DNA from: Amycolatopsis acidicola
Lineage (GTDB): Bacteria > Actinomycetota > Actinomycetes > Mycobacteriales > Pseudonocardiaceae
Length of the DNA stretch: 64,000 nt
Assembly: GCF_007713735.2 (NCBI RefSeq)
Contig: NZ_VMNW02000016.1
Coordinates: 1 to 64,000, forward strand
Direction: 5' to 3'
In this document: piece after piece, positions 1 through 64,000 of the stretch
How the letters are laid out: every line of letters starts with the position of its first letter
Position numbering within the stretch: position 1 is the stretch's first letter
Made by a program: the position numbers and the translations under genes
Notes under the pieces: model-generated
What the model saw: the letters and a program-made list of their open reading frames with translations, nothing else
Told to the model about the DNA's origin: nothing
The model's database searches: none

Positions 1-35
1 CGCGGTAAGCAGCGTCAGTTGTGTATAAGAGACAG
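1..35 (+). other. Nextera adapter read-through (assembly artefact)
   Basis: Bases 9-18 read GCAGCGTCAG and bases 20-35 read TGTGTATAAGAGACAG, which is the 3' part of the Illumina Nextera read-1 adapter with its Tn5 mosaic end; the bases before it are a corrupted copy of the adapter 5' part. Translation across it gives peptides starting MCIRDR and MYKRQ, well-known adapter signatures. It is not genomic DNA and marks a contig end. Reading frames starting here are spurious. Confidence 0.95.
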
Positions 36-121
36 GGTGTCCCCAGCTTTCGTTGCCGGGCGGCGGTTTTTGTCGTGGGGCGGTTGGCGAAGTGGATCCG
101 CTCCTACTTCCCCGTCACCAC

Positions 122-470
122 GCTGGCTCGGCCCGGCGAGCGGGAGCCGCCTCTACTCCTCAGCCCGCGCCAGCTCGGCCTGGCAAGCCGGAGCCCACCA
201 CTCCCCAGCCTCCATGCCAAATCAGCCCGGCTAACCCGAGCCGCGCCAACTCCCCCGCGCCAAACTCGGCCCGGCGAAAAAGATCCGCCCCGCCCTCCAG
301 CCCGCGCCAATTCAGCCCGGCAAACCGGAGCATCCCCAGTCCCCAGCCTCCGCGCTGGCGCGGCCCGGCAAACCCGGGCCGCGCAACTCCCCCGCGCCGA
401 CTCAACCCGGCGAAGCCGAGCATCCCCGCGACCCCAACCCGCGCCACATCAGCCGACCAAACCGAGCCGC
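122..470. repeat. Imperfect tandem repeats downstream of rbfA
   Basis: Non-coding C-rich stretch made of about seven degenerate units of 40-52 bp, each built around CCGCGCCAAYTCRGCCCGGC followed by AAACCGGAGC-like text. There is a higher-order period of about 137 bp: the unit starting at 161 (CAGCCCGCGCCAGCTCGGCC) recurs at 298, and CCGCGCCAACTCCCCCGCGC at 241 recurs at 379. The long open frames here are low-complexity by-products of the repeats. I see no gene in 36-478. Confidence 0.75.
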
Positions 471-478
471 CCCGGCCG

Positions 479-946
479 CTACTCCTCCTCGCCGTCCTCC
501 GCGTCTTCCTCGTCTTCGCGGGGGGCTCGGTACGGGTCCGGGTCACCGGCGTGCTGGGCACCGGCCGAACGGCGGGCCACTTCGGCGTCGGCCTCGCGGG
601 CTTTCGCCAGCAGGTCCTCGATGTGCTGCGCCGTCTCCGGCACCTTGTCGGCGACGAAGGTGAGCGTCGGCGTGAAGCGGACACCCGTGCCTTGCCCCAC
701 CTTGCTCCGCAACACCCCGCGCGCCGAGTCCAGCGCGGCGGCCGCACCCGCGAAATCCGGTGCCGCTTCGAGGCTTTCCCCCAAAACCGTGTAGTACACG
801 GTGGCGTCGTGCAGATCCGCGGTGACCTTCGTGTCGGTGATCGTCACGTAGCTCAGCCGCGGGTCCTTGATCTCGTGCTCGATGGCCGAGGCCACGATCT
901 GCGAGATCCGCTTGGACAGCCTCCGCGCGCGTGCCGGATCGGCCAT
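479..946 (-). CDS. rbfA: Ribosome-binding factor A
   Basis: Cytoplasmic 30S maturation factor that binds the 5' helix of 16S rRNA and is needed for late small-subunit assembly. The protein (155 aa from the ATG) has the KH-like RbfA fold: N-terminal [17 protein letters not shown] helix, then [19 protein letters not shown], the family core, and [19 protein letters not shown] near the end. An acidic, disordered tail ([12 protein letters not shown]) follows, common in actinobacterial RbfA. The ATG at 946 is preferred over the in-frame GTG one codon earlier because AGGGA lies at a good distance. It is the last gene of the rimP-nusA-ylxR-infB cluster, 16 bp after the DUF503 gene. Confidence 0.95.
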
Positions 947-962
947 CACACATCCCTACTTT

Positions 963-1256
963 CTAGTCTTCCGGTCCGAACAGCCGACGGCGCGCGGACA
1001 ACAGCTCCAGTTCCGGCCTGCCCGCGACCAGGCGTTCGCATTCGTCGAGGACGTCACGAACATGGTCACCGTCCGCGGCGACCACCGCGACCCCAATCAG
1101 CGCCCTGCGATGCAGATCCTGATGCCCGGCCTCGGCGACCGACACCTCGAACCGCTTCCGCAGCTCCGCGACCAAGGGCCGCACCACCGAACGTTTCTGC
1201 TTGAGCGAACGGACATCGCCCAGCAGCACGTCGAACTCATACGCACCGACGAACAT
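963..1256 (-). CDS. DUF503 family protein (YlxP-like)
   Basis: Small 97-aa protein of the DUF503/YlxP family, which sits between infB and rbfA in many Gram-positive genomes. It opens MFVGAYEFDVLLGDVRSLKQ and continues KRSVVRPLVAELRKRFEVSV with AEAGHQDLHRRALIGVAVVA, the conserved ferredoxin-like core of the family. The ATG has a GAGGAG ribosome binding site just upstream; a longer open frame running back toward infB lacks family similarity. Biochemical role unknown; the position suggests a link to ribosome biogenesis or initiation. Confidence 0.9.
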   Translation of the reverse strand: MFVGAYEFDVLLGDVRSLKQKRSVVRPLVAELRKRFEVSVAEAGHQDLHRRALIGVAVVAADGDHVRDVLDECERLVAGRPELELLSARRRLFGPED

Positions 1257-1273
1257 GGTCTCCTCAGAGAGTG

Positions 1274-1304
1274 CGGGGGCCGGTCCGCTCCGGACCGGCC
1301 CCCG
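1274..1304 (-). terminator. Strong hairpin after infB
   Basis: A perfect 14-bp stem (CGGGGGCCGGTCCG pairing with CGGACCGGCCCCCG) with a CTC loop, in the 62-bp gap between infB and the DUF503 gene. No T-tract follows, as is usual in high-GC actinomycetes. It probably terminates or attenuates infB transcripts before the DUF503-rbfA pair. Confidence 0.7.
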
Positions 1305-1318
1305 ACACCAACTCACCC

Positions 1319-4279
1319 TTACGCGCGCGGCTTCTCGCGCTGTTCGTAGGTTTCGACGATGTCGCCGACCTTGATGTCGCTGTACGACCCCAAAGTCAGA
1401 CCACACTCGTACCCGTCGCGCACCTCGACCACGTCGTCCTTGAACCGCCGCAGCGAGTTGACCGGCAGGTTCTGCGCGATCACCACGTCGTCCCGCAGGA
1501 GGCGGGCCTTCGCGTTGCGGCGGATCTCGCCCGAGGTGACGAGACAGCCGGCGATGGTGCCGAACTTAGAGGACTTGAAGACCTCGCGGACCTCCGCCTT
1601 GCCGAGCTCGACCTCTTCGTACTCCGGCTTGAGCATGCCCTTCAGAGCCTGCTCGATCTCCTCGATCGCCTGGTAGATCACCGTGTAGTACCGGACGTCG
1701 ACGCCCTCGCGGGTGGCCCGCTCGGTCGCCTTGCCCTGCGCCCGCACGTTGAACCCGAGCACGATCGCGTCGGACGCGGTCGCCAGGTCGATGTCGGACT
1801 CGGTCACGCCACCGACACCGCGGTGCACCACGTTCAGCTCGACCTCGTCACCGACGTCCAGCTGCAGCAGCGCCGCCTCGAGAGCTTCGACGGTACCGGA
1901 GTTGTCACCCTTGATGATCAGGTTCAGGGTGGACGTCTCCTTCAGCGCGGAGTCCAGGTCCTCCAGGCTGACCCGCTTGCGCCGCTGCGCGTTCATGGCG
2001 TTGCGGATCCGGGCCTGGCGCCGCTCGGCGATCTGCCGCGCGACCCTGTCCTCCTCGACGACGAGGAACGTGTCACCGGCACCCGGCACCGAGGTGAACC
2101 CGATGACCTGCACCGGCCGCGAAGGCAGCGCCTCCGTGACGTCCTCGTTGTACTCGTCGACCATGCGCCGCACACGCCCGTAGGCGTCCCCGGCGACGAC
2201 CGAGTCGCCGACCCGCAGCGTGCCGCGCTGCACCAGCACGGTGGCCACGGGACCGCGGCCGCGGTCGAGGTGCGCTTCGATCGCGACGCCCTGGGCCTCC
2301 ATGTCGGGGTTGGCCCGCAGGTCCAGCGCCGCGTCGGCGGTCAGCAGGATCGCCTCGAGCAGACCGTTGATGTTGATGTTCTCCCGCGCGGAGATGTCGA
2401 CGAACATCGTCTCGCCGCCGTACTCCTCGGCCACCAGCCCGTATTCGGTGAGCTGCTGGCGGATCTTCTGCGGGTTCGCACCTTCCTTGTCGATCTTGTT
2501 CACCGCGACCACGATCGGCGCCTTGGCCGCCTGGGCGTGGTTGATCGCCTCCACCGTTTGCGGCATGACGCCGTCGTCGGCGGCGACCACCAGCACCGCG
2601 ATGTCCGAGGAGCTCGCGCCACGCGCACGCATGGCGGTGAACGACTCGTGACCCGGGGTGTCGATGAACGTGATCAGGCGCTCGTTGCCGTCGAGCTCGG
2701 TCTCCACCTGGTAGGCACCGATGTGCTGGGTGATGCCACCGGCTTCACCTTCGCGCACCTTCGTCTTCCGGATGGTGTCCAGCAGGCGGGTCTTACCGTG
2801 GTCGACGTGACCCATGACGGTCACGACCGGCGGCCGGACCTGCAGGTCCTCCTCGTCACCGGCGTCCTCGCCGTAGGTGATGTCGAAGGTCTCCAGCAGC
2901 TCGCGGTCCTCCTCCTCGGGGGAGACGACCTGCACCTGGTAGTTCATCTCCGAGCCGAGCAGCTCGAGGATCTCGTCCGACACCGACTGCGTGGCCGTGA
3001 CCATCTCACCGAGGTGGAACAGCACCTGCACCAGCGAAGCCGGGTTCGCGTCGATCTTCTCCGCGAAGTCGGTCAGCGAGGCACCGCGCGGGAGCCGGAT
3101 GGTCTCGCCGCTGCCCTTGGGCAACCGCACGCCACCGACGCTCGGCGCCTGCATGTTGTCCATGTACTCCTGGCGCTTCTGCCGCTTCGACTTGCGGCCC
3201 TTGCGCGAGGGACCACCGGGACGGCCGAAGGCACCGGCCGTGCCACCACGGCCACCGCCGCCACGGCCGCGGAAACCGCCGCCGCCCGCGGGGGCGCCGC
3301 CACCGGGACGGAAGCCACCGCCGCCGCCACCGCCACCGGGGCCGCCGCGGAAACCGCCGCCGCCACCGCCACCGCCGGGACGACCGCCGCCGCCACCGGG
3401 ACGACCGCCGCCACCGGGACCGCCACGAGCGCCACCACCGGGACCACCGCGGCCACCACCGGGCGCCGGCCGCTGCGTGCGGCCGGGCATCATGCCCGGG
3501 TTCGGGCGCGGCGGCATGTTGCCGGGGCTCGGCCTGTTGCCGCCACCGGGACGCGGTGCCTGTGCCGGCCTGTCGCCACCGGAACGCTCGCCGCCCGGAC
3601 GCTCGCCACCGGGGCGCGGGCCACGGTCACTGCCGGGGCCGGGACGCGGCGGAGCGGGCCTCGGCGCGGGCGAACCCGAGCCGACGCCGAACGGATTGTT
3701 GCCGACCCGCGGGGTACGCGGACCGGGCTTGGGGCCGGCGGGCTTGGGGCCCTGCGGCTTCGGCGGCACCACGGAACCGCCGCCCTGCTGGGACGACGGG
3801 GCGGGGCCGGGACGCGGAGCCTGCTGCTGTTGCTGCGGCTTCGGCTCCGCCTTCGCGGCCGGAACCTGCGGTTTCGGCTCGGCGGGCCGGGGCTGCTGCG
3901 CCGGCTTCTGCTGCTGCGGTTGCTGCTGCGGCTGCTGTTGCTGGGGCTGCTGCGCCGGGCCGGGACGCGGCCCTGGGCGCGGACCGGGGACCGCGTTCGG
4001 GCGCGGACGGTCCTGCGAGCTTTCCTGCTTGGGCGCTGCCGGAGCCTGCCCGTTCCCGCCCTGCGCGGGGCCGGGGACCGGCTTGCGGCCGCCCTGCTTA
4101 CCGCCGGACTTGCCGCCACCGGCGGTGAACGCGTCCCGCAGCCGCCGGGCAACGGGTGCCTCGACGGTGGAGGACGCGGACTTCACGAACTCGCCCTGCT
4201 CCTTGAGTTTGGCGAGAACTTCCTTGCTTGTCACACCGAGCTCTTTCGCGAGCTCGTGCACACGGGCCTTGCCTGCCAC
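1319..4279 (-). CDS. infB: Translation initiation factor IF-2
   Basis: GTPase that delivers fMet-tRNA to the 30S subunit and promotes 50S joining. About 986 aa. The N-terminus is the IF2_N domain ([19 protein letters not shown]), then a Pro/Gln/Gly-rich disordered linker of several hundred residues with long polyglycine-arginine runs (DNA 3240-3460 is almost pure G+C), then a second IF2_N-like domain, the G domain with P-loop GHVDHGKT, the DTPGHESF switch and NKID, and domains II-IV. The GTG start at 4279 is chosen because GAGGAG precedes it; a TTG four codons upstream is the alternative. It lies 117 bp after ylxR. Confidence 0.97.
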
Positions 4280-4396
4280 TGCTCTCCTCAACTGGGGAGG
4301 CCAGCCAGGCGGTAAGGACCCGCTGACCTCGTCCTATCGTCGCGCGTTCATGGCTTCAGCTTCACGGCTGACTCATGACGGGTCGACCTGCTTCCT

Positions 4397-4762
4397 TCAT
4401 TCCGGTCGAGCGAGGGAGGTTCCCCCACCCACAGTTCGTTCGGCGTGCGGCTCGAGACGCCTCCGCACGGCCTGGACGCCGAGCGTGCCCGGAACCCGTA
4501 ACGCCCGGGGAAACGCCCGCCGCCGCTCGGCCTTGGCCAGGCATCCGGGATCGGGGTGCAGCCAAGCACCCCGGCCCGGCAACCGCCGACGCTCGTCGAC
4601 GACCACCTGCCCGTCCTTCGCGACCACTCGCAGCAACTCACCGACCGAAGCCCGTTTCCGGCACCCCACGCACGTGCGGACCGGGGTTTCCCGTTCCTTG
4701 GCGCGCGCGTCCTCCGGGTACGGCCTTCGAACCACGTTCGAGTTTAGCTCGTGCCCTGTCAC
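4397..4762 (-). CDS. ylxR: YlxR family RNA-binding protein
   Basis: 121-aa YlxR (DUF448) protein. It has the family signature [12 protein letters not shown] near the N-terminus, then [20 protein letters not shown] and [16 protein letters not shown], the GRGAW/C motif of the fold. YlxR proteins are small basic nucleic-acid binders encoded between nusA and infB. The GTG start overlaps the nusA stop in a GTGA, so it is probably translationally coupled to nusA. The C-terminal about 40 residues are variable and Arg-rich. Confidence 0.93.
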
Positions 4763-5787
4763 TCAGCCGAACCGGTTGTTGCCGCGCGTGGTGTGTCCTC
4801 CGCCTCGTCGTCCCCGGCGGCGTCGCTGCGGATGTCGATCCGCCATCCGGTGAGCCGCGCGGCGAGGCGGGCGTTCTGCCCTTCCTTGCCGATGGCCAGG
4901 GACAACTGGAAGTCGGGCACGACGACGCGGGCCGTCTTCGCCCGTTCGTCCACCACGCGCACCGACACAACCTTGGCCGGGGACAAAGCATTCCCGACGA
5001 AGCGGGCCGGGTCCTCGGAGTAGTCGATGATGTCGATCTTCTCCCCGGCCAGCTCGCTCATCACGTTGCGCACCCGCGCGCCCACCGGGCCGATGCACGC
5101 GCCCTTGGCGTTGACGCCGGGCACCGTGGAGCGGACCGCGATCTTGGAGCGGTGCCCCGGCTCGCGGGCGACGGCGGCGATTTCGACCGTGCCGTCGGCG
5201 ATCTCGGGCACTTCGAGCGCGAACAGCTTGCGCACCAGGTTCGGGTGCGAGCGGGACAGCGTGACCTGCGGGCCGCGGCTGCCGCGGGACACCGTCACCA
5301 CGTACGCCTTGATGCGGCTGCCGTGCGCGTAGGACTCGCCGGCCACCTGCTCGGCCGCGGGCAGCACGCCCTCGATGTCCCCGATCTGCACCACGACCAT
5401 GCCGCGGGCGTTGGCGCGCGCGTCGCGCTGGATGACGCCCGCGACGATCTCGCCCTCCTTGGTGGAGAACTCGCCGTAGGTCTTCTCGTGCTCGGCGTCG
5501 CGCAGGCGCTGCAGGATGACCTGGCGCGCGGTGGTGGCCGCGATCCGGCCGAAGCCCTCCGGCGTGTCGTCCCACTCCTCGTCGACTTCGCCGTTCTCGT
5601 CCAGGGTGTGCGCGAGCACGCGCACGAACCCGGTCTTGCGGTCGATGTCGATCCTGGCGTGGGGCTGATGGCCCTCGGTGTGCTTGTACGCGGTCAGCAG
5701 CGCGGTCTCGATGGCCTCGATGACCGTATCGAAGGGGATGTCCTTGTCCCGCTCGATCGCCCTCAGCGCGGCGATGTCGACGTTCAC
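4759..5787 (-). CDS. nusA: Transcription termination/antitermination factor NusA
   Basis: 342-aa RNA polymerase-associated factor controlling pausing, termination and antitermination. Order: N-terminal RNAP-binding domain ([20 protein letters not shown]), S1 domain around residues 105-185, then KH1 ([20 protein letters not shown]) and KH2 ([20 protein letters not shown]). It lacks the C-terminal acidic repeats of proteobacterial NusA, as expected in actinobacteria. Its GTG overlaps the rimP stop (GTGA) and its stop overlaps ylxR, giving a coupled rimP-nusA-ylxR unit. Confidence 0.97.
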
Positions 5788-6296
5788 TCCGACTCCTTCC
5801 CGGCCGCGTCCTCTTCAAGCAGCTTGAGGTCCTCCGTCGGCGGTTGCTTGAACTCGATTTCGATCACGGCTCTGGCCACGTCGCGGAACCGCACCTCACG
5901 GATCTCCCCGTCCACGAGCACGCGCGCCGACTCCTCGCCGGCGTGCCCGACGCGGCCGAGGAAGGCCGCGCCCTCGTGCGGGCTGATCTTCACCAGCCGG
6001 TACTTCGCCCGCCGCCAGTGCCTCGGCCCGCTCAGCGGCCGGTCGACGCCCGGGGACGTGACCTCGAGCGTGTAGGCCCCGGCGATGAGGTGCTCGTTCT
6101 CGTCGAGCGCGGCCGACACGGCCCGGCTGGCCTCGGCGATCTCGTCCAGGCCGACCCCGTCGTCGGAATCGACGACGACCTTCACCAGCTTGCGCCGCCC
6201 GGCTTGCTGGACGTCGAGCGCGTCGAGGTCGAAACCCGCGCCGGCGACGGCCTCGGCCACGATCGGCTCGAGCTGGCCGGCGAGTTCTCCTGGCAC
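5784..6296 (-). CDS. rimP: Ribosome maturation factor RimP
   Basis: 170-aa 30S assembly factor. The N-terminal alpha/beta domain carries [20 protein letters not shown] and the [24 protein letters not shown] core typical of RimP; the C-terminal SH3-like domain ends in an acidic tail. GTG start with AGGAGAG upstream. It is the first gene of the minus-strand cluster; the 107-bp gap to the divergent DUF4439 gene must hold the promoters of both. Confidence 0.95.
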
Positions 6297-6403
6297 CTTG
6301 GCGCTCTCCTGTTTGTTCCGCGATGGTCAGTGGTGGTCAAGCTTATCTTGCTTGCCCCCGTCACCGCCCGTGGTCACTCCCGGGACTGGCAGACTGGCGC
6401 CCC

Positions 6404-7312
6404 GTGAGCTTCCGTACCCGTCGTGACGTCCTGCGAATGAGCGCGCTGGCGGCCCTGGCCGTCCCGCTGGCCGCCTGCCAGACCGGCTACTCCGACGAGC
6501 CCGATCCGCTCGCCCTGCTCGCCGAACAGGCCAAGGCGGACGCGGCCGCCGCGAACGGCGTGGGCGGGGATCTCGGCAGCCAGGTGGCGACCGTGCGCAC
6601 GGCGCACGCGCAGGCGCTGCAGGCCGAAGTGGACAGGCTGAACCGGCCGAAGTCCTCGGTCCAGGTGGTGACGCCGTCGGGCTCGGGCACGGCCGCGCTG
6701 AAGGAGCGTCTCGCCACTGCGCGGGAGCAGGCGGAGAAGCTGGTGCCCACGTTTTCGCGCTACCGGGCCGGGCTCGTGGCCGCGGTGGCCGCGGGCTGCG
6801 CGGGGCTGCAGCAGCTGGACGACAAGCTCGGCCCGGGCACGGATCCCGGCACCGTCACGGCTTCGGCGTCGACAGTCCCGAGCGACGCGGTGTCGCCGTT
6901 GCAGAAGGCACTGGACGCCGAGCACGCGGCGGTGTGGGTGTACGCGCTGGTGAGCGCCTTCCTGCCGAGCAACTACACGGCGGGCGTGAGCGACGGGGCC
7001 GACGAACACCGCAACCGCCGCGACGCGTGCGTGCGGATGCTGGACGCCGTCGGCGCGACACCGGACGGAGCGGAGCCCGCGTACATCACGCCGAAGCCGG
7101 TGACGGACGCGACGTCGGCGAAAAGCGTTGTGGCGAGCGCGGAAGCCGACACGGCCGCGGCGTGGCGCGGCGTGCTGGAGGGCACGGACGACGAGAACCT
7201 GCGGAAGGTGGCGCTCGTCGCGCTGCTCGGCTCGGCCCGCCGCGGTACACGCTGGCGTCAGGCCGCGGGCGAGTCGCCCGCCGCCGTGCCCATGCCGGGC
7301 GCGGCGGCCTGA
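6404..7312 (+). CDS. DUF4439 ferritin-like lipoprotein
   Basis: 302-aa exported protein. The first 30 residues form a Tat-like signal (RTRRDVLRMSALAALAVP) ending in a lipobox LAAC, so it is predicted to be a lipoprotein on the outer face of the membrane. Residues about 40-150 are helical and Ala-rich; the C-terminal half is the DUF4439 ferritin-like domain (LQKALDAEHAAVWVYALVSA, then DEHRNRRDACVRML). The Glu/His residues of a di-iron site are only partly recognisable, so metal binding is uncertain. The same gene lies next to rimP in mycobacteria. GTG start; an upstream ATG in frame would bury the signal peptide. Confidence 0.85.
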   Translation: MSFRTRRDVLRMSALAALAVPLAACQTGYSDEPDPLALLAEQAKADAAAANGVGGDLGSQVATVRTAHAQALQAEVDRLNRPKSSVQVVTPSGSGTAALKERLATAREQAEKLVPTFSRYRAGLVAAVAAGCAGLQQLDDKLGPGTDPGTVTASASTVPSDAVSPLQKALDAEHAAVWVYALVSAFLPSNYTAGVSDGADEHRNRRDACVRMLDAVGATPDGAEPAYITPKPVTDATSAKSVVASAEADTAAAWRGVLEGTDDENLRKVALVALLGSARRGTRWRQAAGESPAAVPMPGAAA

Positions 7313-7323
7313 GCCCCGCTCAG
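7309..7323. terminator. Small hairpin between convergent genes
   Basis: CTGAGC and GCTCAG pair around a CCC loop, overlapping the stop codon of the DUF4439 gene and the end of the convergent membrane-protein gene. Short and without T-tract; a weak bidirectional terminator at best. Confidence 0.35.
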
Positions 7324-7952
7324 CCCGTACGCAGCTGCGAGGAGAGGTCGAGCGCCTCGTTCGCGACGCGGCCGATCGTGGCGTCGTCCTTGTGGTCGCC
7401 GAAGAAACCGGCCAGCACGACCGTCACCTGGTTGCTGGTGAGGCGCGAGGCGTATTTGCCGGTGTAGAGCTTCGGCGCGTCGGCGATTTTCGCCGTGCCG
7501 TCGCGGACGAGGTCGTTGACGTTGCCGGTGTTGTCCCCGTCGAGGATCGTCTTGAGCTGCTGGGCGTCCGCGGGCGTCGGCATCGTCACCAGCACGACCG
7601 AAACGAGCGCCTTGTTCCCGCTCGCCGTCGTGTCGTACAGCGCGCGGGACAGGCCCTGGCACGGGTGCTCGGAGAAGTACTTCTTCACCGACGCCGTCGA
7701 CTTCCCGGCGCAGTCGGTCGACGCGACGGGGCCTTCGGCGGGCGTGAAGGTGAACTCCTTCGCCGGCGCCTGCGCGACCGGCGTGGCGCCGGAATCGTGC
7801 TGGATCAGCCACCAGACCAGCCCGGCCACGACCGCGACGGCCACCAGGCCGAGGCCCTTGAACAGGGGGCCTCGGGTCTTGTTCCGGCCGGCGGGGATCC
7901 GGGGCAGCGGCGCGGTGTCGCCACGGGCCGGCGGATATTGCGGAGCAACCAC
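7320..7952 (-). CDS. Single-pass membrane protein of unknown function
   Basis: 210 aa. Residues 1-30 are cytoplasmic and Pro/Arg-rich (PPARGDTAPLPRIPAGR), then one membrane span (GLGLVAVAVVAGLVWWLI), then an extracellular domain of about 150 residues with two cysteines (STDCAGKS, SEHPCQGL) that could form a disulfide. I recognise no catalytic motif. Similar N-in/C-out proteins are common in actinomycetes. GTG start. Convergent with the DUF4439 gene and 33 bp downstream of the aminotransferase gene, possibly one transcript. Confidence 0.7.
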   Translation of the reverse strand: MVAPQYPPARGDTAPLPRIPAGRNKTRGPLFKGLGLVAVAVVAGLVWWLIQHDSGATPVAQAPAKEFTFTPAEGPVASTDCAGKSTASVKKYFSEHPCQGLSRALYDTTASGNKALVSVVLVTMPTPADAQQLKTILDGDNTGNVNDLVRDGTAKIADAPKLYTGKYASRLTSNQVTVVLAGFFGDHKDDATIGRVANEALDLSSQLRTG

Positions 7953-7985
7953 GAGCCAGTACGGTACCGGGCCACCCGGCCGGAC

Positions 7986-9008
7986 TCACCCCACAGCGTG
8001 GAGAACCCGTTCTACATCACTCTCGGTGTTGTAGAGGTGGAAGCCGAGACGCACCTTCCCGGCACGGGCGCTGGCCTTGATCCCGGCCTCGGCGAGGCGG
8101 GCCGGATCGGCCTCGATCGAGACGATCGCGCTGCCGCGTTCGGCCAGGCCAAGCCCCCTGAGCAGGGAATCCGCCAGCCCGGCGCAGTGATCCCGGACGG
8201 CCTTGAGGTCGAGGGAGTTCAAGTACTCGAGCGCGACCGCGGCGCCCGCGTGCGCGAACCAGACCGGTGACAAGTCGTATCGGCGCGCGCCTTCGGCCTG
8301 CCGCAGCGGCATCCCGTACAGCGCGTCCCACTGCCCCTCGCTCGCGTACCAGCCGGCAGCGACCGCCCTGCCGGTGTGGACCGCGCGCGGATGCACGGCC
8401 AGCCACGCGGAGCCGCGCGGGGACAGCAGCCACTTGTAGCCGGCGCCGACGACCCAGTCCGCCCAGTCGAGCTGGAGCGGCAGCCAGCCCGCGGCCTGCG
8501 AGACGTCCAGCGCGACGGGGACGCCCGCCGCTTCGGACGCGGCCCGCAGGGCGTCGAGATCCGCGATCGCCCCGTCCGCGGACTGCACGACGGCGACGGC
8601 GACGAGGTCGTGCCCTTCGACGTGCTCCGGCAGCTCGGCGAGCGGGACTTCGTGGACGGTGGCGCCCGCGGCCGCGAAGGGGAACGTGACGCTGGTGAAT
8701 TCTCCTTGCGCCGCAAGGATTTTCGCCCCCGCCGGGAGCCCGGCGGCGATGTTGGCGAACAGCTGGGAAGCGCTGGCCCCGATGGCGATCCGGTCCCCAG
8801 GGACGCCGATCAGGTCCCCGAAACCCTGCCGGGAGAAGGTGACCGGCTCGTCGAAGTCGGGTGGGGAGTCGGCGCCGCGGCGCCAGCGGTCGACCAGCCG
8901 GACCACCGCGTCCGCCACGTGCCGGGGCGGGAGTCCGATGCTCGGGGTGTTGAGGTAGCCGTCCGGGACTTCGAACTCACCGTTGCCCCAGGTTCTGTGG
9001 TTCGCCAT
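7986..9008 (-). CDS. Class V aminotransferase family PLP enzyme
   Basis: 340-aa PLP fold-type I protein of the aminotransferase class V / cysteine desulfurase-like superfamily. It shows LNTPSIGLPPRHV near the N-terminus, the cofactor-region stretch VPVALDVSQAAGWLPLQL with the conserved Asp, and the Schiff-base lysine in VVGAGYKWLLSPRGSAWL. No desulfurase active-site Cys loop is seen, so sulfur mobilisation is unlikely; kynureninase- or isopenicillin-epimerase-like activity cannot be told apart here. ATG start. It lies 25 bp after the glycosyltransferase gene on the same strand. Confidence 0.85.
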   Translation of the reverse strand: MANHRTWGNGEFEVPDGYLNTPSIGLPPRHVADAVVRLVDRWRRGADSPPDFDEPVTFSRQGFGDLIGVPGDRIAIGASASQLFANIAAGLPAGAKILAAQGEFTSVTFPFAAAGATVHEVPLAELPEHVEGHDLVAVAVVQSADGAIADLDALRAASEAAGVPVALDVSQAAGWLPLQLDWADWVVGAGYKWLLSPRGSAWLAVHPRAVHTGRAVAAGWYASEGQWDALYGMPLRQAEGARRYDLSPVWFAHAGAAVALEYLNSLDLKAVRDHCAGLADSLLRGLGLAERGSAIVSIEADPARLAEAGIKASARAGKVRLGFHLYNTESDVERVLHAVG

Positions 9009-9033
9009 GACGCCACTATGCCCACGGGCGGGG

Positions 9034-10542
9034 TCAGGCGCGATGCATTTGCTGCCAGAGCCGCGGCCACGGGGCGCGCGGAGCGTGGCACAGATAGACC
9101 GGGACGTTCTGGTTGACGTTGTCCGGTTTCGTGGCGATGCGGACCGTCGCCACCTGCCGGACGTCGCCGAAGAAACGGCTCAGCTGAGCCGGATCCGAGC
9201 CCGTGTAGAGCACCGGACCGGCGTCGGCGGGCGGTTCGCCGTTGTACCAGGAGCCGCGTTCCGGGCCGTACGCCGCGGGCAGACCCTGTTGCCGCCCGTA
9301 GAAGTCGAGCGCGCTGGCCTGCCAGTAGGTGTCGCCCATCAGCACGGCGTGCTGCTGTTCCGGTGGCGGCAGCTGGTGGTACGCGGCGGCGACCGTGTCC
9401 ACGAGCTGCGGCCAGCCGTAGCTGCCGCTGGCGACGAAGTTGGTGTTGGTGATCGCGGAGAGCGGCTGGACGGGCAGCCCGGCGAACACCGAAACCGCCG
9501 CGGTGACCACGAAAACGGGCCACGTCGGCACCCAGCGCCACCACCTCGCGGGCCGGTGCTGCTCGATCCGTACGGCGGAAGCGGCGAACACCAGCCCGTA
9601 CAGCCCGGAAACGTAGTAGTAGCGGCCGACGGTGACGATGAAGATCAGCGTCACGAGCAACGCCGTCACGCCGAGGAACCGGTACTTTTCCGACCGCAGG
9701 AGCTGCCAGGTTCCGTGGCACACGAGGAAAGCGCCCGCCGGCAGCCCGGCGAACACGATCGCCAGCGGGGCGAACAGCCCCGGCCCGCCCATGAAGCGGT
9801 TGACCTGCTCGGCGACGATCGCCTGCATGTCGAAGTAGGGCCAGCCGTTGCGCGCCTGCCACAACACGGTCGGCACGGTCACCGCGACGGTGATCACCGC
9901 GCCCACCCACAGCAGCGGGCGGCGCAGCAGTTCCCGCGGCCCGGTGATCAGCGCCGCGATCCCCAGCCCCAGCCAGAAGAAGACGATGAGGAACTTGCCC
10001 TGCATGGCCAGCGCGGTCGCCAGCCCGGCCAGGAGCAGCAGCCGGTCCTGCCGCGTGCGCAGCCAGCGCACGACGAGCCAGCACGTCAGCGTCCACAGGA
10101 ACGGGTCGACGGTGTATGTCGCGAGCAGATGCCCGGAAGCCAGTAGCTGCAAGGAAGTGGCGAAGGCGGCCGCGGCGATCGCCTGAGCGCGCCTGCCTCC
10201 GCCCATCTCCCGGGCGATCAGCGCGGTCAGCACGATCCCGCCGACGGTGAGCAGCATCGCGGGCACGCGCAGCGCGACCACCGAACCGGGCGCGATGGTG
10301 TCCATCAGCGAGGCGAGCGCGGGCACCAGCCACGGGTTGTCGGCGTAGCCCCAGGCGAAGTGGTACTTACCGGATACGAGGAAGTACAGCTCGTCGCCGA
10401 AGTAGCCGAACCGGCCGGACAGCGCGAGCAACAGCACCCCGGCCGCGGCGGCGATACCGAACACGGGCAGCCGCGCGAACGACGGGAGCGATTCCCGCCC
10501 CTCGGTGACGGGCGCCTCGGGTGCTTTCGCCGGGGAATCCAC
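9034..10542 (-). CDS. GT39-type (PMT/ArnT-like) membrane glycosyltransferase
   Basis: 502-aa polytopic membrane protein, about ten or more spans. The first extracytoplasmic loop after TM1 carries GYFGDELYFLVSGKY, where the Asp-Glu pair matches the catalytic acidic site of the PMT_2/GT39 family, and HFAWGYADNPWLVPALASLM follows. Such enzymes use polyprenyl-phosphate sugars to modify proteins or cell-wall glycans at the outer face. The C-terminal about 120 residues are a soluble extracytoplasmic domain. GTG start. Acceptor and sugar cannot be told from sequence. Confidence 0.87.
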   Translation of the reverse strand: MDSPAKAPEAPVTEGRESLPSFARLPVFGIAAAAGVLLLALSGRFGYFGDELYFLVSGKYHFAWGYADNPWLVPALASLMDTIAPGSVVALRVPAMLLTVGGIVLTALIAREMGGGRRAQAIAAAAFATSLQLLASGHLLATYTVDPFLWTLTCWLVVRWLRTRQDRLLLLAGLATALAMQGKFLIVFFWLGLGIAALITGPRELLRRPLLWVGAVITVAVTVPTVLWQARNGWPYFDMQAIVAEQVNRFMGGPGLFAPLAIVFAGLPAGAFLVCHGTWQLLRSEKYRFLGVTALLVTLIFIVTVGRYYYVSGLYGLVFAASAVRIEQHRPARWWRWVPTWPVFVVTAAVSVFAGLPVQPLSAITNTNFVASGSYGWPQLVDTVAAAYHQLPPPEQQHAVLMGDTYWQASALDFYGRQQGLPAAYGPERGSWYNGEPPADAGPVLYTGSDPAQLSRFFGDVRQVATVRIATKPDNVNQNVPVYLCHAPRAPWPRLWQQMHRA

Positions 10543-10676
10543 GGGTCGGCATCCTAGAGCAGCGGCTCACCACGCTTTGTCCACACACGGAAACGCTGCG
10601 CGATCCCGGCCCCGCGCCGCACCCTTCAAAGCAGGTTCACAGGCCGTTATAAGGTTGAGACTTCACACTGGGATCC

Positions 10677-11435
10677 GTGCCCCAGGACTCGATCACGCGC
10701 CTCGGCCGCCCGCGCTGGACCACCCGGGCGGCCGTTCTGCTGCCCAGTCCCTCGGCCACGCCGTTCACGTTCTGGTACCTCGCGCTGCTGCTCGCGACCA
10801 CGCTCGTGCAGCGGATGGTCGGCGAAACGGTGTCGGCGAAGCTGCTGGCGATGGCCAGCACGGACGCGCACAACCTGTGGCACCGGCCGATCCTGAGCCT
10901 GATCAGCAGCGCGCTGTGGATCGAGGACTCCGGCTGGCTGGTGTACGTGCTGATCTTCGCGCTCGCGGTCGCCCCCCTGGAGCGGCGGGTGGGCGCGGGC
11001 TGGACGTTCGCGGTGTTCGCCAGCGGGCACGTGCTCGCGACGCTCGCCACCGAGCTGCCGGTGATGTGGGCGCTGACCCACGGCTGGCTGCCGCACGCGG
11101 ATTCGCGGTGGCTGGACATCGGGGTCAGCTACGGGTTCTTCGCCACCGCGGGCGCGATGGCGCCGGTCCTCGAACGCAGGCTGCGGTTGTGGGCGGTGCT
11201 CGCGATCGAGGTGACGATAGCCGTGATATACGTCACCGACGATCCCGGTTCGCTGCTGTCGATCGTGACCGTCGCGGGGCACGCGATCGCCGCGCATATC
11301 GGGATGCTGGGCTGGCAGCCGTGGTTGCGGCGGCGCGGGCTCGTGGGCACGCTGCGCCTGCCGCGGCGATCGGAGGCTCCGATCGAAGATCCGGTTCCCG
11401 CCGCGGCTCCCTTGGCCGACTCCGTGGCGCCGTGA
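10677..11435 (+). CDS. Rhomboid-like membrane protein
   Basis: 252 aa with about six membrane helices. Features recalling rhomboid intramembrane proteases: HNLWHRPILSLISSALW after TM1, a serine in DIGVSYGFFATAG (rhomboids have GxSG) and a histidine in VAGHAIAAHIGMLGWQPW (rhomboids have AHxxG). The second Gly of GxSG is replaced by Tyr, so activity is uncertain. The charged, Pro-rich tail is probably cytoplasmic. GTG start. Gap of 134 bp to the divergent glycosyltransferase gene, with a TATAAG-like element near 10649; 11 bp before the phosphatase gene, so probably one operon. Confidence 0.72.
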   Translation: MPQDSITRLGRPRWTTRAAVLLPSPSATPFTFWYLALLLATTLVQRMVGETVSAKLLAMASTDAHNLWHRPILSLISSALWIEDSGWLVYVLIFALAVAPLERRVGAGWTFAVFASGHVLATLATELPVMWALTHGWLPHADSRWLDIGVSYGFFATAGAMAPVLERRLRLWAVLAIEVTIAVIYVTDDPGSLLSIVTVAGHAIAAHIGMLGWQPWLRRRGLVGTLRLPRRSEAPIEDPVPAAAPLADSVAP

Positions 11436-11446
11436 ACTATGGGGGC

Positions 11447-12232
11447 ATGACCTCCTGGCTCGATCTCGAAGGGGCGGCGAACGCCCGCGACGTGGGCGGT
11501 CTGCCCACCACGGACGGAAACCGGACGGCTCCGCGGCGGCTGCTGCGCTCGGACAACCTGCAGGGCCTGACCCCCAAGGACGTCAAACTGCTCGTCGGCG
11601 ATCTCGGCTTGAGCACCGTGGTGGACCTGCGCAGCAGTCGTGAGGTCGAGTTGGAGGGGCCGGGGCCGCTGCGCGCGGTGGGCTCGGTGCGGCACGTGCA
11701 TTTGTCGATGCTGCCCGAGGTCGGCGACGCCACGGACGCGGGCGCGGAGGCGCTGTTCGCGCGCCGGGAGGCGACGATCGCCCGGTTCCCCGGCAACACG
11801 ATGACCGCGCTGTACCTGGGATATCTGGCCGACCGGCCGGAGAACGTGGTGGCCGCGCTGCGCTCGATCCGGGACTCCGAGGGCGCGGCGATCGTGCACT
11901 GCGCGGCGGGCAAGGACCGGACAGGGGTCGTCGTCGCGCTCGCGCTGAGTGTCGCCGGGGTGTCGAGGGAGGACGTGATCGCCGACTACGCGGCGAGCGG
12001 CGAACGGATCGACGGCATCCTCGGGCGGTTGCGTGCTTCCGCCACCTACGCGCGGGATCTGGACAAACGCCCGTCGTCGGACCAGAAACCGCGCGCGGAA
12101 ACGATGGCGTCGTTCTTCGACCAGGTCGACCGGCTCTACGGCGGCGTCCAGCCCTGGCTGACCGAAAACGGTTTCGGCGAGGCGGAATCGGCGGCACTGC
12201 GGGAAAAACTGCTGAGTCAGCAGCGCGCGTGA
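11447..12232 (+). CDS. Tyrosine-protein phosphatase (PtpB-like)
   Basis: 261-aa Y_phosphatase3-family enzyme. N-terminal ANARDVGGLPTTDG motif and the P-loop HCAAGKDRTG near residue 155 (Cys nucleophile, Arg phosphate-binding; CX5R). The KD following the Cys is shared with the PtpB/lipid phosphatase-like subgroup that also accepts phosphoinositides. No signal peptide, so cytoplasmic unless exported by other means. ATG start, 11 bp after the rhomboid-like gene. Convergent and abutting with the next gene. Confidence 0.9.
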   Translation: MTSWLDLEGAANARDVGGLPTTDGNRTAPRRLLRSDNLQGLTPKDVKLLVGDLGLSTVVDLRSSREVELEGPGPLRAVGSVRHVHLSMLPEVGDATDAGAEALFARREATIARFPGNTMTALYLGYLADRPENVVAALRSIRDSEGAAIVHCAAGKDRTGVVVALALSVAGVSREDVIADYAASGERIDGILGRLRASATYARDLDKRPSSDQKPRAETMASFFDQVDRLYGGVQPWLTENGFGEAESAALREKLLSQQRA

Positions 12233-12862
12233 TCACTTCACCCGGTACTTCAGGTGCGTCACGCCCGGGGCCTCGATCACCCGTACCTGCTCGAAGGTGA
12301 GCTGCGGCGGCACGTCGGCCAGCAGGCGCGAGCCGCCACCGAGGACGACGGGAACCACGTGCAGGTCCAGCTCGTCGACGAGACCGGCGGCGAGGGCCTG
12401 GTCGATCGTCCGTGCGCCGCCGTGGATCAGGATGTCCTTGTCCCCGGCGGCTTTCCGTGCCTGCGCGCAGGCGGCATCGATCCCGTCGCCGACGAAGACG
12501 AACGTGGTGTCCGAGACGGTGAGGGGCTCGCGCCGGTGGTGGGTGAGCACGAACGTCGGGACGTGGAACGGCGGATTCTCGCCCCACCAACCGGTCCACG
12601 TCTCGTCCCACGGCCCGGTGCCCGCGAACATGCCGCGGCCCATGATCCCGGCGCCGACGCCGGCCACCGCTTCCCGCATGACCTGGTCGCTGGCGTTGAC
12701 CACGCCACCTTCCTCGCCGTGGCGTTCGCGGAACACCTCGAGCGCGACGGCCCACTCGTGCAGGCCCTCCCCGCCCTCGCCGAGCGGGTTCTCCCTGGTC
12801 TGCCGGGGCCCGGCGACATACCCGTCGACGGAAACCGAAATGTCGGCGCGCACCTTGCCCAT
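12233..12862 (-). CDS. RibD C-terminal / dihydrofolate reductase-like protein
   Basis: 209-aa member of the RibD_C (DHFR-like) family. It opens KVRADISVSVDGYVAG, has GAGIMGRGMFAGTGPW in the middle and DILIHGGARTIDQALAAGLV followed by ELDLHVVPVVLGGGSRL, the NADPH-binding pattern of the family. These stand-alone proteins are common in actinomycetes; the substrate is unknown and true DHFR activity is not implied. The ATG at 12862 has GGGAGGAA upstream; an in-frame start 45 bp earlier lacks a site. Confidence 0.88.
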   Translation of the reverse strand: MGKVRADISVSVDGYVAGPRQTRENPLGEGGEGLHEWAVALEVFRERHGEEGGVVNASDQVMREAVAGVGAGIMGRGMFAGTGPWDETWTGWWGENPPFHVPTFVLTHHRREPLTVSDTTFVFVGDGIDAACAQARKAAGDKDILIHGGARTIDQALAAGLVDELDLHVVPVVLGGGSRLLADVPPQLTFEQVRVIEAPGVTHLKYRVK

Positions 12863-12931
12863 CGTTCCTCCCGTGTCAGCGGTTCCGGCTGTCACGGGGG
12901 TAGACACGCGCGGCAGCGCGAACTCACCGGT

Positions 12932-13528
12932 TCACCACTGGCCGGGCGGCTGCTGGCCTGGGTAGGGAGGTTGGCCGGGGTATGGGGGCTGCTGCTGGTA
13001 GGGGTTGCCCGGGTACGGCGGCTGCCCGGGGTAAGGCTGGCCGTACGGCGGCTGTCCCGGGTACGGGGCCTGGCCGGAGTAGGGCGGCTGGCCCGGGTAG
13101 GGCGGGTCCTGCTGGTACGGGCCGCCCGGGTAGGGCGGCCGCCAGTGGGGCGAACCGGCGGGGCCGAGGTAGCGGGACGAGCCGAAGCCGAGGATCGGGA
13201 TGCAGATCCAGCTGAAGAACACCGTCAGCACGCCGAACCCGGTGCCGTGCCCGAACGACCGCGCCAGGTCGATGTAGATGATGAACAGCAGCACGACGTT
13301 CACGAGCGGGATGAGCATCAGCAGGATCCACCACCACGGCTTGCCGACCACGCGCAACAGCACGATCGTGTTGTAGATCGGGATGATCGCGGCCCAGCCC
13401 GGTTGTCCCGCCTTCGAGAACACGCGCCAGAACGCGGCGATCATCAGTACCGAAAATGCCAGCCCGATGAGGCCGATCGCGATCAACGCTCCCGCGCCGA
13501 GCGTCGCGTGGTACTCGTAGTGAAACAC
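12932..13528 (-). CDS. DUF5684-type membrane protein with PPYPGQ repeat tail
   Basis: 198 aa. Residues 1-125 hold about four membrane helices, with WRVFSKAGQPGWAAIIPIYN between TM1 and TM2 and GKPWWWILLMLIPLVNVV in TM2-3, the pattern of the DUF5684 family. The C-terminal about 70 residues are a Pro/Tyr/Gly repeat (PPYPGQ, seven or so variants), disordered and probably cytoplasmic. Such tails in actinomycetes often vary in copy number. ATG start. Function unknown. Confidence 0.75.
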   Translation of the reverse strand: MFHYEYHATLGAGALIAIGLIGLAFSVLMIAAFWRVFSKAGQPGWAAIIPIYNTIVLLRVVGKPWWWILLMLIPLVNVVLLFIIYIDLARSFGHGTGFGVLTVFFSWICIPILGFGSSRYLGPAGSPHWRPPYPGGPYQQDPPYPGQPPYSGQAPYPGQPPYGQPYPGQPPYPGNPYQQQPPYPGQPPYPGQQPPGQW

Positions 13529-13859
13529 GAACGGTCCTTCCCCTCAGCGATGACGCGGACAGGGTAAGGGCCATTACGCGGCGGGACCACGCGGAAAACA
13601 CAGTATGGAGTCAGTGGTGGCGGAATTCACCCGGAATGGTGTCGCATTCAGGAAAAAACCGCCCCACTGTGGCCGTTGATCACGAACGCACCATTGTCCA
13701 GAATGGTCCTCCCGAATTCGGTTTCCCCGAATAGACTCGCGGCGCCGGCGGGATCCAGGCGGTTGATTCCGGGCAATCCGGGAAAGCCGGGTATCGGTTT
13801 CATCGAGGATGATTTACCCGGCGCGATGCCAAGGCTCCGCCAGTCAGGCCGCACCTAAC
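13529..13859. other. Gap without a supported gene
   Basis: 331 bp, visibly less GC-rich than its surroundings. It holds a small hairpin (GAATG and CATTC at 13635-13650) followed by an A-run. A 68-codon frame on the minus strand (13648-13854) encodes a GFPGLPGI-containing peptide but has no ribosome binding site and no recognised family. Best read as regulatory DNA or an old gene remnant. Confidence 0.5.
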
Positions 13860-14351
13860 TCAAGGCGCCGTGCTCCCCGCCACCGGCATCGCGGGCAGGC
13901 CGAGTTTGTGGTGGTCCCACGATCGCGTGCGCCGCACATCCAGCCGCACCACCAAGCGTTTCGCCATCATGTACTCGACCGCCGGCTTGACTTCCTCGCT
14001 GTACGGGCCGTTGTAGCGCTCCCACACGCTGACCCCCACGCGCCAGATCTCGTCCGGGTCCTCGCTGATCACCGCGCGCCCCTCGAACGAAACGCCGCGC
14101 AGCGAGTCGTACGTCCGGCCGTCTTCGATGAGACAGCTCATCCGGTCGTCGCGCCGCAGGTTCTTCACCTTCTGCGACTTCGCCTTGGTTTCGATCCAGA
14201 TCTGCCCGTCCAGCACGGCATACCACATCGCCACGAGGTGCGGGAACCCGTCCGGCCCCAGCGTCGCGATGGTGGCGGTGCGGCTCCGCTCGACGAACTC
14301 CGCGATCTCGGCGTCGGTCATCCTGATCTCCGCCCGCTGGTTCGTGCCCAT
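13860..14351 (-). CDS. PPOX-class (pyridoxamine oxidase-like) F420 or flavin protein
   Basis: 163-aa split-barrel protein. Motifs: RTATIATLGPDGFPHLVAMW at residues 24-43, YDSLRGVSFEGRAVIS in the barrel, and a C-terminal RRTRSWDHHKLG that resembles the F420-dependent PPOX subgroup of actinobacteria. Likely an F420- or FMN-dependent reductase or oxidase; substrate unknown. The start at 14351 shares one base with the cysNC stop (TGATG), so it is translationally coupled to cysNC, which is unusual company for a PPOX gene. Confidence 0.85.
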   Translation of the reverse strand: MGTNQRAEIRMTDAEIAEFVERSRTATIATLGPDGFPHLVAMWYAVLDGQIWIETKAKSQKVKNLRRDDRMSCLIEDGRTYDSLRGVSFEGRAVISEDPDEIWRVGVSVWERYNGPYSEEVKPAVEYMMAKRLVVRLDVRRTRSWDHHKLGLPAMPVAGSTAP

Positions 14352-16168
14352 CAGCGATCCAAAAGGGCCAGGACGGCCGAGGCCATCGCGGTCGGGTCGC
14401 CGTCGCCGGGGCGCAGCACCAGCTCCGGGGCGGCGGGTTCTTCGTACGGGTCGTCGATCCCGGTGAACCCGCGGATCTCCCCCGCCCGCGCCTTGGCGTA
14501 CATGCCTTTCGGGTCACGGGATTCGCACACCTGCAGCGGTGTGTCCACAAATACCTCCACAAAGGACAGTCCAGCGCTCTCGTGCGCCGCGCGCGCACGC
14601 GCCCGGTCCACCCGATAAGGGCTGATCAGCGACACGATCGCGATCAGGCCGGCGTCGGCGAACAGTTTCGCCACTTCCCCGACCCGGCGCACGTTCTCGG
14701 CGCGGTCGGCCGCACTGAACCCGAGATCAGCGTTGAGCCCGTGGCGCAGGTTGTCGCCGTCCAACAGGTACGCGGGACGCCCCGCCGAAACCAGCAGCCG
14801 CTCCAGTTCAACGGCCACAGTGGACTTTCCGGACGCCGAAAGTCCCGTCAGCCAAACGGTTTTCCCCTGCGTCGACCGCTCGTCACGGGACACCGCGGCC
14901 GAATGCCACACCACCCGGGAGGCAGGCAGGCTCGGACCGGTGATCATGCCCGCCGCGACGGTGTTGTTCGTCGCGTTGTCGATGAGGATGAAGCTGCCCG
15001 TCTCCCGGTTGCGCCGGTACGGATCGAACAGCACCGGCTGCCGTGTCCTGATCCGCACACGGCCGATGTCGTTGAGGGACAACGAATCCGCCTGCTCGCG
15101 GTGCAGCGTGTTCACGTCGAGCCGGTAGTCCAGCGCCGCGACCTCGGCGGTGGTACTGCGCGTGGTGTGCTGCAGGGTGTACGTCCCGCCCACGCTCAGA
15201 CTGCTCGGGTCCGCGAACCAGCACACCATCGCGTCCAGATCCTGACCCGTGTGCGGCCGGTTTCCCGGGCGGCACAACAGATCCCCGCGCGCGATGTCGA
15301 GCTGGTCCGCCAGTTCCAGCGTCACCGCCTGCGGCGCGAACGCCCGCTCCAGCGGCCGCCCGCCAGGGCCCCACACCGAACGAATCCTCGTGCGGTGCCC
15401 CGACGGCAGCACGAGCAGCTCGTCACCGGGACTGAACACCCCGCCCGAGATCGTGCCGGCGTAGCCGCGGAAATCGGTGTGCCGGATGACGTACTGCACC
15501 GGCAGCCGCGCGTCGATCAGGTTGCGGTCGGAGGAAATGTGCAGCTCTTCGAGGTGGTGCAGCAGCGGACTGCCCTCGTACCACGGCATGGTCGCCGATC
15601 GGTGCACGATGTTGTCCCCGTGCAGCGCCGAAACCGGGATGAACGTCAGGTCGTGGATGTCGAGTTTCGCCGCGAACGCACGGAACTCGTCCCGGATCTC
15701 GGCGAACCGCTCCCGCGAGTACCCGACGAGGTCCATCTTGTTGACGCACAACACCAGGTGCGGGATGCCGAGCAGGGTGGCGAGGAACGCGTGCCGCCGG
15801 GACTGGTCGAGGATCCCGTGCCGGGCGTCGATCAGGATCAGCGCGCAGTCGGCGGTGGACGCGCCGGTCACCATGTTGCGCGTGTACTGGATGTGCCCCG
15901 GCGTGTCGGCGATGATGAACGTCCGCCGCGGCGTCGCGAAATAGCGGTGCGCCACGTCGATCGTGATGCCCTGTTCCCGTTCGGCGCGCAGCCCGTCGGT
16001 CAGCAGCGCCAGGTTCGGGTAGTCCTCTCCCCGGTCCCTGCTGCTGCGCTCGATGGCCGCCAGCTGGTCCTCGAACAGGGTTTTCGAGTCGAACAGCAGC
16101 CTGCCGATGAGCGTGGACTTGCCGTCATCGACGCTCCCCGCGGTCGCGATCCTCAGTAACGGGGCCAT
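14351..16168 (-). CDS. cysNC: Sulfate adenylyltransferase large subunit fused to APS kinase
   Basis: 605 aa. Residues 1-420 are the EF-Tu-like GTPase CysN (P-loop [30 protein letters not shown]), which drives APS formation by CysD. Residues about 430-605 are APS kinase CysC: P-loop [26 protein letters not shown], and [14 protein letters not shown]. The product is PAPS, the donor for sulfonation or for sulfate reduction. The ATG overlaps the cysD stop (ATGA). A PAPS-dependent sulfotransferase gene lies at the end of the divergent operon. Confidence 0.96.
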
Positions 16169-17073
16169 CAGAAGTACCCTTCCTTCTTGCGGTCTTCCAT
16201 CCCCGCCTCGGAAATCCGGTCGTCGGCGCGCGTGGCCCCGCGTTCGGTCACGCGGGTGGCCGCGGTTTCGGCGACAACGTCGGCCGGGGTCGCGGCGGTC
16301 GACTCGACGCATCCGGTGCACGTCGCGTCGCCGACGGTGCGGAAGCGCACCTGCGCCTCGTAGGGCTCTTCGCCGTCCAGCAGGGTGAGGTGCCGGGTGT
16401 GCGCGAGCAGCATCCCGTCGCGCTGCACGACCTGGCGCCGGTGCGCGAAATACAGCGGTGGCAACGGGATCTTCTCCGCCGCGATGTAGGACCAGATGTC
16501 CAGCTCGGTCCAGTTCGACAGCGGGAACACCCGGATGTGCTCGCCGCGCTTGTGCCTGCCGTTGTAGAGATGCCACAGCTCGGGGCGCTGGTTGCGCGGA
16601 TCCCATTGCCCGTACTCGTCGCGGAACGAGAACACCCGCTCCTTCGCGCGGGCCTTCTCCTCGTCACGCCGCGCGCCGCCGAACACGGCGTCGAAACCGT
16701 GTTCCCGGATGGTCCGCAAAAGAGTCACCGACTGCAACCGGTTCCGGCTCGCGCGCGGGCCCGTCTCGGCGACCACGCGCCCGGCGTCGATGTCGTCCTG
16801 CACGCTGCCGACGACGAGCCGGACGCCTAGCTCTCCGACGGTGCGATCGCGGAAGGCGAGCACCTCGTCGAAGTTCTCCCCGGTGTCCACATGCACCACC
16901 GGAAACGGGATCGGCGCAGGCCAGCAGGCCTTCGCGGCGAGGTGCAGCAGGACGACGGAATCCTTGCCGCCGGAGAACAACAGCCCGGGCCGCTGATGCG
17001 TCGCCAGCACCTCGCGCACGATGTGCACCGACTCCGCCTCGAGCGCATCAAGATGCGACAACTCGTAGGTCAC
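16168..17073 (-). CDS. cysD: Sulfate adenylyltransferase subunit CysD
   Basis: 301-aa ATP sulfurylase small subunit, PP-loop superfamily. It shows [20 protein letters not shown] (PP-loop SGGKDS) near residue 36, then [16 protein letters not shown] and the [16 protein letters not shown] and [16 protein letters not shown] signatures. GTG start with a poor ribosome binding site; a KstR-like palindrome sits only 12 bp upstream, so binding there would block this promoter. No assimilatory PAPS reductase gene is in the window, so this copy may serve sulfonation. Confidence 0.95.
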
Positions 17074-17084
17074 CTGGAAAAAAT

Positions 17085-17098
17085 TAGAACACGTTCTT
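17085..17098. promoter_or_regulatory. KstR-like operator, cysD/NTF2 divergent region
   Basis: TAGAACACGTTCTT contains a perfect 12-bp palindrome, AGAACACGTTCT. It fits the KstR consensus TnnAACnnGTTnnA at every position except the last base. It lies in the 59-bp gap between divergently transcribed cysD and the NTF2-like gene. KstR is the TetR repressor of steroid catabolism in actinobacteria; assignment here is by motif only. Confidence 0.6.
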
Positions 17099-17132
17099 GC
17101 CTTCGGTCAACCGCCGGAGGATGCTGTTCGGC

Positions 17133-17603
17133 ATGGACCTCGTCGCGCTCGAAGAGATCAAACGCGTGAAGTACCGCTATCTCCGCTGCGTCGACCTGAA
17201 GCAGTGGGACGACGTTGCCGACACGTTCACGGCCGACGCTGTCGCCGACTACGGCACGCCCGCCAAGGGCGACTCCTCGCCGCTCGAAGGCCGCGACGCG
17301 ATCCTCGCCTTCCTGCGCCAGAGCCTGGACAACGATCTGATCACCACGCATTTCGCGGGCCAGCCCGAGATCGAGATCGACGGGGACACGGCGACCGGGA
17401 CCTGGGCGTTCCAGGACAAGGTGATCTCGGTCAAGCACGGCGTGGTGATCGCCGGCGCGGCGTTCTACGAGGACGCCTACCGCCGTGACGAGGACGGCCG
17501 ATGGCGGATCGCGCGCACCGGCTACACCCGCACGTACGAGCTCACCGCGTCGCTGAAGGATCTGCCGAACCTCAAGTTCACCGCGCACCGGTGGGCCGAG
17601 TAG
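17133..17603 (+). CDS. NTF2/SnoaL-like protein
   Basis: 156-aa cone-fold protein of the SnoaL-like/NTF2 superfamily. It opens LEEIKRVKYRYLRCVDLKQW, the usual N-terminal helix pair, followed by TFTADAVADYG and a hydrophobic barrel (TATGTWAFQDKVISVKHG). Such proteins act as small cyclases, isomerases or hydratases, often in polyketide, steroid or lipid catabolism. It heads a four-gene plus-strand operon. The internal ATG (17133) is preferred over one 36 bp upstream, which would run into the operator. Confidence 0.82.
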   Translation: MDLVALEEIKRVKYRYLRCVDLKQWDDVADTFTADAVADYGTPAKGDSSPLEGRDAILAFLRQSLDNDLITTHFAGQPEIEIDGDTATGTWAFQDKVISVKHGVVIAGAAFYEDAYRRDEDGRWRIARTGYTRTYELTASLKDLPNLKFTAHRWAE

Positions 17604-17604
17604 C

Positions 17605-17618
17605 CAGAACGCGTTCCA
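17605..17618. promoter_or_regulatory. Second KstR-like box
   Basis: CAGAACGCGTTCCA, with the perfect palindrome GAACGCGTTC, lies in the 28-bp gap between the NTF2-like stop and the next start. It matches TnnAACnnGTTnnA except at the first base. Two such boxes within 530 bp in the same operon make chance less likely. Confidence 0.5.
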
Positions 17619-17631
17619 GTCAGGAGAGAGA

Positions 17632-18795
17632 GTGCTGACCCGTTCCTTCGCCGAAGCCGTCGAAGCCGCCGAAAAGATCATCGAGGAAGCGCCGTTCGTG
17701 CGCACCGAGCAGGATCTGATCGAGGGCTACGACTACCTCGCCGGCAGCATCCGGGCCTCGCTGCAGCTGGCCTGGGCCTACGAGCGCGACTTCCCCTTCT
17801 TCGCGAACTCGACCAACCAGGGCACGAAGATGGGCCTCGACAACCCGGACACGCTCTACTACCACTCGTACCTGCGCCCGGACGCCGAGTACGTCGTCAC
17901 CGGGAAACGGGGCAGCACAAGGGATCTGAACTTCCAGGTGCTCAACGGCGACTACTCCCCCGTGGACGTGCCCGACAGCCTCACCGCGTTCGACGACCGC
18001 GAGATCGACATCGAGCCCGACGGCAGCTTCGAGATCCGGTTCGGGCCGGGCAAACCGGGTCGCAACTACTTCCCCCTCGGCGCGGACGCGGCGATGCTCA
18101 TCGTCCGCGAGTGCTACAGCGACTGGGCGAACGAGCAGCGCGGCACGATCCGGATCCAGCGCGCGGACAAGATCGGCCAAGCCCCGCCGCCGCTGGCGAA
18201 AAGCACGCTGGAGAAGCGCTACAACGTGGCCGGGAAGATGCTGACCTCGCGGCTCAACACGTTTCTCGCCTTCCCGAAATGGTTCTACCTCAACCTGCCG
18301 GTGAACACGATGACCGAGCCGCGCCAGACGCCGGGCGGGCTGAGCACGCAGTTCTCCTCCGCCGGGCACTACGAACTGGCCGACGACGAGGCCATGATCG
18401 TGACGGTGCCCAAGTCCGACGCGCCGTACCAGGGCATCCAGCTGGGCAGCCTCTGGTACGTGTCGCTGGACTACATCAACCACCAGACGAGCCTGAGCGC
18501 CGACCAGGCCCGCGTGGACGAGGACGGGAAGATGCGGTTCGTGATCAGCGAACGCGACCCCGGCGTGGCGAACTGGCTGGAGCGCACGGGACACGACCGC
18601 GGTTACGTGCAGATCCGCTGGCAGCGCGTGTCCCACGACGTCCCCGAGGACGACGGCCCGGAGGTCGAAGTGGTTCCGGTGGACGAGATCCCCAAGCGGC
18701 TGGCGTATTACGACCAGGCCAGGGTGACGCCGGAGGAATGGGCAGACCGGATCGCGGCCCGTCAGGCCGCCGTGGCGACAAGGATGCTCGGCTGA
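17632..18795 (+). CDS. DUF1214-type protein
   Basis: 387 aa, no signal peptide or membrane span. The C-terminal part (about 250-350) resembles DUF1214: YQGIQLGSLWYVSLDYINHQ, then a region giving FVISERDPGVANWLE. The first 120 residues are helical and Tyr/Phe-rich (LAWAYERDFPFFANSTNQG). Proteins of this type are seen in actinobacterial steroid and hydrocarbon gene clusters, but no reaction is established. GTG start with AGGAGAG just upstream. Its stop overlaps the SDR start (TGATG). Confidence 0.78.
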   Translation: MLTRSFAEAVEAAEKIIEEAPFVRTEQDLIEGYDYLAGSIRASLQLAWAYERDFPFFANSTNQGTKMGLDNPDTLYYHSYLRPDAEYVVTGKRGSTRDLNFQVLNGDYSPVDVPDSLTAFDDREIDIEPDGSFEIRFGPGKPGRNYFPLGADAAMLIVRECYSDWANEQRGTIRIQRADKIGQAPPPLAKSTLEKRYNVAGKMLTSRLNTFLAFPKWFYLNLPVNTMTEPRQTPGGLSTQFSSAGHYELADDEAMIVTVPKSDAPYQGIQLGSLWYVSLDYINHQTSLSADQARVDEDGKMRFVISERDPGVANWLERTGHDRGYVQIRWQRVSHDVPEDDGPEVEVVPVDEIPKRLAYYDQARVTPEEWADRIAARQAAVATRMLG

Positions 18796-19571
18796 TGCTG
18801 TTGCGGGACAAGGTGGTCGTGGTCTCCGGGATCGGTCCCGGGCTCGGCCGGTCGATCGCCGTGCAGAGCGCGCGGGCCGGCGCGGACGTGGTGCTGGCTT
18901 CGCGGACGGAATCGCGGCTGACGGAGGTGGCGAAGGAGGTCACCGACCTCGGCCGCCGTGCCGTCGCGGTGCCGACGGACATCAACGACGAGTCCGACGC
19001 GGAACGGCTCGTGTCGTCCACTTTGGACGCCTTCGGCCGAGTGGACGCGTTGGTGAACAACGCTTTCGCGATGCCGCCGATGACGGACCTGGTGAAAGTG
19101 GACGTCGACCAGGTGCGGCAGGCGTACGACACCAACGTGTTCTCGGCGCTGAAACTGACGCGGCTGTTCGTGCCCGCGCTGGAGGAGTCGCGCGGGTCGG
19201 TCGTGATGATCAACTCCGCGGTGCTGCGGCATTCCCGGCGAACCTTCGGCGCGTACAAGATGACCAAGTCGAGTCTGCTGGCGCTGGCGCAGAGCCTGGC
19301 GACGGAGCTGGGCCCGCGCGGGGTCCGGGTCAACTCGGTGGCGCCCGGCTACATCTGGGCGGACAACCTCAAGTTCTACTTCGCTTACCTGGCACAGAAA
19401 CGCGGGATCACGGCGGAGGAGGTCTACGAGGAGACCGCGTCGACCATCGACCTGCGGAAGCTGCCAGAGCCCGACGAAATCGCCGACGCGGTGGTGTTCC
19501 TGGCGTCGGAGCTGGCGCGGGCGATCACCGGGCAGTGCCTGGACGTCAACGGCGGGGAGTACCACGCATGA
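18795..19571 (+). CDS. Short-chain dehydrogenase/reductase
   Basis: 258-aa classical SDR. Dinucleotide site VVSGIGPGLGRSIAVQ, NNAF at the NNAG position, catalytic Ser in VVMINSAVLRHS and YxxxK as YKMTK, then VRVNSVAPGYIW. The second Gly-rich motif GIGPGLG is a variant of GxxxGxG. Probably an NAD(P)-dependent alcohol or hydroxysteroid dehydrogenase; substrate inferred only from the operon and its KstR-like boxes. Coupled to the genes on both sides (TGATG before, ATGA after). Confidence 0.88.
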   Translation: MLLRDKVVVVSGIGPGLGRSIAVQSARAGADVVLASRTESRLTEVAKEVTDLGRRAVAVPTDINDESDAERLVSSTLDAFGRVDALVNNAFAMPPMTDLVKVDVDQVRQAYDTNVFSALKLTRLFVPALEESRGSVVMINSAVLRHSRRTFGAYKMTKSSLLALAQSLATELGPRGVRVNSVAPGYIWADNLKFYFAYLAQKRGITAEEVYEETASTIDLRKLPEPDEIADAVVFLASELARAITGQCLDVNGGEYHA

Positions 19572-20731
19572 TCGGCCGCGACGATGTGGGCACGATCGAC
19601 GACCTGCACGCTTCCGCGACGCGCTTCTGCGGCCTGGACGACTTCGGTGACGACGGGTACCGCGAAGGGCTCGAAGTGCTGCTGGAGTCCTACAAGCGTG
19701 ACGCCCAGCTGACGCCCTTCGGGAACAAAATCAACCGCGCGTTCCTTCGCGGCGCCCTCGTGGCGCGGCTGCTGAGCGAAGCGGCGTGGAAGCAGAACCC
19801 GTCGTATGCCGATGTGCCGATCGAGCGGCCGATCTTCGTGACGGGGCTCCCCCGCACCGGCACCACGGCGTTGCACCGGCTGCTCACCGAGGATCCCGGG
19901 CATCAGGGGCTCGAGGTGTGGCTGACGGAGGTGCCACAGCCGCGGCCGCCACGGTCGACGTGGGCGGACAACCCGGTGTTCCAGCGGATCCAGGCCGGGT
20001 ACGAACAGCATCACGTCGAGCGGCCGGAGTTCCTTGGGCTGCACCATTCTTCGGCCGAGATGGTCGAGGAATGCTGGCAGCTGCTGCGGCAGTCGGCGAA
20101 GTCGGTGTCCTACGAGTGCCTGGCCTACCTGCCGACGTACTCGGAGTGGCTGGCGCGGCAGGACTGGACGGATGCCTATGCGCGGCACCGGAAGAACCTG
20201 CAGCTGATCGGGCTGCCGGACAAGGACCGGCGGTGGGTGCTGAAGAACCCGAGCCACCTGTTCGCGCTGGACGCGCTGATGGCGGTGTACCCGGACGCGC
20301 TGGTGATCCAGACGCACCGCGCGCCGAGCACGATCATCGCGTCGGTGTGCAGCCTGAACGAGCAGGCGACGAAGGGCTGGTCGACGGCCTTCCACGGCGA
20401 GACGGTCGGGCGGACACAGCTCGAGCTGTGGGCTCGGGGTGCGGAAACGTTTGCTGCGTCACGGGCCCGATACAACCCGGCGCAATTCCTGGACGTCGAC
20501 TACGCCGACTTCGTCAGCGACCCTATCGGGACCGTGGAATCCATCTACCGGCACTTCTCGTTGCCACTCAGCGACGAAGCCCGAACCGCGATGACCGACC
20601 TGCACACCCAGAGCGTGACCGGCGCCGGACGCCCCTCACACCACTACACCCTCGCCGACTTCGGCCTCACCACTAAAGAAGTCGACGAACGCTTCGCCAA
20701 CTCCTCCCCCACCCGCTCCGGATCCCGGTGA
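19568..20731 (+). CDS. PAPS-dependent sulfotransferase family protein
   Basis: 387-aa Sulfotransfer_3-type enzyme. The 5'-phosphosulfate loop is at residues 89-101 (IFVTGLPRTGTTA); a WVLKNPSHLFALDAL stretch and IQTHRAPSTIIASV supply the 3'-phosphate contacts. Expected to transfer sulfonate from PAPS to a hydroxyl on a small molecule, sterol or glycan. The nearby cysD-cysNC genes would supply PAPS. The ATG overlaps the SDR stop (ATGA). The last 88 bp overlap the 3' end of the convergent asparaginase gene. Confidence 0.87.
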   Translation: MIGRDDVGTIDDLHASATRFCGLDDFGDDGYREGLEVLLESYKRDAQLTPFGNKINRAFLRGALVARLLSEAAWKQNPSYADVPIERPIFVTGLPRTGTTALHRLLTEDPGHQGLEVWLTEVPQPRPPRSTWADNPVFQRIQAGYEQHHVERPEFLGLHHSSAEMVEECWQLLRQSAKSVSYECLAYLPTYSEWLARQDWTDAYARHRKNLQLIGLPDKDRRWVLKNPSHLFALDALMAVYPDALVIQTHRAPSTIIASVCSLNEQATKGWSTAFHGETVGRTQLELWARGAETFAASRARYNPAQFLDVDYADFVSDPIGTVESIYRHFSLPLSDEARTAMTDLHTQSVTGAGRPSHHYTLADFGLTTKEVDERFANSSPTRSGSR

Positions 20732-21657
20732 TACCGCGCGATCAACGCTGCCAGCAGAATCCGGGCCTGTGACGGGCGAAGCGCACCGGTCGGCACGGCG
20801 CCGGCCTCGATGAGGTCGGCGCCACCGCCGTTGCCGTAAAGCCCGGCGACGACTCCTTCGTGCACCCGGGTCGACAACGCGACGACGATGCCGGCGTCGG
20901 TGAGCCTCGACACGGCGTCGCGGAAAGCGAGGTTCCCGTTGCCCGCGCCGGTGGCTTCGAGCACGATCCCGGCCGCGCCCGCGGCGACCACGGCGTCGAG
21001 TGCGGCGGTGTCGGCGCCCGGGTAGATCGGCACGATGTCGACGCGGACGCCGCTGAGGTCCTCGAGGTCGAAGGCCGGGAAACGCTCGGGCGTGGCGACG
21101 AACGTGACGTCGCCTTCGCGGAGGTAACCGAGCGGGCCCGCGCCGGGCGTCGTGAACGCTCCGGTGGCGACGGTGTGGGTCTTGCGGGTGCCACGGGCGC
21201 CGAACACGCTGCCGTCGAAGGAAATCAGCACGCCGCGCCCGCGCGCTTCCGGCGAAGCGGCGATGGTGATCGCGTCGGCGAGGTTGCGCGGGCCGTCGGT
21301 GTCAGGCGCGTCGGCCGGGCGCTGGGCGCCGGTGAAAACCACGGGGCGCTCGTCGTCGTGGGTGATCTCGGCGAGGAAAGCGGTCTCCTCCATCGTGTCC
21401 GTGCCGTGCGTCACCACCACGCCGAGCACCGACTCGTCCGCCAGCGCCGCGCGGATCGTCCACACGATCCCGGCCATGTCGGACGGGGTGAGCAGGTAGC
21501 TGCCGACGCACAGGACGTCCCGCCCCTCGATCGGCACGCCGACGTCGAAGGGCAGCCGCGCGAGCAGCGCCCCGGCGTCGTCGCTGGCGACCGCGCCATT
21601 GCTGCCCGCGCGCGACGCGATGGTCCCGCCCGTCGAAATCACGACTACTCTGTTCAC
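20644..21657 (-). CDS. L-asparaginase
   Basis: 337-aa type I/II bacterial asparaginase (Asn to Asp plus ammonia). Nucleophile motif VISTGGTIAS at residues 6-15 and second catalytic motif GVVVTHGTDTMEETAFLAEI with the Thr-Lys/Asp pair. No signal peptide, so cytoplasmic. The C-terminus continues 88 bp into the sulfotransferase gene on the opposite strand; the family-like part ends shortly before, so the extra residues (KRSSTSLVVRPKSARV) may be a recent extension. Confidence 0.92.
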   Translation of the reverse strand: MNRVVVISTGGTIASRAGSNGAVASDDAGALLARLPFDVGVPIEGRDVLCVGSYLLTPSDMAGIVWTIRAALADESVLGVVVTHGTDTMEETAFLAEITHDDERPVVFTGAQRPADAPDTDGPRNLADAITIAASPEARGRGVLISFDGSVFGARGTRKTHTVATGAFTTPGAGPLGYLREGDVTFVATPERFPAFDLEDLSGVRVDIVPIYPGADTAALDAVVAAGAAGIVLEATGAGNGNLAFRDAVSRLTDAGIVVALSTRVHEGVVAGLYGNGGGADLIEAGAVPTGALRPSQARILLAALIARYHRDPERVGEELAKRSSTSLVVRPKSARV

Positions 21658-21716
21658 CCTCTCTTGCTACCCATCCGCGTACCGGATCCGCAATGAGGTG
21701 TGCCGCGAATGACTCT

Positions 21717-23369
21717 TCAGCCCAGGAGTTTCGTGATCTCCGAGCTGTCGCGGATGTGCAGGACCACGCCGTCGGCGAGCTTGCGGGCGGCGGCGAGCAA
21801 TTCGCCCGCCACCTCGTAGCCGGTCCGCTCGCCGGCCTGGAGCGCTTCGAGGGTGTCCGGCGGCACCCGCACGTCGGGGACCTCATGGGCGAGGTACTCG
21901 GCCTCGGCGTAGCCGCTGAGGGGGTGCACGGACATCAGGATCGGGATGTCCTCTTCGGACAGTTCGGTGAGCATCCAGGCGAACGATTCGAGGTCGTAAA
22001 CCGGGGTGGTGACGAGAAACTGGGCCCCGGCGGCGATTTTCGCCTTGGTCCGGACGAGCTCGGCGTCCAGGTCAGCGGCGCCGGGGTTGAAGCGCGCGCC
22101 GATGTGGAAGGCCGTGCGCGTGACGAGCGTGTGCCCGGTGCGGTCACGGCCGGCGTTGAACGCGGCGAGCAGCTCGATGAGGCCGATCGAATCGACCTCC
22201 AGGATCCCGTCGGCGTCGGGGTAGTCGCCGAGCGGCGGCGGTGAACCGGTCTCGCAGACGACGGTGCGCAGGCCGAACGCGTGGGCGCCGTGGAGTTCGT
22301 CCTGCAGCGTCGTGATCGTCTTGTCCCAGGCCGTCATGGTGGCGATGTCTTTCCCGAAGACGAGGTCGACGCCTTGGTGGTCCCCGGGTCGCGAATACTG
22401 AGCCGCGACGACGAATTCCTTGTCCCGCAAGCGTTGCGCGAGCTTGCCCCGGGCGGGTTCGCTGCTGCGCTTGTGCTTGCTCACCTTGCGGCGCTGTTCG
22501 GGTGGACGCAGGTCCGCCAGCCGCGCGACCACCTCGCGGATGTGCCCCGGCGTCGTCCCGCAACACCCGCCGACGATCGATGCCCCGCTCTCGGCGTGCG
22601 CGCGGGCGTAGCGGGCGAAGTACTCCCCGTCGACGCCGTACTCGAACCGCCGCCCGATGCGCCGCGGGATGCCGGCGTTGGGCTGGGCGCTGACCGGGAG
22701 TGTGCCCCGGAGCCGCTTCACGATGCCGAGCATGTGCTGCGGCCCGACCGTGCAGTTGGCCCCGATCGCGGCGACTTCTGTTCGTGCCAATGCCTTTGCC
22801 ACTTCCTCCGGCGTCTCACCGTCGAGCGTGCGACCCTCGGCCGTGAACGTCGCCTGCGCGATCACCGGCACGTCGGTCTCGACCGCGATCGCGACCGCCT
22901 CCAGGAGCTCGCCGAGCCCCCCGAACGTCTCGAGGACCAGCAGGTCGACCCCGCCGTCGATGAGGGCCGTGACCTGCTCACGGATTACGTCGATGCGCTC
23001 GTCGGGGCTGTACGCGGCACCCTGGCCGGCCTTGGCCGCCGGTGAAACCGAGCCGCCCACGAACACCGTCCGCCGTGCCCCGCGCCGCGCCTGCCGCGCC
23101 AGCCGCACGCCCGCCATGTTCACGTCGCGCACCGTCGCGGACCCGCCCAACTCCGCCAGCCGCAACCGGTTCGCCCCGAAGGTGTTCGTGAGGAGAAGAT
23201 CGGCGCCGGCCGCCACGTAACTCTCGTGGACCGTGCTGACCAGCTCGGAGTTGCTCAAGTTGAGCTCCGGTAACGCCCTGTCCAGCGAGTTCCCCGCCGC
23301 GTGCAGCATCGTGCCCATCGCGCCGTCGCACACCAGAACCCGTTCGCTGAGGTGCTCGGTGAAGTCCAC
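21717..23369 (-). CDS. Homocysteine S-methyltransferase / methylenetetrahydrofolate reductase fusion
   Basis: 550 aa, two enzymes in one chain as in Bacillus YitJ. Residues 1-285 are the homocysteine methyltransferase barrel (LVCDGAMGTMLHAAGNSL; zinc Cys in IGANCTVGP and in GGCCGTTPGHIREV). Residues about 310-550 are a MetF-like domain (ITTLQDELHGAHAFGLRTVV, HIGARFNPGAADLDAEL, FLVTTPVYDLESF). The pair would make 5-methyl-THF and use it, or another methyl donor, to form methionine. GTG start with GGAGG upstream. No riboswitch is visible ahead of it. Confidence 0.9.
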   Translation of the reverse strand: MDFTEHLSERVLVCDGAMGTMLHAAGNSLDRALPELNLSNSELVSTVHESYVAAGADLLLTNTFGANRLRLAELGGSATVRDVNMAGVRLARQARRGARRTVFVGGSVSPAAKAGQGAAYSPDERIDVIREQVTALIDGGVDLLVLETFGGLGELLEAVAIAVETDVPVIAQATFTAEGRTLDGETPEEVAKALARTEVAAIGANCTVGPQHMLGIVKRLRGTLPVSAQPNAGIPRRIGRRFEYGVDGEYFARYARAHAESGASIVGGCCGTTPGHIREVVARLADLRPPEQRRKVSKHKRSSEPARGKLAQRLRDKEFVVAAQYSRPGDHQGVDLVFGKDIATMTAWDKTITTLQDELHGAHAFGLRTVVCETGSPPPLGDYPDADGILEVDSIGLIELLAAFNAGRDRTGHTLVTRTAFHIGARFNPGAADLDAELVRTKAKIAAGAQFLVTTPVYDLESFAWMLTELSEEDIPILMSVHPLSGYAEAEYLAHEVPDVRVPPDTLEALQAGERTGYEVAGELLAAARKLADGVVLHIRDSSEITKLLG

Positions 23370-23682
23370 AGACCCTCCATCCCGCCACGTCCCCGGCCTG
23401 GATCTACCACCCTGTCTCGCGTCGGCGCCCAGTTCAATGGTGATCGGTTGCTCTATTCGGCGGATGCACGTGCAGGTGGGCGTGCTGATCGCGGCGCACT
23501 GGCGTCGCGGGGCCTGGATGGCCGGGGTTCTGGCGCCTGGGGGGTCCGGCTCCTGCCGCAGCTGTGCCGGGATGCGCGACTTCGGAGCCGGGGTTGCCCC
23601 GGTTCGGCGGGGGTCGCCTGCTATCTTGACCTGCGACCTTGGGTCTCGGCCCGGGGTCAGGGCGCTCCCGCCGGGCGCCCGG
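23370..23682. other. Gap between the metF-like fusion gene and the tRNA
   Basis: 313 bp, GC-rich. I see no gene with a convincing start. It must carry the promoter of the minus-strand fusion gene and of the plus-strand tRNA. GGGCGCTCCCGCCGGGCGCCC (23660-23680) can form a hairpin immediately before the tRNA. No S-box, cobalamin or T-box pattern was recognised. Confidence 0.5.
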
Positions 23683-23756
23683 GGGCCGGTAGCTCAGTTG
23701 GTTAGAGCAGGGGACTCATAATCCCTTGGCCGCGGGTTCGAGCCCCGCCCGGCCCA
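23683..23756 (+). tRNA. tRNA with CAT anticodon (elongator Met or Ile2)
   Basis: 74-nt cloverleaf: acceptor GGGCCGG pairs CCGGCCC, D-arm GCTC..GAGC, anticodon arm GGGGA-CTCATAA-TCCCT, T-arm GCGGG-TTCGAGC-CCCGC, discriminator A; CCA is not encoded. The CAT anticodon fits elongator Met, but the AGGGGA/TCCCTTGG anticodon-arm context resembles the Ile2 species whose C34 is made lysidine by TilS. It marks the left edge of the accessory island. Confidence 0.93.
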
Positions 23757-23991
23757 CAGGGTTTGACCTGCATGTTCATGAGGGTTTCGGTGGTCAATTC
23801 CCGGATCCTCCATCTTCGGCGCCGTCCTGCCAACGCGAAACGTGATGGAGCCGGTCCTGCTCCCCGGCACTCCCGGAAGACCGCTACCGGCCGCGATACC
23901 GCGCATGATTTGCGTGATCACCGGCGCTACCATGATCACGGAAACATGAGAACTAATCGGAATACAGGCCGACGCACGGAACTGGTTCAGT

Positions 23992-25923
23992 ATGGCAGCG
24001 AGCAGTGGATGGAAGCCCTTGGAGGCGTACTGGCCCGCCGGGGACTTTCTGCGGGACAGCGAACGATTGATTCCCGAGATCGAGCAAAGCTACGTGGATG
24101 CGCACCCGGGCAACAGCAAGCCCTCCCCGGGAGATGTGACATCCTGGCGCCAGAGTGTCTACTGGCTCGCGTCCCTGCTGGATCGCCTTGACCTCGATCA
24201 GGTCTGGATGTTCGTCGAGTACCGGGTCGATCCCGCCATGGACCCCATCGACGTGGTCCTCGCCGGCCGGCACCCCGAGGGCGGCCTCAGCTTCGGGGTG
24301 ATCGAACTGAAGCAATGGAGCCACATCGATCACCCTCAACCGGATATCGTCGCCGGCTTGTGCGCGGCCTGCCGTAGAGCAGGGCCGGGAACACTGTGCC
24401 AGTCATGCTCCGTCGGCAAGGTCTTCGTGCCCGCGTACCGGAAGCACAAGAAACACCCGGCGGTCCAGGTGCACGACAATATGACGGCACTCAAAACCCA
24501 CCACAACATGTTCGACGATCGCTACGTAACCCTTGTCGGCGCGACTTACCTGCACAATCTCAAAGACCCCGAGAGCCAATGGATCAGGAACGTTTCCCCG
24601 CATCCCGGAATCGACACGTTCACCGCCCGCTCCCCCGCTGGGCTCGAAACTTTCCTCAAGGAGAACTTCACCAAAGAATCGGGTGCCGACGCGGCCGAGG
24701 CGCTGCTCTCTCGTCGTCGTTCCACCGCACTGCTCGAACCGGAGATCGGATCGATCCTCAACGGGTACACGCAGTTCAGTCTTGTGGAGAACCAGCTGAC
24801 CGCCGTGAACAGCGTGTTGGAGAGAGTGCGCAACCCGCGCACGCCGGGCGCCAAAAAGGTCTTCGTAATCAGCGGCCGGGCCGGTAGCGGCAAATCGCTT
24901 GTCGGCCTCACTTTGCTCGGCGAAGCGCTCAATGCCGGTTACGACGCCTCTTACGTTTCCGGAGGCGTCGCTTCGCGTGAAACGTTCAAACGCGCATCCA
25001 ATGGCCGGGGCAAGGCATTTGCCACACTGAACAGCATCGCCGACCATCGGACGGCAGACGAGTTGGACCTCATTCTTTGCGACGAGGCGCACAGAATGAC
25101 GGAACGTCCGATGAGAGGGTCCTACTCGATGCGACCCGGTGAATCGTCAGTGTCGGTCGTCGTCGACCGGGCCAAGGTGCCGGTTTTCTTCATCGACGGC
25201 GACCAGCGTCTCTTCGCCGACGAGGTGTGGTCTCCCGAAGAACTGACCCGCGAGATTCAGCGCCTGGGCGCGGAGGTTGTGCCGATCAGGTTGGAACGCG
25301 TGTTGCGCGCGGTCGGCAGCTCGACCTACGACACCTGGGTCAGGCACCTGCTCGCCGGCGATCAGCTTCCCTGGAAGGCGGCGGGACACCACGATCCGGA
25401 GCCGTTCGAACTGTACTATGCCGACAGCGCCGCTGTTATGGAGAGTTTCCTGCGCGGCAAGGAAGACGCTGGGGAACGCGCTCGGATGAGCGCCGGAATC
25501 TGCTGGAAATGGGAGGACCAGACCGGCACCGAACCGGAAGTCACCCCGGAACCGGGCTGGGCGCGCCCGTGGAACGCCGGCGACTACCACCACACGCCCG
25601 GGGCGCCGAAACGGAAGTACTGGGCGACCGAATCCGGCGGCTTCGGACAGATCGGCTGTGTCCACACGGCGCAGGGTCTCGAATACGAATGGGGCGGTGT
25701 CATCCTCGGCCCGGACCTGACCTGGAACGGCGCCGGTTGGGCAGTGCATCGCGAACATGTGCTGAACAAGGCCAACAAGATTCGCTCGGACGACGAACTC
25801 GCGCGGGCGATCCGAAACGCCTACGGCGTGCTCCTGTCCCGGTCGATCCGTGGCACGGTCTTGTACTCGGTCGATCCGGCGACCAGGACGCTTTTCTCCG
25901 AGCTGGACGTCCCGAGGTTGTGA
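23992..25923 (+). CDS. DUF2075 helicase with N-terminal PD-(D/E)XK-like nuclease domain
   Basis: 643 aa. Residues about 50-115 contain DPIDVVLAG followed by FGVIELKQW, the D...ExK pattern (D87, E105, K107) of a restriction-like nuclease. A CAAC..CQSC cluster (C124, C127, C136, C139) looks like a zinc or structural site. Residues 265-640 are a DUF2075 (COG3410) superfamily 1-like helicase: Q-motif FSLVENQLTAVNSV, Walker A GRAGSGKS (295-302), Walker B CDEAH (363-367), and a late IGCVHTAQGLEYEWGGVILG motif. Such proteins occur in phage-defence loci. Weak ribosome binding site. Convergent and abutting with the caspase-helicase gene. Confidence 0.82.
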   Translation: MAASSGWKPLEAYWPAGDFLRDSERLIPEIEQSYVDAHPGNSKPSPGDVTSWRQSVYWLASLLDRLDLDQVWMFVEYRVDPAMDPIDVVLAGRHPEGGLSFGVIELKQWSHIDHPQPDIVAGLCAACRRAGPGTLCQSCSVGKVFVPAYRKHKKHPAVQVHDNMTALKTHHNMFDDRYVTLVGATYLHNLKDPESQWIRNVSPHPGIDTFTARSPAGLETFLKENFTKESGADAAEALLSRRRSTALLEPEIGSILNGYTQFSLVENQLTAVNSVLERVRNPRTPGAKKVFVISGRAGSGKSLVGLTLLGEALNAGYDASYVSGGVASRETFKRASNGRGKAFATLNSIADHRTADELDLILCDEAHRMTERPMRGSYSMRPGESSVSVVVDRAKVPVFFIDGDQRLFADEVWSPEELTREIQRLGAEVVPIRLERVLRAVGSSTYDTWVRHLLAGDQLPWKAAGHHDPEPFELYYADSAAVMESFLRGKEDAGERARMSAGICWKWEDQTGTEPEVTPEPGWARPWNAGDYHHTPGAPKRKYWATESGGFGQIGCVHTAQGLEYEWGGVILGPDLTWNGAGWAVHREHVLNKANKIRSDDELARAIRNAYGVLLSRSIRGTVLYSVDPATRTLFSELDVPRL

Positions 25924-28900
25924 TCACGCGGGCTGATCATCATAGGGAGACAGGATATCCTCCAGCGACGGCTCGCCGGCTTCCTCCTTCGCGACTTGCG
26001 CGGCGGCCACCACCGATCGCCACATTTCCGCATCACCGTTCAAACATTCCACTCCACGCTGGTCCTCCGCGGAAAGAATCGCCGCATAGTCGTCGAGTCC
26101 CCCCTTCAGCAACCCGATGAACACATCCCTGGGCACTTCGATCCCCGCGTGCCGGGCGATCGACACATGGCCCGCCACGATCCCCAATTCCAGCCGGGCT
26201 GGAAGCAGGTCGGGGAGCTCGCCGAGACGTGCGCCGGGAACAACGCAACCCGCTATGTCGATGACCGCCCCGATCACGCCTGCCGCGCGTTGCATCGCCT
26301 GCTCGACCGGCCCCGGATTGGTGCGCCGCGCCCTCAAGAAAGTCGTCCCGAGCAATCGTTCGATCCTTTCCAGGCTGCTGCCACGGACCCACGCTGTACT
26401 GGCGATCGCGCGCCGGCCGGCCGATACGCCCTGTTCTCCACCCGAAGTGAACAGGCGGCTGACCACCTCCGCGGCTGCCCCTGACTTGCGCAGCCACGAG
26501 CCCAGCACGGCATCGGCGCTCTCTCGCCTCGGCAGCTCCCCCGCGAATCTGACGTCGCGAACCTCCTCGGCGAGCTGGGCCGCGCATAGCAAAGTTCCGA
26601 CGGTAATCGCATCACCTGAGATCGCCCGGAGCGCCTCGGCGACCGTCGCGGCCGAAGACACGCTGATGCCAGAGCGGGCGACGATCTCACCAAGGGGGGC
26701 CAAGGCGACCCCGTTCGGGGTTTCGCGCACGAACCGGTGTTCGACCAGGTACTTGACCGCGTTCCGAATGCGGTCGCCGGGGAATGGTGCGGGCTTTCCC
26801 GCATTGTGTGCCTGATAGGCGGCCAGAGTCCGGTCGAGGAATGCCAGTATTTCGGCGTCGGTACCCCAGCCGCGGTCGGCCGACAAGGTCGACAGCACAC
26901 GAACGACGAGGGTGCCGGTGTCAATCGTCGGCTCGATGAGCGCAGACCGGCCCGGCGCCGGACGAGCGGTCACGTACCGTCGCCGCTTCTCCTCGGCGTC
27001 GGCCCCGCCCTCGGTGAGGATGATCGAGCGTCCTTCGGTGATGCCGTGCCCCGGGCGACCGGCGCGGCCCGCCATGTTCTTGTACTCGGCCACCGTGTAT
27101 TCGGTGTCGTCCGGATGCCGCAGCTCACAGAGGAGGACCACATCGGCGGGGAGATTCACGCCCTGCGCAAGGGTCGTGGTCGCCACGACGACCCGGATCG
27201 CGCTGTCACGGCACCGAAAAGATCTCACGACAACCCGCTGCTGCGCGTCGGACAGGTCGGCGGTGTGGAATCCGACCCCACCTCTCAGGCAGGTCATCAG
27301 ATGATCGCTCACACTGCCGGCATCGTTCCGCGGTAACGCGGCAATCTCAGCATCGGCGGCCCGTAAGCTCAAGACACGGGCAAGACGTTCGGCAGTGGTC
27401 CGCGCCGCGTCTCGCGTACCTCGGAAAACGATCACTTGCCGCCCCGCCGCTACCACCTCCTCCACGACCGTGACGAGCGCGTCCTCGCGGGAGTCGGCTT
27501 GCCGCAACGAAACCCAACCTGGTTCGTCGACGTCCACCTGGCCGTCCGCGCCGCTTCGGCGACCGACGAACCGTCCGTCGAGCCCGAGGGTGCCCTCGAC
27601 CAGTGGCACCTCGCGGAAATCGCTGACCACAGGAACAGCCCCCAGCCATTTCGCAAGGCTCACAGGATCGCCCAACACCGCCGACAGCCCTATCAGCTGC
27701 GGCTCGCGACCGCGGGACACCCGTGTGAACAACGTTTCCAGCGCGGGCCCGCGCTGCGGATCGAAGATCGAGTGGATCTCGTCCACCACCAGAACGCCGG
27801 TCCGGTGGAGCAGCCCAGGATCCGCCAGCACCAGACCGGTGAACTTTTCATACGTAAGCACGGCGAAGTCGTACTGGCCACGCCGAAGATCCGGGAGATG
27901 GTCCCGCAGCTCGCCGGTCGCCCGGATGACCTTGATCCCGAGCGGTGCGTACCGGTCCCGGAACCGCTCGTACTGCTCGTTCACCAGTGCCCGGCTCGGC
28001 AGCAAGAACACTGTCCGCTTCCCGGCGTATTTGGCATGGACCGCGGCCAGCTCACCGACCAGCGTCTTACCGCTTCCGGTCGGGGCGCTGACCACCACGG
28101 ACCCGCCCCGGAGCACCCCTGCGACGTTGATCGCCGCGAGCTGAACGTCGTTGAGCTGCTTGATCTCGCGCCGCCAAAGCTCGATGAACGGCTCAGGAAC
28201 TTCATGCGCGGCCAGCGATGACAGTGCGGGTGTCGCCTGGGGCGGAACTGTGCCGCCGAGCCGGGCGTAATGCGGGCCCGGGGTGAACACCGGCAGGCGC
28301 GCATCGCCGAGCGCACCTTCGAAACCCGCGTTCTGCCTGTTTCCGGTCAAGCCGTGCCGGTGCCATCCCACTGAGGTGAGCACACTGTGGACGAGCTTGA
28401 GAACCGACACCCCCTCGCCGTCGGCCATCTCACCCCGGCCGAGGAGCCCGTCGATGAGGTAGTGGGTGAGCAGACCGTGGCCGAATTCAGCTTTCTCGTA
28501 CGCGCGTTCGTCGGCCGCGCAGGCGGCGAGAACCACCTTGCCTTTCCCCCGGACACGGTCCAGCGGTTCTGTTCGCCACGCATCCCGCGCGACATACTCG
28601 TCCATCGGCTGCGCCAGTGATTTCGCCTGATACGTCACCTCTGCCCGACGCAGCGTCTCGGTCAGGGCGTCGCCGGAGAAGCAGCAGTCGAGCACGACGA
28701 TCAAGAGCCGTGCCGGAATTCGCTCGACGAGCCCGACGAAGTCCGTGAGGGGCAAGGCAGTCTCGGCCAGCCGATCACTGACCGCGTCATAGGTGGCCAA
28801 TTCCCGAGTTGGGGTCCCATGTCCGGAAAACGTCACCATGACGACGTCCGATTCAGTCGAGCGCCGATGGAGCTGTCCTATTTCTGTCCTGATTCTGGCC

Positions 28901-29073
28901 TTGGTGGCATCGGTGTCCGCCACTAATGTGGCGCTACCGGCGGGGAAGGTGTCCCGGAACAGCGCGTCCAGCACTTCGGCATCTCGCCGGGCAAAACGCA
29001 GGTCACCGAAAGCGGGGTCCCGGTAGTGATCGAGGCCGATGAAGAGGCCGTGGAAAGTGGTTGCCTCGGTCAT
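25924..29073 (-). CDS. Caspase-like protease fused to Ski2-type helicase
   Basis: 1049 aa. Residues 5-260 are a peptidase C14 (caspase/metacaspase-like) domain: catalytic His85 in VVMVTFSGHG and Cys131 in VVLDCCFSGDA, with FGHGLLTHYLIDGLL later. Residues 300-760 are a superfamily 2 helicase of the Ski2/Hel308 group: Walker A APTGSGKT (330-337), DEIH (431-434), SAV (464-466) and motif VI YKNMAGRAGRPGHG. The C-terminal about 280 residues include a winged-helix and a Sec63-like region (LPARLELGIVAGHVSIARH). ATG with AGGAGG upstream. Expected logic: helicase senses aberrant nucleic acid, protease is the effector. Divergent from the pPIWI-RE cassette. Confidence 0.85.
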   Translation of the reverse strand: MTEATTFHGLFIGLDHYRDPAFGDLRFARRDAEVLDALFRDTFPAGSATLVADTDATKARIRTEIGQLHRRSTESDVVMVTFSGHGTPTRELATYDAVSDRLAETALPLTDFVGLVERIPARLLIVVLDCCFSGDALTETLRRAEVTYQAKSLAQPMDEYVARDAWRTEPLDRVRGKGKVVLAACAADERAYEKAEFGHGLLTHYLIDGLLGRGEMADGEGVSVLKLVHSVLTSVGWHRHGLTGNRQNAGFEGALGDARLPVFTPGPHYARLGGTVPPQATPALSSLAAHEVPEPFIELWRREIKQLNDVQLAAINVAGVLRGGSVVVSAPTGSGKTLVGELAAVHAKYAGKRTVFLLPSRALVNEQYERFRDRYAPLGIKVIRATGELRDHLPDLRRGQYDFAVLTYEKFTGLVLADPGLLHRTGVLVVDEIHSIFDPQRGPALETLFTRVSRGREPQLIGLSAVLGDPVSLAKWLGAVPVVSDFREVPLVEGTLGLDGRFVGRRSGADGQVDVDEPGWVSLRQADSREDALVTVVEEVVAAGRQVIVFRGTRDAARTTAERLARVLSLRAADAEIAALPRNDAGSVSDHLMTCLRGGVGFHTADLSDAQQRVVVRSFRCRDSAIRVVVATTTLAQGVNLPADVVLLCELRHPDDTEYTVAEYKNMAGRAGRPGHGITEGRSIILTEGGADAEEKRRRYVTARPAPGRSALIEPTIDTGTLVVRVLSTLSADRGWGTDAEILAFLDRTLAAYQAHNAGKPAPFPGDRIRNAVKYLVEHRFVRETPNGVALAPLGEIVARSGISVSSAATVAEALRAISGDAITVGTLLCAAQLAEEVRDVRFAGELPRRESADAVLGSWLRKSGAAAEVVSRLFTSGGEQGVSAGRRAIASTAWVRGSSLERIERLLGTTFLRARRTNPGPVEQAMQRAAGVIGAVIDIAGCVVPGARLGELPDLLPARLELGIVAGHVSIARHAGIEVPRDVFIGLLKGGLDDYAAILSAEDQRGVECLNGDAEMWRSVVAAAQVAKEEAGEPSLEDILSPYDDQPA

Positions 29074-29203
29074 CCGGGGTTTCCTCCTATTCGGGAGCGC
29101 TTCCGAAACGACATCATTGCCAGCGAACGGGCGGGAGTAGACGATAGCGTTCACGACCGCGGGGAATTGGGCAGGCGGCTCGTCGCAAGGGGGAGGATCA
29201 GAA
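29074..29203. promoter_or_regulatory. Divergent promoter region, caspase-helicase / pPIWI-RE cassette
   Basis: 130 bp with no gene, separating the two start codons. Both sides have strong ribosome binding sites (AGGAGG for the minus gene, GGGGGAGG for the plus gene). It includes a short inverted element GAGCGCTTC near 29094. The shared region suggests co-regulation, but no operator was recognised. Confidence 0.45.
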
Positions 29204-30826
29204 ATGACCGGTTCGACAGAGCCCGGTGGCCAGGCCACGCACGCCGGCATTGTCCGGATTCAGTCATGGCAAGTACGCGGAATGCGGCAGCGGTGCCCGG
29301 CCAGATTCGCGGTTGACGTCCGTCCCGCGGTTGCCCACGCCAAAGCCGGCGCTGACGTGGGCCGGACGAGGAGCGCGTCAGCGTTGTCCGCGCTGCATGC
29401 CGTGCTCGACCTCATCGAGTTCGACCAGCTCTCCGGGGACGCCGCGATCCGGCGGTGGACGGAGAAGTCCGATCCCGATCCCACCTTGGCACGCTGGGCG
29501 GCACAAGCCGTCCGAGCGATACAGGAAGCCGAGCCGAAGATCGCGGCGACGAGGCCTGACACACCCGTTCTGGAGCCGGTATCCCGTAGCTGGGGACGGC
29601 AGCGGCTCAACGCCGAGGACGTGTACGAGGAGGCAGTCGTCGGCCGGCGGTACGAAGCAGACGGAATCCGGGAGCTTCGGCTCCTGTCCACGAACTCTGT
29701 GGCCGGTGCCGCACGGGAGCGGACCGACGACGCGGAAATCGCATTCTTGGTAGGCGTGACGGCCGGTGCCCGACCGATCCTCGGTGGACGGTGGGATCAT
29801 CAGCGCCGGTTCAGCCTTGGCCGGTTCACCGCGCCGGAACGCATCCGGGTGGTGGAGGTCGGTTGCGCCGACGGCTCGATCGACGTCAGATTCGACGGAA
29901 GTCCTGCGGAGGCGCTCCGCCTCTACGAGGACGAGGCAGCCGGGCCGCTGGCCGAATTACTGGCCGACGACTCCTACCGGCCCGGCTACGACTGCGCCAA
30001 ATGCTTACTCGTCGAGAGCTGCCCCGGAGTGCCTTCGGTCCCCGGCCTGCTCGGCGTCACCGGGGACACCCGGCGTACCTGGTCGGTCACTTCCGGGCGT
30101 GAGCACCAAAAATGCCCTGACCGGTATCGGTTCGGCGAGATGTTCCTGCCCCGTGAGAGGGCAGCGGAGGACAGCGATGGCACGCGGCGCGGGCGCGCTG
30201 TCCACTCTTGGATAGCCCAGCGACACGACCGGCGGCCGATCCAGGCCTGCCGCGCCTCAGATGTGCCTGCCTCCTCCGAGACATGGTCTGCCGGGTGGGC
30301 CGGCCGCGACGGGATTGAAGCCAGGCTCGGCGTCCAAATGATCGGCGACCACGCACTGGTCTGTCCTCTGGCGGGACTCGCCGGGGACACGGTGCGCACC
30401 GAGCATCTCGTCGTGGCCTTCGATCCGGTCGCGAACGCCGTGATCGTGGCCAAAACCGACCTGCTGTACCGGGATGACCACGGCTGGGTCCTCCGCGAAA
30501 TCAAGACGGCCCGTTCGCCGGAGACCGGCGACCTGCTCACGAAGTACCCGCAGCTCGCACTGGCGGTGCTTCTATCAGAGGCCGGTGTTCTCGCGGAAGA
30601 AGGTGCTCCACTGCGTGTCGAATTGGAGGAGCTGACCGGCAGCGGCCCGGTGCTGGCGACGCTCGACGTGAGCAGTGACGCTGTGCTCGCGGCCGCCCGG
30701 AGAGCGGTGAACCGCTTGGCGGGACCGATGTTCACCATGGAGACTTCCGGCCCTAACCCGGGTAAGGCTTGTGCAGACTGTGGTTTCGTCCGCTGGTGCC
30801 CCGCGGCGCGAAAGACGGCGGCATGA
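29204..30826 (+). CDS. Tandem Cas4/AddB-like Fe-S nuclease (first copy degenerate)
   Basis: 540 aa with two copies of a RecB-family Fe-S nuclease layout. Copy 1: CPARF (C31) and closing CAKCLLVESCPG (C264, C267, C273), but no D..ExK between them. Copy 2: HQKCPDRYRFG (C304), GRAVHSWIAQRH, catalytic AKTDLLYR (D419) and LREIKTARS (E432, K434), TKYPQLALAV as motif III, and closing CADCGFVRWCPA (C523, C526, C532). So one dead and one apparently active nuclease domain, each with four Cys for a 4Fe-4S cluster. ATG with GGGGGAGG. The stop overlaps the next start (ATGA), tying it to the pPIWI-RE genes. Confidence 0.8.
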   Translation: MTGSTEPGGQATHAGIVRIQSWQVRGMRQRCPARFAVDVRPAVAHAKAGADVGRTRSASALSALHAVLDLIEFDQLSGDAAIRRWTEKSDPDPTLARWAAQAVRAIQEAEPKIAATRPDTPVLEPVSRSWGRQRLNAEDVYEEAVVGRRYEADGIRELRLLSTNSVAGAARERTDDAEIAFLVGVTAGARPILGGRWDHQRRFSLGRFTAPERIRVVEVGCADGSIDVRFDGSPAEALRLYEDEAAGPLAELLADDSYRPGYDCAKCLLVESCPGVPSVPGLLGVTGDTRRTWSVTSGREHQKCPDRYRFGEMFLPRERAAEDSDGTRRGRAVHSWIAQRHDRRPIQACRASDVPASSETWSAGWAGRDGIEARLGVQMIGDHALVCPLAGLAGDTVRTEHLVVAFDPVANAVIVAKTDLLYRDDHGWVLREIKTARSPETGDLLTKYPQLALAVLLSEAGVLAEEGAPLRVELEELTGSGPVLATLDVSSDAVLAAARRAVNRLAGPMFTMETSGPNPGKACADCGFVRWCPAARKTAA

Positions 30827-31980
30827 CCGACCCGCGCGAGGCACAGGCTTTCCAGCCGATCCCGCAGTGGCGCCGCGTCGTCGCGGCCGCGCTGCGCGCC
30901 GCCTATGCCTGGTCCGAACGCCGGACCCAGCCTACCGCGATGCGGGAGGTGTCCCGGATGACAGGTGTCGTCATGGCGGCGCACGGGCCCGGTGTCGGGC
31001 CCGTGACCCCTCGAGAATTCGCGACTGCGCTGCACCGGCCCCTGGGAGAGCTGCGCGCGCTCGCGGATTGCCCCGAAACCGAAGCGGCAGCGGTCGTCTT
31101 GCTCGAGGCAGGTCAGCTGACCGCCGAGGCTTTCGATCTGGCGTCCGAGTACGCGGCTCCCCTCGGTACAGCGATCGACCGAGCAACGTGGATGCCGACG
31201 TGGACACGGATGCACGCCGAGCAGATCCGGCACGAGACCTACGCCGCGATGGTCGCGTCCGGCCGGCAGGACGACTACGTACGCTCGCGGCGGTTCCTCA
31301 TCGAACACCCGGCCGGCAGCTCCGCCGAGCTGGCCGATCAACGCAGCAAGGCCGGGGTGCAGCTACCGCCCAACGGGTACGGGCCCATCCCCGCCGGGCA
31401 GCTCTACCACTCGCGTAGTGGGTCGGCTTGGTGGTTCCCTTGTCCGTCGTGTCGCTGGCCGATGGCCGTAACGGGAGAACTGACCCGATGTCGCTACCGG
31501 CCGCACTCGGCGTCGTACCGGATTCGGCCCGGCGCCACACCCGAGCGGCGACCGGTGCTCGAACGGGCCGATCCCGGGCCATCGGCACGCGCTCCGAAGG
31601 CCAAGGCCGCCGCGGGGGCGGTCTGTGTGGACACCGGCGTCTGGCGATTCGTCGTCGTTCCCGGTGTCTCCGAACTGCGTCTGTTCCACGCGCTCGACAA
31701 ACCCGGCGTGGACGTGGAGCTGTGGCCGGACTTCGACCGGTACGACCTCCGGGTGGAGATCGGCTCCACCGTCCACCAGGCCGACCTCAAGGAATACCAG
31801 TCGGTCGGACGACTCATAGCCGACCTCACCGCGCAACGTCCGGCCGCGGACATCGTGCTGCCCGCTACTCACGAACATCAGCTGGAGGTCCTCCGGCAGG
31901 CCCTTCCAGCAACGGTCCACATCACTACCGAAAAACGATTCCGCGACCGGATCCTCAGACAGCTCAGGAGAAACACGTGA
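30823..31980 (+). CDS. PD-(D/E)XK nuclease associated with pPIWI-RE
   Basis: 385 aa. Residues 1-190 are helical with no recognised motif. CPSC (C207, C210) with C223 looks like part of a zinc ribbon. The C-terminal about 115 residues form a restriction-fold domain: ELWPDFDRYDLRVEI (D303, D308) followed by HQADLKEYQ (D321, K323). The size and position match the REase of the pPIWI-RE three-gene island described by Burroughs, Iyer and Aravind, which places such a nuclease beside a DinG-type helicase and the PIWI protein. Overlaps both neighbours by 4 bp (ATGA, GTGA). Confidence 0.72.
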   Translation: MTDPREAQAFQPIPQWRRVVAAALRAAYAWSERRTQPTAMREVSRMTGVVMAAHGPGVGPVTPREFATALHRPLGELRALADCPETEAAAVVLLEAGQLTAEAFDLASEYAAPLGTAIDRATWMPTWTRMHAEQIRHETYAAMVASGRQDDYVRSRRFLIEHPAGSSAELADQRSKAGVQLPPNGYGPIPAGQLYHSRSGSAWWFPCPSCRWPMAVTGELTRCRYRPHSASYRIRPGATPERRPVLERADPGPSARAPKAKAAAGAVCVDTGVWRFVVVPGVSELRLFHALDKPGVDVELWPDFDRYDLRVEIGSTVHQADLKEYQSVGRLIADLTAQRPAADIVLPATHEHQLEVLRQALPATVHITTEKRFRDRILRQLRRNT

Positions 31981-34900
31981 CGGAGCGGGCGAACTCGGCC
32001 AATGTCAGGCGGGTCGGGCCGCGAGTGCTCAAAACCGCGATCGGGCTGGCCGCGGAGCTGTTCCCTCTCGACACGGGCGACGGCACACCCGCCACCTCCC
32101 GGGCGCACGTGCTGTACTTGCTCGACGGGCACATCACCGCGTGGTCCGGGTGGTCCGGCAGAGTGCCCGAAGCCGACCGCATACGCGTCACGCGGCTACT
32201 GAAGCGGCGCACGAACGACTTCGCCAACGAGCAGACGACAGGCCAGTTACTGGACCGCCTTCTCACCGGCGACGAACTCGACGGATGCTTGCCCGGTCCG
32301 GACTACGAACCGGGCAGCGGGGGAACGATCGTGGTCGATGCCGGAATGCCGTTGACGGACTTCGTCGACGGTGTCCTGCGGGAACTCGACGACCTGTTCA
32401 CGGCCCGCAACCGCGCGTTGTCTCCTGCGGGCCCAGGCCATTACACGACGACAGTGCGCGTACCGCGCGATGGCGCGGACAGTTACTACACCAGCTTCCG
32501 CTTCGAGATCGGGGCACAGCACCGTGACCCCGGGCTACCCCCACCGGCCGTAACAACGTCGCGACCGCTCGACCGGCTCGATGTTCCGTTCTCCGAGCTC
32601 AAGGCGGTGGCCGTTGAGCTGGACGGGCATCCGGCCGTGCCCGGCAACCACCGCACCGAAGTGGTGGAGCGGTTCGAAACATCGATCCGCTCCACCAAGG
32701 ATCCTGTCACCGCACTGGATCTGACGGCCGGGTCGCTGAACGAGCTGCTCGCCTACACCGGGTTCGGAAAATCGGTGGTGCTCATCGAAGTATTCGCCTG
32801 CTGGGCTGTGACCAACGACCACGTTGCCGCCTTCGTCCTGCCCACCAACGCGGACGTGGTGAAGACTGCTCGTCAGATCGAGATCTCGCTCGCGGGACTG
32901 GGCAAGAGCGGTGACGTGGTCGCGCTCACCTCACCCCGTTCGCGTATCGACGTCGCGGAAGCGGTGACCGGCCGCGCCGCGCCCAGCGGCCCGGAACAGG
33001 ACTGGGTTTGGGACCGCTTCGGCTACGGCTGCGCCATGGCGGCGGTGGCCGCCGACGAAGATGCTGTGGACACGTGGATTCCCGGCCGGGAGCCGTGCGC
33101 CACGCTGCGCCAGCCGCGCCCGGACGGAGGTACCAGGACCGTCGCCTGCCCATGGCGAACCACCTGCGGGCGGTTCAGCGCATCCCGCGGGGCCTGCACG
33201 GCGAACATCATCGTGACGTCCCACGTCAACCTGCTGCTTGGCGTTCTCCAGACTCCGGTGGATGACGGTTACGGCGTCAACGACCGCCTCAGCGTGGAAG
33301 AACTCGTGCTTCGCCGGTGTCAGATCGTCGTCATCGACGAAGTGGACGAGTTCCAGCAGCAAGCCATCGAGCTGGCCGGCCGCGGACTGGTCCTCGACAA
33401 GGCCCGGCGAACGAACACCCCGCTGCGCAAGCTCGACGCGGATTTCGCGGGCGCGCTGGGCGCGCTGCACGACGACGTCGACGCGAACGTGCGCGACGCC
33501 TACTTCAGCCTGCGCTATCTGTCGGAGAATTATGTCAGCCACCTGACTTATCACCGTCTCGGGCCTGCACGGCACAGAAGCGGGCGCCGGCAGCCAGGAC
33601 CGGGACGGGCCTGGATCGTGCCCCGGCGCCGCGACAACTGGCTCGCCGCCAAATTGTTCAAGATGGAGCTCGATCAGGTCACCGGGGCCGAGCTGAAGTC
33701 GTTCGAATCGCTGTTCCCCGGTGAACCCGAGCCTGATCCGGACGCGCCGGAAGGCTTTGCCGAGGCCAGGCGACAGCTTGAAGCGATCGTCGGCAGCGGC
33801 GTGGCCGGCGCGGCCATCACGGCCGCGAGAGAAGCCGTGAGCGGGCTGGTGGAACACCTTTCCGTCGATGACCGGCGCGAGTTCGCCGACTGGGTGCTCC
33901 GGCGCGCGATGCTCGAGCGGATCCGCGGATTCCTCCACCGGCTGATGGCGAACAACTCTCAGCTCGTCGACGCCGGAGTCGAATCGGCACAGGAGGTCGC
34001 CGACGCACTCGGCACCTACGGCCGCTGGCGCGCGACGCCGACGGGGCCGCTCGGCCGTCTTGTCTTTGCCTTCAACGAATACTTCGACGACACCGGCACC
34101 GAACCGGCCTCACTGTCGACCGCCGCGTTCGGCGGGGACCCGCATTCCTACACCGTGACGCTTGGCGATGTCACAGCATTGGCGCACGCGGGCACCCGCC
34201 GCATCGTGCTGGGCCTTTCGGCGACCTCGTACTTCCCTGGCGCGCCACACCATCACCTGCACACCACTCCGAAATGGTGGGTGCCGGACGCGTCACCGGG
34301 AAAGCTGCGCATCGAGACGGCAACCGTGCTGGGCCGCGGAGACGTGCCCGAGCGGATCTCGGGTCTCGACGGCCCGGCCAGATCGGCCGCCGTGCGCCGG
34401 ATCGCCGCCGGGCTCTGGAACACCCACCTGGCAGCCGAGTTCCGCCGGCTCGCTCAGGAAGATTCGAAACGTCAACGAGTCCTGCTGGCCACGACTTCCT
34501 ACGCTGCTGCGCGTGAAGTGGCCGAGGGGCTGGCCGAAGCGGGCGTCAACCCGCCGAGAATCTGCCTCGCCGTGCCACCTCGAAGCGACGCACACGAAGG
34601 CAGACTCTGGCGAGAACTGCAGAGCGACCGCTTGGAGGAGTTCCCGTCACTGCCAGGTGCGGACATCCTGATCGCGCCGCTCGCGCGGGTGCAACGCGGG
34701 GTCAACATCCTCGGAAAGGATTCGCGATCGGCGCTCGGCTCGGTATGGCTGATCGTGCGCCCCGTTCCGGTCATCGACGAGCCAGCGGAACTGGTCGCGC
34801 ACATCCAGTCCGCAGCGCTCGCCGAACATCCAGGCCCCGCGACTGATCCACTGTCCCTGCTGGCCGCGCGGCGCCGGGAAGCAGGTCAGTTCCTCGACTC

Positions 34901-35207
34901 CATCTTCCGTTGTCCGCCGTACTTCCAGGCACAGCCCGAGCGAGTCAAGCTCGGGGTGGCCGCAGAGATCATGATCGGGGCGATCCAGCTCATCGGCCGG
35001 GCTCGTCGTGGGGGCACGCCCGCCGTGCTGCACCTCGTGGATGGGGCGTTCCACACCGCGGACCGCGGCACTGACCTGGCATCGCTCATCAACCGCCTTC
35101 GCGGCCGATGGCGGCCCGATCAGCTCGACGCGATGACCGAGTACTACGGCGACATGCTGCAGGCGTTTCTCGACTACGCGGCCGAAGACGCCGGTGAGAG
35201 GGAATGA
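31977..35207 (+). CDS. DinG-type Fe-S helicase of the pPIWI-RE island
   Basis: 1076 aa. Residues 1-200 are an N-terminal domain specific to this group. Walker A is a variant, AYTGFGKSVVL (261-266). Between motifs I and II lie cysteines C374, C391, C397 and C407 (GREPCATL, VACPWRTTCGRF, ASRGACTAN), the expected place of the XPD/DinG Fe-S cluster, followed by IIVTSHVNLLLG. Walker B is VVIDEVDEF (454-457). The C-terminal part has ILIAPLARVQRGVNILGKD and LIGRARRGG as late motifs. Predicted 5'-3' DNA helicase, possibly acting on R-loops. GTG start in GTGA; stop in ATGA. Confidence 0.8.
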   Translation: MTERANSANVRRVGPRVLKTAIGLAAELFPLDTGDGTPATSRAHVLYLLDGHITAWSGWSGRVPEADRIRVTRLLKRRTNDFANEQTTGQLLDRLLTGDELDGCLPGPDYEPGSGGTIVVDAGMPLTDFVDGVLRELDDLFTARNRALSPAGPGHYTTTVRVPRDGADSYYTSFRFEIGAQHRDPGLPPPAVTTSRPLDRLDVPFSELKAVAVELDGHPAVPGNHRTEVVERFETSIRSTKDPVTALDLTAGSLNELLAYTGFGKSVVLIEVFACWAVTNDHVAAFVLPTNADVVKTARQIEISLAGLGKSGDVVALTSPRSRIDVAEAVTGRAAPSGPEQDWVWDRFGYGCAMAAVAADEDAVDTWIPGREPCATLRQPRPDGGTRTVACPWRTTCGRFSASRGACTANIIVTSHVNLLLGVLQTPVDDGYGVNDRLSVEELVLRRCQIVVIDEVDEFQQQAIELAGRGLVLDKARRTNTPLRKLDADFAGALGALHDDVDANVRDAYFSLRYLSENYVSHLTYHRLGPARHRSGRRQPGPGRAWIVPRRRDNWLAAKLFKMELDQVTGAELKSFESLFPGEPEPDPDAPEGFAEARRQLEAIVGSGVAGAAITAAREAVSGLVEHLSVDDRREFADWVLRRAMLERIRGFLHRLMANNSQLVDAGVESAQEVADALGTYGRWRATPTGPLGRLVFAFNEYFDDTGTEPASLSTAAFGGDPHSYTVTLGDVTALAHAGTRRIVLGLSATSYFPGAPHHHLHTTPKWWVPDASPGKLRIETATVLGRGDVPERISGLDGPARSAAVRRIAAGLWNTHLAAEFRRLAQEDSKRQRVLLATTSYAAAREVAEGLAEAGVNPPRICLAVPPRSDAHEGRLWRELQSDRLEEFPSLPGADILIAPLARVQRGVNILGKDSRSALGSVWLIVRPVPVIDEPAELVAHIQSAALAEHPGPATDPLSLLAARRREAGQFLDSIFRCPPYFQAQPERVKLGVAAEIMIGAIQLIGRARRGGTPAVLHLVDGAFHTADRGTDLASLINRLRGRWRPDQLDAMTEYYGDMLQAFLDYAAEDAGERE

Positions 35208-37675
35208 ACATGTTGAGCACACTGGCCTACCGGATTCCGCGTGAACACATCACCGCGTTGCTCGGCACGGTGACGGCCTATCCGCTTTCCGAAGACTTCG
35301 TGACAGCGTGGTCGACGCTTCCGGGAGAGCAGCCGAGGTACTCGGCCCTGGCTACCGGCCTGGTCGCGGCGACCGGCAAACCAGTACGTCTGTTCGGCGA
35401 AACCACGCTCGGCGGACGCGATACCGAGGAGGGCACCAAGGCGCTGTTGCTGACCACCGACAACGGCCTGGACAACCGGCTCAGGATCGCTGTTCGCGCC
35501 TGGGAACGGCATCTGCGAAGCGGCGGTGTTCCCGTACTCCCCGAGCTCATCCCGGAGCCCGAGGCCGCCCGGCCGTTCACCGACTTCTTCGAGTTCCGGC
35601 CTGGCCACGCCCCACATGCCCCCGCCTGGGTCTTCCGTGTAGCCGCCTGGCAAATCGCACGCGCTCTGGCAGCACACCCGATCGCGGTGGACACGCGCGA
35701 GATCAGGCTGCGAATGGATACGGTAGGCCGGGTTGTCGCCTGGGACAGCCATGATCTCGTCCAGAGCCCGCGAGGCAACGCCTTCTCGCTGGCCAATGTG
35801 ACCGTACAGCTCGTCACGCGCCCGGGAATCGAGGACCCGGTACTCGCCTTCGACGCGCACCTTTCGAGGCTCGACCCCCAACGACAGTGGTATCGGAACG
35901 CCTGGGTGGAGCGCGAAGAAGGCCAGGCGCCGATCCCCTATCTTCCCGTCCCAGCCCGCAAAGTCCGAACGAACGGTGAATACGCCAACCGCTTCGACCC
36001 CGCGATCGCGACCATCCTCGCCGACTGCCAACTCGCACCGCTGCAAGTTCCGGAAGACGAAGAGTGGCCCGGAAAGTTTCGGCCGAAGCTCAGATCGACC
36101 GGTTTCCACGCACTGGGCAGCGGCCTGGGACCGCGGTTTATGGCCCGTCTGCACGAGCACATCACGGCTTGCCTGCCGCTGCTGGTGCCGTTGACCTACG
36201 TTTCGGACACCGCGATCAAGTTGCCGCGCCGGATCACGAAGTACTCACCGGGCGGCTTGCTTCCCCAGACGATCGGCCCCACCGGCCACAAGAAACTGAC
36301 CATCGCATGTCTTTACCGGACTCCCGAAGCACGGAAACGCATGTTCGACGAACTCGAGAAACTCACGGGCATCCGCCCGGTCGATACCGTGCCCACCGTC
36401 GTGCACGAACGACTCACCGTGATCAACAGGTACTGCCCGGCACTGCTCGACCACCAGACCATCAACCGGGCCGCCGAGCTGGACGCGATCGAGCTCCCTG
36501 CCGATCCCGAAGTCCTCGTGGGCGCGTGGGTGGAGACCGAATACCACCCTGAGATGGAAAAACCACAGCTGGATGCCAAGCCACACCTGCGGAGACTGCT
36601 GGCACACCGGGGAATTCCTGCGCAGTTCCTGGCGACCGAGCCCGCGGCGCTGCCGCCAGGAGCAAAACCGCAGAAGCCCGGATCGAAGGAACATTCAGCG
36701 CGTGCGGCCTTGCGCGACCTCCTGCGCGCTTGCGGTGTGCTGGACGAACGGATCCGCGATTCGGTGGCCAAGAAGGATCTCACGACACGACTGAATCGGC
36801 GGACGCTTCTGGTGGGGATCAGCGCGAGAGCGCAGCAGACCAGAACCGGACCGAGCTCGTTCGTCCTCGTCATGACGGCCGTCCTGGCCGATCCGGACCA
36901 CCTCGAGCACTGGCGGGTCCTGGTGTACAGCGAGTTGCGCCATCGGTGGGTGCGAGCAGCCGAAGGTGTCACCGACTTTCACGCGGGGCCGATCGGCTCC
37001 CTGCATTTCGGCAGAAGCGGCGAGAAGGCAACGCTGACACGTGCGGAGGTCGAACGCCGCCTTCGCGCACTCGTCACCAGCGATCTGGCGGGGTTTCCGG
37101 TCGTGGTGTTCGTCGACGCGCAAGCCACCCGTACCGTGTGGCCCGGGCTGCGGAACCCCCAGATCGGCGAAGGAGAACTCCCCGGAGACACCTTGCGGGC
37201 GACAGGTGCCGATGTTGCTGTCGTGCGCACACACGCGGACATGGCAGATCTCGGCAGGCCCGTCGCCCGGCTCGACCGGCGCAATCGCCCTCACGACCCG
37301 CGCCAGCCCGCCGCGCCGGGCAAGGGGGTTTACAAGCTGACTGAAGCCAAAATTCCTTCGTGGCTGTTCGGGGGCGCGTCAGTGACGCTGCTCGCCAAGG
37401 GTGGGAACGCGGGAGCGAAGTACACTCGCTGGACTCTGCCTGGTAAGGATCGGGCGGAACTGGGTATTCCTTGGCACTCCTACACCGGCCGGGAGATCGT
37501 GGTCGTCCGAACCGGACGGTGGCGCTCGGTGGAGCTGGCTGCGATGGCGGCCCGGCTGTGCGAACAACCGATCGCCTGGGACGGCCGAACGCTCACCCCG
37601 AGCCCGCTACACCTCGGGATCAGCATGGACAAAGACCATCCGGACTACCGGCTGAAGGGGGAGGACGCCTATTGA
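35204..37675 (+). CDS. pPIWI-RE family prokaryotic Argonaute relative
   Basis: 823 aa, fourth gene of the coupled cassette. N-terminal region about 1-270 (DUF3962-like), a MID-like middle (YSPGGLLPQTIGPTGHKKLT) and a C-terminal RNase H-like PIWI module from about residue 530 (NRRTLLVGISARAQQTRTG, VVVFVDAQATRTVWPGLRNP, VAVVRTHADMADLGRPVARL, VTLLAKGGNAGAKYTRWTLP). The first core strand ends ISAR rather than Asp, so the slicer tetrad is not obvious. The family is predicted to bind guide or R-loop nucleic acid with the helicase and nucleases. Assigned by architecture and gene partners rather than alignment. Its end overlaps the convergent SEFIR gene by 7 bp. Confidence 0.72.
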   Translation: MNMLSTLAYRIPREHITALLGTVTAYPLSEDFVTAWSTLPGEQPRYSALATGLVAATGKPVRLFGETTLGGRDTEEGTKALLLTTDNGLDNRLRIAVRAWERHLRSGGVPVLPELIPEPEAARPFTDFFEFRPGHAPHAPAWVFRVAAWQIARALAAHPIAVDTREIRLRMDTVGRVVAWDSHDLVQSPRGNAFSLANVTVQLVTRPGIEDPVLAFDAHLSRLDPQRQWYRNAWVEREEGQAPIPYLPVPARKVRTNGEYANRFDPAIATILADCQLAPLQVPEDEEWPGKFRPKLRSTGFHALGSGLGPRFMARLHEHITACLPLLVPLTYVSDTAIKLPRRITKYSPGGLLPQTIGPTGHKKLTIACLYRTPEARKRMFDELEKLTGIRPVDTVPTVVHERLTVINRYCPALLDHQTINRAAELDAIELPADPEVLVGAWVETEYHPEMEKPQLDAKPHLRRLLAHRGIPAQFLATEPAALPPGAKPQKPGSKEHSARAALRDLLRACGVLDERIRDSVAKKDLTTRLNRRTLLVGISARAQQTRTGPSSFVLVMTAVLADPDHLEHWRVLVYSELRHRWVRAAEGVTDFHAGPIGSLHFGRSGEKATLTRAEVERRLRALVTSDLAGFPVVVFVDAQATRTVWPGLRNPQIGEGELPGDTLRATGADVAVVRTHADMADLGRPVARLDRRNRPHDPRQPAAPGKGVYKLTEAKIPSWLFGGASVTLLAKGGNAGAKYTRWTLPGKDRAELGIPWHSYTGREIVVVRTGRWRSVELAAMAARLCEQPIAWDGRTLTPSPLHLGISMDKDHPDYRLKGEDAY

Positions 37676-38871
37676 AGGGACCAGGTGCGCCGCTCGGTCC
37701 CGCGGATCACGGACAGGAGCTCGACAACTCCCGCGGCCGTGTAGTCGAGCACTGGATAGTAATTCTTCGTCTCGGGCGCGAGGAACCACGGAATATCCAA
37801 TTTGGACTGTTCAGGCAGCACAACGGGGAGGACGTACCGAGCCCACTGGGCATAACGCTGGTACAACGTCCGCAATGCGTCAAACTCGGACCGCAAACCG
37901 GCATGTTTGGTGAGATCGGCTTTACCGTCCCCCACCTCTTTGCACATCGGCGATGCCATGACAAGGACGAAATCCCGCTCACGGAGGTTCTCGTAGGCCC
38001 AATGTGCCCAATCCTTGCGGAACCCCGGGTCGTATTGATCGAGGTGCACGTCCACACCTTCGTCGAGCAGCACATCCGCGAAGCGCTGCACGTTGGCCTT
38101 GTGCTGCGGCGTATCGTGCGCATAACAGATGAACACCGAACGAGCTGTTTCGTCCGTAACGACGCGCATGTCACTGACGACGGGAGTCACGGCAGGCCGC
38201 GATTCCGGCGGCCGCAGTGTCACACTGAACTCCGCCGGCTCCTGCGCCGGCAGATATCCGGAATCGTTGTCAGCGCGGAGGTCGTACCGCACGGACACGC
38301 GGACCGGTTGCTCTGTCTGACGCTCGGGAACCACGAGCACGAGCCAAGCCGACCGAGATCCCGGCTGCACGCCCTCGGTATGGCCGGACACGTGGCGCCA
38401 CCGGATCGAGGCTCCGGGAACTCCGTACCGGTACACCGAGTCATCCACGGCCGGCTGGTGTACGTGGTCCTGCCGCGGGGACTCTGCCCGGACCAGCTCG
38501 AGGTAGTTCGTGAGGTCGTAGGTCGCCGCTGGCACGGCGGATCGGGCGTTACGGGGTACGGCGTCCACAACAGTCACCGAGTCACTCCCGTGGAATTCCA
38601 GCCCCAGCTCGAACCAGCGCATCGGCGACAATTCCGGAACCAGCTGCAAATCGTAGTTCACCTTGACGAGGTAACCAGCCATTCCATCGAACTCGCCCGG
38701 CTCCAATGCGACCTTGTGAACCTGCCACGGAAGCAGCCGCACTTCGCCGATACCAGTCCCATCGGGCGCCGTATCGAACCAGCGGCCACTGTCATCGACG
38801 ATCGCCAACTCGACGACTGCTACAAAACCCGACGACACAGAAACACCCCCAGAATCATCCGTGGCTTCCAC
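37669..38871 (-). CDS. SEFIR-domain effector protein
   Basis: 400 aa. Residues 245-390 are a SEFIR domain, the TIR-like fold of IL-17 signalling proteins: SVFICYAHDTPQHKANVQRF, DVHLDQYDPGFRKDW and FVLVMASPMCKEV. In bacteria, SEFIR proteins act in phage defence, with NAD+ depletion reported for some. Residues 1-225 look like all-beta domains (YLVKVNYDLQLVPELSPMRW; SAWLVLVVPERQTEQPVRVS) that may sense a trigger; no family recognised. GTG start with a poor ribosome binding site. Tail-to-tail with the pPIWI-RE gene, divergent from Wadjet. Confidence 0.82.
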   Translation of the reverse strand: MEATDDSGGVSVSSGFVAVVELAIVDDSGRWFDTAPDGTGIGEVRLLPWQVHKVALEPGEFDGMAGYLVKVNYDLQLVPELSPMRWFELGLEFHGSDSVTVVDAVPRNARSAVPAATYDLTNYLELVRAESPRQDHVHQPAVDDSVYRYGVPGASIRWRHVSGHTEGVQPGSRSAWLVLVVPERQTEQPVRVSVRYDLRADNDSGYLPAQEPAEFSVTLRPPESRPAVTPVVSDMRVVTDETARSVFICYAHDTPQHKANVQRFADVLLDEGVDVHLDQYDPGFRKDWAHWAYENLRERDFVLVMASPMCKEVGDGKADLTKHAGLRSEFDALRTLYQRYAQWARYVLPVVLPEQSKLDIPWFLAPETKNYYPVLDYTAAGVVELLSVIRGTERRTWSLQ

Positions 38872-38959
38872 GTGCCGAACAGTACCCGGCCGATCAGCTC
38901 AACTGCCTTGTCGCCCCCATCCTCTACTCTCGGATACAGCCAACGACCTGGGGAGGAGC

Positions 38960-40492
38960 ATGGAGCGCATACCGCCGCAGCTGTTCAGTTTCAGCGTCGG
39001 CGAAAACTCGGAGCTTTACATCGCCATCCTGCATGCGTTCGCGGAGGCCAACGAGCGGCTCGAGACATCACTGAGCCTGGACGGGCTGCACGAGCGACTG
39101 CGGACGGTCGGCTGGTTCGGGGCGCTCGACGACGCCGACCTTACGCGCGCGCTGGCGAGTTTGCGGGACTGGCGGCTGGTCGACGTGATCCAGAGCCAGA
39201 CCGAAAACTACCGTACGGCCGAGGAATACGAGCGGCGCAACCTCCAGTACTCCCTTACGAAGCGCGGTGAAGCGGCCTTCGCCGGCGTGCAGCACGCGCT
39301 CACCGTGCTCGCCTCCAGCGGCGCGCTGCAGACGGCGGTGCTGGACGCGATCGCGGACCGGCTCGGGGAGCTGCATCGACTGTTGACGGGGCTGCCGGTA
39401 AGCGACCGGAAGATCTACACCGCGCTGACGGAGCTGGAGACCCACCTCGACGCGCTGCGCACCAACACCAAGCAGTTCAACGGAGAGCTGCAACGCCTCC
39501 TCCGCACCGAGAACGCGGACCATTCGACGTTCCGCGAGGTCAAGTCCGCGACCGTGGCCTACCTCGAAGAGTTCCTCACGAACCTCGACCAGCGCACGGA
39601 AGCGATCGCCGCCGGCATCACGCGTGTCGAGGCGCACGGCACGGCTCAGCTGCACCAACGCGCGCTCGCCGGAGCCGAGTTGCCGCCATCGACCGGCGAC
39701 GCGGCGAAAGCGGACTGGCTGGCGCACCGCCGCAGCCGGTGGGCCGGCTTGCGGGCGTGGTTCCTCCCGGCGGACGGCACGCAACCCCGGGTGGCCGACC
39801 TGCACCGGGTGGCGCGGCGAGCGATCGTGACATTGCTCCAGGTGCTGGACCGCATCTCCGAATCACGGCTGCGGGCCACGAGCGCGGTCGCGGACTTCCG
39901 CGCGCTGGCGCGCTGGTTCGCGCAGGCGCCGACCGAGCACGACCTGCATCGCCTGTATTCGGCCGCGTTCGGCCTCGGTTCGGCGCGGCACGCGCACCTC
40001 GGGCACCCGGACCCCGAGCTGGTCAGCGCTTCGACCGCCTGGGACGAGGCGCCGCCGGTCCCGGTCTCTCCCTTGCTGCGCACAGCCGGGAGAACAGAGA
40101 AGATCGCGCGCACCGGCCGGGTGCCCGACGTCAGCGCGATCAAGCGCGAACGCGCCGAACGCGCCCGCGCCCAGCGAGCGGAGCTGCAGCGCGCGTGGCA
40201 GGAGCTCGACACCGGCGGCACGGTGCGGCTGTCCGCGTTCGCCGAGCTCGACTACGCGACATTCGAGCGTCTGCTGGATCTGCTCGGCCGGGCGCTCGCG
40301 ACCGCACCGGATTCGTCCGGTGCTCGCCGCGCCACCACCGCCGACGGCCGAGTGGAGATCGCGCTGAGCCCGCCCCGCGATTCGGCGACGGCGACCGTAC
40401 GCACCCCTCGTGGGATTTTCCGCGGCCCCGACTACCTCGTCACGATCACCGCGCCCGGTGCCGGGCGCGGGCGAGAGGAGGAGACGGCGTGA
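38960..40492 (+). CDS. jetA: Wadjet type II component JetA (DUF2397)
   Basis: 510-aa TIGR02677/DUF2397 protein, the kleisin-like subunit of type II Wadjet. It opens RIPPQLFSFSVGENSELYIA, the family N-terminus, followed by a winged-helix-like region (DDADLTRALASLRDWRLVDV) and a long helical middle. With JetB and JetC it forms an SMC-like complex that recognises and cleaves small circular plasmids. ATG with GGAGGAG. Stop overlaps jetB (GTGA). Confidence 0.88.
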   Translation: MERIPPQLFSFSVGENSELYIAILHAFAEANERLETSLSLDGLHERLRTVGWFGALDDADLTRALASLRDWRLVDVIQSQTENYRTAEEYERRNLQYSLTKRGEAAFAGVQHALTVLASSGALQTAVLDAIADRLGELHRLLTGLPVSDRKIYTALTELETHLDALRTNTKQFNGELQRLLRTENADHSTFREVKSATVAYLEEFLTNLDQRTEAIAAGITRVEAHGTAQLHQRALAGAELPPSTGDAAKADWLAHRRSRWAGLRAWFLPADGTQPRVADLHRVARRAIVTLLQVLDRISESRLRATSAVADFRALARWFAQAPTEHDLHRLYSAAFGLGSARHAHLGHPDPELVSASTAWDEAPPVPVSPLLRTAGRTEKIARTGRVPDVSAIKRERAERARAQRAELQRAWQELDTGGTVRLSAFAELDYATFERLLDLLGRALATAPDSSGARRATTADGRVEIALSPPRDSATATVRTPRGIFRGPDYLVTITAPGAGRGREEETA

Positions 40493-41703
40493 GCAATCTG
40501 GCGAACCAGCTCGTGCTCGCCGAACGGCAGGACGTCGCCAAAGGAATCCGGCTCCTGCTGGCCACTCCCCTCATCACCGAGAAGGCCGCGCCCGAGGCGT
40601 TCGATCTGGTCCGCAAGCGTCAGCTGCCGATAACGAAGTGGTTCGAGTACAACTGCGGCTGGCGGCTCGTGGTCGAGCCCCGGCTCGGATACGCCCGGCT
40701 GGCGAAGATCAAACCCGAGCCCGACCACACCCGTCCGGCCCGGCGTGCACGGTCTGGGCGCGCGCCCTTCGACCGCAGGCGCTACACGCTGCTGTGCGTG
40801 GCCGCCGCGGAACTGCTGTCCGGGCCGGTCACCACCATCGGCCTGCTGGCCGACCGCGTCCGCCAGGCTACGGCGGCCGACTCCGTCGTCGCCCCGTTCG
40901 ACACGGCGTCGAGAGCGGAGCGCATGGCGTACGTGGACGCGTTGCGGTTCTTGGAGTCGTGCGGCGCACTGGAAGTAGTCGACGGCACCACGGACTCGTT
41001 CGTCGAGTCGCGTGAAGCGAAGGTTCTCTACCGAGTCGACGCCACCCTGCTGGTGCGCCTGCTGTCCGCGCCCAACGGCCCGTCCCAGATCCAGCCCGCC
41101 GGACAAGAGTGGTCCGATGCGACCTCGCTGCTCGTTCGCGAAAAACGGTACGGGGAAGGCGAATCATCCACCTCGGACGTCCAGCGCAACCTCTGGCTCC
41201 GCCATTCGATCTGTCGCAAGCTGTTCGACGAGCCGGTCCTCTACCGCGCCGACCTCAACGACGAACAGCGCGCATATCTCGCCTCGCCGACCGGGCGACA
41301 AGTCCTGCACCGCGCGGCCGAGCAGGCCGGCTTCCTGCTCGAAGAGCGCGCCGAGGGCTACCTGCTCGTCGACCCGGACGCGATCGCGACGGACCGTAAA
41401 TTCCCTGACGACGTGAGCACGGCCGGCGTAGCCGCCCTGCTGCTCCTCGACGTCCTCAACACCGCCCCGCCCGGCCTGACCGTCGAGCAACTGCACACCG
41501 AGGCAGACGAGCTACTGGCGCGTTTCCCGCGCTGGGCCAAGACTTTCCGCGGCGACGACGGTGCGAGCCGGCTCGTTGCCGACGCACTGGAAGTACTCAC
41601 CTCGTTCCGGCTCGTGACACAGTCCGGCGGACGAGTACGAATCCTCCCCGCGGCCGCCCGGTACTCGCTGGCCGAAGTCCGCACCACCGAGGAGACGCCG
41701 TGA
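40489..41703 (+). CDS. jetB: Wadjet type II component JetB (DUF2398)
   Basis: 404-aa TIGR02678/DUF2398 protein, the KITE-like winged-helix partner of the SMC complex. Typical features: LVLAERQDVAKGIRLLLATP at the start, AFDLVRKRQLPITKWFEYNC, and RYTLLCVAAAELLSGPVTTI; the C-terminal half has DVQRNLWLRHSICRKLFDEP and YLLVDPDAI. GTG start in GTGA; stop in GTGA with jetC. Confidence 0.88.
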   Translation: MSNLANQLVLAERQDVAKGIRLLLATPLITEKAAPEAFDLVRKRQLPITKWFEYNCGWRLVVEPRLGYARLAKIKPEPDHTRPARRARSGRAPFDRRRYTLLCVAAAELLSGPVTTIGLLADRVRQATAADSVVAPFDTASRAERMAYVDALRFLESCGALEVVDGTTDSFVESREAKVLYRVDATLLVRLLSAPNGPSQIQPAGQEWSDATSLLVREKRYGEGESSTSDVQRNLWLRHSICRKLFDEPVLYRADLNDEQRAYLASPTGRQVLHRAAEQAGFLLEERAEGYLLVDPDAIATDRKFPDDVSTAGVAALLLLDVLNTAPPGLTVEQLHTEADELLARFPRWAKTFRGDDGASRLVADALEVLTSFRLVTQSGGRVRILPAAARYSLAEVRTTEETP

Positions 41704-44700
41704 CGATCGCCGAACTCCCCCACCACCCCACGGCCACCATCGCCGCCACTCCGCACAGGTGGCGGCCGACGCGCGCGGGTATCCTCAACATTTGGCGCTA
41801 TTACGACGAAATCTTCGAGTTCCACCGCGGCCGCCTGCTGTTGAGAGGGCCCAACGGAACCGGAAAGTCCAAGGCGCTGGAACTCTTGCTGCCGTTCCTG
41901 TTCGACGCGAGCCTGCGCCCGCACCGCCTGTCGACCTTCGGCACCGCCGAACGCACGATGCACTGGAACCTCATGGGCGAAGGTGCCACGGGCGCTACCC
42001 GAGTCGGGTATGTCTGGCTGGAATTCGAGAACCTCACCGGCCGGGACGAGTACTTCACCTGCGGTGCCCGGCTGCAAGCCACCACCCGCACGACTGGTGT
42101 CACACCCGACTACTTCACCACCTCGCTGCGGATCGGCACCGACTTCACCCTCACGAACTCCGCGAACCAGCCCTTGACCAGGGCCGTGCTCGCCGACACG
42201 CTCGGCGAGCACGGCATTGTCCATGCCAGCCCATCCGAGTACCGCGCGGCCGTGCGGCAAGCGCTGTTCCCCGGTCTGTCCGAACAACGTTACGAAGCAC
42301 TGATCACCGCGTTGCTTCAGCTGCGCACTCCGAAGCTGTCCCAACGGCTCGACCCGGGCCTCCTGTCGAGTCTGCTTTCCCGCGCCCTGCCACCGTTGGA
42401 CCAGGAGGACATCGCCGAGCTGGCCGAGGGCTTCGAACGACTCGATCAGCAACGCGAACGACTGAAGGCGCTGGACGAAGAAGTGGACGCCGCCAAAAAG
42501 GTCGCTGCCCGCCAGAAGTCGTATGCCCAACGGGCATTGCGCAAAGCCGCCGCCGAGCTGATCTCGTCCACCACGCGAATGGACGACCTGACCCGCGCGG
42601 CCCGGCGATCGGAAGAGGAGTACGAGAGCGCGACGAAAGAGCTGGCAGCCACGGAATCCTCGCTGGCGGAGACGACGCGCCGGGTGAACGCGGCGCAGAG
42701 CGCCATCGAAGGAATCGTTGCCAGTGAGGCATACCGGGGTGGTCAGCAGCTCGACGAACTGCGCGATCGTGTCGGCATCGCCCGGCGCGCCGCGGCCGGG
42801 CAACAGGCGAAAGCGACGGAAAAGCTCGCGACAGCACAGGAAGACGAAGAAAAGGCCGAAGCAGCCCGTCGTGACATCGACGAGCGCACGGAACGGGTGC
42901 GGGCAGCGCACGAGGACAGCGGTCTCAAAGCCCGGCGTGCGGGCCTGACCACGACGCATAGTGAGCTCGCCGAGACACTCGGGTCCACCGGCGACCGGCT
43001 GCTCCAGGCAGCGGTGACGAGCCGGCTGGAAGCGATCAAGACGGTGAGCCGCGCGCTCGACGTACACGAAAAGGCCGTCGATGCGCGCAAAGCCGCCGAA
43101 GACATCCTGGAAGAGGCCCGCGAAAAACTGTCGAAAGCGAACGAGAACCGGGAAAAGTCCGCCTCGCGATACCAAGTTGTCGTGCAGGAACACGAGCGGG
43201 CGTTGCTTCGCTGGGCAAGCGAATGTCGTGAACTCCATTTCGCCGAACCCGCTGAATTGGCCGGACGGGCAGAGTCCGAAACGGACGTTCTCGCCTATGT
43301 ACACGACGTGGCCGAACTAGTCGTTCGCACGATCACCCTCGAGGAAGCCCGGCTCGATGGCGAACGCCAGAGCACTGAAAAACGCCGGGAAGCGCTGACC
43401 GTGCAACTCGAGCGGCTGCGAAGCGAAGTGGACCTGCCGCCGGACGCACCACCGTACCGGACGGCGGCGCGGGAAAACAGGCCCGGCGCACCGTTCTGGC
43501 GGCTTGTCGACTTCGCGGAAGGCTTCCCGGCGGAGCAGCGGCCGTTGGTCGAAGCCGCGCTTCAATCGAGCGGCCTGCTCGACGCTTGGGTGGCCTCTAC
43601 CGACGGAACGGTGACGGTCGAGGGGCACGACGCCTTCGCTGACGGGACCCTTCTCGCACCGGCGCCCGGAGGCTCGCTCCGCGATGTGTTCCGTCCCGAA
43701 CCCGGGTCAGCTGTTCCGGCCGAACGCCTCGATCGTCTGCTGTCGGCCATTGCTTTCGGGGAGACTCTTCCGGAGGAGCATCCGGCGGCCTACGGAGCGG
43801 ACGGCACCTGGAGGCTCGGCGCGCTCACCGGCAGCTGGGAGAAAGAAGACGTCTCACATCTGGGTGCGGCCGCACGGGAACGAACGAGGCAACGACGCAT
43901 CGCCGAACTGAGCGAGGAACTCGAGGAAACCAACGGCGAAATCACCCGCCTCACGGAGCAACTCGCCCTTCTTGAATCACGGCGACGCGCGGTGGCGGTC
44001 GAGCGCAAACGCTTGCCTTCGTTCGCCCCGGTCGCGGAAACGCGGCAAGCGCTCGACCAGGCCACGGATCGGGTCACCCAAGCCGACAGTGCTGTGCATG
44101 ACTCGCTCGGGAAGCTGATCGCGCGCGAAGAGGATGCACGTGGCGCCCAGCACGAACTGCACCTCGCCGCCACCGAACACAACGCGCCGACGAGCCGGGC
44201 GGGGCTGGAGGACCTCGGCAGCGCCGTGGAATCGTTCCGCGCTGCCGCGGTCGGCTGGCTCGCCCGCCACACCGAACTGACCTTGGCGGCACGAACCGCG
44301 GCGACGCTCGACAGCGCCGCAGCGCGCTCCGCGGCAGAAGCCGCCGAACTCGCGGCAGCGGCGGAAGAAGCTGCGGAGGACGCCGAGAACCTGGCGGAAA
44401 AGCTCCGTGCGGTGGAACGCACGGTCGACACCGACGACTACAACCAGATTCTGGAGGAGCTTCGAACCCAACGGGAGCTGCGGGATCACCTGCGCACGAA
44501 AGAGTCCGCCGCACGGGACAGGGCGGTCGGGCTGCACACCCGCCTCGGGCAGCTGCAAGAACGTCGTCATGAGGACGCGGCGAAACGGGATAGCGCTGTA
44601 GAGGCGCGCGATGTCGCCGCCGGACGGTTCCGCGGCGTTGCGGTGGGAACGCTCGCCGAGGATGCGGAGGCCGAAGTCGCACTGTCCACAAGCGACGGTG

Positions 44701-45725
44701 TCACGGCGACACTGCGTGCGGCCCAATCCGTCGCGGCGAAGTGGCCGGTCGTTCCACACGAGCAGAAGAACGTCGATGACGCGCTCCACCGGCTGCGCGA
44801 AGTGGTCTACGAGACCCGCGACACGCTCGGTGCCCGGGCCGAGCTCGAACTGAGCGACGACGAAACACGTGTGCTCACGGCAGTGCTGGACGGGGTGCGG
44901 ATCAGCGCGCACACCCTGCTGGAAACACTGAAGTCGGAGGCCGGACACAGCCGCGAGGACATCACGGAACGCGAGCGCGAGCTGTTCGACCGCACCCTCA
45001 CCGGCGATACGCGGCGCCAGCTGGCCGAGCGGATCCGGCAGGCCGGAGAACTCGTCGACGCGATGAACGCGCGGCTCGAACGGGTACGCACCGCGTCCCG
45101 GGTATCCGTACAGCTGGTCTGGCAGGTGGACGAGGATCTCCCCGCGGGCACGAAAGAAGCGCGGCAGCTCCTGCTCAAGGATCCCGCGCGGCTGTCCGAC
45201 GCCGACCGGGAATCGCTGCACCGCTTCTTCCGCGAGCGCGTCGACCAGGCCAAGGAAGACAACACTGCGGCCACCTGGCAGGAGCAGCTGGCTCAGGTCT
45301 TCGACTACACGGCATGGCATCGGTTCGTCGTGAAGCTGGACCGCTCCGACGGCAGGGGCTGGCAGCCACTGACGAAGAAACTGCATGGCGCGCTCTCCGG
45401 TGGGGAGAAGGCGATCGCGTTGCACCTGCCCCTGTTCGCGGCGGTCGCGGCGCACTATCAGGCAGTACCGGGCGCGCCGAGGCTGATCCTGCTCGACGAG
45501 GTTTTCGTCGGGGTCGACTCCAGCAACCGCGGCCAGGTGTTCGAGCTGCTGACCTCGCTGGATCTGGACCTCGTGCTCACTTCGGACCACGAGTGGTGCA
45601 CCTACCGGGAAATTCCCGGGATCGCGGTGCACAACCTGTTGACCGGCGATGATGGCGACAACGCGGTGACGACGGCCCGGTTCGTCTGGACCGGCGAAGG
45701 CTGGGCCGATGAGGATGGCGAATGA
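41700..45725 (+). CDS. jetC: Wadjet type II SMC-like ATPase JetC
   Basis: 1341-aa TIGR02680-type ATPase. Walker A is LRGPNGTGKSKALELLLPFL (G50-S57). Long coiled coils occupy about residues 230-560 and 700-1100 with Glu/Arg/Ala-rich heptads and a hinge-like globular stretch around 590-690. The C-terminal head has LHGALSGGEKAIALHLPLFA (signature) and LILLDEVFVGVDSSNRGQVF (Walker B with catalytic Glu). It is the motor that extrudes DNA loops on plasmids. GTG start in GTGA; stop in ATGA with jetD. Confidence 0.92.
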   Translation: MTIAELPHHPTATIAATPHRWRPTRAGILNIWRYYDEIFEFHRGRLLLRGPNGTGKSKALELLLPFLFDASLRPHRLSTFGTAERTMHWNLMGEGATGATRVGYVWLEFENLTGRDEYFTCGARLQATTRTTGVTPDYFTTSLRIGTDFTLTNSANQPLTRAVLADTLGEHGIVHASPSEYRAAVRQALFPGLSEQRYEALITALLQLRTPKLSQRLDPGLLSSLLSRALPPLDQEDIAELAEGFERLDQQRERLKALDEEVDAAKKVAARQKSYAQRALRKAAAELISSTTRMDDLTRAARRSEEEYESATKELAATESSLAETTRRVNAAQSAIEGIVASEAYRGGQQLDELRDRVGIARRAAAGQQAKATEKLATAQEDEEKAEAARRDIDERTERVRAAHEDSGLKARRAGLTTTHSELAETLGSTGDRLLQAAVTSRLEAIKTVSRALDVHEKAVDARKAAEDILEEAREKLSKANENREKSASRYQVVVQEHERALLRWASECRELHFAEPAELAGRAESETDVLAYVHDVAELVVRTITLEEARLDGERQSTEKRREALTVQLERLRSEVDLPPDAPPYRTAARENRPGAPFWRLVDFAEGFPAEQRPLVEAALQSSGLLDAWVASTDGTVTVEGHDAFADGTLLAPAPGGSLRDVFRPEPGSAVPAERLDRLLSAIAFGETLPEEHPAAYGADGTWRLGALTGSWEKEDVSHLGAAARERTRQRRIAELSEELEETNGEITRLTEQLALLESRRRAVAVERKRLPSFAPVAETRQALDQATDRVTQADSAVHDSLGKLIAREEDARGAQHELHLAATEHNAPTSRAGLEDLGSAVESFRAAAVGWLARHTELTLAARTAATLDSAAARSAAEAAELAAAAEEAAEDAENLAEKLRAVERTVDTDDYNQILEELRTQRELRDHLRTKESAARDRAVGLHTRLGQLQERRHEDAAKRDSAVEARDVAAGRFRGVAVGTLAEDAEAEVALSTSDGVTATLRAAQSVAAKWPVVPHEQKNVDDALHRLREVVYETRDTLGARAELELSDDETRVLTAVLDGVRISAHTLLETLKSEAGHSREDITERERELFDRTLTGDTRRQLAERIRQAGELVDAMNARLERVRTASRVSVQLVWQVDEDLPAGTKEARQLLLKDPARLSDADRESLHRFFRERVDQAKEDNTAATWQEQLAQVFDYTAWHRFVVKLDRSDGRGWQPLTKKLHGALSGGEKAIALHLPLFAAVAAHYQAVPGAPRLILLDEVFVGVDSSNRGQVFELLTSLDLDLVLTSDHEWCTYREIPGIAVHNLLTGDDGDNAVTTARFVWTGEGWADEDGE

Positions 45726-46939
45726 CCGTTCCCGACTCGCTGCGACAGACCGCGCTCAAGCCGCTGTGGCTTGCGGTGCACGACAGATTGTCTTCGGGGC
45801 AGGCCGTGAGCCGTGTTCGCGTCGGCCCGCTCGACGACACGCAGCGCGCGGCCATCGCCGACTTGCTCGGCCTGGATCGGTTACCAGGCGCCGAATACGT
45901 GATCGCCTTGGCCAAGCTCGAACGCGCGCTGACCGAAGCGGGCACCGACCTGCCGTCCGTCCTCGCCGCACTGATCGGCCCCATCGGCGATCGCGCGTCG
46001 GAACGCGCGCGGGCCAAGGCCGAACGCGCTGGCCTGTGGGATTGGCTCGAGAACCATCCCGAGGTCCGGCGTCAGCCCGCATTGCTCGGCTGGGCAGGGC
46101 AAGTCCGGCGCACCGGCCTGGTCGGCGCTTCGGTGGAACGGACGCGCGAGGCCCTGTCGGCCGCGCTCGCGGTGCTGAACCGGCTTCCTGCCGAAGGGCA
46201 GCCGCTGCCCACCCTGGCTAGTGAAGTCACCGGCGATCCCCATGCGCTGGACGACGGAACCCGGCTCGGCAATCTGGTTCTGCGGGCGCTCGCCGAGATC
46301 TTCGGCACCGGCATGCCTGGGACGGCTTACGACAGAAGGATGTTGTGGGAACGAGCCGGGGTGGCCGACGATGAACTGTCGAGTGTGGTCCTGGCGGCCG
46401 GGCTGCGCGTTCCGGGGCAAGGCATTGCCGGTGCGGTGGCGAAGTACTGCGCTGAGGCCGGGCACGTCGCCGCATTGACGTTGGCGCAGCTGCGCGCGAC
46501 GGAATGGCGGTCAGCGCCGGCTCGTGTGTGGATCGTGGAGAATCCCAGCGTCCTGGCGATGGCCATCGGTCGTTTCGGCACCGGCTGCCCACCTCTCGTC
46601 TGTACATCGGGCTGGCCGACCACCGCGGTCATGATGCTGTTGCGCCGTTTTGCCGAGCTTGGATCCGAACTGCTCTACCACGGGGATTTCGATGGCGAAG
46701 GGCTGCGGATCGCCGCGTATGTCCTGGAGAAAACCGGGGCACGCCCGTGGCGCATGGGCAGCACCGATTTCCTCCGTGGGCTACGGGCGGGTATTCCAGG
46801 GCCGGCGCCGGGCAGGCTCACGGAGGCATCGTGGGATCGCGACCTGGCACGCACGATAGGCGAGCACGGCCAGTCGCTCGCCGAAGAGCAGGTGGCGGAA
46901 GAATTGCTCGCGGACCTTCGGGACGCCGTCGTCGGCTGA
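45722..46939 (+). CDS. jetD: Wadjet type II nuclease JetD (DUF2399, Toprim)
   Basis: 405-aa TIGR02679/DUF2399 protein. The C-terminal half is a Toprim domain: catalytic Glu in VWIVENPSVLA (E273) and DxD in LLYHGDFDGEGLRIA (D322, D324), the site that cuts DNA once JetABC has completed loop extrusion. All key residues are present, so the operon looks intact. ATG in ATGA. Confidence 0.9.
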   Translation: MTVPDSLRQTALKPLWLAVHDRLSSGQAVSRVRVGPLDDTQRAAIADLLGLDRLPGAEYVIALAKLERALTEAGTDLPSVLAALIGPIGDRASERARAKAERAGLWDWLENHPEVRRQPALLGWAGQVRRTGLVGASVERTREALSAALAVLNRLPAEGQPLPTLASEVTGDPHALDDGTRLGNLVLRALAEIFGTGMPGTAYDRRMLWERAGVADDELSSVVLAAGLRVPGQGIAGAVAKYCAEAGHVAALTLAQLRATEWRSAPARVWIVENPSVLAMAIGRFGTGCPPLVCTSGWPTTAVMMLLRRFAELGSELLYHGDFDGEGLRIAAYVLEKTGARPWRMGSTDFLRGLRAGIPGPAPGRLTEASWDRDLARTIGEHGQSLAEEQVAEELLADLRDAVVG

Positions 46940-46983
46940 ATGTGGCGGCGTCACCGCAGCCGGTGACGGCGGACTCTCGCCGG

Positions 46984-47240
46984 TCAGACGATGAACAGCA
47001 GTGCGAGCCCACCGATTCCCAGAACAAGCTGGACCAGCGTAACAACAGCCGCCGTGGTGCGGTTCGCGCGCGCCATATTGCGGCGCTGCACCCGAGCAGA
47101 CCGATCACACACAACACAGGGAGGACAATCCGGACGCTTCGGTGTTGCGGATACACGAATACCACCGCGACAAGAAGCACGATCGCGAACGAGATCCCGA
47201 CGAGACGCCAGCGCAGCGGAGCGCGAAACGGCGGGCTTGA
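46984..47240 (-). pseudogene. Frameshifted remnant of a small membrane protein
   Basis: Two minus-strand frames give consecutive membrane helices: WRLVGISFAIVLLVAVVFVY and RIVLPVLCVIGLLGCSAAIW in one frame, then TTAAVVTLVQLVLGIGGLAL and a stop in the next. Joining them near 47075 makes a coherent three-helix protein, so a one-base shift has probably broken it. The N-terminus has no start and runs into the remnant on the other strand. Family not recognised. Confidence 0.35.
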
Positions 47241-47594
47241 CGTCGAAGGCTGGGTCAAGGAAAGGTTCGTCGGTGATTTCGAGGCCGTGGCGAAGAGCCG
47301 TAATGCGGTCAAGAATCTCGCGCTGTTCGACGCGGCCGCGACAACCGACACCGGCGCGCTGGACGCGGCGGCGTGGCCGCCGGCCGGTTGCTTGGCAGAG
47401 GTTCCCGGTTTGGACGCGCTGATGGACATCATCGGTGGATGGCGGGTGACCAAGGTCGTGCTGAAGGTCCACGAGGTCGCCAACACCTGGAACATCGCCT
47501 GGTCGGCAGCGAGGGCATCATGGCGCTGATCGCGGGCCTCACCGGTGGTTTGTCCGGTTACGACACTTCCGCCAAGTTGCCGAAAATCGGCTAA
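47230..47594 (+). pseudogene. Decayed WXG100/ESX-like remnant
   Basis: The frame starting GWVKERFVGDFEAVAKSRNA resembles the N-terminal helix of actinobacterial WXG100-type secreted proteins. It continues to VHEVANTWNIAWSAA, where the sense then passes to another frame, EGIMALIAGLTGGL, consistent with a one-base deletion near 47510. The middle (about 47360-47430) is also scrambled. No start codon in frame. Low confidence in the family, higher that it is a broken gene. Confidence 0.35.
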
Positions 47595-47622
47595 TACAGC
47601 GCGGCCGAAGGCGGCAAGCCCG

Positions 47623-47963
47623 ATGACTCGCCTGCCGCCGAGCATCCGGAAGGCCCTTCTTGACATGGACTCGCACACATCGGTCTATCGCCCGCGGACG
47701 AGGCCGACGCCCGCGAGCTGCGCGCGAATCTCGCCCGCTTCGCCCGCCATGCGAACACGACCACCGAGTTCCAGGGTGTTGTCACGAACCGGCTCGGCAA
47801 CATCGAAACCGGCCTCGCGCAGCTGACCGACGAGCAACGCGCCGAAGTATGGAGCCGGGACCGGCCGCGCACGTCACCCGAAGCCTTGGCCGCCCTTCGC
47901 GAACCGAGGAAGGCAACGCAGTGGGATGACGAGGATTTCTCCCGCAACTCCTCTCTGCGTTGA
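47623..47963 (+). pseudogene. Frameshifted small gene of unknown function
   Basis: An ATG frame (MTRLPPSIRKALLDMDSH) stops making sense near 47680, where a second frame takes over: GLSPADEADARELRANLARF, TEFQGVVTNRLGNIETGLAQ, then LTDEQRAEVWSRDRP and a stop at 47961. The second frame has good codon bias and helical character but no start codon. Most simply one gene of about 113 codons with a frameshift. Function not recognised. Confidence 0.45.
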
Positions 47964-48069
47964 CTGGTTCGCGAGCCATTCGAAATGGAACGTGGATCCT
48001 GTAACACGATTTTCCCAGGTCACGATCTTCAGTCTGCGACGAAGGGGGAGAGCAGGCGGAGGAGGGTTG

Positions 48070-48618
48070 ATGACCGACCACGAGCGCCCGGCCGACGACG
48101 GCCACCAGAACTCGATCGAGGGGAACCCCGGCAACACCGTGCAGCTGCGGAACCTTCACGGCGGAATCTACATCAACTCGCAGATCCACGCGTCGTCCGG
48201 AAATCCATGCTCGTCGGAACCCCGCCGGCCTCTGCACGTTCTGGCAGTCGACGATGAATCCCACGGCCTCGAGGAGCTGGTCTTCTTGTTGCAGGAAGAT
48301 CACAGGGTCGGCGAGGTCGCAGCGTTCACGGATACGACGGACGCGGCCCGCTACCTCGGGCGGGCACCCCACGATCATCCGGTTGACGCTGTGTTTCTGG
48401 ACGTGCGGATGCCGGGCTTGGACGGACTCGATCTCGCCCGGCTGGTGGCGAGGTTCGCGCGGCGGCCAGGCATCGTTCTTGTCACGGCGTTCGAGGGCCA
48501 TGCTGTCGAAGCATTCGACATCGAGGTGCAGCATTACCTGCTCAAACCCCTCAGTAAAACGAAGCTGGGCCATGCGATAGACCGCCTCTGGCGGGCCGGT
48601 CACGGGAAGCAGGACTGA
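48070..48618 (+). CDS. Orphan receiver-domain protein with N-terminal conflict-type tag
   Basis: 182 aa. Residues 20-45 (GNPGNTVQLRNLHGGIYINS) resemble a short GNxVQ...GGI motif often seen at the edge of domains in actinobacterial NTPase, TIR and protease conflict proteins. Residues about 55-175 are a receiver domain of the LytR/AlgR type: acidic DDE near the start, phospho-acceptor in AVFLDVRMPGLDGL, Thr in VLVTAF and Lys in HYLLKPLSKTKLG. No DNA-binding output domain follows and no kinase gene is near. ATG with GGAGG. Last intact gene of the island. Confidence 0.8.
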   Translation: MTDHERPADDGHQNSIEGNPGNTVQLRNLHGGIYINSQIHASSGNPCSSEPRRPLHVLAVDDESHGLEELVFLLQEDHRVGEVAAFTDTTDAARYLGRAPHDHPVDAVFLDVRMPGLDGLDLARLVARFARRPGIVLVTAFEGHAVEAFDIEVQHYLLKPLSKTKLGHAIDRLWRAGHGKQD

Positions 48619-49109
48619 GGAGTCCACAAGGCGCCGTCGTCCGGAAGACCGGTGGTACGGGGCAGATCGGCGCAGGGTGTGTGCCGCGGCCCGGCCAAAC
48701 GGAGCAGCACGGGCTCCGGCAGCCGGCGATCAAGATCGAGCCGATCGCGAAGCCACTTTCCGGGTCCAGCAAGGGCGGCGATGCCGTTCGGCTCAGGGTG
48801 GTTGTCACTGAAGGAAAGCGCATACCCCTCACGGTGGATCCGGACGAGCGGCGATGTCAGGTGGCGAGGACCGAGCGGCCGCACCGCAGAGCCGGCCTAC
48901 GCGGCCGGGGCCCTCGATGCAACGCCGACGTGACGAAGGTGTCGGAGACGCTTTCCCTGCTGCACCAAGGACGACCACGACTACACGTACAGCGCGATCC
49001 TTCGGCGCAACGTGATCCGCCGGATGGACTGACCACCAGTGCCCTTACCACGACGGAACGCCGTCGTCGCTAGGCTGATCGGGCGTCGAGGCGAAGGGGC
49101 GGGCGCGGT
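48619..49109. other. Gap, possibly degenerate coding DNA
   Basis: 491 bp with no supported gene. Several 90-130 codon frames exist on both strands, none with a ribosome binding site plus recognised domain; the minus frame 48600-48884 contains a plausible stretch (HREGYALSFSDNHPEPNGIA) but no family match. It is the junction between the island and the core-like right side. Confidence 0.45.
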
Positions 49110-49952
49110 ATGAGTGATGATCTTCCGAGAGGCGAAGAAGTGGATCTCGAGCGACCCAGCGCGGCGCGCGTCTACGACTACTTGCTCGGCGGCACGACGA
49201 ACTGGGCGATCGACCGGCTGCTCGGCGACCGGATCATCGCGGCGAACCCCGACGCCCGGCACGGCGCGAAGACGAACCGCGAGTTCCTCGGGCGCGCGGT
49301 GCGGGAATGCGTGCGCGGCGGGGTAACCCAGTTCCTCGACATCGGGTCCGGGATTCCCAGCGCCGGCAACGTGCACGAGGTCGCCGACGAGCTCGACACC
49401 TCCAGCCACGTCGTCTACGTCGACTACGAACCGGTCGCCGTCGCACACGCCCGCGTGATGCTGGAGGACCACGGCGACCCGGCCCGGCACGCGATCGTGC
49501 AGGCGCGGATGGAGAACGTCGACGAGGTCTGGCAGCAGGCCGTCAACACGGGCGTGCTCGACCCCACCCGGCCGGTGGCGCTGATCATGGCCGCGCTGCT
49601 GCACGTCATCCCCGATCCGGTCGCGCAGGAAGCCATGCAGCGCTACCGATCCCTGCTGCCCAGTGGTTCATACCTCGTGATCAGCCACGCCAGCCAGGAC
49701 GGGGTTTCCGAAGAGACCCGCGAGCGCCTCGCCAAGATCGTTCAGCAGGGGCACCAGACCAGCACTCCGATGGAGGCCCGGGACCGCGCCGCGGTCACAG
49801 CCCTCTTCGGCGAGTTCGAGCTGCAGGATCCCGGCGTGGTCTGGATCCCGGAATGGCGCATCGACGCCGCGCCGTCGCCGTACACGCGGCAGAACTTCTC
49901 AGCCGATCCCAGCAGCGTGTGCATCCTGGGCGGGATGGCGATCAAGCGCTAG
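49110..49952 (+). CDS. SAM-dependent methyltransferase (DUF574 / Methyltransf_19)
   Basis: 280 aa. Family features: PSAARVYDYLLGGTTNWAID at the start, NREFLGRAVRECVRGG, and the SAM-binding QFLDIGSGIPSAGNVHEVAD with VVYVDYEPVAVAHAR. This family is expanded in Streptomyces, Amycolatopsis and relatives; substrates are unknown. ATG start. Convergent with helD across a strong terminator. Confidence 0.9.
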   Translation: MSDDLPRGEEVDLERPSAARVYDYLLGGTTNWAIDRLLGDRIIAANPDARHGAKTNREFLGRAVRECVRGGVTQFLDIGSGIPSAGNVHEVADELDTSSHVVYVDYEPVAVAHARVMLEDHGDPARHAIVQARMENVDEVWQQAVNTGVLDPTRPVALIMAALLHVIPDPVAQEAMQRYRSLLPSGSYLVISHASQDGVSEETRERLAKIVQQGHQTSTPMEARDRAAVTALFGEFELQDPGVVWIPEWRIDAAPSPYTRQNFSADPSSVCILGGMAIKR

Positions 49953-49958
49953 GGAAGG

Positions 49959-49988
49959 AGTGGCCGGCCCCGCCGGGGGCCGGCCACT
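49959..49988. terminator. Bidirectional terminator hairpin
   Basis: AGTGGCCGGCCCC pairs perfectly with GGGGCCGGCCACT (13 bp) around a GCCG loop, filling the 41-bp gap between the convergent methyltransferase and helD genes. No T-tract. Confidence 0.8.
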
Positions 49989-49993
49989 TCGCG

Positions 49994-52159
49994 CTAGATC
50001 TCGTTGAGCCCGCGCAACGCCGGCGGCAGCGGGCCCTCATGCAGCACACCGAGCCGTTGTGTGGCGCGGGTGAGCGCGACGTACAGCTCTGCCGCGCCAC
50101 GCGGCCCGTCGTCGATGATGCGCTCCGGATCCACCACCAGAACCGCGTCGAACTCCAGTCCCTTTGTCTCCGAAGCAGGCACCGTGCCCGGCACTCCCGG
50201 CGGCCCGATCACCACGCTGGTGCCCTCCTTTTCGGCCTCCGCGCGGACGAATTCCTCGATGGCGGCAGGAAGTTCGTCTCCGGTGACCCGCTTCGACCAC
50301 GGCTGGATCCCGCACGCACGGACGGACTCGGGCGGCTGGACATCGGGCGCGAACTCGGCGAGCAGCGCCGCGGCGACGGCCATGATCTCCGCCGGGGTGC
50401 GGTAGTTCACCGTCAGCGAGCGGTAGTCCCAGCGGCCGGGCACGTAGGGGTCCAGCATGGTGCCCCACGACGTCGCCCCGGCCTCGGAACGGCGCTGGGC
50501 GAGGTCCCCGACCACGGTGAAGGACCGGCCGGGGCACCGCCGCATCAACGCGCGCCAGTCCATTTCGGACAGTTCCTGCGCCTCGTCGACCACGATGTGC
50601 CGGTAGGTCCAGTCCCGGTCCGCGGCGGCGCGCTCGGCGAGCGTGCGGGTGTCCTGCTCGACGAAGCGGTCCGCCAGATCCTCGGCGTAGAGCAGGTCCG
50701 TGGCGAACAGGTGGTCTTCGTCGTCCATCGACTCCTTCCGGTCGACAAGGCTTTCCAGCACTTCGGCGGCGTACTGGGCTTGGGCCTGCTGTTCGCGCTT
50801 CGCGGTGTCCTCGGGCTGCTTGCCTTGGCCGAGCATGTCGATGAGCTCGTCGAGCAGCGGGACGTCCGACACCGTCCATGCTTCGCCGTCTTCGCGGGCC
50901 AGTGCCTGGTCCGCGCCCGCGTTTCGCAGTTTTTCGGGGGATGTGTACAACGAGGACAGGAGCGATGCCGGTGTCAGGACAGGCCACAGCTCGTCGAGGG
51001 CCGCGCCGAACTTCTCGTCCTGCGCGAGTTGCTTGAGCAGGCCCTGCCGCATCTCCTCCCACTCCGTGCGGTCATCACGCGTCAGCCAGCCGCGGCCGAT
51101 CCGGCCCAGTGCTCGCTCTGTGAGCACGTAGGTGACGATTTCGGTGAACACCGCGCGGGCTTCGTTGTGCGGCAACCCACTTTCGCGTGCCTCCTCCCTG
51201 GCCCACTGCGCTGTCTCGGCGTCGATGCGCACTGTCACGTCGCCGAGGCTGATCGGAATGGGTTCCTCCGGCAGCCGCTGCCGGTCGGCGATCGCCGCCG
51301 CGAGCACGTCCAGGATCTTCAGGGATCCCTTGTACCGCGCGACTTCCGGAGTGTCCTCGGCCGTGACGCGCAACCCGGGCAGGAGGTCACCGGTGGTCGT
51401 GAACACCACGTCGGTCTCGCCGAGCGACGGCAGGACGCGGCCGATGTGGTTCAGGAACGCCGGGTTCGGCCCGACCACGAGCACGCCGTGGCGTTCCATG
51501 CGTTCACGATGTGTATACAACAGATATGCGACGCGATGCAGCGCCACCACGGTCTTGCCGGTGCCGGGGCCGCCCTCGATCACCAGCACGCCCGGGTGGT
51601 CGAGCCGGATGATCTCGTCCTGCTCGGCCTGGATGGTCGCGACGATGTCGCGCATTCCCTCGCCACGCGGCGCATTTACCGCCGCGAGCAGTGCCGCGTC
51701 GCCGTGCTCGCCGCCGCCGGGGCGGCCGAACACTTCGTCGGTGAAGTCGACCAGCCGCCTGCCGCGTGTGTGGAACTGGCGGCGCCTGCGCATGTCCTCC
51801 GGCGAAACCGCCGTAGCGACGTAGAACGGACGCGACGCCGGCGCCCGCCAGTCGAGCAGCACCGGCTCGTGCCCGTTTTCCTCGTCGAACAACCCGATCC
51901 GGCCGATGTAGGACCGTTCGCCCGCGACAGTGTCCAACCTGCCGAAGCACAGCCCGTTGTCCGCCACGTCGAGCCGCTTGCTCTCCCTCGCCAGCGAGCG
52001 GACTTCGACGTTCCGCTCGACCGCCGTCCCGCCGTTCCCCCGCAACGCGGCGTCGAACTCTTCCTTCACCCGCGCGCGCTCGTCGTCCAGCCGCGTGTAC
52101 AGCCCAGCCACGTAGTCACGCTCGGACCGCAGTTCGTCTTCGTACCCCTGGCTTGACAC
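49994..52159 (-). CDS. helD: HelD, RNA polymerase-recycling helicase-like ATPase
   Basis: 721-aa UvrD/Rep-like superfamily 1 protein of the HelD class. An N-terminal coiled coil (YEDELRSERDYVAGLYTRLD) is expected to enter the RNAP secondary channel; next come the HelD-type stretches SYIGRIGLFDEENGHEPVLL and DWRAPASRPFYVATA, Walker A VIEGGPGTGKTVVALHRVAY, LVVGPNPAFLNHIGRVLPSL, Walker B HIVVDEAQELSEMDWRAL and the terminal LYVALTRATQRLGVLHEG. Actinobacterial HelD removes stalled or rifamycin-bound RNAP. GTG start. I saw no rifamycin-associated element upstream. Confidence 0.9.
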   Translation of the reverse strand: MSSQGYEDELRSERDYVAGLYTRLDDERARVKEEFDAALRGNGGTAVERNVEVRSLARESKRLDVADNGLCFGRLDTVAGERSYIGRIGLFDEENGHEPVLLDWRAPASRPFYVATAVSPEDMRRRRQFHTRGRRLVDFTDEVFGRPGGGEHGDAALLAAVNAPRGEGMRDIVATIQAEQDEIIRLDHPGVLVIEGGPGTGKTVVALHRVAYLLYTHRERMERHGVLVVGPNPAFLNHIGRVLPSLGETDVVFTTTGDLLPGLRVTAEDTPEVARYKGSLKILDVLAAAIADRQRLPEEPIPISLGDVTVRIDAETAQWAREEARESGLPHNEARAVFTEIVTYVLTERALGRIGRGWLTRDDRTEWEEMRQGLLKQLAQDEKFGAALDELWPVLTPASLLSSLYTSPEKLRNAGADQALAREDGEAWTVSDVPLLDELIDMLGQGKQPEDTAKREQQAQAQYAAEVLESLVDRKESMDDEDHLFATDLLYAEDLADRFVEQDTRTLAERAAADRDWTYRHIVVDEAQELSEMDWRALMRRCPGRSFTVVGDLAQRRSEAGATSWGTMLDPYVPGRWDYRSLTVNYRTPAEIMAVAAALLAEFAPDVQPPESVRACGIQPWSKRVTGDELPAAIEEFVRAEAEKEGTSVVIGPPGVPGTVPASETKGLEFDAVLVVDPERIIDDGPRGAAELYVALTRATQRLGVLHEGPLPPALRGLNEI

Positions 52160-53230
52160 ATGCCCCTCACAGCGCTAATCTGATGTTAGTTCGGCGGGTT
52201 TTTCCATGGGATTATGGGGAACACGCCGATTTTTTATTGTCCACCCGCTGTCAAGTTCCCTGGTGGATCAGTGGGTGGCGGGGCTTTGGCGGCCCCAGGG
52301 ACTTCTGGTTTTTTCGGTCTTCAGCTTCATGAACGTCCGGCGTCGCGTGCCTCGCTGGACGCTCGAAACCCGCGGGATTTTTCGGGTCAGGGTGTGATTC
52401 GTCATGCCCTGGGGATCACCGCGCACAAGATCGACGCGTTACGCCATGTCCTGCCCACCTGCTATCGCCGGTTCCGCGCGCTGGATCGGCGCAGCACCCC
52501 ATCCCTTGGAGGCCCACACGACCATCGCAGTACCCGGCCGCCGCACGCCGCCATCAACCCACGGCGCCATCAACCCACGGCGCCATAAACCCCACTGCGC
52601 TCTCAGCCCCGCGGCGCCCTCAAGACCAAGGCGCCATCAACCCCACGGCGCCGCCGGGCCCAGCACACGAACCCACGGCGCGGCGGGCCCCACTCGGCTG
52701 GTGGTCCCCTTCGGAATCACCGCACGCCCGGATCACCACGCCCTCGAACCACCACGGCCTCGAATCACCGCACCCGTGAACTGATGCCTCGCCACAGCCC
52801 GGATCGCCGCTTTCACCACACCCTGAAACCACCGCGTCGCCAGACCACCGGCACCCCTTCGCCGCGCCCCGGAAGCACCGCCTCGCAACATCCCCAACCG
52901 CCACTGTCGCCCCCCGAACCGCTGGCTCCCCACATCACCGCACCCAAATCACCGCACCCGCGAACTCCCGCCTCGCCACAGCCCGGATCGCCGCGTCGGC
53001 GAATCACCGCAGTACCCGCGCGGGCGTTCCACCACCAAGGCTTCCCGCCGCCGCTGGGCATCGTCGACGTATTCGACGGTGCTGATCCCCTAAACCATCA
53101 CAAGGAGGTCATCGATCGACACATCCTTACCCACCGCACCGCGCCGCACCGCGCCGGCCCGCCGCTGCCGCCTCAGCCCTCGAATACCCCGCGCTCGCTT
53201 CGAGCTACCGCCGCACCGTGCACTGATCAC
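52160..53230. repeat. 1.07-kb non-coding region with degenerate repeats
   Basis: No supported gene. 52540-52720 repeats ACGGCGCCATCAACCC and variants about five times. A 48-bp element at 52763-52810 recurs at 52947-52994 (44 of 48 bases identical; it starts AATCACCGCACCCG and ends CAGCCCGGATCGCCGC), with shorter fragments around and between. Open frames here are repeat by-products. The left part (52160-52400) must hold the helD promoter and is richer in T. The texture recalls the repeats at 122-470. Confidence 0.7.
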
Positions 53231-53262
53231 CGGGAGGTGCCGTCCGCGGGCGACACCTCCCG
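53231..53262 (-). terminator. Terminator hairpin of the panE-like gene
   Basis: CGGGAGGTG pairs with CACCTCCCG (9 bp), with an inner CG/CG and CCGCGG that can extend pairing. It lies four bases beyond the stop codon of the minus-strand reductase gene. Confidence 0.7.
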
Positions 53263-53265
53263 CCT

Positions 53266-54138
53266 TCAGCGCAGACCCCGCAACAGGCGGAGAACCGTGG
53301 TAGTGACCGGCGTCGGCACGCCGTGCTGCTCGCCGCGGGAGACCACCGGGCCGAGCAGTCCGTCGTGCTCCAGCGGACGGCCCGCCCACCTGTCCTGCAA
53401 CATCGAGGTGGGCAGCTGTGGGTCGATGCCCGCGATCCACTCGACGACCCCGTGCGCGCGCTCCACTGTCAGGGCGGCCCCGTCCGCCCGGGCGACGGCG
53501 GCGGTCTCGGCGGCCAGCTCCAGCGCGAGCGCTCGCAGATCGGGGTCGCCGAGCATCTCCATCCGGCGGCCGGTGAGCGCCGTGAGCGAGTTCGTGACCA
53601 CGTTCACGACCAGCTTTTCCCAGACGGCGGTGGAAAAGTCCGCCATTACGTCGACGATCAGGCCACTGCCTTCGTAAAGCCCCGCCACGGCGCGGCCACC
53701 GTCGTCGTCGGGCACGACGATGCCCCGGCCGGTCCTGCGGGTGAGCGAATGCCCGGGCCCGAGCCGCTCACAGTTGAGGTACGCCAGCGCCGGCACGGCC
53801 TTCGCCGCGGTGAACGCGCCGACGCGTTCGCGCTGGTCGACTCCGTTCTGCGCCACCAGCACTCCCCCGTCGGCGGGCAGCCTGGCGAGCCAGTCCGCGA
53901 CTTCCGCGGTGGCGCCGATCTTCGTCGCGAGCACCGCCCAGCGCACGGCGGGCAGTTTTTCCGGCGCCGCGACCCATTTCACCGGTTGCCCGCGTGGTTC
54001 GTCCTCATCGAAGGTGACCGCGAGCCGGTCCACCTCCGTCCGTCCGCACACGACCACCGGACGCCCGGCCGCGGCCAGGTGGTAGCCCAGCACGGTGCCG
54101 AGCGCCCCGGCCCCGATCAACGCAACAGGCTCGTTCAT
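53266..54138 (-). CDS. 2-dehydropantoate 2-reductase family protein
   Basis: 290-aa PanE/ApbA-type NADPH-dependent reductase. N-terminal Rossmann motif VALIGAGALGTVLGYHLAAA, AVLATKIGATAEVADWL, VLVAQNGVDQRERVG (the NG motif), and the conserved Lys in STAVWEKLVVNVVTNSLTAL. The canonical enzyme makes pantoate for coenzyme A; many actinomycetes carry several paralogues with other substrates, so panE is not assigned. ATG start. Confidence 0.88.
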   Translation of the reverse strand: MNEPVALIGAGALGTVLGYHLAAAGRPVVVCGRTEVDRLAVTFDEDEPRGQPVKWVAAPEKLPAVRWAVLATKIGATAEVADWLARLPADGGVLVAQNGVDQRERVGAFTAAKAVPALAYLNCERLGPGHSLTRRTGRGIVVPDDDGGRAVAGLYEGSGLIVDVMADFSTAVWEKLVVNVVTNSLTALTGRRMEMLGDPDLRALALELAAETAAVARADGAALTVERAHGVVEWIAGIDPQLPTSMLQDRWAGRPLEHDGLLGPVVSRGEQHGVPTPVTTTVLRLLRGLR

Positions 54139-54189
54139 CGCACAACCTTCATGACCTTCACCGTATACACCGATCATCAACAGCGCGTC

Positions 54190-54708
54190 GAACCGAAGAA
54201 CCTCGTGCACGGCGCCTTCCGCCAGCGTCACGAAGGTGATGACGGACCAGCAGGCCGACGACGAGTCCGGCACCCGCGACGAGTCGACGGTGCGGGTGAC
54301 CGAAAGCGTCCGGGTGAGCGAGCGGCAGCTGCTCGAACTGATGCTCGTCCCGTCCTGCAACAACAACGCGCGCCTGCTGGCCCGATGGGACGCCGGCAGC
54401 GAGCGGGCTTTCGTCGCGAAGCCCGAGCGTCGTGGTGCGAGGCGTACCGGGTCGCTACGCCAACACGAACACGTTGCTGGGCAAGGACGACGTGGTCGGA
54501 GTGAAGACGGAATCCAGCTCGGCGGCGGGCGGCGCGCTGATGTGGGCGGCGAAACCGTTGGCGCCCGGGCAAACCGGGCTCGTCCTCGGGGCGGTGTTGG
54601 GCCAGGACACCGGCGACTCCCCCAAATGCAGCGCAGTCCGCCGCGCTCGACACGGCGGAACAGCTGATCACCGGCGTGCAGCGGAAACAGGCCCCCTTAC
54701 CGCAATGA
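54190..54708 (+). pseudogene. Dead D-alanyl-D-alanine carboxypeptidase (peptidase S11)
   Basis: Three fragments of one S11 gene in different frames. First: PSASVTKVMTDQQ with the SxxK nucleophile motif, then RQLLELMLVPSCNNNARLLA (SxN region) and WDAGSERAFVAK. Then, after a deletion and frame change near 54425: RYANTNTLLGKDDVVGVKTE, where KTG has become KTE, followed by LVLGAVLGQDTGDSP. Last, after another shift near 54625: AALDTAEQLITGVQR and a stop at 54706. The N-terminus with its signal peptide is missing. Not functional. Confidence 0.85.
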
Positions 54709-54722
54709 AACCAACCCGAATT

Positions 54723-54738
54723 CTGTACTTGCGGGTCC
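54723..54738 (+). promoter_or_regulatory. CTGTACTT-type operator, copy 1
   Basis: CTGTACTTGCGGGTCC followed by AATT, 26 bp upstream of the aldo/keto reductase start. It matches copy 3 at 58347-58362 in 15 of 16 bases and copy 2 at 56476-56491 in 12 of 16, with the outer halves CTGTACTT and GTCC invariant. Likely bound by the TetR encoded at 55862-56461. Confidence 0.6.
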
Positions 54739-54763
54739 AATTTTCGCTCTCCATGCTGAAGAC

Positions 54764-55861
<1,098 letters not shown>

Positions 55862-56461
55862 TCACGCGGCGGCGGGCGCTCCGGCGCGCAGGTGGTCGAG
55901 GCACAGATCCAGCGCCGACTCCAGGTGTTCCGCGGATCCCGTGGACATCAGGATCGTGACGCCACCCTGGATCGCGGCGATCAGCGCACCGGACGCCCGC
56001 CGCGCATCGACACCACGGGACATGAGGCCGCCGCGCTGCATCTCCTCGATGCCGAGCCGCACCTCGTGCTGCCACTTTTCCAGCAGCTGCCGGGTGATCG
56101 CCTGCCCGGCCGGGGTGTGCCTGCCGACTTCGGTGATCAGCACGCCGAGCGCGCAGTTCGTGCCCTGGCGCCGGTAGCGCTCGATCACCGTGTCGCGCCA
56201 CTGACCCCACGCCTCCCACGAGGTGAGCCTGCCGAGGTAGGGCTGCTGGTCCTCGATCACCTGGTCGGCCTCCCACTGGGCGACCGCGATCAGCAGCTGC
56301 TCCTTGCCGTCGGGGAAATAGTGGAACAGCTGGCTCTTGCCGGTACCGCTGCGGCGGCAGATGTCGTCGAGGGTGGTCGCGTTCACGCCACGTTCGCGGA
56401 TCTCGGCCGCGGCGGCCGTCACGATGCGATGCCGCGTGGCGGCGCCCTTCTTGGTGAGCAC
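55862..56461 (-). CDS. TetR/AcrR family regulator
   Basis: 199 aa. N-terminal HTH: RHRIVTAAAAEIRERGVNAT, then TLDDICRRSGTGKSQLFHYF (recognition helix). The C-terminal domain (YRRQGTNCALGVLITEVGRH) resembles the TetR_C group common in actinomycetes. ATG start. A dyad (GGACT..AGTCC) lies 12 bp upstream, fitting autoregulation, and the same core motif occurs ahead of the aldo/keto reductase and quinone oxidoreductase genes. Confidence 0.92.
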   Translation of the reverse strand: MLTKKGAATRHRIVTAAAAEIRERGVNATTLDDICRRSGTGKSQLFHYFPDGKEQLLIAVAQWEADQVIEDQQPYLGRLTSWEAWGQWRDTVIERYRRQGTNCALGVLITEVGRHTPAGQAITRQLLEKWQHEVRLGIEEMQRGGLMSRGVDARRASGALIAAIQGGVTILMSTGSAEHLESALDLCLDHLRAGAPAAA

Positions 56462-56472
56462 GGAACCTCCCG

Positions 56473-56491
56473 GGACTGTACTTCGGAGTCC
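56473..56491. promoter_or_regulatory. TetR operator candidate (CTGTACTT motif, copy 2)
   Basis: GGACTGTACTTCGGAGTCC: GGACT and AGTCC form a dyad with nine bases between, and bases 56476-56491 are the second copy of the CTGTACTTnnnnGTCC motif. It lies between the TetR gene and the divergent SDR gene. Confidence 0.6.
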
Positions 56492-56588
56492 ATTATGCGC
56501 CGAGGACGCTCATCCTAGGAGGAACACGCCCTCCCAAAGCCGCCCGTAGTCCCGGAAGCTCGAGCCGGAAACCGAGCGAAGGGAAACC

Positions 56589-57329
56589 ATGACCGGACGA
56601 CTCACCGGCAAGGTCGCGCTGATCACCGGGGCGACCGGCGGCATCGGGCAGGCCACCGCGGAACTGTTCGCCCGCGAAGGCGCGCGGCTCGTCATCGCCG
56701 ATATCGACGGCGACGCGTTATCGGCGCTCGCCACGCGGCTGGACGCGTTGCCGGCCCGGCTCGACGTCTCCTCCGCCGACGAATGGGCGGACGTCATCGA
56801 CCTGGTCCGGCGGCATCACGGGCGGCTCGACGTTCTGGTGAACGTCGCCGGGATCGTGGACTGGCCGGGAATCGAGGAAACCACCCGGCCCGCCTGGGAT
56901 CGGGTGATCGCGGTGAACCAGACCGGCACGTGGCTCGGGATGAAGGCCGCGCTGCCGCTGCTGCGGGAGTCCGGCACCGCGTCCATTGTGAACACTTCGT
57001 CGGTCCTCGGCCTCGTCGGCAGCGGTTCGGCCGCCGCGTACCAGGCGTCCAAAGGGGCCGTGCGACTGCTGACCAAGACCGCCGCCGTGGAGTACGCGAC
57101 GCGCGGGGTGCGGGTGAATTCGGTGCACCCCGGCGTGATCCGTACCCCGATGATCGAGGACCTGCTCGAAGAACAGGGCGATCAGCAGCCGGACATCGTG
57201 CGCACGCCGATGCGCCGCGCGGGCCGCGCCGACGAGGTGGCGCCGGTGATGCTTTTCCTGGCCGGTGACGAGTCCTCGTTCGTCACCGGCGCGGAGTTCG
57301 TCGTCGACGGCGGCCTTACGGCGCACTGA
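56589..57329 (+). CDS. Short-chain dehydrogenase/reductase
   Basis: 246-aa classical SDR: VALITGATGGIGQATAELFA, DVLVNVAGIVDWPG (NVAG at the NNAG site), catalytic Ser in SIVNTSSVLGL, YQASK for YxxxK, and VRVNSVHPGVIRTPM. It resembles 3-alpha/20-beta hydroxysteroid and secondary-alcohol dehydrogenases. ATG with GAAGGGAAACC upstream. Convergent with the quinone oxidoreductase gene with 1 bp between stops. Confidence 0.9.
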   Translation: MTGRLTGKVALITGATGGIGQATAELFAREGARLVIADIDGDALSALATRLDALPARLDVSSADEWADVIDLVRRHHGRLDVLVNVAGIVDWPGIEETTRPAWDRVIAVNQTGTWLGMKAALPLLRESGTASIVNTSSVLGLVGSGSAAAYQASKGAVRLLTKTAAVEYATRGVRVNSVHPGVIRTPMIEDLLEEQGDQQPDIVRTPMRRAGRADEVAPVMLFLAGDESSFVTGAEFVVDGGLTAH

Positions 57330-57330
57330 C

Positions 57331-58296
57331 TCAGGGCAGCAGGAGCAGCTTTCCCGTGGTGCGCCGGGATTCCAGGTCCCGGTGCGCCCGCGCGGCGTCG
57401 GCGAGCGCGTAGCGGCCACCGATCCGCGGTGTCAACTGTCCTTTTCGGACGAAGTCGAAGACCTCGCCCGCGCGCCGGAGGAGCGCCTCACGGGTCGGGA
57501 CGTGGTCGGCGACGGCCGGATACGAAAGCAGGATGCTGTTCGGCATGCCCGCCGGGTCGATCCTCGGGTTTTCGCCGATCAGCACGCCGTAGTACGCGTG
57601 CACGCCGTGGCGGCGAAGCGCGAGCTGCGACGAGCGGAACGTGCTCGGCCCGGAACCGTCGTAGACCACGTGCGCGCCTTCGCCGCCGGTGAGCTCCCGC
57701 ACCTGCTCCTCGAAACCGCCGCCGCTGGACACGAGCACGTGGTCGGCACCGGCCTCCTTCGCGACGGAAACCTTGTCCTCACGGGAAACCAGGCCGATCA
57801 CCGTGCCGCCCCGCGCCTTGATCAGCTGTGTCAGCGTCAGCCCGACGCCGCCGGCCGCGGCGTGCACGACGGCCGTGTCACGAGGCTGGATCGCGTAGGT
57901 CTCGGTGGTGAAATGGTGGGCTGTCAGGCCTTGCATCAGGACGGCGGCGGCGGTTTCGTCGCCGATCTCGTCGGGCACGCGCACCAGCGAATCCGCGGGA
58001 ATGGCGAGCTGCTCCGCGTAGCTGCCTTTGTGGTAGTACCAGGCGACCCGGTCGCCGACAGCGAACTCGCCGACGCCCGCGCCGAGCGCCGTCACCGTGC
58101 CCATGCCCTCGACGCCCAGCACCGCGGGCAGCGACCAGGTGCGGACCGGGGCGCGCCGGACGCCGGTGTCCATGTAGTTCACCCCGGCCGCGCCGAGCCG
58201 CACCCCCACTTCGCCGGGACCCGGTTCGGGGTCCGGAAAACCGGTCCACGACAGCACTTCCGGGCCGCCGTGTTCGCGCACGAAGATCGCGTGCAT
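57331..58296 (-). CDS. NADPH:quinone oxidoreductase (zeta-crystallin-like MDR)
   Basis: 321-aa medium-chain dehydrogenase without catalytic zinc ligands. It shows GEVGVRLGAAGVNYMDTGVR, LGVEGMGTVTALGAGV, and the Rossmann motif VVHAAAGGVGLTLTQLIKAR (AxxGGVG), as in quinone oxidoreductases. Likely one-electron or two-electron reduction of quinones or enones. ATG start chosen over one 60 bp upstream that would overlap the operator at 58347. Confidence 0.9.
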   Translation of the reverse strand: MHAIFVREHGGPEVLSWTGFPDPEPGPGEVGVRLGAAGVNYMDTGVRRAPVRTWSLPAVLGVEGMGTVTALGAGVGEFAVGDRVAWYYHKGSYAEQLAIPADSLVRVPDEIGDETAAAVLMQGLTAHHFTTETYAIQPRDTAVVHAAAGGVGLTLTQLIKARGGTVIGLVSREDKVSVAKEAGADHVLVSSGGGFEEQVRELTGGEGAHVVYDGSGPSTFRSSQLALRRHGVHAYYGVLIGENPRIDPAGMPNSILLSYPAVADHVPTREALLRRAGEVFDFVRKGQLTPRIGGRYALADAARAHRDLESRRTTGKLLLLP

Positions 58297-58346
58297 CGGA
58301 ACCTCTTTCGTTCGGTGGACGCTCCCGAACGTAGGCCCGGAGAATT

Positions 58347-58362
58347 GGACCGGCAAGTACAG
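58347..58362 (-). promoter_or_regulatory. CTGTACTT-type operator, copy 3
   Basis: On the minus strand CTGTACTTGCCGGTCC followed by AATT, 51 bp upstream of the quinone oxidoreductase start and just past the stop of the second TetR gene. It matches copy 1 in 15 of 16 bases. Confidence 0.6.
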
Positions 58363-58365
58363 AAA

Positions 58366-58959
58366 TCAGTCGTGGTCGACCGCGAGCGACGAGGAACCGT
58401 AGAACCGCTTGAGCAGATCCTCGATGAGGGCGACGGTTTCCTCGTGCCCGCCGGTGATCCCGAGCGCGCTCTCCATGCCGAGGATCCGCGCGATACCGGT
58501 GGTCGCCACGACGAGCGCGGCGGGTGAGACGTCGGGCAGCCCGGACTCGGCCTTCCGCATGATCGCTTCAACCTGGGCTTTGCGGTAGCGCTCCGCGTCG
58601 GCGGCGAAGGCGACGCGCACGGCTTCGCGGTGGTTCGCGAGCGCCATGAACTCGGTGATCAGCGCGAGTCCCGGGTCCCGGCTCAGCTCCCACAGCGCCT
58701 GCAGCGGCGGCTTCGAGTCGAGAAGGCGTTGCTGCCGCTCGAACTCCCCGTCGGCGCGCCGTTTGAGTACGGCGAGGAACAGGTCATCGAGCGTTTTGAA
58801 GTAGTACAGGACCAGCGCGGGCGCGACCCCGGCCTCCCGTGCCAGCCGCCGGACGCCGACGGCGGCGTAGCCCTCTTCGAGCATCAGCCGCTCCGTCTCG
58901 TCGAGCAGCAACTGGCGCGTCGGGGAGCTCTCACTCCCCCTGCGGCGATCGGCTGTCAT
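58366..58959 (-). CDS. TetR family regulator of the SDR-P450 pair
   Basis: 197 aa. HTH: LLLDETERLMLEEGYAAVGV then RRLAREAGVAPALVLYYFKT, the recognition helix ending in YYFKT. The C-terminal domain has RDPGLALITEFMALANHREA. ATG start. It is divergent from the mycofactocin-type SDR gene, and a perfect 18-bp palindrome lies between them, so it most likely represses the SDR-P450 operon and itself. Confidence 0.92.
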   Translation of the reverse strand: MTADRRRGSESSPTRQLLLDETERLMLEEGYAAVGVRRLAREAGVAPALVLYYFKTLDDLFLAVLKRRADGEFERQQRLLDSKPPLQALWELSRDPGLALITEFMALANHREAVRVAFAADAERYRKAQVEAIMRKAESGLPDVSPAALVVATTGIARILGMESALGITGGHEETVALIEDLLKRFYGSSSLAVDHD

Positions 58960-58994
58960 ACCCGCATTGTGCTTGACGGGCTCGCCAGGCGGGT

Positions 58995-59012
58995 GTTAAA
59001 CACTTGTTTAAC
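58995..59012. promoter_or_regulatory. Perfect palindromic operator
   Basis: GTTAAACA-CT-TGTTTAAC: two perfect 8-bp arms around CT, AT-rich in a high-GC context, in the 87-bp gap between the divergent TetR and SDR genes. Typical of a TetR operator. Confidence 0.8.
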
Positions 59013-59046
59013 CATCCGGTTTCCCCGCACACCGAACGAGGTTGCG

Positions 59047-59883
59047 ATGCCAGGACGAGTCGAAGGCAAAGTCGCTTTCATCACCGGCGCGGCAAGGGGG
59101 CAGGGGCGCAGCCACGCTGTGCGGCTGGCCGAAGAGGGCGCCGACATCATCGCCGTCGACGTGTGCAAACAGCTCGACGGCGTGCTCTTCCCGATGTCCA
59201 CCCCGGAGGATCTGGAGGAAACGGCGGCGCAGGTGCGCGCGCTGGGCCGCCGCATCCACGCCGTCCCGGCCGACGTGCGTGACCAGGCCGCCATGAAAGC
59301 CGTGCTGGACGAAGGCGTGAAACAGTTGGGGCGCCTGGACATCGTCGTCGCGAACGCCGGGATCGGCAGCGAGGGCGCGCCCGCGGAGAAGATGACCGAG
59401 GAGATCTGGCGCGACACCATCGACATCAACCTGACCGGGGTGTGGTTGTCGGCCAGGGTCGCGATCCCGCACATCCTCGCGGGCGGGCGCGGCGGTTCGA
59501 TCGTGCTGACCAGTTCCGTCGGCGGACTCAAGGGGCATCCGCACATCGGCCACTACGTCGCCGCGAAACACGGGGTCGTCGGGCTGATGCGCACGCTCGC
59601 GGTCGAGCTGGGGCCGCGGAACATCCGCGTCAATTCCCTGCACCCGACGCAGGTCAACACCCCGATGGTGATGCACGAGGGCACCTACAGGATGTTCCGC
59701 CCGGATCTGGAGAACCCGACCGTCGACGATTTCGCCGCGGTCTCGCAGGCGATGCACGTGCTGCCGACGCCGTGGGTGGAGGCGCGGGACATCAGCAACG
59801 CCGTGCTCTTCCTGGTTTCCGACGAAGGCCGGTTCGTGACCGGCGTGACGCTACCGGTCGACGCCGGGGCCCTGCTCAAGTAA
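59047..59883 (+). CDS. Mycofactocin-coupled SDR oxidoreductase
   Basis: 278 aa. Besides the SDR core (VAFITGAARGQGRSHAVRLA, VVANAGIG, VLTSSVGG, YVAAK, VNSLHPTQVNTPM), it has the extra stretch DVCKQLDGVLFPMSTPEDLE after the first strand, diagnostic of the mycofactocin-coupled SDR family (TIGR03971). Those enzymes keep NAD bound and pass electrons to mycofactocin. The mycofactocin genes themselves are not in the window. ATG start; 18 bp before the P450 gene. Confidence 0.9.
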   Translation: MPGRVEGKVAFITGAARGQGRSHAVRLAEEGADIIAVDVCKQLDGVLFPMSTPEDLEETAAQVRALGRRIHAVPADVRDQAAMKAVLDEGVKQLGRLDIVVANAGIGSEGAPAEKMTEEIWRDTIDINLTGVWLSARVAIPHILAGGRGGSIVLTSSVGGLKGHPHIGHYVAAKHGVVGLMRTLAVELGPRNIRVNSLHPTQVNTPMVMHEGTYRMFRPDLENPTVDDFAAVSQAMHVLPTPWVEARDISNAVLFLVSDEGRFVTGVTLPVDAGALLK

Positions 59884-59901
59884 CCGCTAGGAGAGGTCGT
59901 C

Positions 59902-61092
59902 GTGAGCACTGTCGCAGAGCTGTACTGGGATCCCTACGACGGCGCGCTGGCGCAGGACCCGTATCCGGTCTTCAGCCGGCTGCGCGAAGAAATGCCGTTG
60001 TACTACAATGAAAAGCACGACTTCTACGCGCTGAGCCGGTTCACCGACTGCCAGCGCGGGCTCGCCGACTGGCAGACCTACTCCTCGTCGAGGGGCGACA
60101 TCCTCGAACTGATCAAGACCGGGTTCGAGATCCCGGCGGGCACGCTGATCTTCGAGGACCCGCCGGTGCACGATCTGCACCGCCGCCTGCTCTCCAGGGT
60201 GTTCACGCCGCGCCGGATCGCGATGCTCGAACCGCAGGCGCGGGCGTTCTGCCGGAACGCGCTGGAGCCGGTGCGCGACGCCGAGCGGTTCGACCTCGTC
60301 GCCGCGGTGGGCGCCGAGATGCCGATGCGCGTGATCGGGATGCTGCTGGGGATTCCGGAGGCCGACCAGGCCGCGATCCGCGATCAGACCGATGCCGCGC
60401 TGGCGACAGAAGACGGCGGGCAGATGGAACACGGCATCCTCGCCTTCGACGCGTTCAAGGAATACATCGCCTGGCGCAAGAAGAATCCCTCGGACGATCT
60501 GATGACCGAGCTGATGACCGCCGAGTTCGAGGACGAGAAGGGCGTCACACGCACCCTCACCGACGACGAGGTGCTCACCTACTGCACCGTGGTCGCCGGC
60601 GCTGGCAACGAGACCACGGGGCGGCTGATCGGCTGGTTCGGCGCGCTGATGGCGCGGTATCCCGGGCAGCGGCAGGAACTCGTGGCCGACCCTTCGCTGA
60701 TTCCCAACGCCATCGAGGAAATCCTGCGCTTCGAACCGACGGGTCCTTTCATCGCGCGATATGTGGCGCGGGATGTGGAACTGTACGGGCAGACGGTGCC
60801 CGAGGGCAGCGCAATGGTTTTCATCCAGGCCGCGGCCAACCGCGACCCGCGCCGGCACGACAACCCGGACCAGTTCGACATCCACCGTGTGGCGCAACAA
60901 CTCAGCTTCGGCGTCGGCGCGCACTACTGTCTGGGTGCCGCGCTCGCGCGGCTGGAAGGCCGGATCGCGGCGGAGGAGATCCTGAAGGCGTTCCCGAGCT
61001 GGGACGTCGATTGGGAGCACGCGGAACTGGCCCAGACCTCCACGGTGCGCGGGTACAAGACGTTGCCGTTGCTCGTCTCCGGGGCGGCGTGA
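59902..61092 (+). CDS. Cytochrome P450
   Basis: 396-aa soluble bacterial P450. I-helix GAGNETTGRLIGWF, ExxR in EEILRFEPTG, and heme ligand Cys in LSFGVGAHYCLGAALARLEG. The Glu-Thr-Thr in the I-helix is usual for oxygen activation. No ferredoxin gene follows. With the mycofactocin SDR upstream it suggests hydroxylation then oxidation of an alcohol, steroid or terpenoid. GTG start. Confidence 0.94.
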   Translation: MSTVAELYWDPYDGALAQDPYPVFSRLREEMPLYYNEKHDFYALSRFTDCQRGLADWQTYSSSRGDILELIKTGFEIPAGTLIFEDPPVHDLHRRLLSRVFTPRRIAMLEPQARAFCRNALEPVRDAERFDLVAAVGAEMPMRVIGMLLGIPEADQAAIRDQTDAALATEDGGQMEHGILAFDAFKEYIAWRKKNPSDDLMTELMTAEFEDEKGVTRTLTDDEVLTYCTVVAGAGNETTGRLIGWFGALMARYPGQRQELVADPSLIPNAIEEILRFEPTGPFIARYVARDVELYGQTVPEGSAMVFIQAAANRDPRRHDNPDQFDIHRVAQQLSFGVGAHYCLGAALARLEGRIAAEEILKAFPSWDVDWEHAELAQTSTVRGYKTLPLLVSGAA

Positions 61093-61123
61093 CGGCGCTC
61101 AGACTCCCGGGACCGCGGATGAA

Positions 61124-61340
61124 GCCTGGCGCGCTTCGCTGCGCTCGGTCACCGTCGTCGCCGGAAGCCTGCGTCTCGGTTCGCGGAGCTCCCGATGCGT
61201 GCGCGACGGCAGCTACGGCCTGGCGCTGCTGGCTTTCGCGGGCCCGCATCCCGCCGCCTGGTTCCTGCTCGTGGTGTCGATCATCCCGCTCGGCGACACC
61301 ATCCTCGTCCTGCGCCACGGTGGAATGCACTCCTCAACCA
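61124..61340 (+). pseudogene. Truncated DUF4267-like fragment
   Basis: The plus frame SVTVVAGSLRLGSRSSRCVR leads into DGSYGLALLAFAGPHP and AAWFLLVVSIIPLGDTILVL followed by RHGG, resembling the middle of a DUF4267 small membrane protein (two membrane helices). There is no proper N-terminus, and the C-terminal helices are missing where the convergent TSUP gene ends. A remnant left after deletion. Confidence 0.45.
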
Positions 61341-62080
61341 TGCAGGGCGACATACGGGGCGACCGCGAGCAGAGTCCCGATGAGCACGAACTTGAGCTTG
61401 CGGGTGGGCAGCGCGCGGGCGATCTTCCAGCCGACGAGCACGCCCGCGAGTTCCGGGATGCCGACCAGCGCCGCGAGCGGCCAGTCGACGCTGCCCGCCG
61501 CCACGTAGGCGACACTGCCGACCGACGCGATCACGATCGACTGTGCCTGCGCGGAAGCGAGCGACTCCAGCACGGGGATGCCGAGCGCGACCAGCAGTGG
61601 CACGGAAAGCATCGGCCCGCCGATGCCGACGATCCCCGCCACGACGGAAACCGCGAAACCCAGGCAGAAAACCGTGAGCACGCCAGGGTGTGGCCGGCCG
61701 GACGCCGGTGGCCGCCGCTCGCGATACCACACGAGCACGGCAGCTCCGGCCACGAAAATCCCCAGTACCAAACCGAAAAGCCGCTTCGACACCAGCGTGT
61801 TGACGAGCACGCCCACCGGGGTCCCGGCGACCGCCGCCCCGGCCAGCGCGAGCGCGGTGCGGCGGGTTTCCGGCGCGCGCAGGTGCCCGGAGCGGGCGTA
61901 GGCGGCCGTGCCGAGTGCGCCGGTCGCGACATGGGTGACGATCGCCGTCCCCGCCACCTGCGCCGGTGACAGGCCGGTCAGCGCGAACAATCCGATCGTC
62001 GGCAGCACGCCGCCCGGGCCGATGGCGGTGATCCCGATGCCGCCGAGGAACCCGATGACGGCGAGCCAGAACAGCGTCAT
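61334..62080 (-). CDS. TSUP family (TauE/SafE) transporter
   Basis: 248-aa membrane protein with about eight helices and an internal repeat: GFLGGIGITAIGPGGVLPTI near the start and SVVAGIVGIGGPMLSVPLLV in the second half, the paired G-rich motifs of TSUP permeases. They export or import sulfite, sulfoacetate, oxalate or organic acids; the substrate is unknown here. The ATG overlaps the gntR stop (ATGA), so regulator and transporter form one unit. Confidence 0.88.
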   Translation of the reverse strand: MTLFWLAVIGFLGGIGITAIGPGGVLPTIGLFALTGLSPAQVAGTAIVTHVATGALGTAAYARSGHLRAPETRRTALALAGAAVAGTPVGVLVNTLVSKRLFGLVLGIFVAGAAVLVWYRERRPPASGRPHPGVLTVFCLGFAVSVVAGIVGIGGPMLSVPLLVALGIPVLESLASAQAQSIVIASVGSVAYVAAGSVDWPLAALVGIPELAGVLVGWKIARALPTRKLKFVLIGTLLAVAPYVALHG

Positions 62081-62802
62081 CGGACCGGCCTGCGGTGCAG
62101 CGTCGCGTGCAGGGTCAGCCGGTCGGCGCGGATGTGCAGGGACTCCGCGTCGACGGGGCGGCCGTCGGCGAGGCTGGTCACCCGGTCGATCGCGAAGATC
62201 GCCGCACCGGCGGGAATGCCCAGCAGTGCCGCGGTGTCCGGCCCGGCGGAGATCGCGTGCACGTCGACCTCGGCGCTGCCCAGGCGCTCGCCGGTGGTCT
62301 CCTCGATGAGCGCGAACAGGTCGCGGCCCGCCAGGTCGTGCTGCAGCAGCGGGCGGCCGATGTCGGCGGCGAGGTACGTGGTGTCGAGCGAGAGCGGGAT
62401 CCCGGCGAGCCGCCGCAGCCGTTCGATGTGGACGACTTCCGCGTCGGGCGGCAGCCGCAGCTGTTCCGCGATCGCCGCGGGCGGCCTGGTGACCGACGCG
62501 GCGCGGACCTCGTTGGTGACGGTGCCGTGCCCATCGAGCGTTTCGGCGAGCCCGGCGAGTTCGTCGAGCCCGTGCCCGTACTTCGGCTTCACCACAGTGG
62601 TTCCGACGCCCTGGCGGCGCGTGATCAAGCCTTCGGAGCGCAGCAGTGAAAGCGCTTCCCGCACCGCGTTGCGCGATGCGCCGAGGCGCTCGCCCAGGGC
62701 GCGCTCGCCGGGCAGCACGCCGTCGGCGAACGCGCCCTGGGTGATCTGCCGGCGCAGCACGTCGGCCGCCTGCCGGGCCCGCTGCGCTCGTGGTGTCTCC
62801 AT
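62077..62802 (-). CDS. GntR/HutC family regulator
   Basis: 241 aa. GntR winged helix (AADVLRRQITQGAFADGVLP, ERALGERLGASRNAVREALS, LLRSEGLITRRQGVGTTVV) and a UTRA ligand-binding domain from about residue 85 (VVHIERLRRLAGIPLSLDTT; AIFAIDRVTSLADGRPVDAE). Likely controls the coupled TSUP transporter and possibly the divergent amidohydrolase gene. ATG start at 62802. Confidence 0.9.
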   Translation of the reverse strand: METPRAQRARQAADVLRRQITQGAFADGVLPGERALGERLGASRNAVREALSLLRSEGLITRRQGVGTTVVKPKYGHGLDELAGLAETLDGHGTVTNEVRAASVTRPPAAIAEQLRLPPDAEVVHIERLRRLAGIPLSLDTTYLAADIGRPLLQHDLAGRDLFALIEETTGERLGSAEVDVHAISAGPDTAALLGIPAGAAIFAIDRVTSLADGRPVDAESLHIRADRLTLHATLHRRPVR

Positions 62803-62924
62803 CACGTGCGACCGTATCCGAAACGGCGCTCCGCCACAGTTACGCCACCCACTTTGACCTGGGCAAACCGCTGACGTGCGCGGTTGCGGAGGCACCTGGG
62901 TGAATCCGCCTGCACACTCGGGGC

Positions 62925-63842
62925 ATGAGCGACCGCATCGACACCCACCAGCACTACCTCCCTGGCTTCTACCGCGACCTCCTCGACCGCCACGGGAAGA
63001 ACGCAGGCGGCTGGCCCATGCCCGACTGGAGCACGCAGTCCGCGCTGAACCTGATGGACGAGCTGCGGATCGCGACCGGCGTGCTGTCGCTGAGCTCCCC
63101 CGGCGTCCGCTTCGGCGACCAGAGCCGCGACATCGCGCGGCGGGTCAACGAGTTCGGCGCCGAGCTGGTCAAGGACCGGCCCGATCGGTTCGGCCTGTTC
63201 GCCAGCCTGCCGCTGCCCGACGTCGACGGCGCGCTCGCCGAAGTGGCCTACGCCTTCGATGAGCTGAACGCGGACGGCGTGGTGCTGATGTCGAACGTCG
63301 AGGGGACGTACCTCGGCGAGCGTTCGTACGAACCGTTGTGGGAGGAGCTGAATCGGCGCGGCGCCGTCGTGTTCGTCCACCCGGACGCCCCGCCGATGCA
63401 GATGCTCGACGGCCTTCCCGCGCCGCTGCTCGACTTCCCGTTCGACACCACGCGGACGGCCGTGCACATGGTCGCCAACGGGGTGCTGAGCCGCCACACC
63501 GCGATGAAGGTGCTGCTGTCGCACGCGGGCGGTTTCCTGCCGTATGCGGCCTACCGCTTCACCGGCGCCGCGATGTTCAACGAGGGCATCACCGCGGAGA
63601 GCGTGTTCACCGACCTGCGCCGCTTCTACTTCGACACCGCCCTCTCATCCACCCCGGCCACCATGCCTTCCCTGCTCGCCTTCGCCGACCACACGCACAT
63701 CACCTTCGGCAGCGACTTCCCGTTCGCCCCGGCCAGCGCCCAGATCACAGCCATGCTCGACGACGCCGGCCTGGACGACGGCCTGCACACCGCGATCAAC
63801 CGAGGCAACGCGGAGCACCTGTTTCCGCGGTTGGCCCGCTGA
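62925..63842 (+). CDS. Amidohydrolase (ACMSD / resorcylate decarboxylase-like)
   Basis: 305-aa TIM-barrel metal enzyme of the amidohydrolase-2 family. Metal ligands: HxH in RIDTHQHYLPGFY, His in AVVFVHPDAPP, His in VLLSHAGGFLP and Asp in ITFGSDFPFAP. The layout fits non-oxidative decarboxylases of aromatic or aminomuconate acids, or hydrolases of the same family. ATG start. Divergent from gntR-TSUP with a 122-bp gap; import of an organic acid followed by decarboxylation is a reasonable inference. Confidence 0.87.
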   Translation: MSDRIDTHQHYLPGFYRDLLDRHGKNAGGWPMPDWSTQSALNLMDELRIATGVLSLSSPGVRFGDQSRDIARRVNEFGAELVKDRPDRFGLFASLPLPDVDGALAEVAYAFDELNADGVVLMSNVEGTYLGERSYEPLWEELNRRGAVVFVHPDAPPMQMLDGLPAPLLDFPFDTTRTAVHMVANGVLSRHTAMKVLLSHAGGFLPYAAYRFTGAAMFNEGITAESVFTDLRRFYFDTALSSTPATMPSLLAFADHTHITFGSDFPFAPASAQITAMLDDAGLDDGLHTAINRGNAEHLFPRLAR

Positions 63843-63853
63843 GGCTTGTCCGC

Positions 63854-63871
63854 ATCGGTCGAACGACCGAT
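63854..63871. promoter_or_regulatory. Perfect palindrome between amidohydrolase and SDR genes
   Basis: ATCGGTCG-AA-CGACCGAT, two perfect 8-bp arms, 59 bp upstream of the next start. Could be an operator for that gene or a short terminator for the amidohydrolase gene; the AA centre and lack of a T-tract favour an operator. Confidence 0.55.
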
Positions 63872-63929
63872 GTTCGCTCCTGGGTGCGTACCTACTGTCG
63901 TCGGCATTGTTTCGACCAGGAGGTAGGAC

Positions 63930-64000
63930 GTGGCACAGCTGGCGGTGGTCACCGGCGCGGCCGGGGGGCTCGGGGCGGCTTTCGCCGGGCGGTTGGCCGA
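63930..64000 (+). CDS. Short-chain dehydrogenase, partial at window end
   Basis: Only the first 23 codons are present: AQLAVVTGAAGGLGAAFAGR, the Rossmann strand and TGxxxGxG motif of a classical SDR. GTG start with AGGAGG six bases upstream. Continues beyond the window. Confidence 0.85.
   Translation, partial: MAQLAVVTGAAGGLGAAFAGRLA

What the first reader, a model, noticed from the sequence alone, without database searches (positions are those of the whole stretch)
17085..17618. Two KstR-like boxes link PAPS synthesis to a sulfotransferase operon
TAGAACACGTTCTT and CAGAACGCGTTCCA each fit TnnAACnnGTTnnA but for one terminal base. They control a divergent pair of units: cysD-cysNC (PAPS supply) and NTF2-DUF1214-SDR-sulfotransferase (PAPS use). 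This suggests a steroid- or sterol-responsive sulfonation pathway rather than assimilatory sulfate metabolism.
Basis: partly seen in the sequence, partly recalled or inferred. Interest (0 to 1): 0.65.

Follow-up and report, generated by a model that had tools for sequence, protein, structure and literature searches.

The report
Sterol-controlled PAPS supply and sulfotransferase cassette
Soil bacteria related to Mycobacterium appear to switch on a sulfate-attaching enzyme, together with its own cofactor supply, through the same repressor that controls sterol degradation, which points to an undescribed sulfonated product of sterol metabolism.

Summary
Scored with a matrix from 47 published KstR sites, the two boxes are the best two in the window (23.0 and 20.5 bits; third 10.6; chance about 0.05 per Mb). 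The genome encodes a KstR orthologue with its own upstream box, and a sterol-degradation cluster with KstR boxes. Boxes hold their positions in relatives: 49 of 52 divergent cysD genes and 93 of 119 DUF1214 genes carry one; four controls gave 0. All 105 genomes with the DUF1214 gene are among the 127 of 397 with KstR.

The cysD-cysNC pair is a second, kinase-bearing copy; this genome's assimilatory-type set lies elsewhere without kinase or box. Box 2 is an operator inside the operon. DUF1214-SDR-sulfotransferase is orthologous to a mycobacterial operon reported as KstR-regulated in 2007. New here: PAPS synthesis under KstR-type control, and a first gene whose nearest solved relative is bile-acid dehydratase BaiE. 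KstR binding, sterol induction and a steroid substrate are inferred, not shown.

The parts
14351..16168 (-). cysNC: GTPase subunit of ATP sulfurylase fused to APS kinase (makes PAPS)
   Evidence: Pfam GTP_EFTU and APS_kinase E 7e-70; start codon inferred
16168..17073 (-). cysD: ATP sulfurylase small subunit, GTG start, possibly leaderless
   Evidence: NCBIfam CysD TIGR02039 E 2.5e-132
17081..17110 (-). proposed cysD promoter: -35 TTGACC (17105-17110), 18-bp spacer, -10 TAATTT (17081-17086), with box 1 in the spacer
   Evidence: A TTGnnn-(16-19)-TAnnnT promoter spans the box in 42 of 52 loci with divergent cysD, 0.8 expected with shuffled flanks
17085..17098 (.). KstR-like box 1, TAGAACACGTTCTT, 23.0 bits
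   Evidence: box at cysD in 49 of 52 loci
17133..17603 (+). SnoaL/NTF2-fold protein related to bile-acid 7-alpha-dehydratase BaiE (ATG 17121 also possible and used in the searches)
   Evidence: Pfam SnoaL_4 E 5.6e-34; PDB 4l8o BaiE E 2.2e-21; Y20, D25, H77 (numbered from 17121) invariant in 43 loci
17605..17618 (.). KstR-like box 2, CAGAACGCGTTCCA, 20.5 bits, in the 28-bp gap before DUF1214
   Evidence: box within 250 bp upstream of DUF1214 in 93 of 119 loci
17632..18795 (+). DUF1214 protein, function unknown
   Evidence: Pfam DUF1214 at its cut-off (25.0 bits); PDB 6ans, uncharacterized, E 3.5e-33
18795..19571 (+). SDR oxidoreductase
   Evidence: Pfam adh_short_C2; PDB 3ucx E 8.5e-88, then 7-alpha-hydroxysteroid dehydrogenase 1ahh E 2e-34
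19568..20731 (+). PAPS-dependent sulfotransferase
   Evidence: Pfam Sulfotransfer_3 E 3e-58; PDB 2zq5 E 4e-166

Best explanation
This is a sterol-inducible sulfonation module of the KstR regulon. When no sterol is being degraded, KstR sits on box 1, inside the spacer of the cysD promoter and at the divergent SnoaL-like gene, and on box 2 before DUF1214, and blocks transcription. When sterol side-chain acids or their CoA thioesters accumulate they release KstR. CysD and CysNC then make PAPS, and the SnoaL-like enzyme, the SDR and the sulfotransferase modify and sulfonate a hydroxysteroid that arises during sterol breakdown; DUF1214 has an unknown role. Shown here by computation: genes, boxes, promoter-like sequence, a KstR orthologue, conservation, co-occurrence, and a separate assimilatory-type set. 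Known from the literature for the mycobacterial operon taken as orthologous: KstR binding and derepression. Inferred: KstR binding and induction at these sites, the steroid nature of the substrate, the position sulfonated and the fate of the product.
For: Boxes score within published KstR sites and far above background. KstR orthologue with a 23.9-bit box beside an acyl-CoA dehydrogenase gene, and boxes at hsaA, kstD, echA19 and the steroid 3-ketoacyl-CoA thiolase of the same genome. Box upstream of DUF1214 in 93 of 119 loci and of divergent cysD in 49 of 52 (both in 43 of 52); controls upstream of SDR 0 of 119, upstream of the sulfotransferase 0 of 119, reversed sequence 0 of 119, cysD 3' ends 0 of 52. 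All 105 DUF1214 genomes lie within the 127 KstR genomes of 397. In L065 the cassette has no cysDNC nearby and directly follows a CYP125 gene (steroid C26-monooxygenase, E 8e-184) beside a steroid thiolase gene and KstR boxes. In 50 of 119 loci the triad lies near a kshA-like gene (family confirmed for the query and for L153). The L153 box has the first 18 of the 20 bases of the published MSMEG_5932/5933 site, whose gene was derepressed 6-fold in a kstR mutant; the Rv3531c/Rv3532 site bound KstR by EMSA. The window cysNC has APS kinase, this genome's other cysN does not, and 21 regions around other cysD copies have no box above 9.5 bits. The SnoaL-like protein is closest to BaiE among solved structures.
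Against: No binding or expression data exist for this organism. In S. hirsuta, also of the Pseudonocardiaceae, no increase of kstR, choE or mce4 expression was seen after 24 h with cholesterol (passage), and in N. simplex only about a third of operons with predicted KstR or KstR2 motifs were induced (passage). In the 2007 work 5 of 31 predicted M. smegmatis motifs were not supported by the array and 1 of 13 M. tuberculosis sites tested did not bind, so a good motif is not proof. Word searches of the main texts of sterol transcriptome papers (S. hirsuta, N. simplex, M. smegmatis) did not find these genes; supplements were not read. 26 of 119 loci lack a box of 13 bits or more directly before DUF1214; five (L198-L201, L256) have none anywhere in the fetched stretch, and L202 only one of 15.0 bits. 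22 of 127 KstR genomes lack this gene at E 1e-90, so it is not essential to having KstR. No sulfotransferase substrate is known. Two of the 47 training sites come from the orthologous operon, and loci are related, so counts are not independent events.
Confidence: 0.8

Rival explanations
1. KstR controls the cassette, but the sulfonated molecule is not a steroid: it is a lipid, glycolipid or other metabolite made when the cell lives on sterol.
For: The substrate of the sulfotransferase is unknown; the nearest solved sulfotransferase, 2zq5, is deposited without a function name. The DUF1214 relative in the PDB is uncharacterized.
Against: BaiE-like and SDR partners, position behind CYP125 in L065 and near kshA-like genes in 50 of 119 loci, and strict nesting within KstR genomes.
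Confidence: 0.14
2. The boxes are read by another regulator, for instance the IclR-type protein encoded next to DUF1214 in many relatives.
For: An IclR-type gene was found in 53 of 119 loci (Pfam HTH_IclR for the L154 and L066 proteins).
Against: No IclR hit in the window cassette while both boxes remain; the boxes match a KstR matrix, and the corresponding operon in mycobacteria is reported as bound and repressed by KstR.
Confidence: 0.04
3. The cassette serves sulfur economy: sulfate activation, sulfite detoxification or sulfated metabolites regulated by sulfur source.
For: In Rhodococcus qingshengii IGTS8 a second CysD2 and a neighbouring sulfotransferase (Stf0) were detected only in dibenzothiophene cultures; the kinase-fused CysN2C was detected but not quantified (PMC8557817, passages).
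Against: KstR boxes at the cassette and none in 21 regions of other cysD copies; co-occurrence with KstR. Whether the IGTS8 cluster is the same cassette was not tested.
Confidence: 0.04
4. The boxes are chance matches without function.
For: Loose consensus searches are not enriched in the window or in the genome.
Against: Matrix scores, position in a promoter-like spacer and conservation in relatives with zero hits in four controls.
Confidence: 0.01

Closest known systems
Mycobacterial KstR-regulated operon led by Rv3531c / MSMEG_5932
   Same: In L153 the same three genes in the same order (51-61% identity) with a KstR box upstream that shares 18 of 20 bases with the MSMEG_5932 site; binding and derepression published (PMC1995591). 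That L153 and the named genes are orthologues is inferred from order and box
   Different: No cysD-cysNC and no SnoaL-like gene in the 19.9-kb L153 locus; the string 'sulf' does not occur in the 2007 main text
Bacteroides cholesterol-sulfate cluster BT_0411-BT_0416
   Same: Putative PAPS synthesis genes next to a sulfotransferase shown to sulfonate cholesterol (PMC9417993, passages)
   Different: Different phylum; no KstR, DUF1214, SDR or SnoaL-like partner in the passages read; lactose induced Bt_0412 and left Bt_0416 unaltered. Homology of the sulfotransferases was not tested
BaiE bile-acid 7-alpha-dehydratase
   Same: Nearest solved relative of the SnoaL-like protein (E 2.2e-21) with aligned Tyr, Asp and His; their catalytic role is recalled
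   Different: Distant; different gene context; activity untested
cysN2C-cysD2-stf0 of Rhodococcus qingshengii IGTS8
   Same: Second, kinase-bearing PAPS pair beside a sulfotransferase (passages)
   Different: Reported with respect to sulfur source; the word steroid does not occur in the main text

Membership tests
KstR regulon | KstR orthologue in the genome | tested here: met
KstR regulon | TnnAACnnGTTnnA-type operator at the promoter | tested here: met
   23.0 and 20.5 bits, within 18.4-32.7 of published sites; each one base off the strict consensus
KstR regulon | Operator conserved at orthologous genes | tested here: met
   93 of 119 DUF1214 and 49 of 52 divergent cysD
KstR regulon | KstR binding in vitro and derepression in a kstR mutant | not testable with these tools
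   Published only for the mycobacterial operon taken as orthologous
PAPS-forming sulfate activation complex | CysD plus CysN fused to APS kinase | tested here: met
   Pfam and NCBIfam matches
Assimilatory sulfate reduction locus | APS reductase and sulfite reductase in the same locus | tested here: not met
   None among the genes called between 14351 and 20731; such genes lie on C123 with another cysD-cysN
PAPS-dependent sulfotransferase (Sulfotransfer_3) | Pfam family match above cut-off | tested here: met
   197.9 bits against 27
Steroid sulfotransferase | Activity on a hydroxysteroid | not testable with these tools
   No assay
BaiE-type dehydratase | Tyr-Asp-His set at aligned positions | tested here: met
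   Y20, D25, H77 invariant in 43 loci and aligned to Tyr, Asp, His of BaiE; which BaiE residues are catalytic is recalled
BaiE-type dehydratase | 7-alpha-dehydration of 3-oxo-delta4 bile acids | not testable with these tools
   No assay

The most novel reading that the evidence does not exclude
The cassette is an unrecognised branch of sterol catabolism for ring-hydroxylated sterols, for example 7-hydroxy or 7-keto sterols from auto-oxidation: the SDR interconverts ketone and alcohol, the BaiE-like enzyme dehydrates, and the sulfotransferase sulfonates the hydroxyl either for export or as a leaving group, with PAPS made on demand under KstR. The mycobacterial operon would be a reduced form of the same pathway.
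Probability: 0.25. Interest if true: 0.8.

Novelty: new variant of a known kind. Interest (0 to 1): 0.6.

Why it matters
The mycobacterial operon that corresponds to DUF1214-SDR-sulfotransferase was placed in the KstR regulon in 2007, and a 2019 gene list still names its members as hypothetical or possible. Relatives that bring their own PAPS supply under the same kind of operator turn this into a direct prediction: sterol-grown cells make a sulfonated product. It would also put a sulfotransferase step into KstR-controlled sterol degradation, and it offers non-pathogenic strains in which to look for the product.

Tried and rejected
The loose consensus searches do not separate the two boxes from chance and were replaced by a matrix. 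The matches at 8001 and 16733 (10.6 and 10.1 bits) fall below all published sites and were not pursued. The protein search of genome contigs gave 5 loci; 3 of these (L018-L020) showed only the SnoaL relative and were not scanned for boxes. L054 was dropped from the locus table because its contig ends before DUF1214. The cysD promoter was recognised by a loose pattern, and no promoter for the SnoaL direction or for box 2 could be assigned. The kinase test says nothing about the relatives' assimilatory cysN, because the stretches fetched end at cysD; the statement about a missing kinase rests on this genome alone. Literature: no paper held KstR, steroid and sulfate adenylyltransferase together (0); KstR with sulfotransferase gave 3 papers, none relevant by title or abstract start; listings and the passages read show no report of a KstR-controlled PAPS supply. 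Supplements were not read. Structure prediction was not run because, as I read its rule, DUF1214 could have had only a three-sequence alignment.

Full report
OBSERVATION. The two boxes are at the stated coordinates, TAGAACACGTTCTT at 17085-17098 and CAGAACGCGTTCCA at 17605-17618. A one-mismatch search with TnnAACnnGTTnnA finds 6 sites in the window where 5.0 are expected. Genome-wide, TAGAACnnGTTCTA with up to two mismatches gives 154 hits against 266 for the reversed control, while TAGAACnnGTTCnA without mismatch gives 11 hits on both strands (6 places) against 2. A loose consensus is therefore no evidence. I built an 18-base matrix from all 47 sites in Table 3 of the KstR paper PMC1995591 (section read). 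The published sites score 18.4-32.7 bits. The two boxes score 23.0 and 20.5 and are the top two of the 64 kb; the third place scores 10.6. In 60 Mb of simulated sequence with the window's composition, 20.5 bits or more occurs 0.05 times per Mb and 23 bits never.

ANATOMY. On the minus strand lie cysD (16168-17073) and cysNC (14351-16168), the latter with an APS kinase domain. On the plus strand lie a SnoaL-like gene (17133-17603), DUF1214 (17632-18795), an SDR (18795-19571) and a sulfotransferase (19568-20731). Box 1 is in the short divergent region. In the cysD direction it lies in the spacer of a promoter that I read as TTGACC-18-TAATTT, two bases into the -10, with seven bases between the -10 and the GTG start (sequence). 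A promoter of this form spans the box in 42 of 52 loci with divergent cysD, against 0.8 expected when the flanks are shuffled and the box is kept. Box 2 is in the 28-bp gap between the SnoaL-like gene and DUF1214, so it is a second operator inside the plus-strand unit, not part of the divergent region.

THE REGULATOR. The C124 protein's best solved matches are the KstR chains (E 8.6e-72). It lies beside an oppositely oriented acyl-CoA dehydrogenase gene with a 23.9-bit box between them, the layout described for kstR/fadE34. On contig C125 boxes of 21-27 bits stand at hsaA, kstD, echA19 and the steroid 3-ketoacyl-CoA thiolase gene. A KstR regulon is therefore very likely present in this genome.

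CONSERVATION. In a first set, all 19 loci with both cysD and the SnoaL-like gene had a box of at least 13.5 bits between them, and 16 of the 18 that could be read had one of at least 13.4 before DUF1214; L052 and L063 did not. I then searched 397 genomes of the order: 105 encode the DUF1214 protein (E 1e-90 or better) and 127 encode KstR (E 1e-40 or better). All 105 are among the 127; the chance of this under random placement is about 1e-74, ignoring relatedness. I examined 119 loci: from 114 G-handle genomes, with three of them (G087, G094, G129) giving two each, and L016 and L017; every one of the 105 genomes is in the table. All 119 carry DUF1214-SDR-sulfotransferase in that order. A box of 13 bits or more stands within 250 bp upstream of DUF1214 in 93 (77 at 18.4 or more). 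Divergent cysD is present in 52, with a box in 49 (34 at 18.4 or more); the three without are L193, L196 and L198. Both boxes are present in 43 of the 52. Controls: upstream of SDR 0 of 119, upstream of the sulfotransferase 0 of 119, reversed sequence 0 of 119, 3' end of cysD 0 of 52. The loci are related, so these are not independent events, and 2 of the 47 training sites come from this operon in mycobacteria.

VARIANTS. Three arrangements help interpretation. In L153, whose genome has KstR 94% identical to the query, the triad has no cysDNC or SnoaL-like gene nearby; the box (31.3 bits) has the first 18 of the 20 bases of the published MSMEG_5932/5933 site, and a kshA gene is nearby. In L154 and others an IclR-type gene stands between cysD and DUF1214, with one box before cysD and one before DUF1214. 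In L065 the cassette has no cysDNC nearby and directly follows a gene whose best solved matches are CYP125 (steroid C26-monooxygenase, E 8e-184), next to a steroid thiolase gene and several KstR boxes; it has no box of its own before DUF1214. Of the 26 loci without a box directly before DUF1214, most have one at cysD, at the start of a longer array or near the kshA-like gene. Against universality, four loci (L199-L202) have cysD-cysNC-DUF1214-SDR-sulfotransferase in one direction without a box, apart from a 15.0-bit site before cysD in L202; L198 and L256 have none in the fetched stretch.

DEDICATED PAPS SUPPLY. The genome has a second cysD (63%) on C123 in a row with a nitrite/sulfite-reductase-family gene, a gene with a PAPS_reduct domain (cysH-like) and a cysN without APS kinase domain. 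That region and 20 regions at other cysD copies of relatives have no box above 9.5 bits. So the window pair is not the assimilatory-type set. Those 20 stretches end at cysD and do not show the relatives' cysN; one (L273) contains an APS kinase-like stretch.

LIKELY FUNCTION. The sulfotransferase matches Pfam Sulfotransfer_3 and, at E 4e-166, PDB 2zq5; I recall 2zq5 as mycobacterial STF1, not shown by a call. The SnoaL-like protein's nearest solved relatives are BaiE chains (E 2.2e-21), then weak matches to steroid delta-isomerase. Tyr20, Asp25 and His77, invariant in the 43 loci that have the gene (44 rows, the window twice), align with Tyr, Asp and His of BaiE that I recall as catalytic. The SDR is closest to 3ucx and then to 7-alpha-hydroxysteroid dehydrogenases, which is weak evidence in so broad a family. 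From this and the CYP125 and kshA contexts I infer that a hydroxysteroid is the substrate. [quoted passage not shown] the induction step follows from that. The same paper saw no increase of kstR, choE or mce4 expression in Saccharopolyspora hirsuta after 24 h with cholesterol, and in Nocardioides simplex about a third of operons with predicted KstR or KstR2 motifs were induced (PMC7807495, passage), so induction here must be tested.

WHAT IS KNOWN. PMC1995591 reports 6-fold derepression of MSMEG_5932 in the kstR mutant and EMSA binding at Rv3531c/Rv3532; 'sulf' does not occur in its main text. It also reports that 5 of 31 predicted motifs were not supported and 1 of 13 sites did not bind. PMC6429209 lists Rv3529c, Rv3530c and Rv3531c among cholesterol-related genes as conserved hypothetical protein, possible oxidoreductase and hypothetical protein (passages). 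Bacteroides has putative PAPS genes beside a cholesterol sulfotransferase (PMC9417993, passages), so a PAPS supply beside a sterol sulfotransferase is known elsewhere. I found no report of PAPS synthesis under KstR (supplements not read).

VERDICT. The finding is real, and its interpretation is supported at the level of sequence. It extends a known regulon operon by a PAPS supply and a BaiE-like enzyme. The product is unknown and is the open question.

Noticed in passing
window 20644-20731: The 3' ends of the sulfotransferase gene (+) and an asparaginase gene (-; Pfam) overlap by 88 bp; a convergent overlap also shows in L055 and L056.
   Followed up: partly
L156:9293-9919: A second KstR-like protein (54% to Rv3574) on C138 beside another TetR-type gene, with no KstR box of 5 bits or more just upstream.
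   Followed up: partly
L158:13921-14434: In genome G056 a SnoaL relative (48% to the window protein), outside the cassette, has its own 21.5-bit KstR-like box just upstream.
   Followed up: no
L071, L072, L073, L075, L076, L078: Strong KstR-like boxes in the window's genome next to genes such as F420-dependent LLM oxidoreductases, an NDMA-dependent alcohol dehydrogenase and a FadD8-like ligase.
   Followed up: no
window 21717-23369: One ORF matches homocysteine S-methyltransferase and, further along, methylenetetrahydrofolate reductase.
   Followed up: no
G004:C21:43491-44390 and G018:C16:117296-118195: Two relatives carry a third cysD, 83% identical to the cassette copy, at another place.
   Followed up: no
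L199-L202: Co-directional cysD-cysNC-DUF1214-SDR-sulfotransferase, almost without KstR boxes, suggesting another control in that group.
   Followed up: partly
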